Shown here: piece after piece, positions 1-41,546 of the stretch | Position numbering within the stretch: position 1 is the first letter of the stretch | How the letters are laid out: the number at the start of each line of letters is the position of its first letter | Assembly: GCA_913062845.1 (NCBI GenBank) | Contig: CAJXVZ010000027.1 | Location: forward strand, 1 to 41,546 | Source of the DNA: an uncultured Psychroflexus sp. | GTDB lineage: Bacteria > Bacteroidota > Bacteroidia > Flavobacteriales > Flavobacteriaceae | DNA length: 41,546 nucleotides | Reading direction: 5' to 3' | Program-made: the position numbers and the translations under genes | Notes under the pieces: generated by a model | What the model was told of the DNA's origin: nothing | The model's database searches: none | What the model saw: the letters and a program-made list of their open reading frames with translations, nothing else

Positions 1-34
1 CTATTTCTTTTTTTATGCCATAAAATCTCTAAAA

Positions 35-55
35 ATATTAATCGAACTCAGGTTA
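35..55. repeat. Single copy of an inverted-repeat end (ATCGAACTCAGGTT)
   Basis: The core ATCGAACTCAGGTT at 41-54 matches, with zero or one mismatch, the two ends of the element at 10931-11161, and the flanking ATATTA is shared with that element's right end. It is probably the right end of another copy whose remainder lies left of the window, or a solitary end. Both readings are inference. Confidence 0.5.
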
Positions 56-175
56 ACAGGAAATAATTCTCAATATTTTTAATGATATTCACAACAAAAA
101 CTATTGGCTTTTAATATTCAATTTTTGCAGTAATAAATCTGTGGTTACTGTGACTTTTAAAAAAATATCAAATGA

Positions 176-3073
176 TCAGTTTTTAAGCTTCTTTCTTAAA
201 AAACTAACAGGATGCATTGCTTGTCTGGAAGTAGCATCTTTGATCTGATGCCTGCAACTGCTGCCATTTGCCAAAATATATGTACTTTCAGGAGCTCTTC
301 TCACAGTGGGTAATAATATCAACTCTCCAATATTCTGACTTATTTCATAATGCTCTTTTTCATAGCCAAAACCACCAGCCATGCCGCAACAACCTGATGG
401 AATTATACTGACCCTTGCATTTTCGACAACGTTAACCATGTCAAAAGTCGATTTTGAATTTGATAAAGCCTTTTGATGACAATGCAAATGCAACTTAACT
501 TCACATTTATCTGATGTAAAATGAGTCGAATTAATATTTCCTTTTTGTATTTCCTGACTTATATATTCATCAATTAAAAAAACGTTTTTTGACAGCTTTT
601 CGGCTGTATTTGTATCATCACAAAGTCTCAGATAATCATCTCTAAAACTGAGTATTGCTGAAGGCTCTATACCTATAAGAGGCGATTCGGTTGAAATGAC
701 ATTTTTAAAAAGATCAACATTATAATCAGCGACAGCTTTGGCCTGTTCTAAAAATCCTTTTGATAGGAAAGCTCTGCCGCTTTGCTTATTGGGTAAGTAT
801 TTCACATTATACCCTAAAGCAGTCAGCAATTCAAATGCATCCTTACCTATATCGGCCTCCAAACGATTTGTGAATTCATCTATGAACAGATATACTGTTT
901 TATTTAATTTTGATTTATGCGATTGCGACTTAGACTTTGATTTTAAATATTGTTCAAATGTTTGTGTGGACAGTTTAGGCAAACTTCTTTTAGGATGGAA
1001 ACCAATGAGCTTTTTAAAAGGATGTGATAAAAACTCTGCCTGACTTCCAAAATTATATAGTTGTGGAATATGACGGAAAAATGAATTGATCTTATCGTTA
1101 TTAGCAATGACATAATCCCTTAAGGGTCTGCGATGTTTCTTGTAATATTGATAGGTCACTTCAGCCTTAAAGCTTGAAACGTCTACGTTGCTTGGGCATT
1201 CGCGCTTACAGGCTTTACAGGATATGCACAGGTCAAATGCAGACATAAGATCTGTTTGCGGAAGTGAATCAGGGCTTGTGATATAATGTCTCAATGCATT
1301 AGCTCTTGCACGAGTTGTGTCCTTTTCATTTTTTGTAGCGTGATAACTGGGACACATGCCACCAGATGCCTGAGCTGATTTTCTGCAGTCTCCACTGCCG
1401 TTGCAGTTTTCTGCCGCGTGAAGCAGGTCCTTTTCTGCCTTGAAATTAAGAAAGCTGTCAGAAGCAAGTTCTGGCCTGTCTGGCTCATAACGTAAATTCT
1501 TGTCAACAGGATATGGATCAACTATCTTTCCCGGATTAAAAATATTATTCGGATCAAAAGTCCTTTTAAGGTTTTCAAGTAAATTATAGCACTCCTTTCC
1601 TATCATTATTTTAATAAAATTAGAGCGCACAATACCATCACCATGCTCACCACTTAATGATCCTTTGTATTTTTTGACCAATTGAGCGACTTCTTTTGTT
1701 ATGTTCTTAAAATCTTCAACACCTTTTTGTGTTTTTAAATTCAGAATAGGTCTGAGGTGTAATTCCCCGGCGCCGGCGTGAGCGTAGTAAACAGGTTTTT
1801 GATCATAAGCTTTCATGAGAAGTGCAAACTCAGCAATATAGGCCGGAAGATCTTCTACAGCCACAGCAGTATCTTCGATACATGCCACAGCCTTATGATC
1901 ACCAACTATTCCTCCTAATAAACCCAAACCTGCTTTCCTTAAATTTAATGCCTTTTCTATTTCATCACCAAATAAAACAGGTGTGGCGTAGGATTTGGTT
2001 AAACTTTTCAGGTCATTTTTTAAGGCTAGCACCTGCTTTTGGAGTTTCTTATCTGAACTGGATTTAAGCTCCAGGAGTAAAACAGCTTTGGGATTGCCCT
2101 GAAGGAAAAAACGATAGGATTTATATTCAAGATGATTTTTGGTACAATCTAAAATCGTATCATCCATCATTTCGCAGGCATATAAATTATGCCTCATGCA
2201 TACGGGGACAGACTGCATACAATCTTCTATGGATTCAAAATGAGCCGCAAGCATAGCTGAATGTTTTGGCGGCAAATCGTCTAATTTAAGTTCAATTTCA
2301 GTGACAAAAGTAAGCGTCCCCTCACTACCAGAAAGTAAACGAGCTAGATTGACTTTCCTGGTTTCTTCAAAATGAAAAAGCAGATCATCAATCGCATAAC
2401 CGGTATTTCTGCGATGAATTTCCTTTTTTGGATATGCTCTCGAAATATGACTCCTTAAGTTCTTATCTTTCAGCAATTTGAGGATATACTGATAAATTTT
2501 TGCCTTAAGACTACTGCCTTCGGCTTTTGCCTCACAAGATTCGATGGATTCTGATTTGAAATGTGCTTCACTTCCATCTGCAAGGATGCATTTTAAACTG
2601 ATGATTTTATCTCTGGTTGTCCCGTACTGAATTGAGGTTGTACCGGAAGAATTATTACCAACCATACCGCCCAACATGCAACGGTTTGATGTAGAAGTAT
2701 TTGGTCCGAAAAACAAACCATAAATCTTAAGATCACGGTTCAGGTCATCACGGATAACACCTGGTTCAACTATTGCAGTTTTATTTTCAACATCAATATT
2801 TAAAATTCTGTTGAAATATCTGCCCGTGTCTACTACTATGCCATCGCCAACACATTGTCCGGCAAGAGAAGTTCCGGCTGCACGTGGAATAAGCGATGAT
2901 TTATTTTTGACCGCATAGTCAATTAATATTTTTATATCTTCAACTGTTTTTGGAATAGTCACAGCTGCTGGCAATTGCTGGTAAACTGATGCATCTGTTG
3001 CATAAATGCTTTTATGGAGATCATCAAAAAATAATTCTCCGGAAAGCTGCACGTTAAGATCTTTCAGATTCAT
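176..3073 (-). CDS. FAD-linked oxidase / 4Fe-4S oxidoreductase fusion (D-lactate or 2-hydroxyacid dehydrogenase type)
   Basis: This 965-residue protein joins an N-terminal FAD-binding domain of the PCMH type (about 35-270, with the PRAAGTSLAGQ flavin-binding stretch) and an FAD-oxidase C-terminal domain (to about 530, with GEHGDGI) to an iron-sulfur region. Two Cys clusters are visible: a spaced set at about 554-573 and CISCKACKRECP at about 615-626. A C-terminal CCG-type domain contains HCH and GCCGMAGG near 893. The architecture resembles GlcD-GlpC fusions such as YdiJ and Dld-II-type enzymes, which oxidise D-2-hydroxyacids and pass electrons to the respiratory chain. The substrate cannot be read from sequence. 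Its ATG overlaps the gldG stop by four bases (ATGA), so it is probably translationally coupled as the last gene of the gldFG operon. I see no signal peptide, and it is probably cytoplasmic and membrane-associated. Confidence 0.88.
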   Translation of the reverse strand: MNLKDLNVQLSGELFFDDLHKSIYATDASVYQQLPAAVTIPKTVEDIKILIDYAVKNKSSLIPRAAGTSLAGQCVGDGIVVDTGRYFNRILNIDVENKTAIVEPGVIRDDLNRDLKIYGLFFGPNTSTSNRCMLGGMVGNNSSGTTSIQYGTTRDKIISLKCILADGSEAHFKSESIESCEAKAEGSSLKAKIYQYILKLLKDKNLRSHISRAYPKKEIHRRNTGYAIDDLLFHFEETRKVNLARLLSGSEGTLTFVTEIELKLDDLPPKHSAMLAAHFESIEDCMQSVPVCMRHNLYACEMMDDTILDCTKNHLEYKSYRFFLQGNPKAVLLLELKSSSDKKLQKQVLALKNDLKSLTKSYATPVLFGDEIEKALNLRKAGLGLLGGIVGDHKAVACIEDTAVAVEDLPAYIAEFALLMKAYDQKPVYYAHAGAGELHLRPILNLKTQKGVEDFKNITKEVAQLVKKYKGSLSGEHGDGIVRSNFIKIMIGKECYNLLENLKRTFDPNNIFNPGKIVDPYPVDKNLRYEPDRPELASDSFLNFKAEKDLLHAAENCNGSGDCRKSAQASGGMCPSYHATKNEKDTTRARANALRHYITSPDSLPQTDLMSAFDLCISCKACKRECPSNVDVSSFKAEVTYQYYKKHRRPLRDYVIANNDKINSFFRHIPQLYNFGSQAEFLSHPFKKLIGFHPKRSLPKLSTQTFEQYLKSKSKSQSHKSKLNKTVYLFIDEFTNRLEADIGKDAFELLTALGYNVKYLPNKQSGRAFLSKGFLEQAKAVADYNVDLFKNVISTESPLIGIEPSAILSFRDDYLRLCDDTNTAEKLSKNVFLIDEYISQEIQKGNINSTHFTSDKCEVKLHLHCHQKALSNSKSTFDMVNVVENARVSIIPSGCCGMAGGFGYEKEHYEISQNIGELILLPTVRRAPESTYILANGSSCRHQIKDATSRQAMHPVSFLRKKLKN

Positions 3074-4728
3074 CGCATTCTGGCATTTCTAAACCCATAA
3101 ATCACAACACCAAATATCAGAATCATTAAAATTCCTGCTCCAATATTAATAATTTGCCATTTTGTTGCCTCCACTTCTATTTTTCGATCATCCAGCATGG
3201 GAATATTGATTTGTTTATTCCTCAACATAACCAAATCTCTGTCACCTAGCAAATAATTTAGGGCATTTATAAGAAATGTTTTATTACCGTAGGAATCTCC
3301 GGTAAAACGATCAAAACCAAGGCTCAGTGCCTGGCCTTTTTGAATTTCGTTTGTCAGAACATCGCCATCTGATATCACAATCTGTTGGGTTTCCGGGCTT
3401 TTATCGATGTGATCATTGTATTCGAAAGGTGCGATCCTGTTTTGATACACGGAGGTAAATTCACCCTCCAATAAAACCGCCAGCGGATAATTACCCTGCG
3501 GATACATCTCAGGGTCTGGTCTAGTGTTGATCTGGTCTAAACTGATCTCCCGTGGCGTACCTTCGGCTCTGGACAAATTCGAACTTTGCAGTAGAACCGT
3601 TTTTGAAATGCCATTTTTTAAAGTATCAATAGTATTGGCAAATTCAAACTTTACGGCATTGATATTACTGACGATTGAATGTTTGCCAACGGGTTCAGCC
3701 AGTGGTTCATAAAACCAGGGATAAGGATTAACCTGTGTGTTTTCAGCACTTCCTGTGGATAAATAAATTGGCGCTGAATAAACATCGTTAACCAAGTCAT
3801 AGTTGATCCTGATACCATATTTAAACAGTAAATTCAGTAAGTTGAGGTCTCTTGGGAAAGCAATTGTTGAACCGGTATTTTTCAAACTGTCTTTTTCAAT
3901 CGCAACTGTTTCTAAAGCCCACATAGCTTTACCACCATCCATGATGAACTGATCGAGAACATAAACTTCACTATCTGTAAAGGCTTCAGTAGGTTTTGCG
4001 GATATCAGAGCATCAAAATCTTTCAATTGTTTAAGCACCTGAACCGGGCGACTTGCAACTGAATCTAATGAAAACGGTGCAATTAAATAATAATCACTGA
4101 CCTCCGTCAAAAAATCGGAAAGATATTGATCCTCAGGTTCTCCATTGCTTCTTAATACAGCTATTTTCTTTGTTCTTTCACGACTCAGTTTTAAAATTGC
4201 ATCAGCCAGGGCATATTCTAGATTTTGCACTGAGGCGTTAATCATCTCCTCAAGACTTTGATTCAGCTTTTTATTAAGCAGCTTTACCGGAAGCTGTTTG
4301 CCTTTATATTTTATGATAGCCCAGGGAAAAATAATAGTCTTGGTCAACTTACCATTCTTCATGATGTTCAGGTTTTCAGGCATCATCCCGTTTTGATAGA
4401 AGGCATTGCCCACCTGCTGCGCATCATCATTCTCTCCTACCGGATTTATAAATTCAAACTGAATATTTCTGTTCCTTAGGTTTATTTCTTCAAGCAGGTA
4501 TTGCGTTTCCCTTTGGAGGCGTTTAAATTCACCTGAAAGCTCTCCCTTGAGAAAAACCGTAATTTTCAGCGGCTGATCTATACGATCAACCAGGTCCAGG
4601 CTTGTCTGAGATAGAGTAAATCTTTGGTCAAGTGTAAAATCAAAACGTTTGTAAAATTGATTTGAAAACCAGTTTATGGCTATCAAAACGATTAAAACAA
4701 GCCCTGTATTCCTTATAAACTTTTTCAT
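3070..4728 (-). CDS. gldG: Gliding motility ABC transporter auxiliary protein GldG
   Basis: This is a 552-residue protein with one N-terminal membrane segment (about 9-25), a large extracytoplasmic region and one C-terminal membrane segment (about 523-545). That is the topology of the GldG / ABC-transporter auxiliary family. In Flavobacterium johnsoniae, GldG acts with the permease GldF and the ATPase GldA in an ABC transporter linked to gliding motility. Here it starts one base after gldF, the conserved gldFG order. gldA is not in the window. The transported substrate is not established for the family. The length is normal and nothing looks damaged. Confidence 0.9.
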   Translation of the reverse strand: MKKFIRNTGLVLIVLIAINWFSNQFYKRFDFTLDQRFTLSQTSLDLVDRIDQPLKITVFLKGELSGEFKRLQRETQYLLEEINLRNRNIQFEFINPVGENDDAQQVGNAFYQNGMMPENLNIMKNGKLTKTIIFPWAIIKYKGKQLPVKLLNKKLNQSLEEMINASVQNLEYALADAILKLSRERTKKIAVLRSNGEPEDQYLSDFLTEVSDYYLIAPFSLDSVASRPVQVLKQLKDFDALISAKPTEAFTDSEVYVLDQFIMDGGKAMWALETVAIEKDSLKNTGSTIAFPRDLNLLNLLFKYGIRINYDLVNDVYSAPIYLSTGSAENTQVNPYPWFYEPLAEPVGKHSIVSNINAVKFEFANTIDTLKNGISKTVLLQSSNLSRAEGTPREISLDQINTRPDPEMYPQGNYPLAVLLEGEFTSVYQNRIAPFEYNDHIDKSPETQQIVISDGDVLTNEIQKGQALSLGFDRFTGDSYGNKTFLINALNYLLGDRDLVMLRNKQINIPMLDDRKIEVEATKWQIINIGAGILMILIFGVVIYGFRNARMR

Positions 4729-4729
4729 A

Positions 4730-5461
4730 TCAAGCTTTTAGATTTTGTAGCCGTTGTTTGCTTAAAGCTATAAAAAGAACTAAAACTGAGAGGAAATAGA
4801 CCAAATCTCTGGTGTCTAAGACACCACGCATTATACTCCTGTAATGATAATTCAAACTCAGGTAATCAAGTATGAAAATGTCTTTTCCAAAGACAGCGGA
4901 AGCATTTAAGGCATGAAACCCATAATAGATCAATAAACAAAAGACGACAGCAATAATAAAAGCCACCAATTGGTTATCGCTTAAGGTAGAAGCAAATATG
5001 CCTATGGCAGTGTAAACAGCGATCAAAAAGACCAAACCAAAATAAGAAGCTGCGATTGCCCCATAGTCAATCTGCGCGGTTTGTGAAGCAAGTGCCTCTA
5101 CACTAAAAATGTAGACAACACTGGGCAAAATGGCTATCAGGCAGAGAACAAAGGCTCCAAGAAATTTTCCCAAGATGAGCTGGTTTAAGCTTATAGGTTT
5201 GGTAAATAGTAATTCCAGCGTTCCTTTACGTTGTTCCTCAGAAAAACTTTTCATACAGATACCGGGGATCAAGAACATAAATACCCATGGAGACAATTCA
5301 AAAAACAAGGTCAGATCTGCATATGCCGCATTGTATATGTTGAACGGCGTGTTAAAAACCCAAAGCAATAAACCATTTATAATTAAAAATACAAGAACAA
5401 CCAGTATACCCAAAATTGAGCTGAAAAAGCCAAAAAATTCTTTTTTAAATATTGCCCACAT
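4730..5461 (-). CDS. gldF: Gliding motility ABC transporter permease GldF
   Basis: This 243-residue ABC-2-type permease has about six hydrophobic segments, starting with a long one at 10-35. The conserved cytoplasmic stretch SFSEEQRKGTLELLFTKPIS (about 73-92) is typical of ABC-2 permeases of the GldF / NatB / NosY kind. Position directly before gldG supports the specific name. It should act with GldG and an ATPase encoded elsewhere. Six bases separate it from the small ABM gene upstream, so it belongs to the same transcript. Confidence 0.9.
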   Translation of the reverse strand: MWAIFKKEFFGFFSSILGILVVLVFLIINGLLLWVFNTPFNIYNAAYADLTLFFELSPWVFMFLIPGICMKSFSEEQRKGTLELLFTKPISLNQLILGKFLGAFVLCLIAILPSVVYIFSVEALASQTAQIDYGAIAASYFGLVFLIAVYTAIGIFASTLSDNQLVAFIIAVVFCLLIYYGFHALNASAVFGKDIFILDYLSLNYHYRSIMRGVLDTRDLVYFLSVLVLFIALSKQRLQNLKA

Positions 5462-5467
5462 TACAAT

Positions 5468-5767
5468 TTACTTTAACTCATGTAAAACCTTTACACTCCA
5501 TGCTTTTGGCCTGTCTGAGAATAATTTTTTGGTATTTGACCATACCGTTTTAAACAAATCAGAATGCCTGTAATTATTAAGATCTTCTTCAGCATTCCAA
5601 TAACTATACGTCATAAAAGTTGATTTATTTTTTACATCCTGCCATAATTCCAGATGTTTGCACCCTTCAAAGGCTCTTATCTTTTCTTTATTGGCATCAA
5701 AAAGCTGTTTAAAAGACTTAATATGTTCAGTTTTGAATTCCATTTTCACTATTCGTTTTATCATCAT
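5468..5767 (-). CDS. Small ABM-fold (antibiotic biosynthesis monooxygenase-like) protein
   Basis: This 99-residue protein has the ferredoxin-like pattern of the ABM superfamily. An N-terminal strand is followed by a helix (HIKSFKQLFDANKEKI), the strand GCKHLELWQDVKNKSTFMTYSYW, and a helix with NYRHSDLFKTVWSNTK. Members are small dimers that include monooxygenases, heme-degrading enzymes and many proteins of unknown role, so I do not assign a reaction. The chosen ATG overlaps the stop of the upstream SAM hydrolase gene by four bases (ATGA), which supports that start over the internal Met at residue 8. It is third from last in a five-gene operon. Confidence 0.75.
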   Translation of the reverse strand: MMIKRIVKMEFKTEHIKSFKQLFDANKEKIRAFEGCKHLELWQDVKNKSTFMTYSYWNAEEDLNNYRHSDLFKTVWSNTKKLFSDRPKAWSVKVLHELK

Positions 5768-6594
5768 AAAAAATTTATGGTTATTGTGTCCATGACTTCC
5801 AGACCAAAGAGTGTAGACGCGCCGCCTGAAGTATCAGGATTGCTTTTATAAATTGCCAGCTCTAAATAACCCGAGGAATTAAATAAAGCCAGTTTTTTAC
5901 CGCTGCTCTCTCTTTTATTCGGAGGTGCATCAAAGTTAACAGCTTCAGAGTAACTGTCGTAGACCATTTTAAATTCTACATGTCTTGCACTAATCACATA
6001 ACTTCTTCCTTTTACCAGACTTTCAAAAAAAGCCTTTTTAATATTTGTCACTACATTTCCAAAATTATCAATATATACCACATGGCCAATGATCTGGTTT
6101 TCAGAAGAATTTACCTGAGGTTCTATATATTTTAGCTGTTTTAAAGTTTGTATGGGCTTTCCAATGACCTCCAGAGTTCCACCACGCAAAATATGCCCCG
6201 CAACTTTAACGAAAACATCCAAAACCGTAAAATTCGTTTCCAGAGCACGGTGAATATTAATTTCAACAATCTTGTCTGGCCGTATTTCCGAAGCGATCAG
6301 TGAAACTATGCCATTATTGGCACAAATAAAGTAATGCCCGTCCAGATATACTGCGATATGCTTATTTTCCGGAGTTAATTCAGAATCAACCCCGATTATA
6401 TGCACGCTGCCTTCAGGAAAATTATAATAGGCATTTTTAATGACATAGGCAGCCTCAATAATATCAAAAGGTGAAATGAGATGTGAAATATCTACAATCA
6501 TTGCCTCTTTAATTTCAGAATACAAAGCTCCTTTAACGGCAGCAACCGAATGGTCTTTGAGTCCGAAATCTGTCGTTAATGTTATGATAGACAT
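5764..6594 (-). CDS. SAM hydroxide adenosyltransferase (DUF62 / SAM hydrolase family)
   Basis: This 276-residue protein begins MSIITLTTDFGLKDHSVAAV, with the family-typical TTDFG and the Asp residues D9 and D14. It continues with VDISHLISPFDI, a Gly-Val-Asp (GVDSE) strand, FICANNGI and a C-terminal domain with YIDNFGNVVTNI. Members split S-adenosylmethionine with water into adenosine and methionine and are related to SAM-dependent fluorinase and chlorinase. The Asp and Asn residues are visible, but the halogenase-specific loop cannot be judged by eye. Hydrolase activity is the default for free-living bacteria. It is the first gene of the gldFG operon. A folded repeat element (6613-6692) lies between it and a possible promoter at 6749. 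Confidence 0.88.
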   Translation of the reverse strand: MSIITLTTDFGLKDHSVAAVKGALYSEIKEAMIVDISHLISPFDIIEAAYVIKNAYYNFPEGSVHIIGVDSELTPENKHIAVYLDGHYFICANNGIVSLIASEIRPDKIVEINIHRALETNFTVLDVFVKVAGHILRGGTLEVIGKPIQTLKQLKYIEPQVNSSENQIIGHVVYIDNFGNVVTNIKKAFFESLVKGRSYVISARHVEFKMVYDSYSEAVNFDAPPNKRESSGKKLALFNSSGYLELAIYKSNPDTSGGASTLFGLEVMDTITINFL

Positions 6595-6612
6595 TTCTTC
6601 TTTTTATGATTT

Positions 6613-6692
6613 GGGCGGCTTAACGGGCTATCCGTTTGTATTCCTCGCCCCTACATTTTGGGGCTGCGGGATACCAGTTCTATCCCTGCCGC
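6613..6692. repeat. Folded intergenic repeat element upstream of the SAM hydrolase gene
   Basis: This GC-rich island of about 80 bp sits in AT-rich spacer DNA. The outer arms GCGGC (6615-6619) and GCCGC (6688-6692) pair. An inner imperfect hairpin pairs 6638-6651 with 6660-6673, topped by GCCCC (6647-6651) and GGGGC (6660-6664). It contains CGGGCTATCCG and CTATCCCTGCCGC. I recall very similar CGGGCTATCCG...CTATCCCTAACGC islands in spacers of other flavobacterial genomes; that is memory, not a search result. No protein frame is apparent. Confidence 0.6.
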
Positions 6693-6748
6693 AGTTTATA
6701 GTATTGCAATACGAAAATGCTTTTAAAAGTAAAGCCATAATTAAGGGT

Positions 6749-6756
6749 CAAATATA
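6749..6756 (-). promoter_or_regulatory. Possible -7 promoter element for the SAM hydrolase-gldFG operon
   Basis: On the minus strand this reads TATATTTG, an exact match to the Bacteroidota -7 motif TAnnTTTG. I see no clear TTG at the expected distance, so the call is weak. If used, the transcript would have a leader of about 150 nt carrying the folded repeat 6613-6692. A 12-bp palindrome, GTATTGCAATAC, lies at 6701-6712 between them. Confidence 0.3.
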
Positions 6757-6886
6757 CATAAAAGCCCTTTGCCAGCATTAACAGAAATCAGTAGAAATTA
6801 TCTGAAAATATGACCAACAATGTCTTTTTTGAACTTAACAATATCAATCAAAAAATATGAACAAAAACCTGAGCTATACTTAAAAA

Positions 6887-7264
6887 TTATTCACGTAATA
6901 TCCAGGCCCAATATATAAGTAAAGGATGAATCAAAAGAAGCCTGGCCCACGAAATCCAAGGAGAAACGCACAAGCTGCCTTCAACACACGAATCCTGTTG
7001 AATAAAATAAACGTGAGAAGGAATAAACATGATGAGCAATATAATGATTCCATAAACTGAAATTTTTCTGAATTGTGGAAAAATTGCCCCAATGCCAAAA
7101 ATAATTTCCAGAGCACCACTGGCATAGTTTAGAAACTCAGGAAATGGCAAATAATCAGGAATAAGTCCAAAATAAAACTCAGGATTAACAAAATGATAAA
7201 TACCGGCAAACCCATAAAAAAGGACCAATAATATTCTTAGTACTTTTACCATATATAATGCCAT
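6887..7264 (-). CDS. DoxX-family membrane protein
   Basis: This 125-residue protein has four predicted membrane segments. It shows the DoxX-like opening LRILLVLFYGFAGIYHFVNP, then GALEIIFGIGAIFPQFRK and a C-terminal WARLLLIHPLLIYWAWIL. The family is broad and includes quinol-oxidase-associated subunits and proteins of unknown function, so no reaction is assigned. It is monocistronic and divergent from the phosphoesterase at 7584. The start is ambiguous: ATG 7264 lies inside a palindrome (7263-7277), and the next Met, at 7252, would give a 121-residue protein starting MVKVLRI. Confidence 0.78.
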   Translation of the reverse strand: MALYMVKVLRILLVLFYGFAGIYHFVNPEFYFGLIPDYLPFPEFLNYASGALEIIFGIGAIFPQFRKISVYGIIILLIMFIPSHVYFIQQDSCVEGSLCVSPWISWARLLLIHPLLIYWAWILRE

Positions 7265-7277
7265 TGATTAAATCAAT
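7263..7277. promoter_or_regulatory. 15-bp palindrome at the doxX-like gene start
   Basis: ATTGATT-A-AATCAAT is a perfect 7-bp inverted repeat around one base, overlapping the first ATG of the DoxX-family gene. It could be an operator or a chance AT-rich palindrome. If it is an operator, the ATG at 7252 is the better start. Confidence 0.3.
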
Positions 7278-7583
7278 AGAGGTTTGATAAAATAAACTAT
7301 TGAACCCATCAATTGCAGGACTTTGGTTTTCATTTTTATTAAAAAATAATGCTTCCTTAAAATTTTTATCAAATATAATGATATCATTCATCATGATGAC
7401 TAACGGACAAATTTGTTTTTTTTAATGTGGTTGCAGACAAACATGTTCAAATATTTAAAGAAAGTGGCTTAATACTCAAATAACAATTACTTTTTATTCT
7501 TAACAAATAGTAAGCAAAAGCATAATATTTCAATGATATGACTACAATTTATTTATTTTTTATTTGAAGTCAAAACCAACACT
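7265..7583. other. Divergent spacer between the DoxX gene and the LpxH-like gene
   Basis: This is about 320 bp of AT-rich sequence. It holds an exact TAnnTTTG match on the minus strand (TATATTTG, 7370-7377), a possible promoter for the DoxX gene without a clear TTG partner. Otherwise I see only homopolymeric A/T runs and no convincing gene. A 69-codon minus-strand frame runs through it but overlaps the DoxX gene and resembles nothing I know. Confidence 0.4.
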
Positions 7584-8426
7584 TTGATACCTGAAAAAAA
7601 AAGGAAAGTAGATATTGTAGTCATTTCTGATGTTCATCTTGGAACTTTTGGATGTCATGCTTCAGAGCTTTTATCCTATCTGGAAAGTATAGAACCAAAA
7701 AAATTGATTTTGAATGGTGATATTATAGACATCTGGCAATTCCGAAAAAACTATTTTCCCAAAACCCATCTCAAAGTCATTCAAAAGATCATAAATCTCT
7801 CCACTAAAGGTACAGAAGTTATCTATCTTACTGGAAATCATGACGAAATGCTAAGAAAATTCAGCGATGTAAATGTGGGAAATCTTAGGCTTGCAGATAA
7901 AGTTGTCCTAAACCTTGACGGCAAAAAGGCCTGGTTCTTTCACGGTGATGTTTTCGATGTATCTATAAATAAAGCAAAATGGCTGGCAAAGTTAGGTGGC
8001 TGGGGTTACGATATTCTGATCTTACTAAACAGATTTATTAATTTCTGGCTGATTAAATTTAAAAGAGAAAAGTACTCTTTATCTAAAAAAATAAAAAACA
8101 GTGTCAAAAAAGCAGTAAAACATATACAGGATTTTGAAAATGTAGCCTCAGATCTGGCGATTCAAAATGGATATAAATATGTGGTTTGCGGGCATATACA
8201 TCAACCTAAGATAATAAGAAAAGTAAACAATCAAGGCACTTGTCTTTATTTGAATTCCGGAGACTGGGTAGAAAACCTGACTGCTTTAGAATACCATCAA
8301 AAAAAATGGAATCTCATAAGCTACGACGATCTGCAATTTAATGCGTCAGATGACAGTGACAATAACACGCCATCCCAGGACCTCCTTACGGCGATTACAA
8401 TTTTTTCAAAATCTAAAAAAGAATAG
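7584..8426 (+). CDS. UDP-2,3-diacylglucosamine diphosphatase-like calcineurin phosphoesterase
   Basis: This 280-residue metallophosphoesterase carries the full motif set: DVHLG with D16 and H18, LNGDIID, TGNHDE, FFHGDVFD and CGHIHQP. The long, basic, amphipathic insertion between GWGYDILILLNRFINFWLIKF and KKIKNSVKKAVK is typical of the Bacteroidota enzymes annotated as LpxH-like. These remove UMP from UDP-2,3-diacylglucosamine to give lipid X in lipid A synthesis at the inner membrane. TTG at 7584 is chosen because an in-frame stop lies at 7539 with no ATG between, and the conserved core starts only eight codons later. It is alone on the plus strand and ends at a bidirectional terminator. Confidence 0.8.
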   Translation: MIPEKKRKVDIVVISDVHLGTFGCHASELLSYLESIEPKKLILNGDIIDIWQFRKNYFPKTHLKVIQKIINLSTKGTEVIYLTGNHDEMLRKFSDVNVGNLRLADKVVLNLDGKKAWFFHGDVFDVSINKAKWLAKLGGWGYDILILLNRFINFWLIKFKREKYSLSKKIKNSVKKAVKHIQDFENVASDLAIQNGYKYVVCGHIHQPKIIRKVNNQGTCLYLNSGDWVENLTALEYHQKKWNLISYDDLQFNASDDSDNNTPSQDLLTAITIFSKSKKE

Positions 8427-8451
8427 TATTAGATCTTAGAATTACTTTTTT

Positions 8452-8486
8452 AAAACACCAAAGATTTAAAAATACTTTGGTGTTTT
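8452..8486. terminator. Bidirectional intrinsic terminator
   Basis: A perfect 12-bp stem, AAAACACCAAAG (8452-8463) with CTTTGGTGTTTT (8475-8486), has an 11-nt loop. T-rich sequence follows on the plus strand and A-rich sequence precedes it, giving T-rich sequence on the minus strand. It lies between the converging ends of the phosphoesterase and glycerophosphodiesterase genes. Confidence 0.85.
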
Positions 8487-8500
8487 ATTTTATTTAAATT

Positions 8501-9403
8501 TTACTTATGAATGGGCTTGGCTTTATTTGGGTAATCGGTTATCATACCATCAACACCCATTTCCAAAAGCGCTCTCATATCTGTGACATTATTCACCGTC
8601 CATGGAATAACCTTTAAACCACTGTCATGGGCTTGTTTAACCTGAACACTGTCTAATAAGGTATACAATGGACTATAGATTTGAGGCGTTTTTCCCAATT
8701 TTTCTAAATTATCATAAAAACGCCCTTTTTCTACAAGATATGCCGCTTTAAATTCTGAATAATTATCAATAATATAGCGCACTACACGTTCATCAAAACT
8801 CTGAAGGACTATCATATAGGTAGGAATAAGCCCATTTTTGATCGTACTGACGACAAGATCAACAAAAATTTCAGGTTCAGGATGAAATATACCGTCAGTT
8901 TCAGGAGATGACTTTATTTCAATGTTTAATACCGGTCTGAATCCCTTTTCTCTCAGGTTTTTTGTTGATAATTGAATGACTTCTGATAAAAGTGGTTTAT
9001 AAGTCTCCATGGGCTTTTGATCAGGAAAATCAGGGTGCCCCATACTGCCACAATCAAACTGTTTTATCTCTGCATAGGTCATCTCAAAAAGGTTAAAATC
9101 TGACTTTGATTGTACCTTTTGTCCGTCAGGCTTTTTACAAATTTTCGGATTCATATAGGCTTCATGAGAAACCACAACAAGCGAATCTTTAGAGATGACG
9201 ACGTCTAATTCCAGTGTGTTAACACCAAAATCCATAGCCTTTTGAAAAGCTTCTAAGCTATTTTCAGGAAGGATGCCTCTGGCACCGCGATGTCCCTGTA
9301 AATCAAATGCATACCGATTGACTTTCACTGTATTTTTTTTGGACGGATTGTTACAGGATAACAATCCTATTATTATAAAAGTACACAGATATTTTAAACG
9401 CAT
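8501..9403 (-). CDS. Glycerophosphodiester phosphodiesterase family lipoprotein
   Basis: This 300-residue protein begins with a lipoprotein signal (MRLKYLCTFIIIGLLSC, lipobox LLSC with Cys17), so it is probably anchored in the envelope. The GDPD domain follows: GHRGARGILPENSLEAF near 38, NTLELDVV (metal-binding Glu/Asp), the VSHE His, an NIEIKS strand, and a C-terminal VIPWTVNN and GVDGMITDYP. Such enzymes hydrolyse glycerophosphodiesters to glycerol 3-phosphate and an alcohol. It starts one base after the fumC stop, so the two are co-transcribed although the link is not obvious functionally. Confidence 0.9.
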   Translation of the reverse strand: MRLKYLCTFIIIGLLSCNNPSKKNTVKVNRYAFDLQGHRGARGILPENSLEAFQKAMDFGVNTLELDVVISKDSLVVVSHEAYMNPKICKKPDGQKVQSKSDFNLFEMTYAEIKQFDCGSMGHPDFPDQKPMETYKPLLSEVIQLSTKNLREKGFRPVLNIEIKSSPETDGIFHPEPEIFVDLVVSTIKNGLIPTYMIVLQSFDERVVRYIIDNYSEFKAAYLVEKGRFYDNLEKLGKTPQIYSPLYTLLDSVQVKQAHDSGLKVIPWTVNNVTDMRALLEMGVDGMITDYPNKAKPIHK

Positions 9404-9404
9404 T

Positions 9405-10811
9405 CTAAAAGGTTTTGCTTAAATCCCCTATCATTTTTTCAGGCCTCACCCATTCATCAAATTCTTCAGCAGTTAGATAACCGAGCTCTACTGCAGCTGC
9501 TTTGAGTGTTGAGCCATCCTTATGAGCTTTATTTGCGATTTCGGCGGCTTTGTAATAACCAATTTTAGTATTCAAGGCCGTAACTAGCATAAGACTGTTA
9601 TTGAGAAGCTCATCAATTCTTTCCTGATTGGCTTCAATACCCTTTGCACAATTGTCAGCAAAAGATACACAGGCATCGCCAATAAGTTGAGCACTTTCAA
9701 GCAGGTTTGCTGCCATAACAGGCTTAAACACATTGAGCTCGAATTGTCCTTGCATACCACCAACACTAACTGCTGCATCATTTCCAATAACCTGTGCACA
9801 GACCATAGTTAAAGCCTCACACTGTGTCGGATTCACTTTTCCCGGCATGATCGAAGAACCTGGTTCGTTTGCAGGTATAATGATCTCACCAATACCGCTT
9901 CGTGGCCCTGAAGATAACATTCTTATATCATTACCTATTTTGTTTAATGCTACGGCAAGTTGTTTTAGAGCACCATGACTTTCAACCAGAGCATCGTGAG
10001 CTGCAAGTGCCTCAAATTTGTTTGGAGCAGTTTCAAAATCTATGCCAGTAAATTTTGAAATGTATTCAGCAACCTTAACATCATAACCTTCAGGAGTGTT
10101 AAGTCCGGTTCCAACAGCTGTACCGCCAAGCGCAAGTTGTTTAAGGTGAGGTAAAGTGTTTTTCAATGCCTTTAAACCATAATCCAGTTGCGCTACATAA
10201 CCGCTGAATTCCTGTCCTAATGTCAATGGTGTTGCATCCATAAAATGCGTACGACCAATCTTAACGACCTCTTTAAGTTCTTTCGCTTTTTGATCTAAAA
10301 TATCTCGTAAATGCTGTACACCGGGAATGGTATTTTCAACAATTTTCTTGTAAACGGCAATGTGCATGCCTGTAGGAAATGTATCATTCGAGGACTGAGA
10401 TTTATTCACATCATCATTGGGTTGAAGTGTTTTTTCACCTTCACCTAATTTTTTCCCGGCAATAAGATGAGCGCGGTTGGCAATTACCTCATTGACGTTC
10501 ATATTACTTTGTGTCCCTGAACCTGTTTGCCAAATCACAAGCGGAAACTGATCATCGTGCTTGCCTTCGAGGATCTCATCACAAACCTGTGCGATAAGGT
10601 CTCTTTTTTCTTCAGTTAAGACCCCTAACTCAGCATTGGTATAGGCTGCTGATTTTTTGAGGTAAGCAAAGCCATAAATAATTTCTAGCGGCATAGAAGC
10701 AGGCGCTCCGATTTTAAAATTATTTCTTGATCGTTCTGTTTGTGCACCCCATAATTTATCGGCAGGTACTTTTACTTCGCCTATCGTATCTTTTTCTATT
10801 CTGTATTCCAT
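9405..10811 (-). CDS. fumC: Class II fumarate hydratase
   Basis: This 468-residue protein is full length for class II fumarases. Visible signatures are [49 protein letters not shown] and the superfamily loop [13 protein letters not shown] with the catalytic Ser. It interconverts fumarate and malate in the TCA cycle, in the cytoplasm, without an iron-sulfur cluster. Other members of the fold (aspartase, argininosuccinate lyase) are less likely, because the overall sequence, including the C-terminal [14 protein letters not shown], is fumarase-like. It is the first gene of a two-gene operon with the glycerophosphodiesterase. Confidence 0.95.
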
Positions 10812-10830
10812 GGTATTGATTTTAGAAATA

Positions 10831-10838
10831 CAAATTTA
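10831..10838 (-). promoter_or_regulatory. Possible -7 element for fumC
   Basis: The minus strand reads TAAATTTG, an exact TAnnTTTG match 19 nt upstream of the fumC ATG. No TTG is seen at 17-23 nt upstream, so only half of the consensus is present. Confidence 0.35.
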
Positions 10839-10930
10839 AGGATTCGATCATGTTTAACACTGATTAAAACAAATAATTAAATTCAAAAATCTATGCTTTT
10901 TTTAATAATCTGAATTCAAATTGTATTTAG

Positions 10931-11161
10931 TAACCTGAGTTCGATTATAAAAACTATCATAAAGTACTGAATGTCAATAAACACTCTCCTTTCCCGATAG
11001 CTATCGGGTCCGACCTCACGTCGACGAGCTCAGCACAGGCAAGGGAGGATACAATTAGCGAAAATGACCCCTTTAGGGGAATGAGCGGTGTTTCTAAGTG
11101 GAAATATTATTAAGTACATAATAACTAATTAAAAAACAGCTATATTAATCGAATTCAGGTT
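10931..11161. mobile_element. MITE-like non-coding element with terminal inverted repeats
   Basis: The left end reads AACCTGAGTTCGAT (10932-10945) and the right end ATCGAATTCAGGTT (11148-11161). They are inverted copies with one mismatch, about 230 bp apart. Inside are the palindrome CCCGATAGCTATCGGG (10993-11008), a stretch containing GTCGACGAGCTCAGCACAGG, a small hairpin CCCCTTTAGGGG, and CTCC/GGGAGG arms at the two sides. There is no reading frame of useful size. A further end-like copy lies at 35-55. It could be a non-autonomous transposable element or a cluster of independent short repeats. I see no certain target-site duplication. Confidence 0.5.
10993..11008. repeat. 16-bp perfect palindrome CCCGATAGCTATCGGG
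   Basis: The sequence is self-complementary over all 16 bases. Its core CGATAGCTATCG recurs exactly at 41357-41368 inside the RNase P RNA gene, and a degenerate version lies at about 41164-41188 near the 5' end of the same RNA. That suggests a dispersed palindromic repeat. Confidence 0.6.
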
Positions 11162-11306
11162 CTTAAGAATTATCCGATAATGACCAAAGATGAATAATAA
11201 CCAAAACGGTTAACGCTATTTAGGGAAGTTCAAACACAAGCCTCAAAAAACTAACGACTAAAAGCTACTGACTACTGATTACTCACTACTGAATACTGAT
11301 TACAGA
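11162..11306. repeat. Spacer with degenerate CTACTGA/ATTACTGA simple repeat
   Basis: From 11265 to 11305 the plus strand is built of variants of CTACTGA (CTACTGA, CTACTGATTA, CTCACTACTGA, ATACTGATTACAG), ending one base before the stop codon of the TonB receptor gene. The rest of the spacer shows no gene. A similar low-complexity tract abuts the 3' end of the DUF5995-like gene near 27490. Confidence 0.5.
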
Positions 11307-13835
11307 CTAATAACCTCCATCGCCGTCATACTCACCTTCTCCTCTACCGTTTTCTCTTTTCTTATTCTGATTGAATCTGTAAATAAAGGTAGCGGTCAAT
11401 TGAGGCTCACGCCATTGAAAACTGCTTTCTCTTGTAAAAGTTGGTGCGACAGTAAATCGGTCTCTGATCCTGGTGTTGAATAAATCTCTGACATTTAATG
11501 AAATTGTACCATTATCCTTTAAAATGTCTTTACTCAGTGCGATATTAACACTGGTAATCGATTCTGTTTTAGTTTGTGCATTTTCAAATGGACCGCGGTA
11601 ATTAACATTGGTTTGAAATTGTACTTTATATGGCAGTTCAACCTTTGCAGAAAACCTTGATGTAATACTGTTATTTTCCACACCAAAATCCTGTCCGTTG
11701 AAAAAACCATCGGTAACGAATCTGAATCCATTGACACTCCAGTTCAACCTCAACCAGTCTGTTGGATTGTAGAGTGCGCCGACTTCAAATCCCATTCTTT
11801 GATTTGTGGACAAATTGATTGGTATAGTCCTTACGACAACCAATCCGTCATTTGTGGTTTGTCCTGTAACCTCATCAATTCTTTCAAAAGCATCAGTTTC
11901 CCTTTGGTAATAAACAGATGCGGTAAGTGTAAATTTTTCATCCCAGCGTTTTAAGTAACCCAGATCGAATGCATTGGCAAATGCCGGTCTTAAACTTGGA
12001 TTCCCCTGAAACACATTGACTCGGCTCGAAAGCGACGGTGTTGGATTCAAAAACCAACCTCTTGGTCTGTTAATTCTTCTGTTATAACCTAAAGTAATGT
12101 TCTCATCTTCGCCTATTTCGTAGATTAAATTGAGTGTAGGAAAGATACCGTCAAATCTGTTATCAAAATTCAGATCTACATCTTCTCCCAATAATTCTTC
12201 AAATTGACTTAAATCATATTCTGATGTCGTCTGACCTTTCAACTGAGTGTACTCGTATCTCAAACCCAATAAAAATGAAAAATCACCAAATTTGTTACCA
12301 TATTGCACATAAGCTGCATATACATTCTCATCAAATTCAAAATCGTTGGTCAATAAGGTGTCAACCACAAAATTATTTTCAGATTCTTCAAGTTCTCTAA
12401 AAAAAGGCTCCTCGGTATTTTCGAGATTTATTCTGAATCCCGCCTCAAACTGAGCTTCTCCCATTGGTCTGACATAATCTGCCTGAATTAAATACTCTTT
12501 TTGATCCTCTCTTTGAACCACGGACTCATCAGGAATAAACTGCTCCTGACCTGCTGTTACATCTTCAGTGATTATGGTCGGAGCGAATTCACTATCTTCA
12601 GAATACTGAAATTCTGTGTCAAGTTCGTGACCATCATTATCAAATTTCTTATTGAAATTTAAGGAGACTTGATATGAAGATTCATCTTCTATTTCTCTTT
12701 CTCTTCTTAATGTTTCATTGATGAGTTCGCCTTCGTTAAATCTTCTAGTAAAATTATTGGTGAGATCATCATCCTCGCCGGATCGTCCGAAATAACTTGC
12801 TGTAAATGAAGTATTGTAGTCAAAGAAATAGGTCGCACCTATGTTGTAATTAAAATCTTGCCTGTTTCGATTATAATCCCTTGTCTCTGAAATTCTGTCA
12901 AACTGTCTCAAAGGATTATCATCGGTAAAATTGCTATCAAAATTGGCATTACCCGGTGGTTTTCTGTGCGAGTAACCAATATTCCCAAAAAAGTTAAACT
13001 TTTCGGTTCTCCAGTTTAAATTAGCTGCTGCTCTATTGTTCAGAGGTGTTCCAGACTGCAATCTCACCGAACCATTAAACCCAAGCGTTTTATCTCTTTT
13101 CAGGATCAAATTTATGATACCGGCTGTACCCTGAGCATCATACCTTGCAGATGGACTGGTGATTACTTCTACCCTTTCAATGGCATCTGCAGGTAATTGT
13201 TGTAGAACGTCTGTATTTCCAAATCCTGCCAGCGCAGAAGGCTTTCCGTTGATCAATATTCTTACATTTTCATTACCTCTTAAACTGATACCGCCTTCAA
13301 TATCAACACTCACAGAAGGTACGTTTTCAAGAGCTTCGGTGACCGTTCCTCCGGCCACTGTTAGATCTTTTCCTAAGGTATAAATTTTCTTATCCAATCT
13401 TACGTCCAGTTGAGTGGTTTCTGAGACGACAGTAACCTCTTCAAGTTCTGCTGTTTTAAAGGCCAATCCGATAGTTCCCAAATCTTTATTAGCATTCACT
13501 AGTACATTTTTCATCGATTTAGTCTCATATGAAATATACTCGAATCTGATATCATAAGTACCTTCTATGATTTTTATGGAAAAATTTCCGTCAAAATCTG
13601 TTACACCGCTTTCAACGACTTCTTCTGTTCCTGGTTCAAAAATGGCAACTGTTGCATATTCCAAAGGTACTTTTTGTTCTTTATCTATTAACGTACCGCT
13701 TACTTTATAGCTTTTTATTTCTATAGCAGAAGTTTTATTTTTATTTGTTAAACTATTACTGTCACTTACTTTATAATTTTGAGCATTAAGATTAAAACCT
13801 AGAAAGATTAATAAACAAGTCGTTAAATACTTCAT
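11307..13835 (-). CDS. TonB-dependent receptor, outer-membrane beta-barrel family
   Basis: This 842-residue outer-membrane protein has a signal peptide (MKYLTTCLLIFLGFNLNAQ). A carboxypeptidase-regulatory-like domain follows (about 46-130, VSGTLIDKEQKVPLEYATVA), then a plug (about 160-250, with SVDIEGGISLRGNENVRILI and DAIERVEVITSPSARYDAQG) and a long beta-barrel. The acidic, Gly-rich C-terminal tail after YRFNQNKK is common in this Bacteroidota subfamily. Such receptors import bulky nutrients, siderophores or peptides using TonB energy, but this branch has no SusD partner here and the substrate is unknown. It appears monocistronic and divergent from the trp operon, with about 170 bp between its start and trpL. 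Confidence 0.9.
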   Translation of the reverse strand: MKYLTTCLLIFLGFNLNAQNYKVSDSNSLTNKNKTSAIEIKSYKVSGTLIDKEQKVPLEYATVAIFEPGTEEVVESGVTDFDGNFSIKIIEGTYDIRFEYISYETKSMKNVLVNANKDLGTIGLAFKTAELEEVTVVSETTQLDVRLDKKIYTLGKDLTVAGGTVTEALENVPSVSVDIEGGISLRGNENVRILINGKPSALAGFGNTDVLQQLPADAIERVEVITSPSARYDAQGTAGIINLILKRDKTLGFNGSVRLQSGTPLNNRAAANLNWRTEKFNFFGNIGYSHRKPPGNANFDSNFTDDNPLRQFDRISETRDYNRNRQDFNYNIGATYFFDYNTSFTASYFGRSGEDDDLTNNFTRRFNEGELINETLRREREIEDESSYQVSLNFNKKFDNDGHELDTEFQYSEDSEFAPTIITEDVTAGQEQFIPDESVVQREDQKEYLIQADYVRPMGEAQFEAGFRINLENTEEPFFRELEESENNFVVDTLLTNDFEFDENVYAAYVQYGNKFGDFSFLLGLRYEYTQLKGQTTSEYDLSQFEELLGEDVDLNFDNRFDGIFPTLNLIYEIGEDENITLGYNRRINRPRGWFLNPTPSLSSRVNVFQGNPSLRPAFANAFDLGYLKRWDEKFTLTASVYYQRETDAFERIDEVTGQTTNDGLVVVRTIPINLSTNQRMGFEVGALYNPTDWLRLNWSVNGFRFVTDGFFNGQDFGVENNSITSRFSAKVELPYKVQFQTNVNYRGPFENAQTKTESITSVNIALSKDILKDNGTISLNVRDLFNTRIRDRFTVAPTFTRESSFQWREPQLTATFIYRFNQNKKRENGRGEGEYDGDGGY

Positions 13836-13996
13836 GAATTTTTTTATTTAATATTTTGACTTGATAATGACATCTATGTTAAAAGGGTTCCCGTTAAAGT
13901 TGAGTTAAGAAGTCTTAAGGGCATATTAAGTTGAACCAATTCACAAAAAAGTCTGAAAAAAATGGTCTAAAATATTTCTCAGTTTAAAATCATAAT

Positions 13997-14004
13997 TATA
14001 TTTG
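13997..14004 (+). promoter_or_regulatory. Possible -7 element of the trp operon
   Basis: TATATTTG is an exact TAnnTTTG match, only four bases before the trpL ATG, so transcription from it would start at or very near the leader start codon and give a leaderless or almost leaderless message. No TTG sits 17-23 nt upstream. Either the -33 box is degenerate or the true promoter lies further upstream. Confidence 0.4.
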
Positions 14005-14008
14005 TTTT

Positions 14009-14065
14009 ATGATTTTTATAGAATTAAATAATTGGTGGTGGTCTCATAACATAATTTTGTCGTGA
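14009..14065 (+). CDS. trpL: trp operon leader peptide with three consecutive Trp codons
   Basis: An 18-codon frame reads MIFIELNNWWWSHNIILS, with TGG-TGG-TGG at 14033-14041 and stop TGA at 14063-14065. An in-frame stop lies upstream at 13985 and no other ATG is available. Three adjacent codons for the rarest amino acid, in a tiny frame just before trpE and followed by alternative RNA helices, is the hallmark of a ribosome-mediated transcription attenuator. The stop codon lies inside the 5' strand of the antiterminator (14058-14066). A ribosome that finishes the peptide would therefore block antitermination, while one stalled at the Trp codons would leave it free. This is inference from sequence. 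Confidence 0.85.
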   Translation: MIFIELNNWWWSHNIILS

Positions 14066-14107
14066 GTAACACTTTATACAATAACTTTAAAGCCTGTCCT
14101 CACGACA
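14058..14107 (+). promoter_or_regulatory. trp antiterminator helix
   Basis: TGTCGTGAG (14058-14066) is perfectly complementary to CTCACGACA (14099-14107): nine Watson-Crick pairs, extendable by two G-U pairs (14056-14057 with 14108-14109). The 3' strand contains the loop and most of the 3' arm of the terminator, so the two structures exclude each other. A weak 4-5 bp alternative (14043-14047 with 14062-14066) could act as a helix-1:2 equivalent. Confidence 0.8.
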
Positions 14108-14116
14108 GGTTTTTTT
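14091..14116 (+). terminator. trp attenuator (intrinsic terminator upstream of trpE)
   Basis: CCTGTC (14093-14098), the 5-nt loop CTCAC and GACAGG (14104-14109) form a six-pair stem, extended by a G-U and an A-U pair. It runs into seven T residues (14110-14116). It lies 13 nt before the trpE start and 25 nt after the trpL stop, the position expected of a regulated terminator. Confidence 0.85.
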
Positions 14117-14129
14117 ATTTTATGATGAT

Positions 14130-15539
14130 ATGAAATATAAATTGAATACCACATATAAAAAGCAATTAGCTGATACTCTCACACCGGTAAGTGTTTACCT
14201 TAAACTAAGAGACGAGTTTCCACACAGCATATTGCTGGAAAGCAGCGACTATCATACTAGTGACAATAGCTTTTCATATATCTGCTGCCAGCCTATTGCC
14301 GAGATAAAACTGGTAAATGGTATATTGACTAAGAATTATCCTGATGGAAAAACTGAAGAAATTTCATTGAAACATTCTGAAAGTCTTACTGCCCACATCA
14401 GTGATTTCAAAAGTAAATTTGAAATAGAAGAACAGGATTTTAAATTCATCAACAATGGTTTGTTTGGTTTTACTGCCTATGATGCTGTAAGCCATTTTGA
14501 AGAAGTTGATATTGAAAAAAAATCAGACGACCTCAATATTCCCGACTTGTATTATGCCGTTTATCAAAACATTATAGCCATCAACCATTTTAATAATGAG
14601 GCTTATATTTTTGAACATTTATTCCCTCAACGCACAAGCAGACAACTGGATATCATTCAGTTGTTGCAAAATCAGATTTTGGCCACCTATGATTTCAGCA
14701 CACAATCAGCGCCCGAATCCAATCTGACTGATGATGAGTACATTGAAATGGTCAAAAAGGCTAAAGAGCACTGCCTGCGTGGTGATGTTTTTCAACTGGT
14801 CTTATCCCGGAGGTTTTCTCAGGCTTTTCAGGGAGATGAATTTGAAGTCTATCGCAGTTTGAGGCATATCAATCCTTCACCTTATCTTTTTTATTTTGAT
14901 TATGGTGATTTCAAGATTTTTGGCAGCTCACCCGAAGCGCAACTGGTTATAGAAAATAAAAGAGCAGAGATTCACCCTATTGCCGGAACCTTTAAACGCA
15001 CAGGTAACGACGCTGAAGACCGCAAACTGGCAGAGAAACTCTCTGAAGATCCCAAAGAAAATGCAGAACATGTCATGTTGGTCGATCTGGCCAGAAACGA
15101 TTTGAGCAGACATGGCAAAGCCGTAAAGGTTCAGGATTATAAAGACATTCAGTTCTTTTCGCACGTTATCCATCTGGTGAGTAAAGTGACAGCAGAGTTA
15201 CCCAAGGATACGCCAATATTCGATCTTGTGGCAGATACTTTTCCGGCAGGAACCTTAAGTGGCGCACCAAAACCTATGGCACTAAAGCTTATAGAAAAAT
15301 ACGAACCTGTAAATCGCAGTGCCTATGGAGGTGCTATAGGATTTATGGATTTCAAAGGCAATTACAATCATGCCATCATAATTCGTTCATTTGTGAGTAA
15401 AAACCATAGGCTTCACTATCAAGCCGGTGCAGGAATTGTAGCCGATTCAAATGATGAAAATGAATTACAGGAAGTATACAATAAGCTCAGGGCTCTGACC
15501 AAAGCCATTGATCACGCAGAACATCAAACAAAATTTTAA
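14130..15539 (+). CDS. trpE: Anthranilate synthase component I
   Basis: This 469-residue chorismate-utilising enzyme makes anthranilate from chorismate, using ammonia supplied by TrpG. The N-terminal ILLES (LLES at 35-38) matches the element that binds feedback-inhibiting tryptophan in TrpE and argues against a PabB assignment. The catalytic C-terminal half shows GDVFQLVLSRRF, SPSPYLFYFDYGDFKIFGSSPE-type residues, PIAGTFKRTG, LVDLARNDLSRH and a GTLSGAPKPMA loop. ATG 14130 is used because the ATG at 14122 meets a stop after three codons. Control by attenuation from the trpL leader is inferred, and allosteric inhibition is expected from LLES. Confidence 0.96.
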   Translation: MKYKLNTTYKKQLADTLTPVSVYLKLRDEFPHSILLESSDYHTSDNSFSYICCQPIAEIKLVNGILTKNYPDGKTEEISLKHSESLTAHISDFKSKFEIEEQDFKFINNGLFGFTAYDAVSHFEEVDIEKKSDDLNIPDLYYAVYQNIIAINHFNNEAYIFEHLFPQRTSRQLDIIQLLQNQILATYDFSTQSAPESNLTDDEYIEMVKKAKEHCLRGDVFQLVLSRRFSQAFQGDEFEVYRSLRHINPSPYLFYFDYGDFKIFGSSPEAQLVIENKRAEIHPIAGTFKRTGNDAEDRKLAEKLSEDPKENAEHVMLVDLARNDLSRHGKAVKVQDYKDIQFFSHVIHLVSKVTAELPKDTPIFDLVADTFPAGTLSGAPKPMALKLIEKYEPVNRSAYGGAIGFMDFKGNYNHAIIIRSFVSKNHRLHYQAGAGIVADSNDENELQEVYNKLRALTKAIDHAEHQTKF

Positions 15540-15555
15540 ACCGAATACAACGAAA

Positions 15556-16119
15556 ATGAAAATACTGGTTATTGATAATTACGATTCTTTTGTTTACAAT
15601 CTGGTACATTACCTAGAGGCTTTTGATTGCGAAGTAGATGTGGTAAGAAACAAAAGTGTTGATCTGGATAAGGTTGAAAGATACGATAAGATATTACTTT
15701 CGCCTGGTCCTGGTATTCCTGATGAAGCCGGACAATTAAAAGCCGTGATCAAGCAATTTTATAAAACAAAACCTATTCTCGGGGTTTGCCTCGGTCAACA
15801 GGCCATAATGGAAGTTTTTGGAGGCAAACTGGAGAATTTAAAGGAAGTTTATCATGGTATGGCGAGTAGAATTAAGATCACCGTTGACGATGAGGGATTA
15901 TATGAAGGTTTACCAAAATCCATTGAAGTTGGCCGATACCATTCCTGGGTAGTCAATAAGACCTTACCAGAAGAATTGGAAGCTACCAGTATAGATGAAT
16001 ATGGACATATCATGTCTTTAAGACACAAGACCTATGATATTAGAGCAGTACAGTATCACCCTGAATCGGTGCTCACACCTGATGGTAAAACTATAATTAA
16101 GAATTGGATAAATTCATAA
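15556..16119 (+). CDS. trpG: Anthranilate synthase component II (glutamine amidotransferase)
   Basis: This 187-residue class I glutamine amidotransferase releases ammonia from glutamine for TrpE. The catalytic triad is visible: Cys78 in GVCLGQQA, and His168 and Glu170 in QYHPES. The oxyanion stretch SPGPGIP is also present. The chosen ATG is 16 nt after the trpE stop and begins MKILVIDNYDSF, the usual start of the family. An in-frame ATG at 15508 inside trpE would add 16 unconserved residues. Some bacteria share this subunit with PabB, and I cannot exclude that here. It is not fused to TrpD. Confidence 0.95.
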   Translation: MKILVIDNYDSFVYNLVHYLEAFDCEVDVVRNKSVDLDKVERYDKILLSPGPGIPDEAGQLKAVIKQFYKTKPILGVCLGQQAIMEVFGGKLENLKEVYHGMASRIKITVDDEGLYEGLPKSIEVGRYHSWVVNKTLPEELEATSIDEYGHIMSLRHKTYDIRAVQYHPESVLTPDGKTIIKNWINS

Positions 16120-16120
16120 G

Positions 16121-17116
16121 ATGAAAGACATTTTAAATAGACTAATTGCTTTTGAAACCCTTTCTAAAGCAGAAGCGAAGAATATATTAACACGAATTTC
16201 AACTGAAGAATTCTCAGAAATTCAAATTGCGTCTTTTCTTACGGTTTTTATGATGAGAAATATTACGCTGGCTGAATTGGAAGGATTCAGAGAAGCATTA
16301 TTGGAATTATGCCATGCGCTCGATTTATCTGACTATGATGCCATAGATTTATGTGGAACAGGCGGAGATTCAAAAAATACATTTAATGTGTCCACGCTTG
16401 CAGCTTTTGTGACTGCCGGTGCTGGTGTAAATGTGGCTAAACATGGTAATTACGGGGTTTCTTCTGTAAGCGGGTCATCTAATGTTCTGGAGCATTTAGG
16501 CTTAAAATTCAGACAAGCTGAAGACTTTCATAAAAAATGTCTGGACGAAGCAGGCATTTGCATTTTACATGCCCCTTTATTTCATCCAGCGATGAAAAGC
16601 GTGGCACCTATCCGAAAATCTTTAGCCCTAAAAACATTTTTTAACATGCTTGGCCCGATGGTAAACCCTAGCAATCCGCAAAAGCAAATGGTTGGAGTTT
16701 ACAGCCTTCAGTTGCTTAGGCTATATGCCTATTTGTATCAAAAGCAGCAAAAATCATATGCCATTGTTCATGCGCTTGATGGCTATGATGAGATTTCTCT
16801 GACCCAATCGGCCAAAGTAGTAACGCACAAAGAAGACCGACTGATTAAAGCTGAAGATTTTAATGTCAAAACTCACACGCCAGAAGCCATTTTTGGGGGC
16901 AATAAGGTTGAAGAAGCCTCAAAAATATTTATGAATGTATTGAATAATTCCGGCACAGAACAACAAGTCAATACTGTTTGTGCGAATGCAGCCGTAGCCA
17001 TTTCTGTCTCAAAAGATATAGACCTGAAAGAAGCTTTTGATCAAGCTGAAATTTCACTCAAGTCTGGAATGGCTTTACAGAAGTTCAAAGTTTTAAAAGA
17101 ATTATCAAGACAATAA
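16121..17116 (+). CDS. trpD: Anthranilate phosphoribosyltransferase
   Basis: This 331-residue enzyme joins anthranilate and PRPP to give phosphoribosylanthranilate. The PRPP-binding glycine-rich segment DLCGTGGDSKNTFNVST is near residue 79, followed by VAKHGNYGVSSVSGSSNVLE. PIRKSLALKTFFNMLGPMVNP and the later DGYDEIS segment are also typical. It starts one base after trpG, consistent with tight coupling. Length and motifs are normal. Confidence 0.96.
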   Translation: MKDILNRLIAFETLSKAEAKNILTRISTEEFSEIQIASFLTVFMMRNITLAELEGFREALLELCHALDLSDYDAIDLCGTGGDSKNTFNVSTLAAFVTAGAGVNVAKHGNYGVSSVSGSSNVLEHLGLKFRQAEDFHKKCLDEAGICILHAPLFHPAMKSVAPIRKSLALKTFFNMLGPMVNPSNPQKQMVGVYSLQLLRLYAYLYQKQQKSYAIVHALDGYDEISLTQSAKVVTHKEDRLIKAEDFNVKTHTPEAIFGGNKVEEASKIFMNVLNNSGTEQQVNTVCANAAVAISVSKDIDLKEAFDQAEISLKSGMALQKFKVLKELSRQ

Positions 17117-17121
17117 AGAGG

Positions 17122-17184
17122 ATGAAAATCAAGATTAATTATAAAGCCATAAAAAACAAAGATCTCCACTATGGAGAGATATAG
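17122..17184 (+). CDS. Very small frame filling the trpD-trpC gap
   Basis: ATG at 17122 opens a 20-codon frame (MKIKINYKAIKNKDLHYGEI) that ends at TAG 17184, nine bases before trpC, and occupies almost the whole gap, the only sizeable gap in trpE-trpB. It may be a translated micro-ORF that carries ribosomes across the gap, or chance. A short hairpin-prone segment, ATCTCC...GGAGAGAT, lies at 17161-17180. No family is recognised. Confidence 0.25.
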   Translation: MKIKINYKAIKNKDLHYGEI

Positions 17185-17192
17185 AAGTGCCT

Positions 17193-17990
17193 ATGCATAT
17201 TTTAGAAGAAATCACAAGTTTCAAACGAAAGCTTTTAGATCATAAAAAAAAGATCATTTCCATTCAGGACTTAGAGAGAAATCCTTTGTTTGAAAAGCCC
17301 TGTGTTGCCTTAACCGAATCTATAAAGACATCTCAGTTTGGAATAATTGCAGAACATAAACGCCGCTCACCGAGTAAACCCCATATCAATTTTAAAACTG
17401 ATGTTTTTGATGTTGCCAAAGCTTATGAAGAAGCTGGTGCAGCAGGAATGTCAGTATTGACTGAACAGAAATACTTTGGTGGAAGTCTCGAAGACCTCGT
17501 GCTATGCAGATCTACTTGTCAGCTACCGCTTCTAAGAAAGGATTTTACGGTAGATGAATACCAAATCTTAGAAGCCAAAGCGCATGGCGCAGATGTGATC
17601 TTACTTATAGGGGCATGTCTAAGCACAGATGAAATCAAAAATTTTTCAAGTCTGGCGAGGTCTTTAGGTATGCAGAGTATTCTCGAAGTTCATAACCGCG
17701 AAGAGCTCGAAAACAACTATGTTGAAAATATTGATGTTGTTGGTGTTAATAACAGAAATCTGAAAACTTTTGAAGTTAATTTAGACACAAGTTATGATCT
17801 ATTGTCCTACATGCCTACAGATGTCGTGAAAATTTCTGAAAGCGGTATTAGAAACCAAAGAGATATTTTTGACTTGAAAGCCGCCGGTTTTGATGGGTTT
17901 TTACTCGGTGAACACTTTATGAAAACTGAAAATCCGGGCGAAACGGCAAAACAATTTATTAATGGACTTAAAAGCAGTTTGAATAAATGA
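17193..17990 (+). CDS. trpC: Indole-3-glycerol phosphate synthase
   Basis: This (beta/alpha)8-barrel protein of 265 residues closes the ring of CdRP to give indole-3-glycerol phosphate with loss of CO2 and water. Visible motifs are IIAEHKRRSPSKP (catalytic Lys and phosphate region), LTEQKYFGGSLEDL, LLRKDFTVDEYQI (catalytic Lys), VGVNNRNLKTFEV and KISESGIRN. The ATG giving MHILEEITSFKR fits the family better than the GTG two codons earlier. It is a separate enzyme, not fused to TrpF as in E. coli, and overlaps trpF by four bases (ATGA). Confidence 0.95.
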   Translation: MHILEEITSFKRKLLDHKKKIISIQDLERNPLFEKPCVALTESIKTSQFGIIAEHKRRSPSKPHINFKTDVFDVAKAYEEAGAAGMSVLTEQKYFGGSLEDLVLCRSTCQLPLLRKDFTVDEYQILEAKAHGADVILLIGACLSTDEIKNFSSLARSLGMQSILEVHNREELENNYVENIDVVGVNNRNLKTFEVNLDTSYDLLSYMPTDVVKISESGIRNQRDIFDLKAAGFDGFLLGEHFMKTENPGETAKQFINGLKSSLNK

Positions 17991-18622
17991 AAGTAAAAAT
18001 CTGTGGCATTAACGATATTGATAGTATGAAAGCCCTTTCAGGCCTTCAGCCTGATTATTTTGGTTTTATTTTTTATCAAAAATCACCAAGGTTTTTTTCT
18101 TTATCTGCCTTACCGGAGCTATCTGACACTAAAAAAGTTGGTGTTTTTGTTGATGCCGATACAGATTATATTGTAAGAAAGAAGGTAGATTTAGGCTTAG
18201 ATGTAATCCAGTTACACGGTAATGAATCCTCAGATTACATTTTAAAATTAAAATCTGAATTACAGGATAGTATTGAAATCTTTAAAGCCATATCTATTTC
18301 GACTGAGAAGGATTTTGAGATCATCAGTCAGTATCAAGAACTTGTCGATCTTTTTATTCTGGATACCAAAACACCGCTTAAAGGTGGCAGCGGTAAACAA
18401 TTTGACTGGGATCTGCTACAACATTACCCGGTGGAAAAACCTTTCTTACTCAGCGGCGGAATAGGTCCGGATGATGCTGAAGCTGTTTTAGAGATTTATA
18501 AGAGGCATCCTCTTATGGCTGGTGTTGATATCAATTCAAAATTTGAAATAAGTCCTGGCCTTAAGTCTGTGAAAGACGTTCAAAATTTTTTAAAAACTAT
18601 TAAAACGAAAGATCATGTATAA
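17987..18622 (+). CDS. trpF: Phosphoribosylanthranilate isomerase
   Basis: This 211-residue barrel enzyme performs the Amadori rearrangement of phosphoribosylanthranilate to CdRP. KVKICGI carries the catalytic Cys at the first strand. PDYFGFIFYQKSPRF, KKVGVFVDAD (catalytic Asp), VIQLHGNE, LDTKTPLKGGSGKQFDW and FLLSGGI follow in the expected order. It overlaps trpC by four bases and trpB by eight, so translation of the three is likely coupled. Confidence 0.95.
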   Translation: MKVKICGINDIDSMKALSGLQPDYFGFIFYQKSPRFFSLSALPELSDTKKVGVFVDADTDYIVRKKVDLGLDVIQLHGNESSDYILKLKSELQDSIEIFKAISISTEKDFEIISQYQELVDLFILDTKTPLKGGSGKQFDWDLLQHYPVEKPFLLSGGIGPDDAEAVLEIYKRHPLMAGVDINSKFEISPGLKSVKDVQNFLKTIKTKDHV

Positions 18623-19793
18623 TGTCAATGAAAAAGGATTTTACGGAGAGTTTGGTGGAGCATTCATTCCTGAAATGCTCAAACCAAATGTAGATGAATT
18701 GAGGGAAAACTATTTGAAAATTTCTGAGTCTGAGGATTTTCAAAGGGAGTTTCATCAACTACTGAAAGATTATGTAGGTCGGCCAACGCCTTTGTATTTT
18801 TCAAAACGTTTAAGTGAAAAGTACCAGACCCAAATCTACCTGAAACGCGAAGACCTTTGCCATACAGGTGCACATAAAGTAAACAATACCATCGGACAAA
18901 TTTTGCTGGCGCAAAAGCTAGGCAAGAAGCGTATTATCGCTGAAACAGGTGCAGGACAACATGGTGTGGCTACCGCAACCGTATGTGCTTTGATGGGCAT
19001 GCCTTGTGTCATTTACATGGGTGCTATAGACATCAAACGACAAGCTCCGAATGTAGCACGAATGAAAATGTTAGGCGCTAAGGTTGTAGCTGCAGAGTCA
19101 GGTAGCAAAACCTTAAAAGATGCCACAAACGAGGCTATTAGAGACTGGATCAATAATCCGGAAGACACACATTATATCATAGGTTCTGTTGTTGGTCCAC
19201 ATCCTTTTCCGGATATGGTCGCCAGATTCCAGTCGGTCATTTCAAAAGAAGTGATGAAACAGTTAAAAGAACAATCGCACAAATCCAAACCGGATTATGT
19301 ATTAGCCTGTGTAGGCGGTGGTAGCAATGCCGCCGGTATCTATTACGATTTTCTGGAGGATACAGAAGTCGGCATCATAGCGGTAGAAGCAGCCGGAAAA
19401 GGTGTTTCTACCGGAGAATCTGCAGCGACTTCACAGCTTGGTCGTCAGGGTATTATTCATGGCAGTAAAACCTTACTGATGCAGAATGCTGATGGGCAAA
19501 TCACCGAGCCGTATTCTATCTCAGCGGGTCTTGATTATCCGGGAATTGGCCCTATGCATGCGCATTTGTATGCTTCTAAACGGGCGGAGTTCATTAGTGT
19601 TACCGACGACGACGCTATGCAGGCCGGTTGGGAACTGAGTCAGTTGGAAGGCATCATACCAGCTATTGAAACGGCTCATGCTTTTGCGGTGTTTAAAGAA
19701 CGTAAATTCGAACCTGATGATGTCGTGGTGATCAACCTGTCCGGACGAGGTGATAAAGATTTAAATACATATATGGAATATTTTAATTTGTAA
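18615..19793 (+). CDS. trpB: Tryptophan synthase beta chain
   Basis: This 392-residue PLP enzyme joins indole and serine to make tryptophan. The PLP lysine is Lys88 in HTGAHKVNN. GRPTPLYF, AETGAGQHGVATATV and the phosphate-binding CVGGGSNA are visible, as is the SRAEFISVTDDDA-type C-terminal region. It is the TrpB1 type that pairs with TrpA. Unusually, trpA is not the next gene: a predicted outer-membrane protein gene of 1.3 kb intervenes, with 127 bp of AT-rich spacer before it. Confidence 0.97.
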   Translation: MYNVNEKGFYGEFGGAFIPEMLKPNVDELRENYLKISESEDFQREFHQLLKDYVGRPTPLYFSKRLSEKYQTQIYLKREDLCHTGAHKVNNTIGQILLAQKLGKKRIIAETGAGQHGVATATVCALMGMPCVIYMGAIDIKRQAPNVARMKMLGAKVVAAESGSKTLKDATNEAIRDWINNPEDTHYIIGSVVGPHPFPDMVARFQSVISKEVMKQLKEQSHKSKPDYVLACVGGGSNAAGIYYDFLEDTEVGIIAVEAAGKGVSTGESAATSQLGRQGIIHGSKTLLMQNADGQITEPYSISAGLDYPGIGPMHAHLYASKRAEFISVTDDDAMQAGWELSQLEGIIPAIETAHAFAVFKERKFEPDDVVVINLSGRGDKDLNTYMEYFNL

Positions 19794-19861
19794 AAATTCA
19801 ATTAATTTAAGTTGAGCCATAAGAGAAAAAATTTAAAAACAATCTTTTAAGATTTTTGATG

Positions 19862-19869
19862 TACTTTTG
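19862..19869 (+). promoter_or_regulatory. Possible -7 element inside the trp operon, before gene X
   Basis: TACTTTTG matches TAnnTTTG and lies about 50 bp before the gene at 19921, in the only long AT-rich gap of the operon. No good TTG partner is seen. If active, it would give gene X and trpA a source of transcription independent of attenuation. Confidence 0.3.
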
Positions 19870-19920
19870 ATTAATACATTTTTCGTATATCTAATATAAA
19901 CTAACACTTAATTACCGGTC

Positions 19921-21234
19921 ATGCACAAGATAATTTTTAGTCTATTTTTAGTTTTCTTAATACCTATGTCAGCTTTTGCTCAGTTAGACATATCACAGAA
20001 GGGAGATAATATCATAATTAGTAATCTTTCAAACAATTCAACTGAAATACTCATTTTAAATAGCGATATAGATAATTTTATTTTGATGCCTAATCAAAGT
20101 ACTTCTGTTACACCGAAGTCTTTTTTAACTAAAAAAGCACTAAAAGAAATAAAAATTTTAAGCCTATATACCTATTCTTCATATTTGGCTGATCATAAAA
20201 TTTCAGTTTATAAAATGCGAGAAGAAATAATTAAATACAGAGGTCGCAGAAAAAATTCACTACAATTAAAATCTATAGAAGATTTGCTGAACTCCCCAAA
20301 GGATACTTTCGGGAAATTTGATAAATTAGATGAAGAAATTGATCTTGAAGCTTCTTTTGATGAAAAAAATAAATACAAATTATTTATAAAAAAAATAGAA
20401 CAAAAACTTATTCCTCTTAAGGATGAAAAAAACTTTTTAATTGATAATAGAATTGCTTTTGAAAATAAAGTAAATGAAACAGAGGAAAGTTTGGCTAAAA
20501 GCTACCTGTTTGATTTTTTAAATATAGAAATTGATCCTGAAGATCAAAAAGAAATAAATTTTTTAATCAGTCACTACAATAGAGTCAAGTCCATAAAAGA
20601 AAAGTATGAAAACAGATCAATAAACAATCATGGAAGTCTTAGAGAATTGGACTTTAAAATTTTTGAAACCAAAGGCAGCTTTTTACAATTTTCAATTATA
20701 GGTTCTGCAATTGGTGAAGATATTGGTGGAGAAAATGAAGAGGTTATTTTCAATATTAATCCTGAAATTAGTATAAGAGTCGGCAGATACAGACTAGGGC
20801 ATAATACAATGATAGAAAATAATATTAATCTTGGATACAGTTATTATGTGGCTGAAAAAATTGATGAAAAAATAGTTATAAACGATATTGTAAATAATAT
20901 AGATGAAGTTTATGATAAATTTCATTTAGGCACTTTAGGTTTGGATTTTATTTTGAAAGGTGGAGTTAAAAAACCTTCACTTTTTGGATTTGGCATAGAA
21001 GGTGGCGGAACCTACCTAATTTCTGATACTTATAATTTTATGCCAGACCTTGATTTAAGTGAATATACAGAAACAGACCTAGGCTACTACTACGGTGGAT
21101 TTTTAATGATAGGTGATAGATTTAATGTAAAAATTGGATTTAGAAGATATGTATTGAGGTACACTATTGAGACAGTGGATAGAAATTACTTAAACACAGG
21201 TTTAACCAGATTTAGTCTTTCCTATAGATTTTAA
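19921..21234 (+). CDS. Unrecognised predicted outer-membrane protein inserted between trpB and trpA
   Basis: This 437-residue protein belongs to no family I recognise. It has a clear signal peptide (MHKIIFSLFLVFLIPMSAFA, then Q), a short N-terminal strand-rich part (about 21-80) and a charged helical middle (about 90-230) with coiled-coil character. The C-terminal 200 residues show alternating strands (FLQFSIIGSAIG, PEISIRVGRYRLG, NLGYSYYV, VKIGFRRYVLRY), ending in FSLSYRF. The terminal Phe is usual for outer-membrane barrels. The gene looks visibly more AT-rich than trpB or trpA, with many AAA, ATA and TTA codons, which suggests a later arrival. No transposase or repeat flanks it. A role in tryptophan synthesis is unlikely. 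Confidence 0.75.
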   Translation: MHKIIFSLFLVFLIPMSAFAQLDISQKGDNIIISNLSNNSTEILILNSDIDNFILMPNQSTSVTPKSFLTKKALKEIKILSLYTYSSYLADHKISVYKMREEIIKYRGRRKNSLQLKSIEDLLNSPKDTFGKFDKLDEEIDLEASFDEKNKYKLFIKKIEQKLIPLKDEKNFLIDNRIAFENKVNETEESLAKSYLFDFLNIEIDPEDQKEINFLISHYNRVKSIKEKYENRSINNHGSLRELDFKIFETKGSFLQFSIIGSAIGEDIGGENEEVIFNINPEISIRVGRYRLGHNTMIENNINLGYSYYVAEKIDEKIVINDIVNNIDEVYDKFHLGTLGLDFILKGGVKKPSLFGFGIEGGGTYLISDTYNFMPDLDLSEYTETDLGYYYGGFLMIGDRFNVKIGFRRYVLRYTIETVDRNYLNTGLTRFSLSYRF

Positions 21235-21309
21235 AAAATCAATGTTGAATTGTTAAAATCAATTATGCAGTTAATTATGTTTAAAAAGTTATGCCTATAC
21301 AATAGAAAT

Positions 21310-22080
21310 ATGAATAGAATTACAAAAAAACTTAAAGCCCCTCATAAATTACTATCTATATATTTTACAGCAGGCTACCCAAAACTTGAAGACACTGTTG
21401 AAATTCTTAAGCGTTTACAAGACAGCGACGTAGATATGGTAGAAATTGGTTTGCCATACAGCGATCCTCTGGCAGATGGACCTACCATACAACAAAGCTC
21501 CACTCAGGCTCTTAAAAACGGAATATCCACCAAAAAGTTATTTGCACAAATACAGGACATTCGTCAACACATTGAGATACCACTAATTGTTATGGGGTAT
21601 TTCAATCCCATGCTGCAATACGGTGTAAGTCAATTTTGCAAAGACGTTTCAGATATTGGCATTGACGGCCTCATTATGCCGGATTTACCTTACGACTACT
21701 GGTTAGAACATCATAAAGATGATTATGAGCATAATAATTTAAAACACATTCAATTAATTACGCCTCAAACTTCAAAAGAAAGAATCCTTGAAATAGATAA
21801 GCAAAGTGAGGATGCGTTTATCTACATGGTATCCTCGTCCTCAACCACAGGCAGTCAGATTGGGTTTGCTCAAGAACAACTGGATTATTTCGAGCGCATA
21901 GGAAGTTACAATTTACAAACACCTCAAATTGTAGGTTTTGGTATAAAAGATAATGAAACTTTTTCGCAGGCTACATCGCATGCCAAAGGCGCAATTATTG
22001 GAAGTGCTTTTATTAAAATGCTCTCTAAACGGGGTTTAAATGGTATAGATGGGTTTATCAAAAATATCAGACAACCTTAA
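21310..22080 (+). CDS. trpA: Tryptophan synthase alpha chain
   Basis: This 256-residue barrel enzyme cleaves indole-3-glycerol phosphate to indole and glyceraldehyde 3-phosphate, passing indole to TrpB. Catalytic Glu45 (VEIGLPYSDP) and Asp56 (LADGPTIQ) are present at the spacing seen in Salmonella (49 and 60). YFNPMLQYG, GLIMPDLPYD and SSSSTTGSQ also fit. ATG 21310 (MNRITKKL) is preferred to the in-frame TTG at 21250, which adds 20 unconserved residues. It ends two bases from the converging pseudouridine synthase gene with no terminator visible. Confidence 0.95.
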   Translation: MNRITKKLKAPHKLLSIYFTAGYPKLEDTVEILKRLQDSDVDMVEIGLPYSDPLADGPTIQQSSTQALKNGISTKKLFAQIQDIRQHIEIPLIVMGYFNPMLQYGVSQFCKDVSDIGIDGLIMPDLPYDYWLEHHKDDYEHNNLKHIQLITPQTSKERILEIDKQSEDAFIYMVSSSSTTGSQIGFAQEQLDYFERIGSYNLQTPQIVGFGIKDNETFSQATSHAKGAIIGSAFIKMLSKRGLNGIDGFIKNIRQP

Positions 22081-22082
22081 TG

Positions 22083-22649
22083 CTACAATTTAAATTCACT
22101 AACCTCTTTGACTTCACCCGGTTGTAATACATCAAGAAACTCACTGCCAATTCTTATCCGGACAAGTCTTAAAGTCGGATAACCAACTTTAGCGGTCATT
22201 TTTCTCACCTGTCGAAATTTACCTTCTTTCAAAGTCATTGAAATCCAAGAGGTTTTGTTGTCACCCGTAGGTTTGATGGGTCTTGTCGGCTCAGGTAGTT
22301 TTGGTTCATCAACCTTTTCAACTCTACACGGTTTAGTGGTATAAGCTTTACCGTTTATGCTGATCTCCACGCCTTTTTTTAATAATTCTATGGCTTCATC
22401 AGTAATGGTTCCATCAACCTGTGCTAAATACTCCTTTTCTGTACCGCCTTTTAATATCTTGTAAGATAAAGCCCCATCTGTGGTTAATAAAAGTAAGCCT
22501 TCAGAGTTCTGGTCTAAGCGCCCAATTGACATGGTGTCCGGATGAAAATTATACAGTTCTCCCAGCAATCTTTTATTTTTTCTTCTGGATTGATTATTGA
22601 TAAACTGACTGAGGTAACCAGTGGGCTTATATATTTTGTAATGCGGCAT
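22083..22649 (-). CDS. RluE-like pseudouridine synthase (RsuA/RluB/E/F family)
   Basis: This 188-residue protein lacks an N-terminal S4 domain, like RluE. The catalytic Asp46 lies in SIGRLDQNSEGLLLLTTDG. EYLAQVDG and the C-terminal GKFRQVRKMTAKVGYPTLRLVRIRIG are family hallmarks. E. coli RluE modifies U2457 of 23S rRNA, and the same site is a reasonable guess but not provable here. It is the last gene of a minus-strand series, six bases after the DUF2490-like gene, and converges on trpA with a two-base gap. Confidence 0.88.
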   Translation of the reverse strand: MPHYKIYKPTGYLSQFINNQSRRKNKRLLGELYNFHPDTMSIGRLDQNSEGLLLLTTDGALSYKILKGGTEKEYLAQVDGTITDEAIELLKKGVEISINGKAYTTKPCRVEKVDEPKLPEPTRPIKPTGDNKTSWISMTLKEGKFRQVRKMTAKVGYPTLRLVRIRIGSEFLDVLQPGEVKEVSEFKL

Positions 22650-22655
22650 GAATAT

Positions 22656-23372
22656 CTAATAAACTTTAAGGTTTTGTTTTAAAGTAAAATAAACGATGTT
22701 CCTGCTAAAGAAATCAACGCCGGAAGCTTTTTGTTGGTACCAATACATATAGCCGGTTTCCAGACTAAAAGTCGAATTCAGGTTATAATTAAGTCCGGCA
22801 GAAAGTCGATTTTGATCAAATACATTCTGTCCGACATTTTCGCCGGCGTTTATTAATATTTCTTCCAGAATTTTAGCACCCCAATGGCTGTTAAATTTAT
22901 ATTTTAGACCCATTCGCATTCTTAACCTGTAGTTGGAAAAACTATAGGTTGATTCCAAGGGTCTTTTTTTATACCTCCATTCAAATTTAAATCTGTTTAA
23001 AAGAGACCAATGCTTGTCTATGTTGTGCTTGTAATTTACAGCTGCCTGAGGTCTGAGCTCCTGAAATATATCTCTTTCAACAGCTTGTGGATCCTGCGGT
23101 AAAACCATTTCAAAATACATCATTGAAGCTGTAAGCGAAAAATCATTATTCAACTTATAATTGGCGCCCATACTTGGTATAAAATGATGTTGTCTAAATG
23201 GAAAAATGTAAATTCTTTCTTCAATATCAAAAAAGGGTGACCATTTTTCACTGGCTTTCAACTTAAAGAAGTACCGGGTCCATAAGAGTTCTTGATGTTC
23301 GGTATTTTTTTGGGCTTTCAGTTGTATAGAAAAAAATATCAAAAGTACGAGTATTCCATATTTTTTAGGCAT
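22656..23372 (-). CDS. DUF2490-like outer-membrane protein
   Basis: This 238-residue protein has a signal peptide (MPKKYGILVLLIFFSIQLKAQ) followed by alternating beta strands with many aromatic residues. The pattern includes LLWTRYFFKLKASEKWSPFFDIEER, RQHHFIPSMGANYKLN and HWSLLNRFKFEWRY, and the end is FTLKQNLKVY. The pattern and length fit the DUF2490 family of predicted outer-membrane barrels, whose function is unknown. It has its own full-consensus promoter overlapping the 3' end of the peptidase gene upstream, so it and the RluE-like gene can be expressed separately from the clpP series. Confidence 0.75.
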   Translation of the reverse strand: MPKKYGILVLLIFFSIQLKAQKNTEHQELLWTRYFFKLKASEKWSPFFDIEERIYIFPFRQHHFIPSMGANYKLNNDFSLTASMMYFEMVLPQDPQAVERDIFQELRPQAAVNYKHNIDKHWSLLNRFKFEWRYKKRPLESTYSFSNYRLRMRMGLKYKFNSHWGAKILEEILINAGENVGQNVFDQNRLSAGLNYNLNSTFSLETGYMYWYQQKASGVDFFSRNIVYFTLKQNLKVY

Positions 23373-23391
23373 GGATTCAATTTTAGAAATG

Positions 23392-23419
23392 CAAAGGTAA
23401 GGCTTTATGGAAGAAGCAA
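23392..23419 (-). promoter_or_regulatory. Full Bacteroidota-type promoter for the DUF2490-like gene
   Basis: On the minus strand TTG (23417-23419) is followed by exactly 17 nt and then TACCTTTG (23392-23399), matching TTG-N17-TAnnTTTG. The -7 box ends 19 nt before the ATG at 23372. The -33 box lies inside the end of the upstream peptidase gene. Confidence 0.65.
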
Positions 23420-24130
23420 TGGATTAATGCCCAAGAGATGGGTGTGGAAATATGACAATAAGCAGTTTTTGTCTAAGTAATCGTTGCCTCCTATCTTGTC
23501 GTCCTTAATATTATCTGTAAGTTCTAATCTTGAAAACTGTCTTAAATATCTCCTGGCCAAAGGTTCGTATGAAAAATGCCAGGGCTCAAACTTAAAACCG
23601 TTCCTGCTGGGGTTATCAGTATAAACCAGATAAAAACCAAAATTGTGAGCATACTCTGTCATCCAATTATAAAGCTTGCTGTAAACGCCACCATTCTGAT
23701 AATTATGATGTATAAGATATCCTTTGGTCGGTCTTTTAGCATTGGCATCTATGATATCGATTTCAGTACCCCAATGGTGTCGTGAAGTCCCGGGAATGGC
23801 AGAATAGCTTGAAATGATGTTGAAAATATCTTTCTCAGAAAGTTTCTGCTTTTTATACCTATCATATTTCCTGTTCCAAATCCTTAACTGATCATTGAAA
23901 TTTCGGTATCCTGAAACAATCTGAATTTTAATACCATCTTTTAAGGCGGCATTATACATATTTTCAAATTCTTCGTAAGCCCTTTTATCAAGAAGACTTT
24001 TAGAACAGAGTTCTGGTTTTTTTTTACCGGTTAAAAATAGAGGTAAAGAAGAATCATAAGCCTGAAAATTGAAAAGATTAAAGCCCAGTCCGGCTAAAAT
24101 ATTAAGTTTTAAAAACTCTAATCTTTTCAT
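23405..24130 (-). CDS. M15 (VanY-type) D-alanyl-D-alanine carboxypeptidase family protein
   Basis: This 241-residue protein has an N-terminal hydrophobic stretch (about 6-25) that may export or anchor it. The zinc peptidase motifs are SRHHWGTEIDI (SxHxxGxxxD, His118 and Asp125) and EPWHFSY (His185), with the substrate-side VSGYRNFNDQ. The family trims D-Ala from peptidoglycan peptides or cleaves LD/DD bonds in the cell wall. It lies between the GNAT gene (four-base gap) and the DUF2490-like gene. Confidence 0.88.
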   Translation of the reverse strand: MKRLEFLKLNILAGLGFNLFNFQAYDSSLPLFLTGKKKPELCSKSLLDKRAYEEFENMYNAALKDGIKIQIVSGYRNFNDQLRIWNRKYDRYKKQKLSEKDIFNIISSYSAIPGTSRHHWGTEIDIIDANAKRPTKGYLIHHNYQNGGVYSKLYNWMTEYAHNFGFYLVYTDNPSRNGFKFEPWHFSYEPLARRYLRQFSRLELTDNIKDDKIGGNDYLDKNCLLSYFHTHLLGINPLLLP

Positions 24131-24134
24131 GAAT

Positions 24135-24575
24135 CTATATTGTTTTGTACATCAATACATGAGGTCCAACATCCGGAACATCAAAAACATCTCCTATTCT
24201 TTTGTAATTGCTTTTAGAATAAAATATCTCCGCCGTAGTTCTTACGTTACACCATATTAGTCTTGTATCATTGGCAAACATTTTGGTTTCAGCATAATCT
24301 AAAAGCTGTTTACCGACGCCTTTTCCTCTAAAGCGCTCATCGACAGCCATGCCGCGAAGCTGAAAGCTGTTTTTATCTTCTAAGACCTTGTGTGAATTTT
24401 GCATAAAGCTGATACATCCCACAATTTTGTCTTTATGAAAACAGGCAAAATGTTGAGAGGAAGGCGCTTCATCTCCTTCAAAATGAGCTGTTGCTAAAGC
24501 TTTGCCTTTACGCAAAACTTCGTGTCTTAATTTTAAGATATCCTGAGAACTTACTGATTTGAAATCTAATTTCAA
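24135..24575 (-). CDS. GNAT family N-acetyltransferase
   Basis: This 146-residue protein is the length of one GNAT domain. The acetyl-CoA binding motif A is visible as LRGMAVDERFRGKGVGKQLLDYAE, followed by LIWCNVRTTAEIFYSKSNYKRIG. The acceptor cannot be predicted. It begins two bases after clpP and ends four bases before the peptidase gene, so it is embedded in an operon. Confidence 0.87.
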   Translation of the reverse strand: MKLDFKSVSSQDILKLRHEVLRKGKALATAHFEGDEAPSSQHFACFHKDKIVGCISFMQNSHKVLEDKNSFQLRGMAVDERFRGKGVGKQLLDYAETKMFANDTRLIWCNVRTTAEIFYSKSNYKRIGDVFDVPDVGPHVLMYKTI

Positions 24576-24577
24576 TA

Positions 24578-25126
24578 CTATTCCATAAGTTGATCTACAA
24601 TACCATAATCAATAGATTCCTGAGCGTCCATCCAGTAATCTCTGCTGAAATCTTTCATCACTCTATCAAAATCCTGACCACAATTATCCGCCAGGATCTG
24701 AGCACTCAATTCTTTGGTTTTAAGAATTTCTCTCGCCTGAATTTCTATATTGGAGGCCTGTCCACGTGCACCACCGAGTGGCTGATGTATCATGACCTTA
24801 GCGTGAGGTTGAATATAACGATGCCCCTTCTCTCCTACAGATAACAGAATAGATCCCATTGATGCAGCCAGTCCGGAGCAAATGGTGTGCACTGGGCTTT
24901 TTATTGATTTTATGGTATCGTAAATGGCAAACCCATCAGTAACATAGCCGCCAGGGCTATTGATATACAATTGAATAGGATCCTGACTTTCAAGATCAAG
25001 ATATAATAGTCTGTCTATGATATGCTTTGCACTGTCGCCATCTACCTGACCATTCAGGAAGACTTTTCTGGTTTCTAAAAATTTTAAATCTATAAGATCC
25101 TGTACTTTTGCAACTTTCTTTGACAT
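24578..25126 (-). CDS. clpP: ATP-dependent Clp protease proteolytic subunit
   Basis: This 182-residue protein has the catalytic triad Ser89 (GLAASMGS), His114 (MIHQPLGG) and Asp163 (SRDYWMDA), with exactly the E. coli ClpP spacing (25 and 49 residues). It forms the peptidase barrel that works with ClpX, ClpA or ClpC. The Ser motif reads GLAASMGS rather than the usual GMAASMGA. No tig, clpX or other Clp gene is next to it, so it may be a second, divergent ClpP paralogue; that is inference. The preceding spacer holds an 18-bp palindrome. Confidence 0.93.
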   Translation of the reverse strand: MSKKVAKVQDLIDLKFLETRKVFLNGQVDGDSAKHIIDRLLYLDLESQDPIQLYINSPGGYVTDGFAIYDTIKSIKSPVHTICSGLAASMGSILLSVGEKGHRYIQPHAKVMIHQPLGGARGQASNIEIQAREILKTKELSAQILADNCGQDFDRVMKDFSRDYWMDAQESIDYGIVDQLME

Positions 25127-25147
25127 GTTTTAAATTTTGACTGCTAA

Positions 25148-25165
25148 TTTAAGATTAATCTTAAA
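25148..25165. promoter_or_regulatory. 18-bp palindrome between the RidA-family gene and clpP
   Basis: TTTAAGATTAATCTTAAA is perfectly self-complementary and lies 22-39 bp before the clpP ATG, in the only sizeable gap (63 bp) of this gene series. It could be a regulator binding site, or a short hairpin that trims the galE-ridA transcript. It lacks the GC pairs of a strong terminator. Confidence 0.4.
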
Positions 25166-25189
25166 ATTCGACTTTAATTTAAGGGAGTT

Positions 25190-25609
25190 TTAATGCTCTT
25201 TTTTGTAGGCAATAGCTTTAATTTCTATCAATAAATGGGGATGTGGTAACTGATGAACGGCTACGGTTGTTCGCGTTGGACCTTTCTCATAATCAAAAAA
25301 TTCAGCATAAACTTCATTGTAGCCTTTAAAGTCGTTCATATTTACCAAAAAAGAGGTAATATCTACAACATCATCAAGTGAAGCACCTTCTTCCTTTAAA
25401 ATGTCATTTATATTTTCTAAGACAGCTTTTGTCTGTGCTTTTATATCGAGATTTGTAGTTCCCATTTCATCAACTTCGACCCCTTCAAATGTGTTATCCG
25501 GACGTCTTGAACTCGTACCTGAAATATAGATAAAGTCTCCAACACGTTTTACATGTGGGAATTTTCCTCTCGGCTTAGCTTTCCCTTTGATTACTTTTCC
25601 TTTCATCAT
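25190..25609 (-). CDS. RidA (YjgF/YER057c/UK114) family protein
   Basis: This protein of about 139 residues has the Rid fold. [23 protein letters not shown] resembles the subgroup annotated as 2-aminomuconate deaminase. [27 protein letters not shown] and the Arg of [25 protein letters not shown] are also present. Rid proteins hydrolyse reactive enamines and imines. Substrate choice here is unknown. ATG 25609 is preferred because it overlaps the galE stop by one base (TAATG). A longer frame from 25636 would overlap galE by 28 bp. Confidence 0.85.
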
Positions 25610-26622
25610 TATTTTTGTTTTGTTTCCCAATGCCACGCATCTTTTAAGGCATCACCCATGGTTCTTTTAGCTTTCCAACCTAGACCTGTTTCAGCTTTTG
25701 TTGTATCTGCATAGGCCGCGACAACATCTCCAGGGCGTCTTTCAGCTATTTTATAGGCAAGCTTAAGTTGATTTACCTCTTCGAAGGTCTTGACCACATC
25801 CAATACAGAATTCCCATGACCAGTACCAACATTAAAAACATCATAAGCCTGATCATAGCCTTTTTCCAGTAATTTCTCCAGGGCTATAACATGCACTTCA
25901 GCCAAATCCATCACATGTATATAGTCTCGGATACAAGTACCATCTTCAGTTGGATAATCGTTACCCCAAACAGACAATTCTTTTCTTTTACCTGCTGCAG
26001 TTTGTGTGACGTAAGGCACTAAATTTTGAGGTATGCCGATTGGTAATTCCCCGATCAATGCCGTAGGATGAGCGCCTATTGGATTGAAATAGCGCAGTGA
26101 AATGGCCTGTAAATCTGCGCCACTTTTGATGTGGTCCTGAATCACTTCTTCATCAATTTGTTTGGTATTACCATAGGGCGAATTAGCTTGCTGGACTGGA
26201 GCATCTTCAGTAATCGGTAATTTTTCGGCCTGACCATAAACAGTACAGGATGAACTGAAAATGAGTTTAGGGTGATCCAGCTTTGTCATCTCCCTTAGGA
26301 GATAAACTAAAGCGGCAACATTATTCTCGTAGTAATCCAGAGGCTTCTGAACACTTTCTCCAACAGCTTTAAAAGCTGCAAAATGGATAACACCGGATAT
26401 ATCCTGATGTTTGTCAAAGAAACTGCTGAGCTCAGATTTATTGCGGATATCGATCTTGTGAAATTCTGGTGTTTTTCCTGAAATACGGGTAATCCCTTCC
26501 AAAACATCTAGAGTTGTATTTGAAAGATTGTCTACAATAATAACCTCATAGCCTTTTTCCTGAAGTGCAACGACAGTATGAGAGCCAATGTAACCGAGGC
26601 CCCCGGTAACGAGAATTTTCAT
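25609..26622 (-). CDS. galE: UDP-glucose 4-epimerase
   Basis: This 337-residue short-chain dehydrogenase-type sugar epimerase has an N-terminal NAD-binding [17 protein letters not shown] carries the Ser/Thr, and SPYGNTK is the Tyr-x3-Lys pair. [11 protein letters not shown] and the C-terminal [13 protein letters not shown] are typical of GalE. It interconverts UDP-glucose and UDP-galactose for polysaccharide and LPS precursors. It is the first gene of the minus-strand series that continues through the RidA-family gene and clpP. Confidence 0.94.
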
Positions 26623-26709
26623 TTGTAAAGATTTAAGAATTTTTGCACAATTTAAAGAATTTTTAGTTTAAAATCCTACCGGATTATGACAAAAAATAAA
26701 ATCAATTGA

Positions 26710-26717
26710 TATCTTTG
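26710..26717 (+). promoter_or_regulatory. Possible -7 element for the thioredoxin-fold gene
   Basis: TATCTTTG matches TAnnTTTG and lies 17 nt before ATG 26734. A TTG at 17-23 nt upstream is not evident. Confidence 0.4.
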
Positions 26718-26733
26718 AAATAAATATGAATCA

Positions 26734-27294
26734 ATGGCATTAACACCTTCCAATATGCTGGATCTGGGCACAAAAGCGCCTGACTTTAGACTGCTTAACG
26801 TGAGAAATAATCAATTTGTCGAATTTTCAGACATAAAAGGAAAACATGGAACTGTTGTCATGTTTATATGCAACCATTGTCCCTATGTTAAGCACGTAAA
26901 TGAAGAGATTGTAAGAGTAGCTAATGATTATAATGTCACTGGTTTTGGTTTTGTAGCCATTTCGAGTAATGATGTAGATAATTATCCTCAGGATCATCCT
27001 GATAAAATGCTTATTGTTGCCGAAGAAGAAAATTATCCCTTTCCCTATTTATACGATGAAACACAAGAAGTAGCGAAAGCATACAAAGCCGCTTGTACGC
27101 CGGATTTTTATGTGTTTGATGATAATGACGAATTGTTTTACAGAGGTCAACTGGATGATTCCAGACCCAAGAATGGCATACCGCTAAGCGGTCGAAGTAT
27201 AAGAGAAGCTTTAGATGATATTCTGAATAACCGGGATTACCCTAAAATCCAAAAACCAAGCATGGGTTGTAATATCAAATGGAAGGATAGTTAG
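26734..27294 (+). CDS. Thioredoxin-fold redoxin (AhpC/TSA-like) protein
   Basis: This 186-residue protein has no signal peptide and so is probably cytoplasmic. After LGTKAPDFRLLNV comes the active-site region VVMFICNHCPYVKHVNEE with Cys46-x2-Cys49, then TPDFYVFDDNDELFYRGQLDDSRP. The family with CNHCPYV is common in Bacteroidota and annotated as thioredoxin family. Its electron donors and targets are unknown. It is a single gene, divergent from galE, and followed by repetitive spacer. Confidence 0.85.
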   Translation: MALTPSNMLDLGTKAPDFRLLNVRNNQFVEFSDIKGKHGTVVMFICNHCPYVKHVNEEIVRVANDYNVTGFGFVAISSNDVDNYPQDHPDKMLIVAEEENYPFPYLYDETQEVAKAYKAACTPDFYVFDDNDELFYRGQLDDSRPKNGIPLSGRSIREALDDILNNRDYPKIQKPSMGCNIKWKDS

Positions 27295-27296
27295 TG

Positions 27297-27358
27297 TCGA
27301 GTGTTGAGTTTCTAGTTTTGAGTTTCTAGTTTCTTGTTTTTTGTTTCTTGTTTCTTGT
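27297..27358. repeat. Degenerate TTTCTAG/TTTCTTG simple-sequence tract
   Basis: Variants of GAGTTTCTAGTTTT and GTTTCTTG follow one another directly after the thioredoxin-fold gene, leading into the exact 31-bp repeat at 27359. The complementary architecture (GAAACCAGAAACTTG variants) adjoins the other copy at 40265-40335. Confidence 0.6.
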
Positions 27359-27389
27359 TTGAAGCCTCATAAATAAGGTTGACAAGTTT
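27359..27389 (+). repeat. 31-bp dispersed repeat, copy A
   Basis: This sequence, with the core GCCTCATAAATAAGGTTGAC, is identical over 31 bases to the reverse complement of 40234-40264, nearly 13 kb away. In both copies one side is joined to a run of TTTCTTG/TTTCTGG-like simple sequence. Confidence 0.85.
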
Positions 27390-27395
27390 ATATAA

Positions 27396-27458
27396 ACTTT
27401 ACACTTTACACATTACACTTTACACATTACACTTTACACTTTACACTTTACACTTTAC
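27396..27458. repeat. Tandem 7-bp repeat, nine units of ACTTTAC
   Basis: There are nine head-to-tail heptamers with no gaps. Units 3 and 5 read ACATTAC and the other seven read ACTTTAC. It lies seven bases after copy A of the 31-bp repeat, in the spacer between the thioredoxin-fold gene and the end of the DUF5995-like gene. Confidence 0.85.
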
Positions 27459-27490
27459 ACTAGATACTTTGTACTTAGTACTGCAGACTT

Positions 27491-28258
27491 TCAGCTTTCA
27501 CTCAAGCCTAATATTACTGCTCTAACATTTTTCTTTTCAAAAAAGCCCATTAGTTTCAAAAGTATTCTTGTGAGAATTGTTTTCGGAGATCTTATCAGTT
27601 GACTTAGTTTCAGTACTAAATCATCTATCTGGTTAATGGCTTTTTGATTATCATTTCCTAAACTCCAAAGTAAGTTAGCTGAATTCCAGGCCTGGCCTCT
27701 GGCTTTCCGCATGCTAAAATCAATAATTTTTTCATCAGTATTTTTACCTAAATAGTCCAAAAGAAACATGAGAGGTGAAACCCTGCTCAACCTTTCCTGT
27801 AATTCGTTTGTGATCTGAAAAAGAATATCGTTTACTTTATTAAAATCTGATTCTATATCTTCAATATCCTCATCATCCATAGTCTGGGCCGTTGCAATTG
27901 CCAAGTCTAAATTGATATGTGCATTCATCCCAAAAAGTACATGTTGTATAATGGTCAGTTCCTGATCGGCATTTTTGAAGGCAAACATCCAGGATTTGCT
28001 TACGGGTTTATTATTCTTAAAAGCTTTATAAGCCTCTAAATATAAGTTTGCAAAAATGACATCAAATTTTTCCATTCTTTTGTTATCTTCGAAATTACCA
28101 AGTTTGATTTCATTGGCTATTTCTGCTGTTGTTCTTCTGTAGACATAAGCAAAGTATCCTAGCCTGTTGTTACCAGAAAGACATTCCTCAACAATTTGAT
28201 CTAATTGAAAGAGGACATGATCTATGGATTGATCTTCTGTCATACTTTTGGATTTCAA
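27491..28258 (-). CDS. DUF5995-like protein
   Basis: This 255-residue, mainly helical, soluble protein has no signal peptide or membrane segment. The central QHVLFGMNAHINLDLAIATA is the feature I associate with DUF5995, a family without a known function. A second Met (residue 6, MTEDQSIDHV) may be the true start. It follows the BCCT transporter gene by 49 bp and is probably co-transcribed with it. Its stop codon abuts the repeat-rich spacer. Confidence 0.65.
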   Translation of the reverse strand: MKSKSMTEDQSIDHVLFQLDQIVEECLSGNNRLGYFAYVYRRTTAEIANEIKLGNFEDNKRMEKFDVIFANLYLEAYKAFKNNKPVSKSWMFAFKNADQELTIIQHVLFGMNAHINLDLAIATAQTMDDEDIEDIESDFNKVNDILFQITNELQERLSRVSPLMFLLDYLGKNTDEKIIDFSMRKARGQAWNSANLLWSLGNDNQKAINQIDDLVLKLSQLIRSPKTILTRILLKLMGFFEKKNVRAVILGLSES

Positions 28259-28307
28259 TCAAATTTAAATCAAAAATCCATTGTTTAAACTAATTTTCAA
28301 CTATTAA

Positions 28308-29780
28308 TTAAGAAAATAATTCTCTGACAAATCTGAAAATAATGACTAGGCTTAAAAAAGCAAACGGCAAGGAAACGATGATAAGTACTTTGCTTACAGC
28401 AGATAATACATTTTGTTCCGGGAGAGCATAACCTAAGATCAAAAATGCCAGACTCAATAGTATGCAAACAATAGCCCAGATAACTTTATGATAATTTCCT
28501 GGTTCGGTTTTTCCTTTGTCTGAAAACATGCTCAGTACAAACAAACCTGAATCCAAAGACGTAATTAAAAATCCGAATAAAAGCACAATAACAATAATCC
28601 TGGACACTTCAGGATAATGAAGCGATCCCAAAAATACAGATAAGGCGTCAAAGGCAGATTCAAGATTTTCAGCCTGGATCAGGTTCTGGTCAACCAGATC
28701 AATTGCGGAAGAACCAAATACACTAAACCAAAAGAAACTGGCTAAAGACGGAATGAACACAGTACCGACGACCACCTGTCTGATCGTACGACCTTTGGAA
28801 ATCCTGGCTATAAAAACGCCTGTAAAAGGCGCCCATGCTAACCAAAAAGCCCAGTAGTAATAGGTCCACTCCGTTAAAAATTCCTTTCCGGGATCAAATT
28901 CTCCAAGCGCTAAACTCAATTGAATAAAATCTGTGACATAATGCCATAGAGAAGTCAAAAAATCACCAAGTATAGTTAATACATCACCCTGAACAAAAAC
29001 AAACAATAATAGTAGAGTCGTCAATAAAATATTAAAATTGGATAAGCGCCTTATACCATCATTAAGTCCCAAAAGAGACGAGATCGTACCGCTCAAGAAT
29101 ACAACTATAATTATTACCAAAAGAGGTAAAAAACTATCTGGTAATGGTATTAATAATTCAACACTTTCCTGAATTTGTTTAGCTCCAAGCGCTGTGGCAG
29201 ACACAATACCAACTATGGTAGTCAGGAGTGTTAGACTGTTTACGCCACCTGCCCAAAAACTTGATGTTGAATTTGTAAATAATGAACTGAGCTGCACTGG
29301 TTTATTTAGATTAAAAATCAAATGGCCAATGACAAGCGCAAACAAGGTATAAAATGCCCAGGCCGTAAAACCCCATTGAAAAAAGGTGTACTCCAATGCA
29401 ACAGTTTTTGAAGGTAAGGAAGTAGCGATTGGTGGATTTTGATACATAAAAACCGGTTCCTGCACTGCCCTGAAAAGTATTCCTGCTCCCATTCCTGCTG
29501 AATAGAGCATGGCTGACCATGACCAGAATGAAAAGGCTGGTTTGGATTGACCAAGTCTTCTTTTACCTAATGGTAACAAGGAAACGATCAATAAAAACAT
29601 AACAAAGACCAAACCTATGACCAGATAAAACTGACCAAATACATCTCGAATGAATATTGAACTTTGTTCTACAATATGAAAAGAACTTTCAGGAAAAACA
29701 AAGAAACATATTGCTGTGATTACCAATATTATCGAACTTACCAGGAGGCTAATATGGTTTTTATGGAATAAATTAAGCAC
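28308..29780 (-). CDS. BCCT-family transporter (betaine/choline/carnitine type)
   Basis: This 490-residue protein has about 12 membrane segments. The family signatures are WSWSAMLYSAGMGAGILFRAVQEP (TM3 region, GxG motif) and YYYWAFWLAWAPFTGVFIAR with the aromatic substrate-box residues, followed by RTIRQVVVGTVFIPS. The GAG at the TM3 glycine motif differs from the GIG of BetP. The short termini argue against a BetP-like osmosensor tail. It probably imports a quaternary-amine solute. GTG at 29780 is used as the start, which places the first membrane segment near residue 12. Confidence 0.88.
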   Translation of the reverse strand: MLNLFHKNHISLLVSSIILVITAICFFVFPESSFHIVEQSSIFIRDVFGQFYLVIGLVFVMFLLIVSLLPLGKRRLGQSKPAFSFWSWSAMLYSAGMGAGILFRAVQEPVFMYQNPPIATSLPSKTVALEYTFFQWGFTAWAFYTLFALVIGHLIFNLNKPVQLSSLFTNSTSSFWAGGVNSLTLLTTIVGIVSATALGAKQIQESVELLIPLPDSFLPLLVIIIVVFLSGTISSLLGLNDGIRRLSNFNILLTTLLLLFVFVQGDVLTILGDFLTSLWHYVTDFIQLSLALGEFDPGKEFLTEWTYYYWAFWLAWAPFTGVFIARISKGRTIRQVVVGTVFIPSLASFFWFSVFGSSAIDLVDQNLIQAENLESAFDALSVFLGSLHYPEVSRIIVIVLLFGFLITSLDSGLFVLSMFSDKGKTEPGNYHKVIWAIVCILLSLAFLILGYALPEQNVLSAVSKVLIIVSLPFAFLSLVIIFRFVRELFS

Positions 29781-30196
29781 GGCAACGGTTTATTGCAAAA
29801 TATAAACAATAATTAATTAAATTTAGGAAATAGGTTTTATGAAGGAATAAAATGCTCTACCTTACCATTTTTACAGAGTTAATATTTCTACCAGAATTAA
29901 ATTCTTTAACGGGGTTCAGAATCAACGATTCATTCTCCATCAACTATAAATTTTAATGACGTTTTTTTCTTTTACTCCCATAGTCATTATAATCAAACCA
30001 TAGATCTTTAACTATATCTTTATCTAATCGTTGTTATAGCCATGATTCTAATCACCTGTGCTGTGGTAACATTTATCATTGTTGAATAGGAAATTTTTAA
30101 TTTCCACTTAAGGTTGAAATATTCATAAAATATCATTTAATATCTTAAATTACTTTAAGGTGTTTTTGATTAAAAGTATATTTCAGAAAAAAACAG
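29781..30196. other. 416-bp spacer before the photolyase gene
   Basis: This divergent spacer lies between the BCCT gene and the photolyase gene. It is AT-rich, with no frame I can support, no clear terminator, and only near-matches to the -7 motif (TATATTTC about 20 nt before the photolyase ATG). A short open stretch on the minus strand near 29953-30030 ends in basic residues but has no start codon. Confidence 0.4.
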
Positions 30197-31732
30197 ATGA
30201 AAACTTTAAGATTTATTCTCGGTGATCAGCTTAATTATAAGCATTCATGGCTAAGTGATAAAAATGAGGACACCATTTACTTCATGGCTGAAACTCTTGA
30301 AGAAACAGGATATGTAAATCATCACATTCAAAAAATAATCGGATTCTTTTTGGCCATGCGTTCTTTTGCTGAACATCTTAAAAATGAAGGACATCAAGTC
30401 ATTTATTATAGAATTGATGATGAAAATAACCAACAAAATCTTGAAGACAATCTGAGAAAGATTATTGATGAAGAAAATATTGAGAAATTTGAATATCAGC
30501 TACCGGATGAATACCGACTAGATCAAAAGTTAAAGAAATTCTGCAAAAATATTTCTATTGAAAGTGAGGCGTCTGATACAGAACATTTTTATACCAGTCG
30601 CACAGAACTTACTGAGTTTTTTGAAGGTAAAAAAAGTATGATCATGGAATACTTTTACCGTGATATGCGAAAAAAGCATAAGCTTCTGATGCAAACTGAA
30701 AAAGATCCCGAAGGTGGCGACTGGAACTACGACAAATCCAACCGCAAGGTCTGGAAAGGCAAACCTGAAATTCCCGAGCCTAAAACCTTTAATCATAATA
30801 TTACTGAACTATATAACATTATAAAAGAAAAGGACATAAAATTTATTGGCAGAATAAATCCTGAATCTTTTGAGTGGCCTACAAGCAGAAAAGAATGCCT
30901 TGAAGTGCTGGATTATTTTTGTGAGCACCTTCTTATTCATTTCGGCGATTACGAAGATGCCATGCATACCGAACAGAAAACGCTTTTTCATTCCAGGTTA
31001 TCATTCGCAATGAATTCTAAAATGCTGTCACCGAAAGAAGTCGTTGAAAAAGCTATTGACACCTATTATGACAGAAAAGATGAAATAGACATCTCTGAGA
31101 TTGAAGGTTTTGTAAGGCAAATTCTTGGTTGGCGTGAATACATGCGAGGTATTTACTGGAAAGAAATGCCGAAGTATGAAAAACTGAATGCACTGGAAAA
31201 CACTAATAAACTTCCGGATTTCTACTGGACAGGAGAAACCAAAATGAACTGTATGAGCAAAGCTATTAACCAAAGCCTGGATCATGCCTATGCTCATCAT
31301 ATTCAAAGATTGATGGTTACCGGTAATTTCGCTTTACTCAACATGACCGATCCGGACGAAGTCGATGCCTGGTACCTGGGTATCTATATGGATGCCATCC
31401 AATGGGTAGAACTGACGAACACCAGAGGTATGAGCCAGTTTGCTGATGAAGGTATCGTCGCCACAAAGCCTTATGTTTCCAGTGGTAGCTATATCAATAA
31501 AATGAGTAATTACTGCAAATCCTGTCATTACAAGGTTTCCAAGAAACAAGGTGAAGATGCCTGTCCATTCAATAGCCTTTACTGGAATTTCTTACATAAA
31601 AAGCAGGAGCATTTTCAAAATAATCAAAGGATGAACATGATGATGAGTCTCTTAAAAAAAATGAACAAAGATACCATTGAGGGTCACATCAAAAGAGCTG
31701 AGGATATTATTGCAAATCCTGAAAAATACTAA
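30197..31732 (+). CDS. Iron-sulfur bacterial cryptochrome/photolyase ((6-4) photolyase type, FeS-BCP)
   Basis: This 511-residue protein opens with MKTLRFILGDQLNYKHSWL, the form seen in FeS-BCP proteins rather than classical CPD photolyases. Four Cys residues fit the [4Fe-4S] site: Cys352, Cys440, Cys443 and Cys456. The spacings of 88, 3 and 13 equal those of Agrobacterium PhrB (350, 438, 441, 454, from memory). The FAD-binding C-terminal half contains QILGWREYMRGIYW and QWVELTNTRGMSQFADEG. Known members repair (6-4) photoproducts with FAD and a ribityllumazine antenna. It is a single gene with a 416-bp spacer upstream. Confidence 0.93.
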   Translation: MKTLRFILGDQLNYKHSWLSDKNEDTIYFMAETLEETGYVNHHIQKIIGFFLAMRSFAEHLKNEGHQVIYYRIDDENNQQNLEDNLRKIIDEENIEKFEYQLPDEYRLDQKLKKFCKNISIESEASDTEHFYTSRTELTEFFEGKKSMIMEYFYRDMRKKHKLLMQTEKDPEGGDWNYDKSNRKVWKGKPEIPEPKTFNHNITELYNIIKEKDIKFIGRINPESFEWPTSRKECLEVLDYFCEHLLIHFGDYEDAMHTEQKTLFHSRLSFAMNSKMLSPKEVVEKAIDTYYDRKDEIDISEIEGFVRQILGWREYMRGIYWKEMPKYEKLNALENTNKLPDFYWTGETKMNCMSKAINQSLDHAYAHHIQRLMVTGNFALLNMTDPDEVDAWYLGIYMDAIQWVELTNTRGMSQFADEGIVATKPYVSSGSYINKMSNYCKSCHYKVSKKQGEDACPFNSLYWNFLHKKQEHFQNNQRMNMMMSLLKKMNKDTIEGHIKRAEDIIANPEKY

Positions 31733-31747
31733 AACCTTTAAATTTGT

Positions 31748-32878
31748 TTATTCAAATACCTTGAACGAATAAAGTTTGGCTTCTATGCCGCCATTATAGA
31801 CCTTAATTTGTCTGGAGCCTTTGAGACCCAAAAATCTTGGAGCTTCTTCATCTGGAGTAATTATACAAATTTCCGTATTGCGATAATGGGTTTTAAACAC
31901 ATCGCCCATAGTTTTATAAAACAATTCAGGTTTCACATCCAATCTAGTGCCGTATGGCGGATTGAAGAGCATATGTAATTTCCTGTCTGTTTCTTTTTTG
32001 GTTGAAAAGAAATCATCATGAACTATATCTATAAATTCATCAAGATTGGCTTTCGAAACATTGTCCTGAGCCTTTCTGACGGCAGAAGGTGCTTTATCAA
32101 TACCTTTGATTTTAAAATGAAACGGTCTTATCTTTTTTAGAACTGAACTCATGATCACTTCATACAATTCTTCATCCCAATCTAACCAATTCATAAACCC
32201 AAATGCTTTTCTGTTCAGGTTTGGTGGTATTCTGCAGGCTATCATGGCCGCTTCGATCAGAATCGTACCACTGCCACACATAGGGTCAAGGAAGTCACTT
32301 TGGCCATCCCAGCCGGAATGCAACAATAAGCCTGCAGCCAGAACTTCGTTGATTGGAGCTATATTGGTTGCTGTACGATAACCTCTTTTAAATAATTTGT
32401 CTCCAGAACTATCTAAACTTAATGTACAGGAATTTCTGCTGATATGAATATTCAAAACTATTTGAGGATCTTTGGTCGATACGCTTGGACGTTTGCCTGT
32501 TTTATTTCTGAAATAATCCACTACAGCGTCCTTTGTTCTTAAGGCTATAAACTGCGTATTATTAAAAATGGATTGGTAGGCATTGGCTGAAACCATAAAG
32601 GTATGGTCTACCTTCATTACATCTATCCAATTATAGCCATATAGTTTTTGATAAAATTCATCCTCATCATTAAACTTAAAAGTGTAAACCGGTTTTAAAA
32701 TGCTCAGAGCTGTTCTCAAACTCAGATTGGCCTTATACATAAATCCCTTGTCGCCAACAAAACTGACATTCCTGGTGCCTTTTTTAATGTGCATCGCACC
32801 GAGTTGAAGTAATTCCTTTTCCAGAAGCGGCTCAAAACCATAAAGGGTTGTGGCCAGCATTTTAAAGTTATTTGGCAT
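31748..32878 (-). CDS. THUMP-domain 23S rRNA guanine-N2 methyltransferase (RlmL-like)
   Basis: This 376-residue protein has an N-terminal THUMP RNA-binding domain (about 5-155; ATTLYGFEPLLEKELLQLG) and a Rossmann methyltransferase domain with SAM motif DFLDPMCGSGTILIEAAMIA and catalytic MLFNPPYGTRLD. E. coli RlmL makes m2G2445 of 23S rRNA with its N-terminal half. This protein corresponds to that half only and lacks the RlmK half. It converges on the photolyase gene with a 15-bp gap. Confidence 0.9.
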   Translation of the reverse strand: MPNNFKMLATTLYGFEPLLEKELLQLGAMHIKKGTRNVSFVGDKGFMYKANLSLRTALSILKPVYTFKFNDEDEFYQKLYGYNWIDVMKVDHTFMVSANAYQSIFNNTQFIALRTKDAVVDYFRNKTGKRPSVSTKDPQIVLNIHISRNSCTLSLDSSGDKLFKRGYRTATNIAPINEVLAAGLLLHSGWDGQSDFLDPMCGSGTILIEAAMIACRIPPNLNRKAFGFMNWLDWDEELYEVIMSSVLKKIRPFHFKIKGIDKAPSAVRKAQDNVSKANLDEFIDIVHDDFFSTKKETDRKLHMLFNPPYGTRLDVKPELFYKTMGDVFKTHYRNTEICIITPDEEAPRFLGLKGSRQIKVYNGGIEAKLYSFKVFE

Positions 32879-32906
32879 AATGATATTTTACATTACAAAA
32901 ATAGGC

Positions 32907-32914
32907 TAATTTTG
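32907..32914 (+). promoter_or_regulatory. Possible -7 element for the methyltransferase-ZIP pair
   Basis: TAATTTTG is an exact TAnnTTTG match only six bases before ATG 32921, implying an almost leaderless message if used. No TTG is seen at the usual distance. Confidence 0.35.
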
Positions 32915-32920
32915 CAGTCT

Positions 32921-33658
32921 ATGAAATCAGCAGAAACGAAATGGTATACAACGTGGTTTGACACCAGTTTTTATCACACCTTATATAAACACAGAAATTT
33001 TGAGGAAGCCAGGCATTTCATGAATGCCCTGACCTCAGCCATAAATCTCAAAAAAGACGCTCATATTCTTGATGTGGCTTGTGGTCGTGGCAGACATGCC
33101 ATCTATTTGAACGACTTGGGCTTTCGCGTTACAGGCATAGATTTATCTCCAAACAACATCAACTATGCAAAGCAATACGAAACTTCAACCTTAAAGTTTA
33201 AAGTACATGACATGTGTGAACCAATGGATAATCAATACGATGCCATTGTGAATTTATTTACGAGTTTTGGATATTTTGAGGAAGATTCTGACAACCTCAA
33301 AGCCATAAAAACCATGGCTAAAAACCTGAAACCGGAAGGAACTGGTGTAATCGATTTTCTTAATGTCAATAAGACCATTAAGAACCTAAACCCTTCTGAA
33401 ATAAAAACAATAGATGGCATAAAATTTTATATTAAAAAAAGACTTGATGATGGTCATATCATCAAAGAAATAGACTTTAATGTTAATGGCGAAGATTATC
33501 ATTTCGAAGAAAAACTAAAATGTATAGACCTTGATACTTTTGAAAGATATTTCAAAAAGGCCAATCTTAGGCTTTTGAGTACCTATGGAGATTATAATCT
33601 TAACCCTTTTGATCTTGAAAATTCAGACCGATTAATCATGACCTTCTCACATCAATGA
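32921..33658 (+). CDS. Class I SAM-dependent methyltransferase
   Basis: This protein of about 245 residues has SAM motif I, ILDVACGRGRHAIYLNDLG, followed by VTGIDLSPNNI and YDAIVNLFTSFGYFEED. These place it among small-molecule class I methyltransferases of the COG2226/Methyltransf_25 kind. The substrate is unknown. ATG 32921 (MKSAETKWYTTWF) is preferred to the TTG at 32912. It overlaps the ZIP transporter gene by four bases (ATGA), so the two are coupled. Confidence 0.87.
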   Translation: MKSAETKWYTTWFDTSFYHTLYKHRNFEEARHFMNALTSAINLKKDAHILDVACGRGRHAIYLNDLGFRVTGIDLSPNNINYAKQYETSTLKFKVHDMCEPMDNQYDAIVNLFTSFGYFEEDSDNLKAIKTMAKNLKPEGTGVIDFLNVNKTIKNLNPSEIKTIDGIKFYIKKRLDDGHIIKEIDFNVNGEDYHFEEKLKCIDLDTFERYFKKANLRLLSTYGDYNLNPFDLENSDRLIMTFSHQ

Positions 33659-34338
33659 TGAGTTTATATCTGCCAATTATCGCTGTAATTATAGGGTTTT
33701 TGATTGCACTGGGCATAAACTCTCTTACAAAGCACCTAAAGCTTCTTTTAGCCTTTAGTGGTGGGTTTTTATTGGCCGTTACAGTGATAAATTTATTACC
33801 AGAAATTTATCACACCCATGATGTAAAGGTGGGTATATTTATTCTTTTAGGGATAATTGTACAGCTCATTCTTGAGTTTTTTTCAAAAGGCGCAGAACAT
33901 GGTCATGTCCATCTGGATAAAGATACAAAGGCATTTCCATTAATGCTTTTTGTGAGTTTATCAATTCATTCATTTTTTGAAGGATTCCCAACACATGAAC
34001 ATCCACAATTACTCCTTGGTATTATTGTTCATAAAGTTCCCATTGCCATAATCATAAGTAGTTTTCTGTTAAGGAGCCATCTCTCTAAAGTCAAAATTTA
34101 CCTATTCCTTGCCTTATTTTCAATCATGACGCCATTAGGAAGTTTGGTTCATATTCTATTTGAGAATGATTTGGCGAATATAAAAATCTGGATTGAGGCT
34201 ATTGTTGTTGGGATTCTTTTACATATAGCATCTACAATCCTGTTTGAGACATCTAAAGAGCATAAGTTTGACAGCCTGAAATTTTTGAGTATTCTTCTAG
34301 GGATGACCCTTGCCCTGGGCATCACTTTTATTGGCTGA
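33655..34338 (+). CDS. ZIP-family divalent metal transporter
   Basis: This 227-residue protein has about eight membrane segments. The metal-site helices carry VSLSIHSFFEGFP and IIVHKVPIA, the HxxxE and HKxP motifs of ZIP transporters. A short His-rich loop, EHGHVHLD, lies between. It probably imports zinc or another divalent metal across the inner membrane. The first Met is doubled (ATGATG). The upstream ATG overlaps the methyltransferase stop. It ends before a bidirectional terminator. Confidence 0.87.
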   Translation: MMSLYLPIIAVIIGFLIALGINSLTKHLKLLLAFSGGFLLAVTVINLLPEIYHTHDVKVGIFILLGIIVQLILEFFSKGAEHGHVHLDKDTKAFPLMLFVSLSIHSFFEGFPTHEHPQLLLGIIVHKVPIAIIISSFLLRSHLSKVKIYLFLALFSIMTPLGSLVHILFENDLANIKIWIEAIVVGILLHIASTILFETSKEHKFDSLKFLSILLGMTLALGITFIG

Positions 34339-34375
34339 TTTTAAATTAACAATAGGTTATTTTAAAAGTCAAAAA

Positions 34376-34402
34376 AAATGCTGCCCTTCATGAGCAGCAT
34401 TT
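34376..34402. terminator. Bidirectional intrinsic terminator
   Basis: AAATGCTGC (34376-34384) pairs with GCAGCATTT (34394-34402): nine pairs and a 9-nt loop. Eight A residues precede it (T run on the minus strand) and T-rich sequence follows. It serves both the ZIP gene and the converging DksA/TraR-like gene. Confidence 0.85.
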
Positions 34403-34428
34403 AATTTATCTAGGAATTCTATTTCCAT

Positions 34429-34818
34429 TTAGCTTTGCTTGTTTTTTGCCTCTATACTTAGTGTGGCATGAGGAACGAGCTTTAATCGCTCCTTTTGAAT
34501 GAGTTTACCCGTAACTCTGCAGATCCCGTAGGACTTGTTTTCAATTCTTATTAAAGCATTTTTGAGGTCACGAATAAATTTCTCCTGACGGATTGCCAAT
34601 TGTGAATTTGCTTCCTTACTTAAAGTACTGCTGCCATCATCAAAAGATTTAAACGTTGGAGAAGTATCCTCTGTATCGTTTGCACTGCCATTTTTATAGG
34701 CATCCATGTAAACTTTTAGTTGCTTTTCAGCATTTTTGATTTTTTCTAAAATAATAGATTTAAATTCAGCAAGATCTTCGTCTGAATACCTTACCGGTTT
34801 TGTAGTTTCTGTTGACAT
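34429..34818 (-). CDS. DksA/TraR-family regulator lacking most zinc-finger cysteines
   Basis: This 129-residue protein has a helical, charged N-terminal half (DEDLAEFKSIILEKIKNAEKQLK) and the DksA/TraR C-terminal signature YGICRVTGKLIQKERLKLVPHATLSIEA. Only one Cys of the C4 zinc finger remains, with Thr, Gly and other residues in place of the rest, so the fold would have to hold without zinc. DksA-type proteins bind RNA polymerase in the secondary channel and adjust stable-RNA and stress promoters. The same role here is inference. It starts one base after ileS. Confidence 0.85.
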   Translation of the reverse strand: MSTETTKPVRYSDEDLAEFKSIILEKIKNAEKQLKVYMDAYKNGSANDTEDTSPTFKSFDDGSSTLSKEANSQLAIRQEKFIRDLKNALIRIENKSYGICRVTGKLIQKERLKLVPHATLSIEAKNKQS

Positions 34819-34819
34819 A

Positions 34820-37800
34820 TTAGACTTTATTAAGTGAAATAATGGTTTTTATATCATCAAATTCGATATCTCTGCCATTATTTATTTGGTTTGCAAAAAT
34901 AATGTTTTGTGTAAGAGTTTCCTGCTTTATGTACGTTAAATTTTCTTCTACAGCATTTTTTATTTGAGTTTCCTGCTGTATCTCAACATTAATATGATCT
35001 GTTACATTAAGATCAGAATCCTTTCTAAGATTTTGAATCCTGTTCACCAATTCTCTGGCAATGCCCTCATTTTTCAATGATTCATCAATATGAATGTCTA
35101 ATGCCACTGTAATGTTTTTATGTGTCGCGACCAACCAACCTTCAATATCTTCTGATGTTATTTCTACTTCATCTAAGGTTATTTCTTTTGTTTCACCATT
35201 GATCTCAAGACTTATTTTGCCTTCCTTTTCAAGTGTTGAAATAGCGGCTTTATCTAGTTGATTTATTGCAGCTACGGCGTGCTTCATGTCTTTTCCATAT
35301 TTAGGTCCAAGTACCTTGAAGTTAGGTTTTACACTTTTTACCAAAACATCTGAAGTATCGTCTATAAATTCTATTTCCTTTACATTTACCTCAGATAAGA
35401 TCAGGTCTGAAACAGCCTGAACGTCAGCCTTAAATTTATCATCTAAACCCGGAACCATGATCCTTTGAAGTGGTTGTCTCACCTTTATCATCTCTTTTTT
35501 TCTGAGAGATAAAACCAAAGAAGAAATGATTTGGGCTGTATGCATTTTTTCTTCTAAAGCTTTGTCCACGAAAGTTTCATCAAAATTTGAAAAATCTGCC
35601 AAATGAACACTTTCAGAAGCTTCGTTCTCCTTTATAGCTGTAAGGTCTTTGTAAAGTTGATCGGCATAAAATGGTGACACAGGAGCAATCATTTTCGACA
35701 CCTCAAGTAAACATGTGTACAAAGTTTGATAAGCTGAAATTTTATCCTGTTTATAATCTCCTTTCCAAAAACGTCTTCGGCTTAATCTTACATACCAATT
35801 CGATAAATTTTCCTGAACAAAATCCGATATGGCTCTGGTTGCTTTCGTTGGTTCATAATCAGTATAGTACTCATCTACTTCACGAATCAAAGTGTGTAAT
35901 TCTGAAAGTATCCAACGGTCTATCTCAGGTCTGTCTTTAAGTGGTATATTTTCTTCAGCGTATTGAAACTGATCAATATTAGCGTATAATGCAAAAAATG
36001 AATAAGTGTTGTAAAGTGTTCCAAAGAACTTACGCTTTACCTCTTCAATCCCTTTTTCATCAAACTTTAAGTTGTCCCATGGGTTTGCATTGCTGATCAT
36101 ATACCAGCGTGTTGCATCAGGTCCAAATGTTTTTAAAGTTTCAAAAGGATCTACGGCGTTGCCAAGTCTTTTGGACATCTTTTGTCCGTTCTTATCTAAA
36201 ACCAACCCGTTTGAAACAACATTTTTATAGGCTACATCGTCAAAAACAAGTGTCGCTATGGCATGTAATGTATAAAACCAACCTCGGGTCTGGTCAACAC
36301 CTTCGGCAATGAAGTCAGCCGTCTTCAGTTTGTCCTCAACTTCTTCTGTGTTTTGGTGCGGGTAATGCCATTGTGCGTATGGCATTGAACCGGAATCAAA
36401 CCAAACATCTATCAGGTCTGCTTCACGCTTCATAGGCTGACCTTTTTCTGATACTAAAATTACTGCATCCACAATATTTTTATGAATATCTACCTTTTCA
36501 TAATTTTCATCAGAAAGATCATCCTCTACAAAGTCCTTGAAGGGATTATTCTGCATGAATCCGGCATCGACAGCTTTATCAATTTCAGTTTTTAATGTAC
36601 CTATAGAGTCTATGATTTTTTCTTCCTTACCATCTTCTGTTCTCCAGATCGGCAAAGGAATCCCCCAATATCTTGAACGGGAAAGGTTCCAGTCGTTGGC
36701 GTTGGCCAACCAGTTACCAAAACGCCCTTCACCGGTAGATTTAGGTTTCCAGTTGATGGTATTGTTCAATTCTACCATCCTGTCTTTTTTATCGGTGACC
36801 TTTATAAACCACGAGTCTAATGGATAATATAAAATCGGCTTATCTGTTCGCCAGCAATTGGGGTAAGAGTGAACGTATTTTTCAACCTTAAAGGCCTTGT
36901 TATCATTCTTTAGTTTTAAAGCCAGCCTTTCATCTACACTTAAGTAGTTACTTAAATTTGAAATAATGGGTTTAAGCTGTTCTTTCTGCTTTTCGAATTC
37001 TTGTTCAATTTCTTCATCTGTCAGATACTCACTCTTAACATATTCGTTTGCAAAACCATACAGTTCGTCCTTCACCTCTTTTCTGAATCTTCCTTTAAGA
37101 TCTACAAGTGGAACAAGATTATCATCTTCATCTTTGACCAGTATGGCCGGCACTTCGGGTGAAGCTTGTTTGGCTACCATCGCATCGTCAGCACCAAAGG
37201 TTGGCGCTGTATGGACAATTCCGGTACCATCTTCGGTGGTTACGAAATCACCGGCTATGACTCTGAATGCATTCTCCGGATTATGATATGGCTGGACATA
37301 AGGTAATAGTTGTTCATATTTTATTTCAATCAATTCCTCACCTTTACATTCAGCAACTATCGAATAAGGAATCTTCTTCTGTGTTTTGTCATATTCTTTT
37401 AGCTCCGATATGTCCTCAGTAAGTTTATACTTTTTATCAAACTGTTTGTTAATTAAGGCTTTGGCCAAAACAACATAAATGGGCTCAAACGTATATTGGT
37501 TATAAGTGGCTACTAAAACATAATCTATCTTTTTTCCAACTGTTAAAGCCGTATTACTTGGTAAGGTCCAAGGTGTTGTTGTCCATGCCAAAAAGTAAAT
37601 ATCTCCTTCAATGTTCTTTAATTTATCCGGCAAAGTTTCCTTGACGGCTTTAAATTGTGCCGTAACAGTTGTATCAGACACATCCTGATAAGTACCCGGC
37701 TGATTAAGTTCATGAGAACTTAATCCAGTTCCTGCTTTTGGAGAGTAAGGCTGTATAGTGTAGCCTTTGTACATCAAACCTTTATTATATATCTGAGCTA

Positions 37801-38293
37801 ATAACCACCAGACGCTCTCCATATATTTTGGAGTGTAAGTGATGTAAGGATTATCCATATCAACCCAGTAACCAATTTTTTTGGTCAGATCATTCCATAC
37901 ATCGGTGTATCGCATGACTGTTTTCTTACAGGCTGCATTGTATTCTTCAACAGAAATTTTAGTTCCGATATCTTCTTTCGTAATGCCGAGTTCTTTTTCA
38001 ACACTGAGTTCTACGGGTAAGCCATGTGTATCCCATCCCGCTTTCCTGTTGACGCGGTAGCCCTTCTGGGTTTTATATCTACAGAAAATATCTTTTATGG
38101 TTCTTGCCATTACATGGTGAATCCCGGGTAAACCATTCGCAGACGGTGGTCCTTCAAAAAATACAAAAGGCTTATCTTCAGACTTTTGATCAATACTTTT
38201 TTTAAATATGTCTTTCTCGTCCCAAAATTTTAAAATCTGGTCTGCAACGTCTACTAGATTTAAACCCTTATATTCCGGAAAGTTCTTGCTCAT
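34820..38293 (-). CDS. ileS: Isoleucyl-tRNA synthetase (eukaryote-like IleRS2 type)
   Basis: This 1157-residue class I synthetase charges tRNA-Ile. The HIGH-type motif is GIHH at 57-60, within GPPSANGLPGIHHVMARTIKDIFCRY, and KMSKR is at 705-709. The active-site loop, the GWDTHGLPVE stretch and the absence of a C-terminal Cys-rich zinc finger resemble the eukaryote-like group (IleRS2) rather than E. coli IleRS1. Members of that group are known for insensitivity to mupirocin. Here that is inferred, not shown. It is the first gene of a two-gene unit with the DksA/TraR-like regulator. Confidence 0.96.
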   Translation of the reverse strand: MSKNFPEYKGLNLVDVADQILKFWDEKDIFKKSIDQKSEDKPFVFFEGPPSANGLPGIHHVMARTIKDIFCRYKTQKGYRVNRKAGWDTHGLPVELSVEKELGITKEDIGTKISVEEYNAACKKTVMRYTDVWNDLTKKIGYWVDMDNPYITYTPKYMESVWWLLAQIYNKGLMYKGYTIQPYSPKAGTGLSSHELNQPGTYQDVSDTTVTAQFKAVKETLPDKLKNIEGDIYFLAWTTTPWTLPSNTALTVGKKIDYVLVATYNQYTFEPIYVVLAKALINKQFDKKYKLTEDISELKEYDKTQKKIPYSIVAECKGEELIEIKYEQLLPYVQPYHNPENAFRVIAGDFVTTEDGTGIVHTAPTFGADDAMVAKQASPEVPAILVKDEDDNLVPLVDLKGRFRKEVKDELYGFANEYVKSEYLTDEEIEQEFEKQKEQLKPIISNLSNYLSVDERLALKLKNDNKAFKVEKYVHSYPNCWRTDKPILYYPLDSWFIKVTDKKDRMVELNNTINWKPKSTGEGRFGNWLANANDWNLSRSRYWGIPLPIWRTEDGKEEKIIDSIGTLKTEIDKAVDAGFMQNNPFKDFVEDDLSDENYEKVDIHKNIVDAVILVSEKGQPMKREADLIDVWFDSGSMPYAQWHYPHQNTEEVEDKLKTADFIAEGVDQTRGWFYTLHAIATLVFDDVAYKNVVSNGLVLDKNGQKMSKRLGNAVDPFETLKTFGPDATRWYMISNANPWDNLKFDEKGIEEVKRKFFGTLYNTYSFFALYANIDQFQYAEENIPLKDRPEIDRWILSELHTLIREVDEYYTDYEPTKATRAISDFVQENLSNWYVRLSRRRFWKGDYKQDKISAYQTLYTCLLEVSKMIAPVSPFYADQLYKDLTAIKENEASESVHLADFSNFDETFVDKALEEKMHTAQIISSLVLSLRKKEMIKVRQPLQRIMVPGLDDKFKADVQAVSDLILSEVNVKEIEFIDDTSDVLVKSVKPNFKVLGPKYGKDMKHAVAAINQLDKAAISTLEKEGKISLEINGETKEITLDEVEITSEDIEGWLVATHKNITVALDIHIDESLKNEGIARELVNRIQNLRKDSDLNVTDHINVEIQQETQIKNAVEENLTYIKQETLTQNIIFANQINNGRDIEFDDIKTIISLNKV

Positions 38294-38318
38294 AGCTATA
38301 TTTTCTGTTTAAAGTTTG

Positions 38319-38326
38319 CAAAATTA
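38319..38326 (-). promoter_or_regulatory. Possible -7 element for ileS
   Basis: The minus strand reads TAATTTTG, followed by C as in many Bacteroidota promoters, 25 nt before the ileS ATG. No TTG partner is found at 17-23 nt. Confidence 0.35.
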
Positions 38327-38439
38327 ATGAAATTATGCCAAATGAATAGTTTATTTCCCCTTGAAATCAACTGCTTAATTCAAATAAGTACACGATAAAT
38401 CTAAATACCGATATGGTTTTTATACTTAAAAAATAAGCT

Positions 38440-38447
38440 TACTTTTG
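38440..38447 (+). promoter_or_regulatory. Possible -7 element for the SulP gene
   Basis: TACTTTTG followed by C matches TAnnTTTG, 24 nt before ATG 38472. No clear TTG partner is seen. Confidence 0.35.
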
Positions 38448-38471
38448 CCGGCTTAATTTTTACAATATTGT

Positions 38472-39998
38472 ATGAGAGCGGTTTTACATCTATTTGATTT
38501 TCAACAGAAAGTAAATTATACAACCGAGATTTTATCTGGTTTGACCGTCGCATTAGCGCTTGTACCGGAGGCTGTAGCTTTTGCCATGATAGCCGGATTA
38601 TCACCGCTAACGGGTCTGTATGCAGCATTTATGATGGGATTGGTGACCTCTATTTTTGGTGGTCGCCCCGGCATGATCTCGGGAGCTACCGGTGCTGTAG
38701 CCATTGTACTTGTTGCTTTAGTTGAAAGTCATGGGGTAGAATATATTTTTGCGACCGTAGTTCTAGCCGGAATCATTCAGTTTTTAGCAGGATTATTAAA
38801 ACTTGGTAAACTGATGAGACTAGTACCTCACCCGGTTATCTTTGGTTTTGTTAATGGTTTGGCCATAATAATTTTCATGTCACAATTAGATCAATTTAAA
38901 GATCCAACCGGTAATTGGCTTACAGGCGAATCGCTTTACATTATTTTGGGATTAGTATTTCTCACAATGCTCATTATCTGGGGATTACCAAAGCTTACTA
39001 AGGTATTTCCGGCATCACTTGCAGCCATTTTAATTGTATTTGGTATTGTATTTTTACTGGATATTGATACAAAAACAGTTGGTGACATGGCCTCTATTGA
39101 AGGTGGCTTCCCTCCTTTTCACATTCCTGACGTAAATTATTCATTGGAGACATTTATGCTGATTTTACCATATGCTTCTATTGTTGCAGGTGTTGGACTT
39201 ATTGAAAGCCTGTTAACACTGAATATCGTTGATGAAATCACAGAAACACGCGGAAAAAGTAACAAAGAAGCCATGGCACAAGGTGCAGCAAACATCTTAT
39301 CAGGATTATTCTCTGGTATGGGAGGCTGTGCAATGATTGGCCAGAGTTTAATTAATGTATCTAATGGCGCAAGAGCACGATTATCTGGTATCGTTGCCTC
39401 TATACTGTTGCTTTGTTTTGTAGTTTTTGGATCCGGACTTATTGAAATGGTGCCGATGGCGGCTCTCACCGGACTTATGATCATGGTTTCAATCGGAACT
39501 TTTGAATGGGCAAGTTTAAGAACGCTTAATAAATTTCCTGTTCCTGACGTTATAGTCATGATTTTGGTAACATTGGTTACTGTTTTTCTTCATAATCTGG
39601 CATTGGCCGTATTGGTTGGTGTAATTATAGCTGCACTGGTTTTTGCCTGGGAAAACTCCAAACGAATAAGAGCCAGAAAATATATTGATGACAAGGGTAT
39701 TAAGCACTATGAAATCTATGGACCACTTTTTTTTGCTTCTACCGCTATTTTCGACTCAAAGTTTGATGTGATGAACGACCCTGAAGAGGTCATGATAGAT
39801 TTTACAGAAAGCAGAGTCGCTGACATGTCTGCTATCGAAGCCCTTAATAAGCTGACAGAACGATATCACAAATATGGAAAAAAGGTTTACATTAGAAACC
39901 TGTCCAGTAGCAGCCATAAAAAACTGATCAAGGCTGATAAGATGATCAATGTGAATATTGTAGGAGAACCAAAATCCAAAAGTGATGAAGACTATTAG
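38472..39998 (+). CDS. SulP-family inorganic anion transporter with STAS domain
   Basis: This 508-residue protein begins its membrane part with YTTEILSGLTVALALVPEAVAFAMIAGLSPLTGLYAAF, the SulP opening motif. About 12 helices follow, including SGATGAVAIVLVALV and GGCAMIGQSLIN. The C-terminal STAS domain (about 410-500) contains VMIDFTESRVADMSAIEALNKL. SulP members carry sulfate, bicarbonate or dicarboxylates, and the substrate is not resolved here. It is monocistronic and divergent from ileS. Confidence 0.9.
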   Translation: MRAVLHLFDFQQKVNYTTEILSGLTVALALVPEAVAFAMIAGLSPLTGLYAAFMMGLVTSIFGGRPGMISGATGAVAIVLVALVESHGVEYIFATVVLAGIIQFLAGLLKLGKLMRLVPHPVIFGFVNGLAIIIFMSQLDQFKDPTGNWLTGESLYIILGLVFLTMLIIWGLPKLTKVFPASLAAILIVFGIVFLLDIDTKTVGDMASIEGGFPPFHIPDVNYSLETFMLILPYASIVAGVGLIESLLTLNIVDEITETRGKSNKEAMAQGAANILSGLFSGMGGCAMIGQSLINVSNGARARLSGIVASILLLCFVVFGSGLIEMVPMAALTGLMIMVSIGTFEWASLRTLNKFPVPDVIVMILVTLVTVFLHNLALAVLVGVIIAALVFAWENSKRIRARKYIDDKGIKHYEIYGPLFFASTAIFDSKFDVMNDPEEVMIDFTESRVADMSAIEALNKLTERYHKYGKKVYIRNLSSSSHKKLIKADKMINVNIVGEPKSKSDEDY

Positions 39999-40233
39999 TC
40001 ACAAATCACCATTTTTCTTATTATACACAAAGTTTTGAAGGTTTAAGGACAATGTATTTTTCAGTTTGAATTTCAAACCTAAAACTTTAAAGCAGAAATC
40101 TGATACAGGAATCCTGAAACTTGAAAATAATTGTTATTTTGAAAAATTAAGGCGTTAAGATAATTTAGCATTTCTTTACTACAGGACGTCCAAATATTAT
40201 TTAAAGCCACTAATGCAAGAATACATTAAAATA

Positions 40234-40264
40234 AAACTTGTCAACCTTATTTATGAGGCTTCAA
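40234..40264 (-). repeat. 31-bp dispersed repeat, copy B
   Basis: The reverse complement is identical to 27359-27389 over 31 bases. Read on the minus strand it has the same order as copy A: a TTTCTGG/TTTCAAG simple tract, then the 31-bp unit. Confidence 0.85.
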
Positions 40265-40335
40265 CCAGAAACCAGAAACTTGAAACTTCAAACCTTAAAC
40301 TTGATATTTGAAACCAGAAACTTTAAACCTAATAA
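40265..40335. repeat. Degenerate GAAACCA/GAAACTT simple-sequence tract
   Basis: This is a run of 7-9 bp variants (CCAGAAA, CCAGAAACTTGAAACTTC, AACCTTAAACTTG) extending from copy B of the 31-bp repeat to four bases before the mscL ATG. It occupies the position where promoter and leader of mscL should be. Confidence 0.6.
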
Positions 40336-40338
40336 ATT

Positions 40339-40785
40339 ATGAAAATCATCAAAGAATTTAAAGAGTTTGCCGTAAAAGGCAGTATGATTGATATGGCAAT
40401 TGGTATCATCATTGGTGTGGCTTTTAATGCTGTTGTTGATATTCTCGTCAAGCAAATCATAATGCCTCCACTTTCTCTGCTTACTGATGAAGTCAACCTA
40501 AGCGATAAAAAAATTATACTGAGAGACGTTATTAAAGATGCTGATGACAATATTCTATTTCAGGAAGTTGCCATTGGCTATGGCGCATTGATTGAAGTAT
40601 TTATAGATTTTTTGATTATTGGTGTAGTAGTATTTTTCATTGTAAAATTGATGAACAAGTTAAGGACAAGATCTCAGGACATCAATGACAAAACTGTGGT
40701 AACTCCTAAAGATATTGAATTGCTATCCGACTTGAAAGTATTGATGGAAGAACAAAACAAGATGTTGAGATCTAAGGGAAAATAA
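40339..40785 (+). CDS. mscL: Large-conductance mechanosensitive channel
   Basis: This 148-residue inner-membrane channel opens under membrane tension to release solutes during hypo-osmotic shock. The N-terminal amphipathic KEFKEFAVKGSMIDMAIGIIIGVAF and the first membrane helix (about 15-45) match the gate region of MscL. The periplasmic loop is followed by GYGALIEVFIDFLIIGVVVFFIVK (second helix) and a charged C-terminal helical bundle. Length and order are standard. No promoter stands out, because a simple-sequence repeat fills the upstream DNA. Confidence 0.95.
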   Translation: MKIIKEFKEFAVKGSMIDMAIGIIIGVAFNAVVDILVKQIIMPPLSLLTDEVNLSDKKIILRDVIKDADDNILFQEVAIGYGALIEVFIDFLIIGVVVFFIVKLMNKLRTRSQDINDKTVVTPKDIELLSDLKVLMEEQNKMLRSKGK

Positions 40786-40913
40786 TGGTAATACGCTCTC
40801 TGAAATTTGAAATTAATATATGATGCTTTAAGATTTTTGGTCTATCTGAAGAACAACTCATATATATAACACATAAGCTAAAACTTTAAGCCGTAAAACT
40901 CTAAGAAAGGCTG

Positions 40914-40941
40914 TTGTTTTTATAAATTTCATTTATATTTG
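40914..40941 (+). promoter_or_regulatory. Full Bacteroidota-type promoter for the small membrane protein
   Basis: TTG (40914-40916), 17 nt, then TATATTTG (40934-40941) followed by C is an exact match to TTG-N17-TAnnTTTG. The -7 box ends 14 nt before ATG 40956. The same transcript may continue into the RNase P RNA. Confidence 0.7.
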
Positions 40942-40955
40942 CAAAAAAGATAATC

Positions 40956-41129
40956 ATGTTTGAATTTGATCAGTTTCTTGGATTCATTTTGTTTTTAACA
41001 ATACTTACGATAGGTTTTTGGTTGTTAATCTTTTTGACAGCTATTTTACCCTATTGGATTGGAGGTTCTTTAATTGAAAGATTAAAGGAAAACAAAAAGA
41101 GAAAAGAAGAGCAGCAAGCTCAGGAATAA
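40956..41129 (+). CDS. Small single-pass membrane protein
   Basis: This 57-codon frame begins MFEFDQFLGFILFLTILT. One strongly hydrophobic segment (about 8-34) is followed by PYWIGGSLIERLKENKKRKEEQQ, a positively charged helix that should stay in the cytoplasm. The full-consensus promoter directly upstream and the clean membrane/charged-tail layout support a real gene. I know of no function. It lies 19 bp before the RNase P RNA. Confidence 0.65.
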   Translation: MFEFDQFLGFILFLTILTIGFWLLIFLTAILPYWIGGSLIERLKENKKRKEEQQAQE

Positions 41130-41148
41130 TTTCCAATATAATATTAAA

Positions 41149-41475
41149 ACAAGCCATCTTATCGCTCCGATCCCGATAACTATAGGGACTATCGGAGAGG
41201 AAAGTCCGGACACCATAGTGCAAGCATAGCGGATAACATCCGTCTTACTGACGATAAATGTCAGTAAAGGACCAGTGCAACAGAAAGCAAGTACAGTCAG
41301 GCTGTAGTGAAATCAGGTAAACTCTATGCGGTGAAATACCATGTAAACCAGCGTTTCGATAGCTATCGGAAGAAGGTCGCACGCCTGATGTTGGAGGGTT
41401 GGTAGCTAGAGCCCAACAGTAATGTTGGGTCCAGATAAATGATAAGACTCGACAGAATCCGGCTTATAGGCTTGT
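41149..41475 (+). ncRNA. rnpB: RNase P RNA (bacterial type A)
   Basis: This is the catalytic RNA that removes 5' leaders from pre-tRNAs. The conserved core GAGAGGAAAGTCCGGAC is at about 41195-41211, and the 3' partner ACAGAATCCGGCTTA follows near 41453-41467, giving the P4 pairing region. P1 is visible as ACAAGCC (41149-41155) with GGCTTGT (41469-41475), which sets both ends at about 327 nt. Two peripheral segments contain GATAGCTATC-type palindromes (degenerate near 41164-41188, exact at 41357-41368). Peripheral helices vary between species, so activity need not be affected. Confidence 0.93.
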
Positions 41476-41481
41476 CCCCCT

Positions 41482-41507
41482 AAAATCCCCCGAATGGGGG
41501 ATTTTTT
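41482..41507 (+). terminator. Intrinsic terminator of the RNase P RNA gene
   Basis: AAAATCCCCC (41482-41491), loop GAAT and GGGGGATTTT (41496-41505) give a ten-pair stem ending in a T run. It begins seven bases after the 3' end of the RNA. Confidence 0.9.
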
Positions 41508-41546
41508 ATGCTTTTTATTAAGGCCACAAAAACATATTTTTTTCTG

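Follow-up and report, generated by a model that had tools for sequence, protein, structure and literature searches.

The trp operon and its leader

The window, meaning the entire 41,546-nt stretch of DNA analyzed, comes from an uncultured bacterium of the genus Psychroflexus and carries a trp operon: trpE, trpG, trpD, trpC, trpF, and trpB, then trpA, all downstream of a leader region (Table 1). The first-pass annotation, made from the letters alone, had described the attenuator of a flavobacterial trp operon, and both the operon and its flavobacterial origin hold. A 437-residue ORF with no Pfam match (19921-21234) separates trpB from trpA, and a class A RNase P RNA occupies the right end of the window (41146-41482). 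Elsewhere, in loci L007 (2960-3040) and L021 (1147-1225), matches to the Flavo-1 RNA motif (RF01705) lie near the trp operon on the minus strand.

Table 1. Leader elements and trp genes, in window coordinates
Feature	Position	Strand	Basis
Bacteroidota -7 promoter box, TATATTTG (TAnnTTTG)	13997-14004	+	sequence; position of the F. psychrophilum box
Leader peptide ORF, MIFIELNNWWWSHNIILS, stop TGA	14009-14065	+	sequence
Three consecutive Trp codons (TGG TGG TGG), predicted stall site	14033-14041	+	sequence; family conservation
Strand 1, 5' side of the predicted 1:2 hairpin (14037-14040, 14043-14047, 14049-14051); partner 14058-14073	14037-14051	+	folding
Strand 2, TGTCGTGAG, antiterminator 5' strand, includes leader stop codon	14058-14066	+	sequence, folding, covariation
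Strand 3, CTCACGACA, covers the terminator loop and the first part of its 3' arm; fully complementary to strand 2	14099-14107	+	
Intrinsic terminator, 10-bp stem (14089-14098 with 14104-14113), loop CTCAC	14089-14116	+	folding, covariation
trpE, anthranilate synthase component I	14130-15539	+	best NCBIfam match, under that model's curated cut-off
trpG	15556-16119	+	
trpD	16121-17116	+	
trpC	17193-17990	+	
trpF	17987-18622	+	best NCBIfam match, under curated cut-off
trpB	18615-19793	+	
trpA	21310-22080	+	

The leader ORF opens with the ATG at 14009 and runs for 18 codons to the TGA at 14063-14065. Strand 2 (TGTCGTGAG) is the exact reverse complement of strand 3 (CTCACGACA) over 9 bp, and the antiterminator helix that they form grows to 11 bp in the folding model (14056-14066 with 14099-14109). 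Strand 2 starts 25 nt after the first Trp codon, or 23 nt for the extended helix. Because the terminator stem is 10 bp long, the first residues of its seven-T run (14110-14116) pair with AAA. On re-reading of the sequence, the 18-codon leader with its TGG-TGG-TGG, the perfect 9-bp antiterminator, the bases shared between the helices, and the leader stop codon inside the antiterminator all proved exact as first described; the terminator with a seven-T tail exists as well, with the stem listed in Table 1.

The leader folds with a z-score of −3.57, none of 200 shuffles being equally stable, and contains the single terminator-like site in 13500-14600, where shuffles give 0.4. The string TGGTGGTGG occurs once in the window against 0.13 copies expected. 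That it is rare in itself was considered and rejected: the genome has 72 copies on both strands, and a reversed control also gives 72. The weight rests instead on the combination of parts and on their conservation at the same place in relatives.

The promoter box adjoins the ATG, so that promoter and start codon nearly coincide, as had been noted. In Flavobacterium psychrophilum, according to the transcriptome study PMC9723704, the −7 box spans −12 to −5, and 5.5% of mapped mRNAs are leaderless. Applied to the window, this spacing places +1 at 14009, the A of the leader ATG. The position of the box thus predicts a leader that is leaderless or nearly so. The motif itself is common (41 copies of TAWNTTTG in the window against 40.2 expected). 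Among 103 family leaders, TAnnTTTG lies no more than 90 nt upstream of the Trp codons in 102, one of these boxes reading TATCTTTA. The predicted 5' UTR is 0-5 nt in 77 of the 103 leaders and 8-40 nt in the other 26, figures biased toward short 5' UTRs by the choice of the box closest to an in-frame ATG.

Alternative RNA structures

The first-pass annotation judged the layout more compact than the four-segment enterobacterial version. Folding revises that judgment: after the Trp codons, a strand 1 pairs with strand 2 in the window (14043-14047 with 14062-14066; 14049-14051 with 14058-14060), and the segment 14033-14076 containing this 1:2 hairpin folds at −11.5 kcal/mol. Because a strand 1 is predicted, this is not a reduced four-segment plan. 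Comparative support for strand 1-strand 2 pairing appears modest: across 44 mostly distant loci, namely those with a strand 2 offset of 17-34 among the 49 discussed below, the pairing reaches −8.9 against −8.3 kcal/mol, 310 of 20,000 permutations being as good. Covariation of strand 1 in the family alignment, as tested, was absent, and is not counted as evidence.

The two helices were then weighed with the ribosome in different positions, its footprint being set, as a simplification, to end 18 nt beyond the first Trp codon or 16 nt beyond the stop. For the full-length window RNA, a ribosome stalled at the Trp codons gives antiterminator 0.97 and terminator 0.03; a ribosome at the stop codon gives terminator 1.00; and no ribosome gives terminator 1.00 together with the 1:2 hairpin. 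(An inner helix beside the antiterminator was considered and left uncounted.) These values support the logic proposed at first, in which a completed peptide covers the antiterminator strand and permits termination, whereas stalling at the Trp codons frees it. When no ribosome is present and the RNA ends at 14107, the antiterminator (0.99) is favored over the 1:2 hairpin, so that protection by strand 1 is incomplete in the model; the terminator and the 1:2 hairpin win only from 14110 on. The 1:2 hairpin is nevertheless predicted in the window at the majority of RNA lengths.

Across the 80 family loci, the window among them, a fully made terminator still prevails at equilibrium with the ribosome stalled: its mean is 0.95, and it falls by more than 0.5 in just three loci. 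With the 3' arm half made, the same loci give terminator values of 0.14 for the stalled ribosome, 1.00 for the ribosome at the stop, and 0.90 for a shuffled spacer, and the terminator drops by more than 0.5 in 69 of them. The corresponding values for the 49 other loci are 0.48, 0.97, and 0.88, and 22 of these loci switch. Since the full terminator wins at equilibrium even with a stalled ribosome, a kinetic decision must be assumed for most members. In the model, the window copy could work at equilibrium, having a longer antiterminator, a weaker stem, and a full-length terminator value of only 0.03.

Conservation and covariation in the Flavobacteriaceae

The family set comprises the best 80 of at least 573 confirmed relatives, and a Trp-codon leader with a terminator lies upstream of trpE in all 80 of those best relatives. 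Of 149 family genomes, 145 contain a match to a model built from 77 leaders (E≤0.01), and in 137 the E-value is under 1e-8; some of the 149 had supplied sequences to the model. In all eight other genomes with a listed trpE, the match sits before that gene. Three consecutive Trp residues (WWW) occur in 100 of 103 family leaders (102 of them distinct), a length of 18 residues in 87, and a TGA stop in 94. The leader stop codon overlaps strand 2 in 70 of 77 family loci, and the complementary pair CGTGA and TCACG is found in 72 of the 77.

Two family loci, L030 (1159-1464) and L076 (1177-1461), contain a small GIY-YIG ORF between the terminator and trpE (Pfam PF01541; E-values 1.9e-17 and 3.6e-17, respectively). 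In L030 a 35-nt inverted repeat (86% complementarity) brackets this ORF; such a repeat was looked for around the L076 ORF and not found.

Covariation supports the terminator strongly in the 77 family sequences: 99.9% of cells are paired, 5 of 10 pairs show double changes (matched by none of 500 shuffles), and there are 17 double-change cells against 1.9 in shuffles (again 0 of 500). In the same sequences the antiterminator shows no covariation, because the helix hardly varies within the Flavobacteriaceae, and this result is not counted as evidence. A second alignment (A2) draws on wider taxa.

A2 holds 34 loci: 23 hand-picked family rows and 11 from other families, of which eight were found by searching the order to which genome G298 belongs and three come from the class sample. 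(The G298-order search gave 10 loci; two, L213 and L215, were not parsed and were left out.) Some of the other-family loci have GTCGTAAG as strand 2 together with a TAA stop, and one has ACCGTGAG; the partner strand changes too. Across A2, 91.3% of antiterminator cells are paired against 88.6% in shuffles (0 of 500), 4 of 8 pairs show double changes (5 of 500), and 8 double-change cells compare with 1.8 (0 of 500); further pair types number 11 against 9.3 (39 of 500). The comparison proposed in the first-pass annotation, for conserved Trp codons and compensatory changes in both helices, thus came out positive for Trp codons and terminator in the family alone, and for the antiterminator only when wider taxa were added. 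The shuffle control leaves relatedness in, and for that reason a permutation test on 49 loci, most of them more distant, is also leaned on. By eye, the ORF after the trp leader resembles TrpB, not TrpE, in L207-L212 and L214, all from the G298 order, and TrpE in L216.

Divergent trpE loci

Beyond these relatives, 80 wider loci were hand-picked from homology matches, 12 of them from many phylum-level matches. Setting aside 12 Flavobacteriaceae leaves 68 loci upstream of trpE; all but two divergent family members represent further families, orders, and classes of the phylum. A script found a Trp leader and terminator in 49 of the 68. Among the 19 failures, L132 and L166 have WWW leaders by eye, and the genomes of L152, L155, L156, and L159 have an RF01692 match about 1.2 kb upstream of trpE; 13 loci, five of them phylum-level, have no leader detected by script or by eye. 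Outside the class, 6 of the 12 phylum-level loci passed the script and one more has a leader by eye.

In the 49 loci, the stretch that follows the Trp codons has a mean fit of −15.0 kcal/mol with the terminator of the same locus, against −11.2 kcal/mol when terminators are permuted (sd 0.35; 0 of 20,000). The best strand 2 begins at an offset of 20-30 nt from the first Trp codon in 40 of the 49, against 49% of foreign pairings; from the known size of the ribosome footprint, this offset would place it immediately beyond the front edge of a ribosome held up at the Trp codons. Taken singly and scored as contiguous helices, 20 of the 49 distant loci beat 95% of foreign terminators and 23 beat 95% of shuffles. 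(Fits made with RNAduplex, by which 14 of 49 exceeded 95% of foreign hairpins and 21 exceeded 95% of shuffles, were replaced, as that program allowed long gapped matches.) Strand 2 uses the terminator 5' arm in 35 loci and the 3' arm in 13, with one tie; among the 20 individually clear loci, 15 use the 5' arm and five the 3' arm.

Three loci carry two tandem Trp leaders before trpE: L113 (genome G161), L219 (G148), and L134 (G177). In L113 these are MITINKIWWWQSKL and then MINSKLNNWWWPVLTQYVGQSRYKNI. In all three, only the first leader is followed by a terminator that the script finds clean; the second terminator is imperfect or missed.

A proposed model for trp attenuation

The window contains codons for the end product in a leader ORF, an intrinsic terminator, and an antiterminator that shares terminator bases. 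Very probably, this leader is a ribosome-mediated transcription attenuator that senses charged tRNA-Trp and controls read-through into trpE. For the window we infer the start site, stalling, termination, and response to tryptophan, as follows. RNA polymerase would start at about 14009, placing the leader AUG at or beside the 5' end, so that a ribosome could load at once. With Trp plentiful, the ribosome would reach the UGA at 14063 and cover strand 2, and the terminator (14089-14116) would form. With Trp scarce, the ribosome would stall at 14033-14041, its front edge before 14058, covering strand 1 and leaving strand 2 free; strand 2 would then capture the emerging terminator loop and the start of the 3' arm, and transcription would continue. 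With no ribosome, strand 1 would hold strand 2 and the terminator would form.

The best-placed alternative, although improbable, keeps this attenuator and adds a role in trans for the released leader RNA or peptide, such as has been reported for Sinorhizobium trpL. The leader peptide is conserved past the Trp codons in many relatives, which have NLRxTS-like ends, and PMC7298713 reports a trans role of this sort in another system. The conserved codons may, however, reflect pairing with strand 2, and the window peptide lacks the motif.

It is considerably less likely that the terminator is constitutive, or marks a small-RNA gene upstream of trpE, with the Trp codons and the strand 2 match incidental. 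In the genome of the window, secondary matches of the 77-leader model have E-values of 3e-4 and weaker. Among the secondary matches listed for other family genomes, 13 weak ones were retrieved and the first four of these read: L185 has a two-Trp leader with a GTG start, and L182-L184 have no Trp leader. L182 (genome G443 of the family, contig C8) nonetheless carries a near-identical hairpin, GGCTTGTC-TCAC-GACAAGCC, with no Trp leader in front, so the terminator hairpin alone is not specific. Against coincidence stand the WWW of nearly all family leaders (100 of 103), the average fit of distant leaders to their own terminators (unreached in 20,000 permutations), and the 20-30 nt spacing of strand 2 from the Trp codons in 40 of 49 loci. 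Control by a protein or directly by tRNA, with the ORF a by-product, is least credible of all: TRAP and T-box systems control trp operons in Firmicutes, but at gathering scores an Rfam search of the whole window returns RNase P alone and no T-box, and the feature conserved here is a run of Trp codons, in frame, whose spacing from strand 2 is fixed.

Taking ribosome-mediated attenuation as the preferred explanation, the family and wider loci can be read jointly. With rather less assurance than for the window itself, we think it probable that a distinct topology is in use in the Flavobacteriaceae and in one or more further lineages of the class (one being that of G298, G272, and G324, perhaps Bacteroidales), in which a stop-bearing strand 2 captures the terminator loop and 3' arm and the leader peptide begins at or near the 5' end. 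Since strand 2 would capture the loop and 3' arm, the decision would fall late, with polymerase already at the terminator. By the same reading, Trp leader attenuation would be old and widespread in the Bacteroidota, would have switched between 5'-arm and 3'-arm topologies, and would mostly escape RNA family models.

These results suggest that trp attenuation follows its textbook logic in bacteria whose initiation is not Shine-Dalgarno-led, and from a leader whose predicted start is at the AUG or close to it. They also provide an alignment across the family, together with a wider set, for an RNA modeled only partly in Rfam. As loci differ in the side of the terminator that the antiterminator uses, the set could serve to study how sides are switched without loss of function.

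Relation to known systems

The idea that the element is unknown was considered and rejected: its relatives form Rfam family RF01692, Bacteroid-trp, catalogued since 2010. Like the window leader, Bacteroid-trp lies upstream of trp genes in the Bacteroidota and has a short ORF with Trp codons, and the two can be aligned through close relatives of the window. In a permissive search, the window scores 30.7 bits for RF01692 (cut-off 49; E 0.055-0.091) and 29.2 bits for RF00513, Trp_leader (cut-off 41); a genome-scale RF01692 search did not find the window copy. Of 20 hand-picked relative loci, 18 reach the RF01692 cut-off, L062 and L069 falling below. Because its score is under the cut-off, the window copy is a divergent relative and not a formal member, and its homology to Bacteroid-trp rests on intermediates from the same genus and the family.

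Coverage by RF01692 is partial in two respects. As printed, the model stops in the terminator 5' arm and draws only a hairpin around the Trp codons, and so describes neither terminator nor antiterminator. In addition, of 158 genomes of the class, 49 of which have a close TrpE, 7 give an RF01692 score above the cut-off, four of the seven being outside the family, and among 20 hand-picked divergent loci (17 outside the family; L118, L123, and L126 are the Flavobacteriaceae) no Rfam family reaches its cut-off.

A comparative study from 2004 reportedly also listed candidate attenuators in Bacteroidetes. Bacteroid-trp originates from a 2010 paper (PMC2864571), and PMC6414381 discusses it in F. psychrophilum as an E. 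coli-like leader. The F. psychrophilum transcriptome offers strong clues to leader-peptide attenuation before amino-acid operons in the same family, from start-site mapping and RNA structure; the passages concerned show no structure, and 'trp' is absent from the main text (PMC9723704). The first-pass annotation knew of no experimentally characterized trp attenuator in this class. That part stands, insofar as no experimental test of any member was among the papers listed in searches of the open-access literature; it needs amending in that relatives had been catalogued as RF01692 and discussed for F. psychrophilum (PMC6414381), and leader-peptide attenuation ahead of amino-acid operons had been inferred from the transcriptome of that species (PMC9723704). 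The kind of element is already known, and the novelty is one of detail, in the topology, the start, the distribution, and the quantified antiterminator test.

Like the window leader, E. coli trpL (RF00513) has adjacent Trp codons and mutually exclusive helices, and by the same scoring its strand 2 begins 20 nt after the first Trp codon, compared with 25 nt in the window. The E. coli strand 2 pairs with the terminator 5' arm (5 of 5 pairs), whereas the window strand 2 pairs with the loop and 3' arm. Moreover, the E. coli trpL ORF is preceded by a 5' leader that includes a Shine-Dalgarno sequence, unlike the window leader, which is predicted to be leaderless. In this last respect there is a parallel with the polycysteine attenuators of mycobacteria, in which a leaderless regulatory ORF contains codons for the sensed amino acid. 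Both would be leaderless regulatory ORFs (predicted, in the case of the window), although the phylum, the amino acid, and the output differ.
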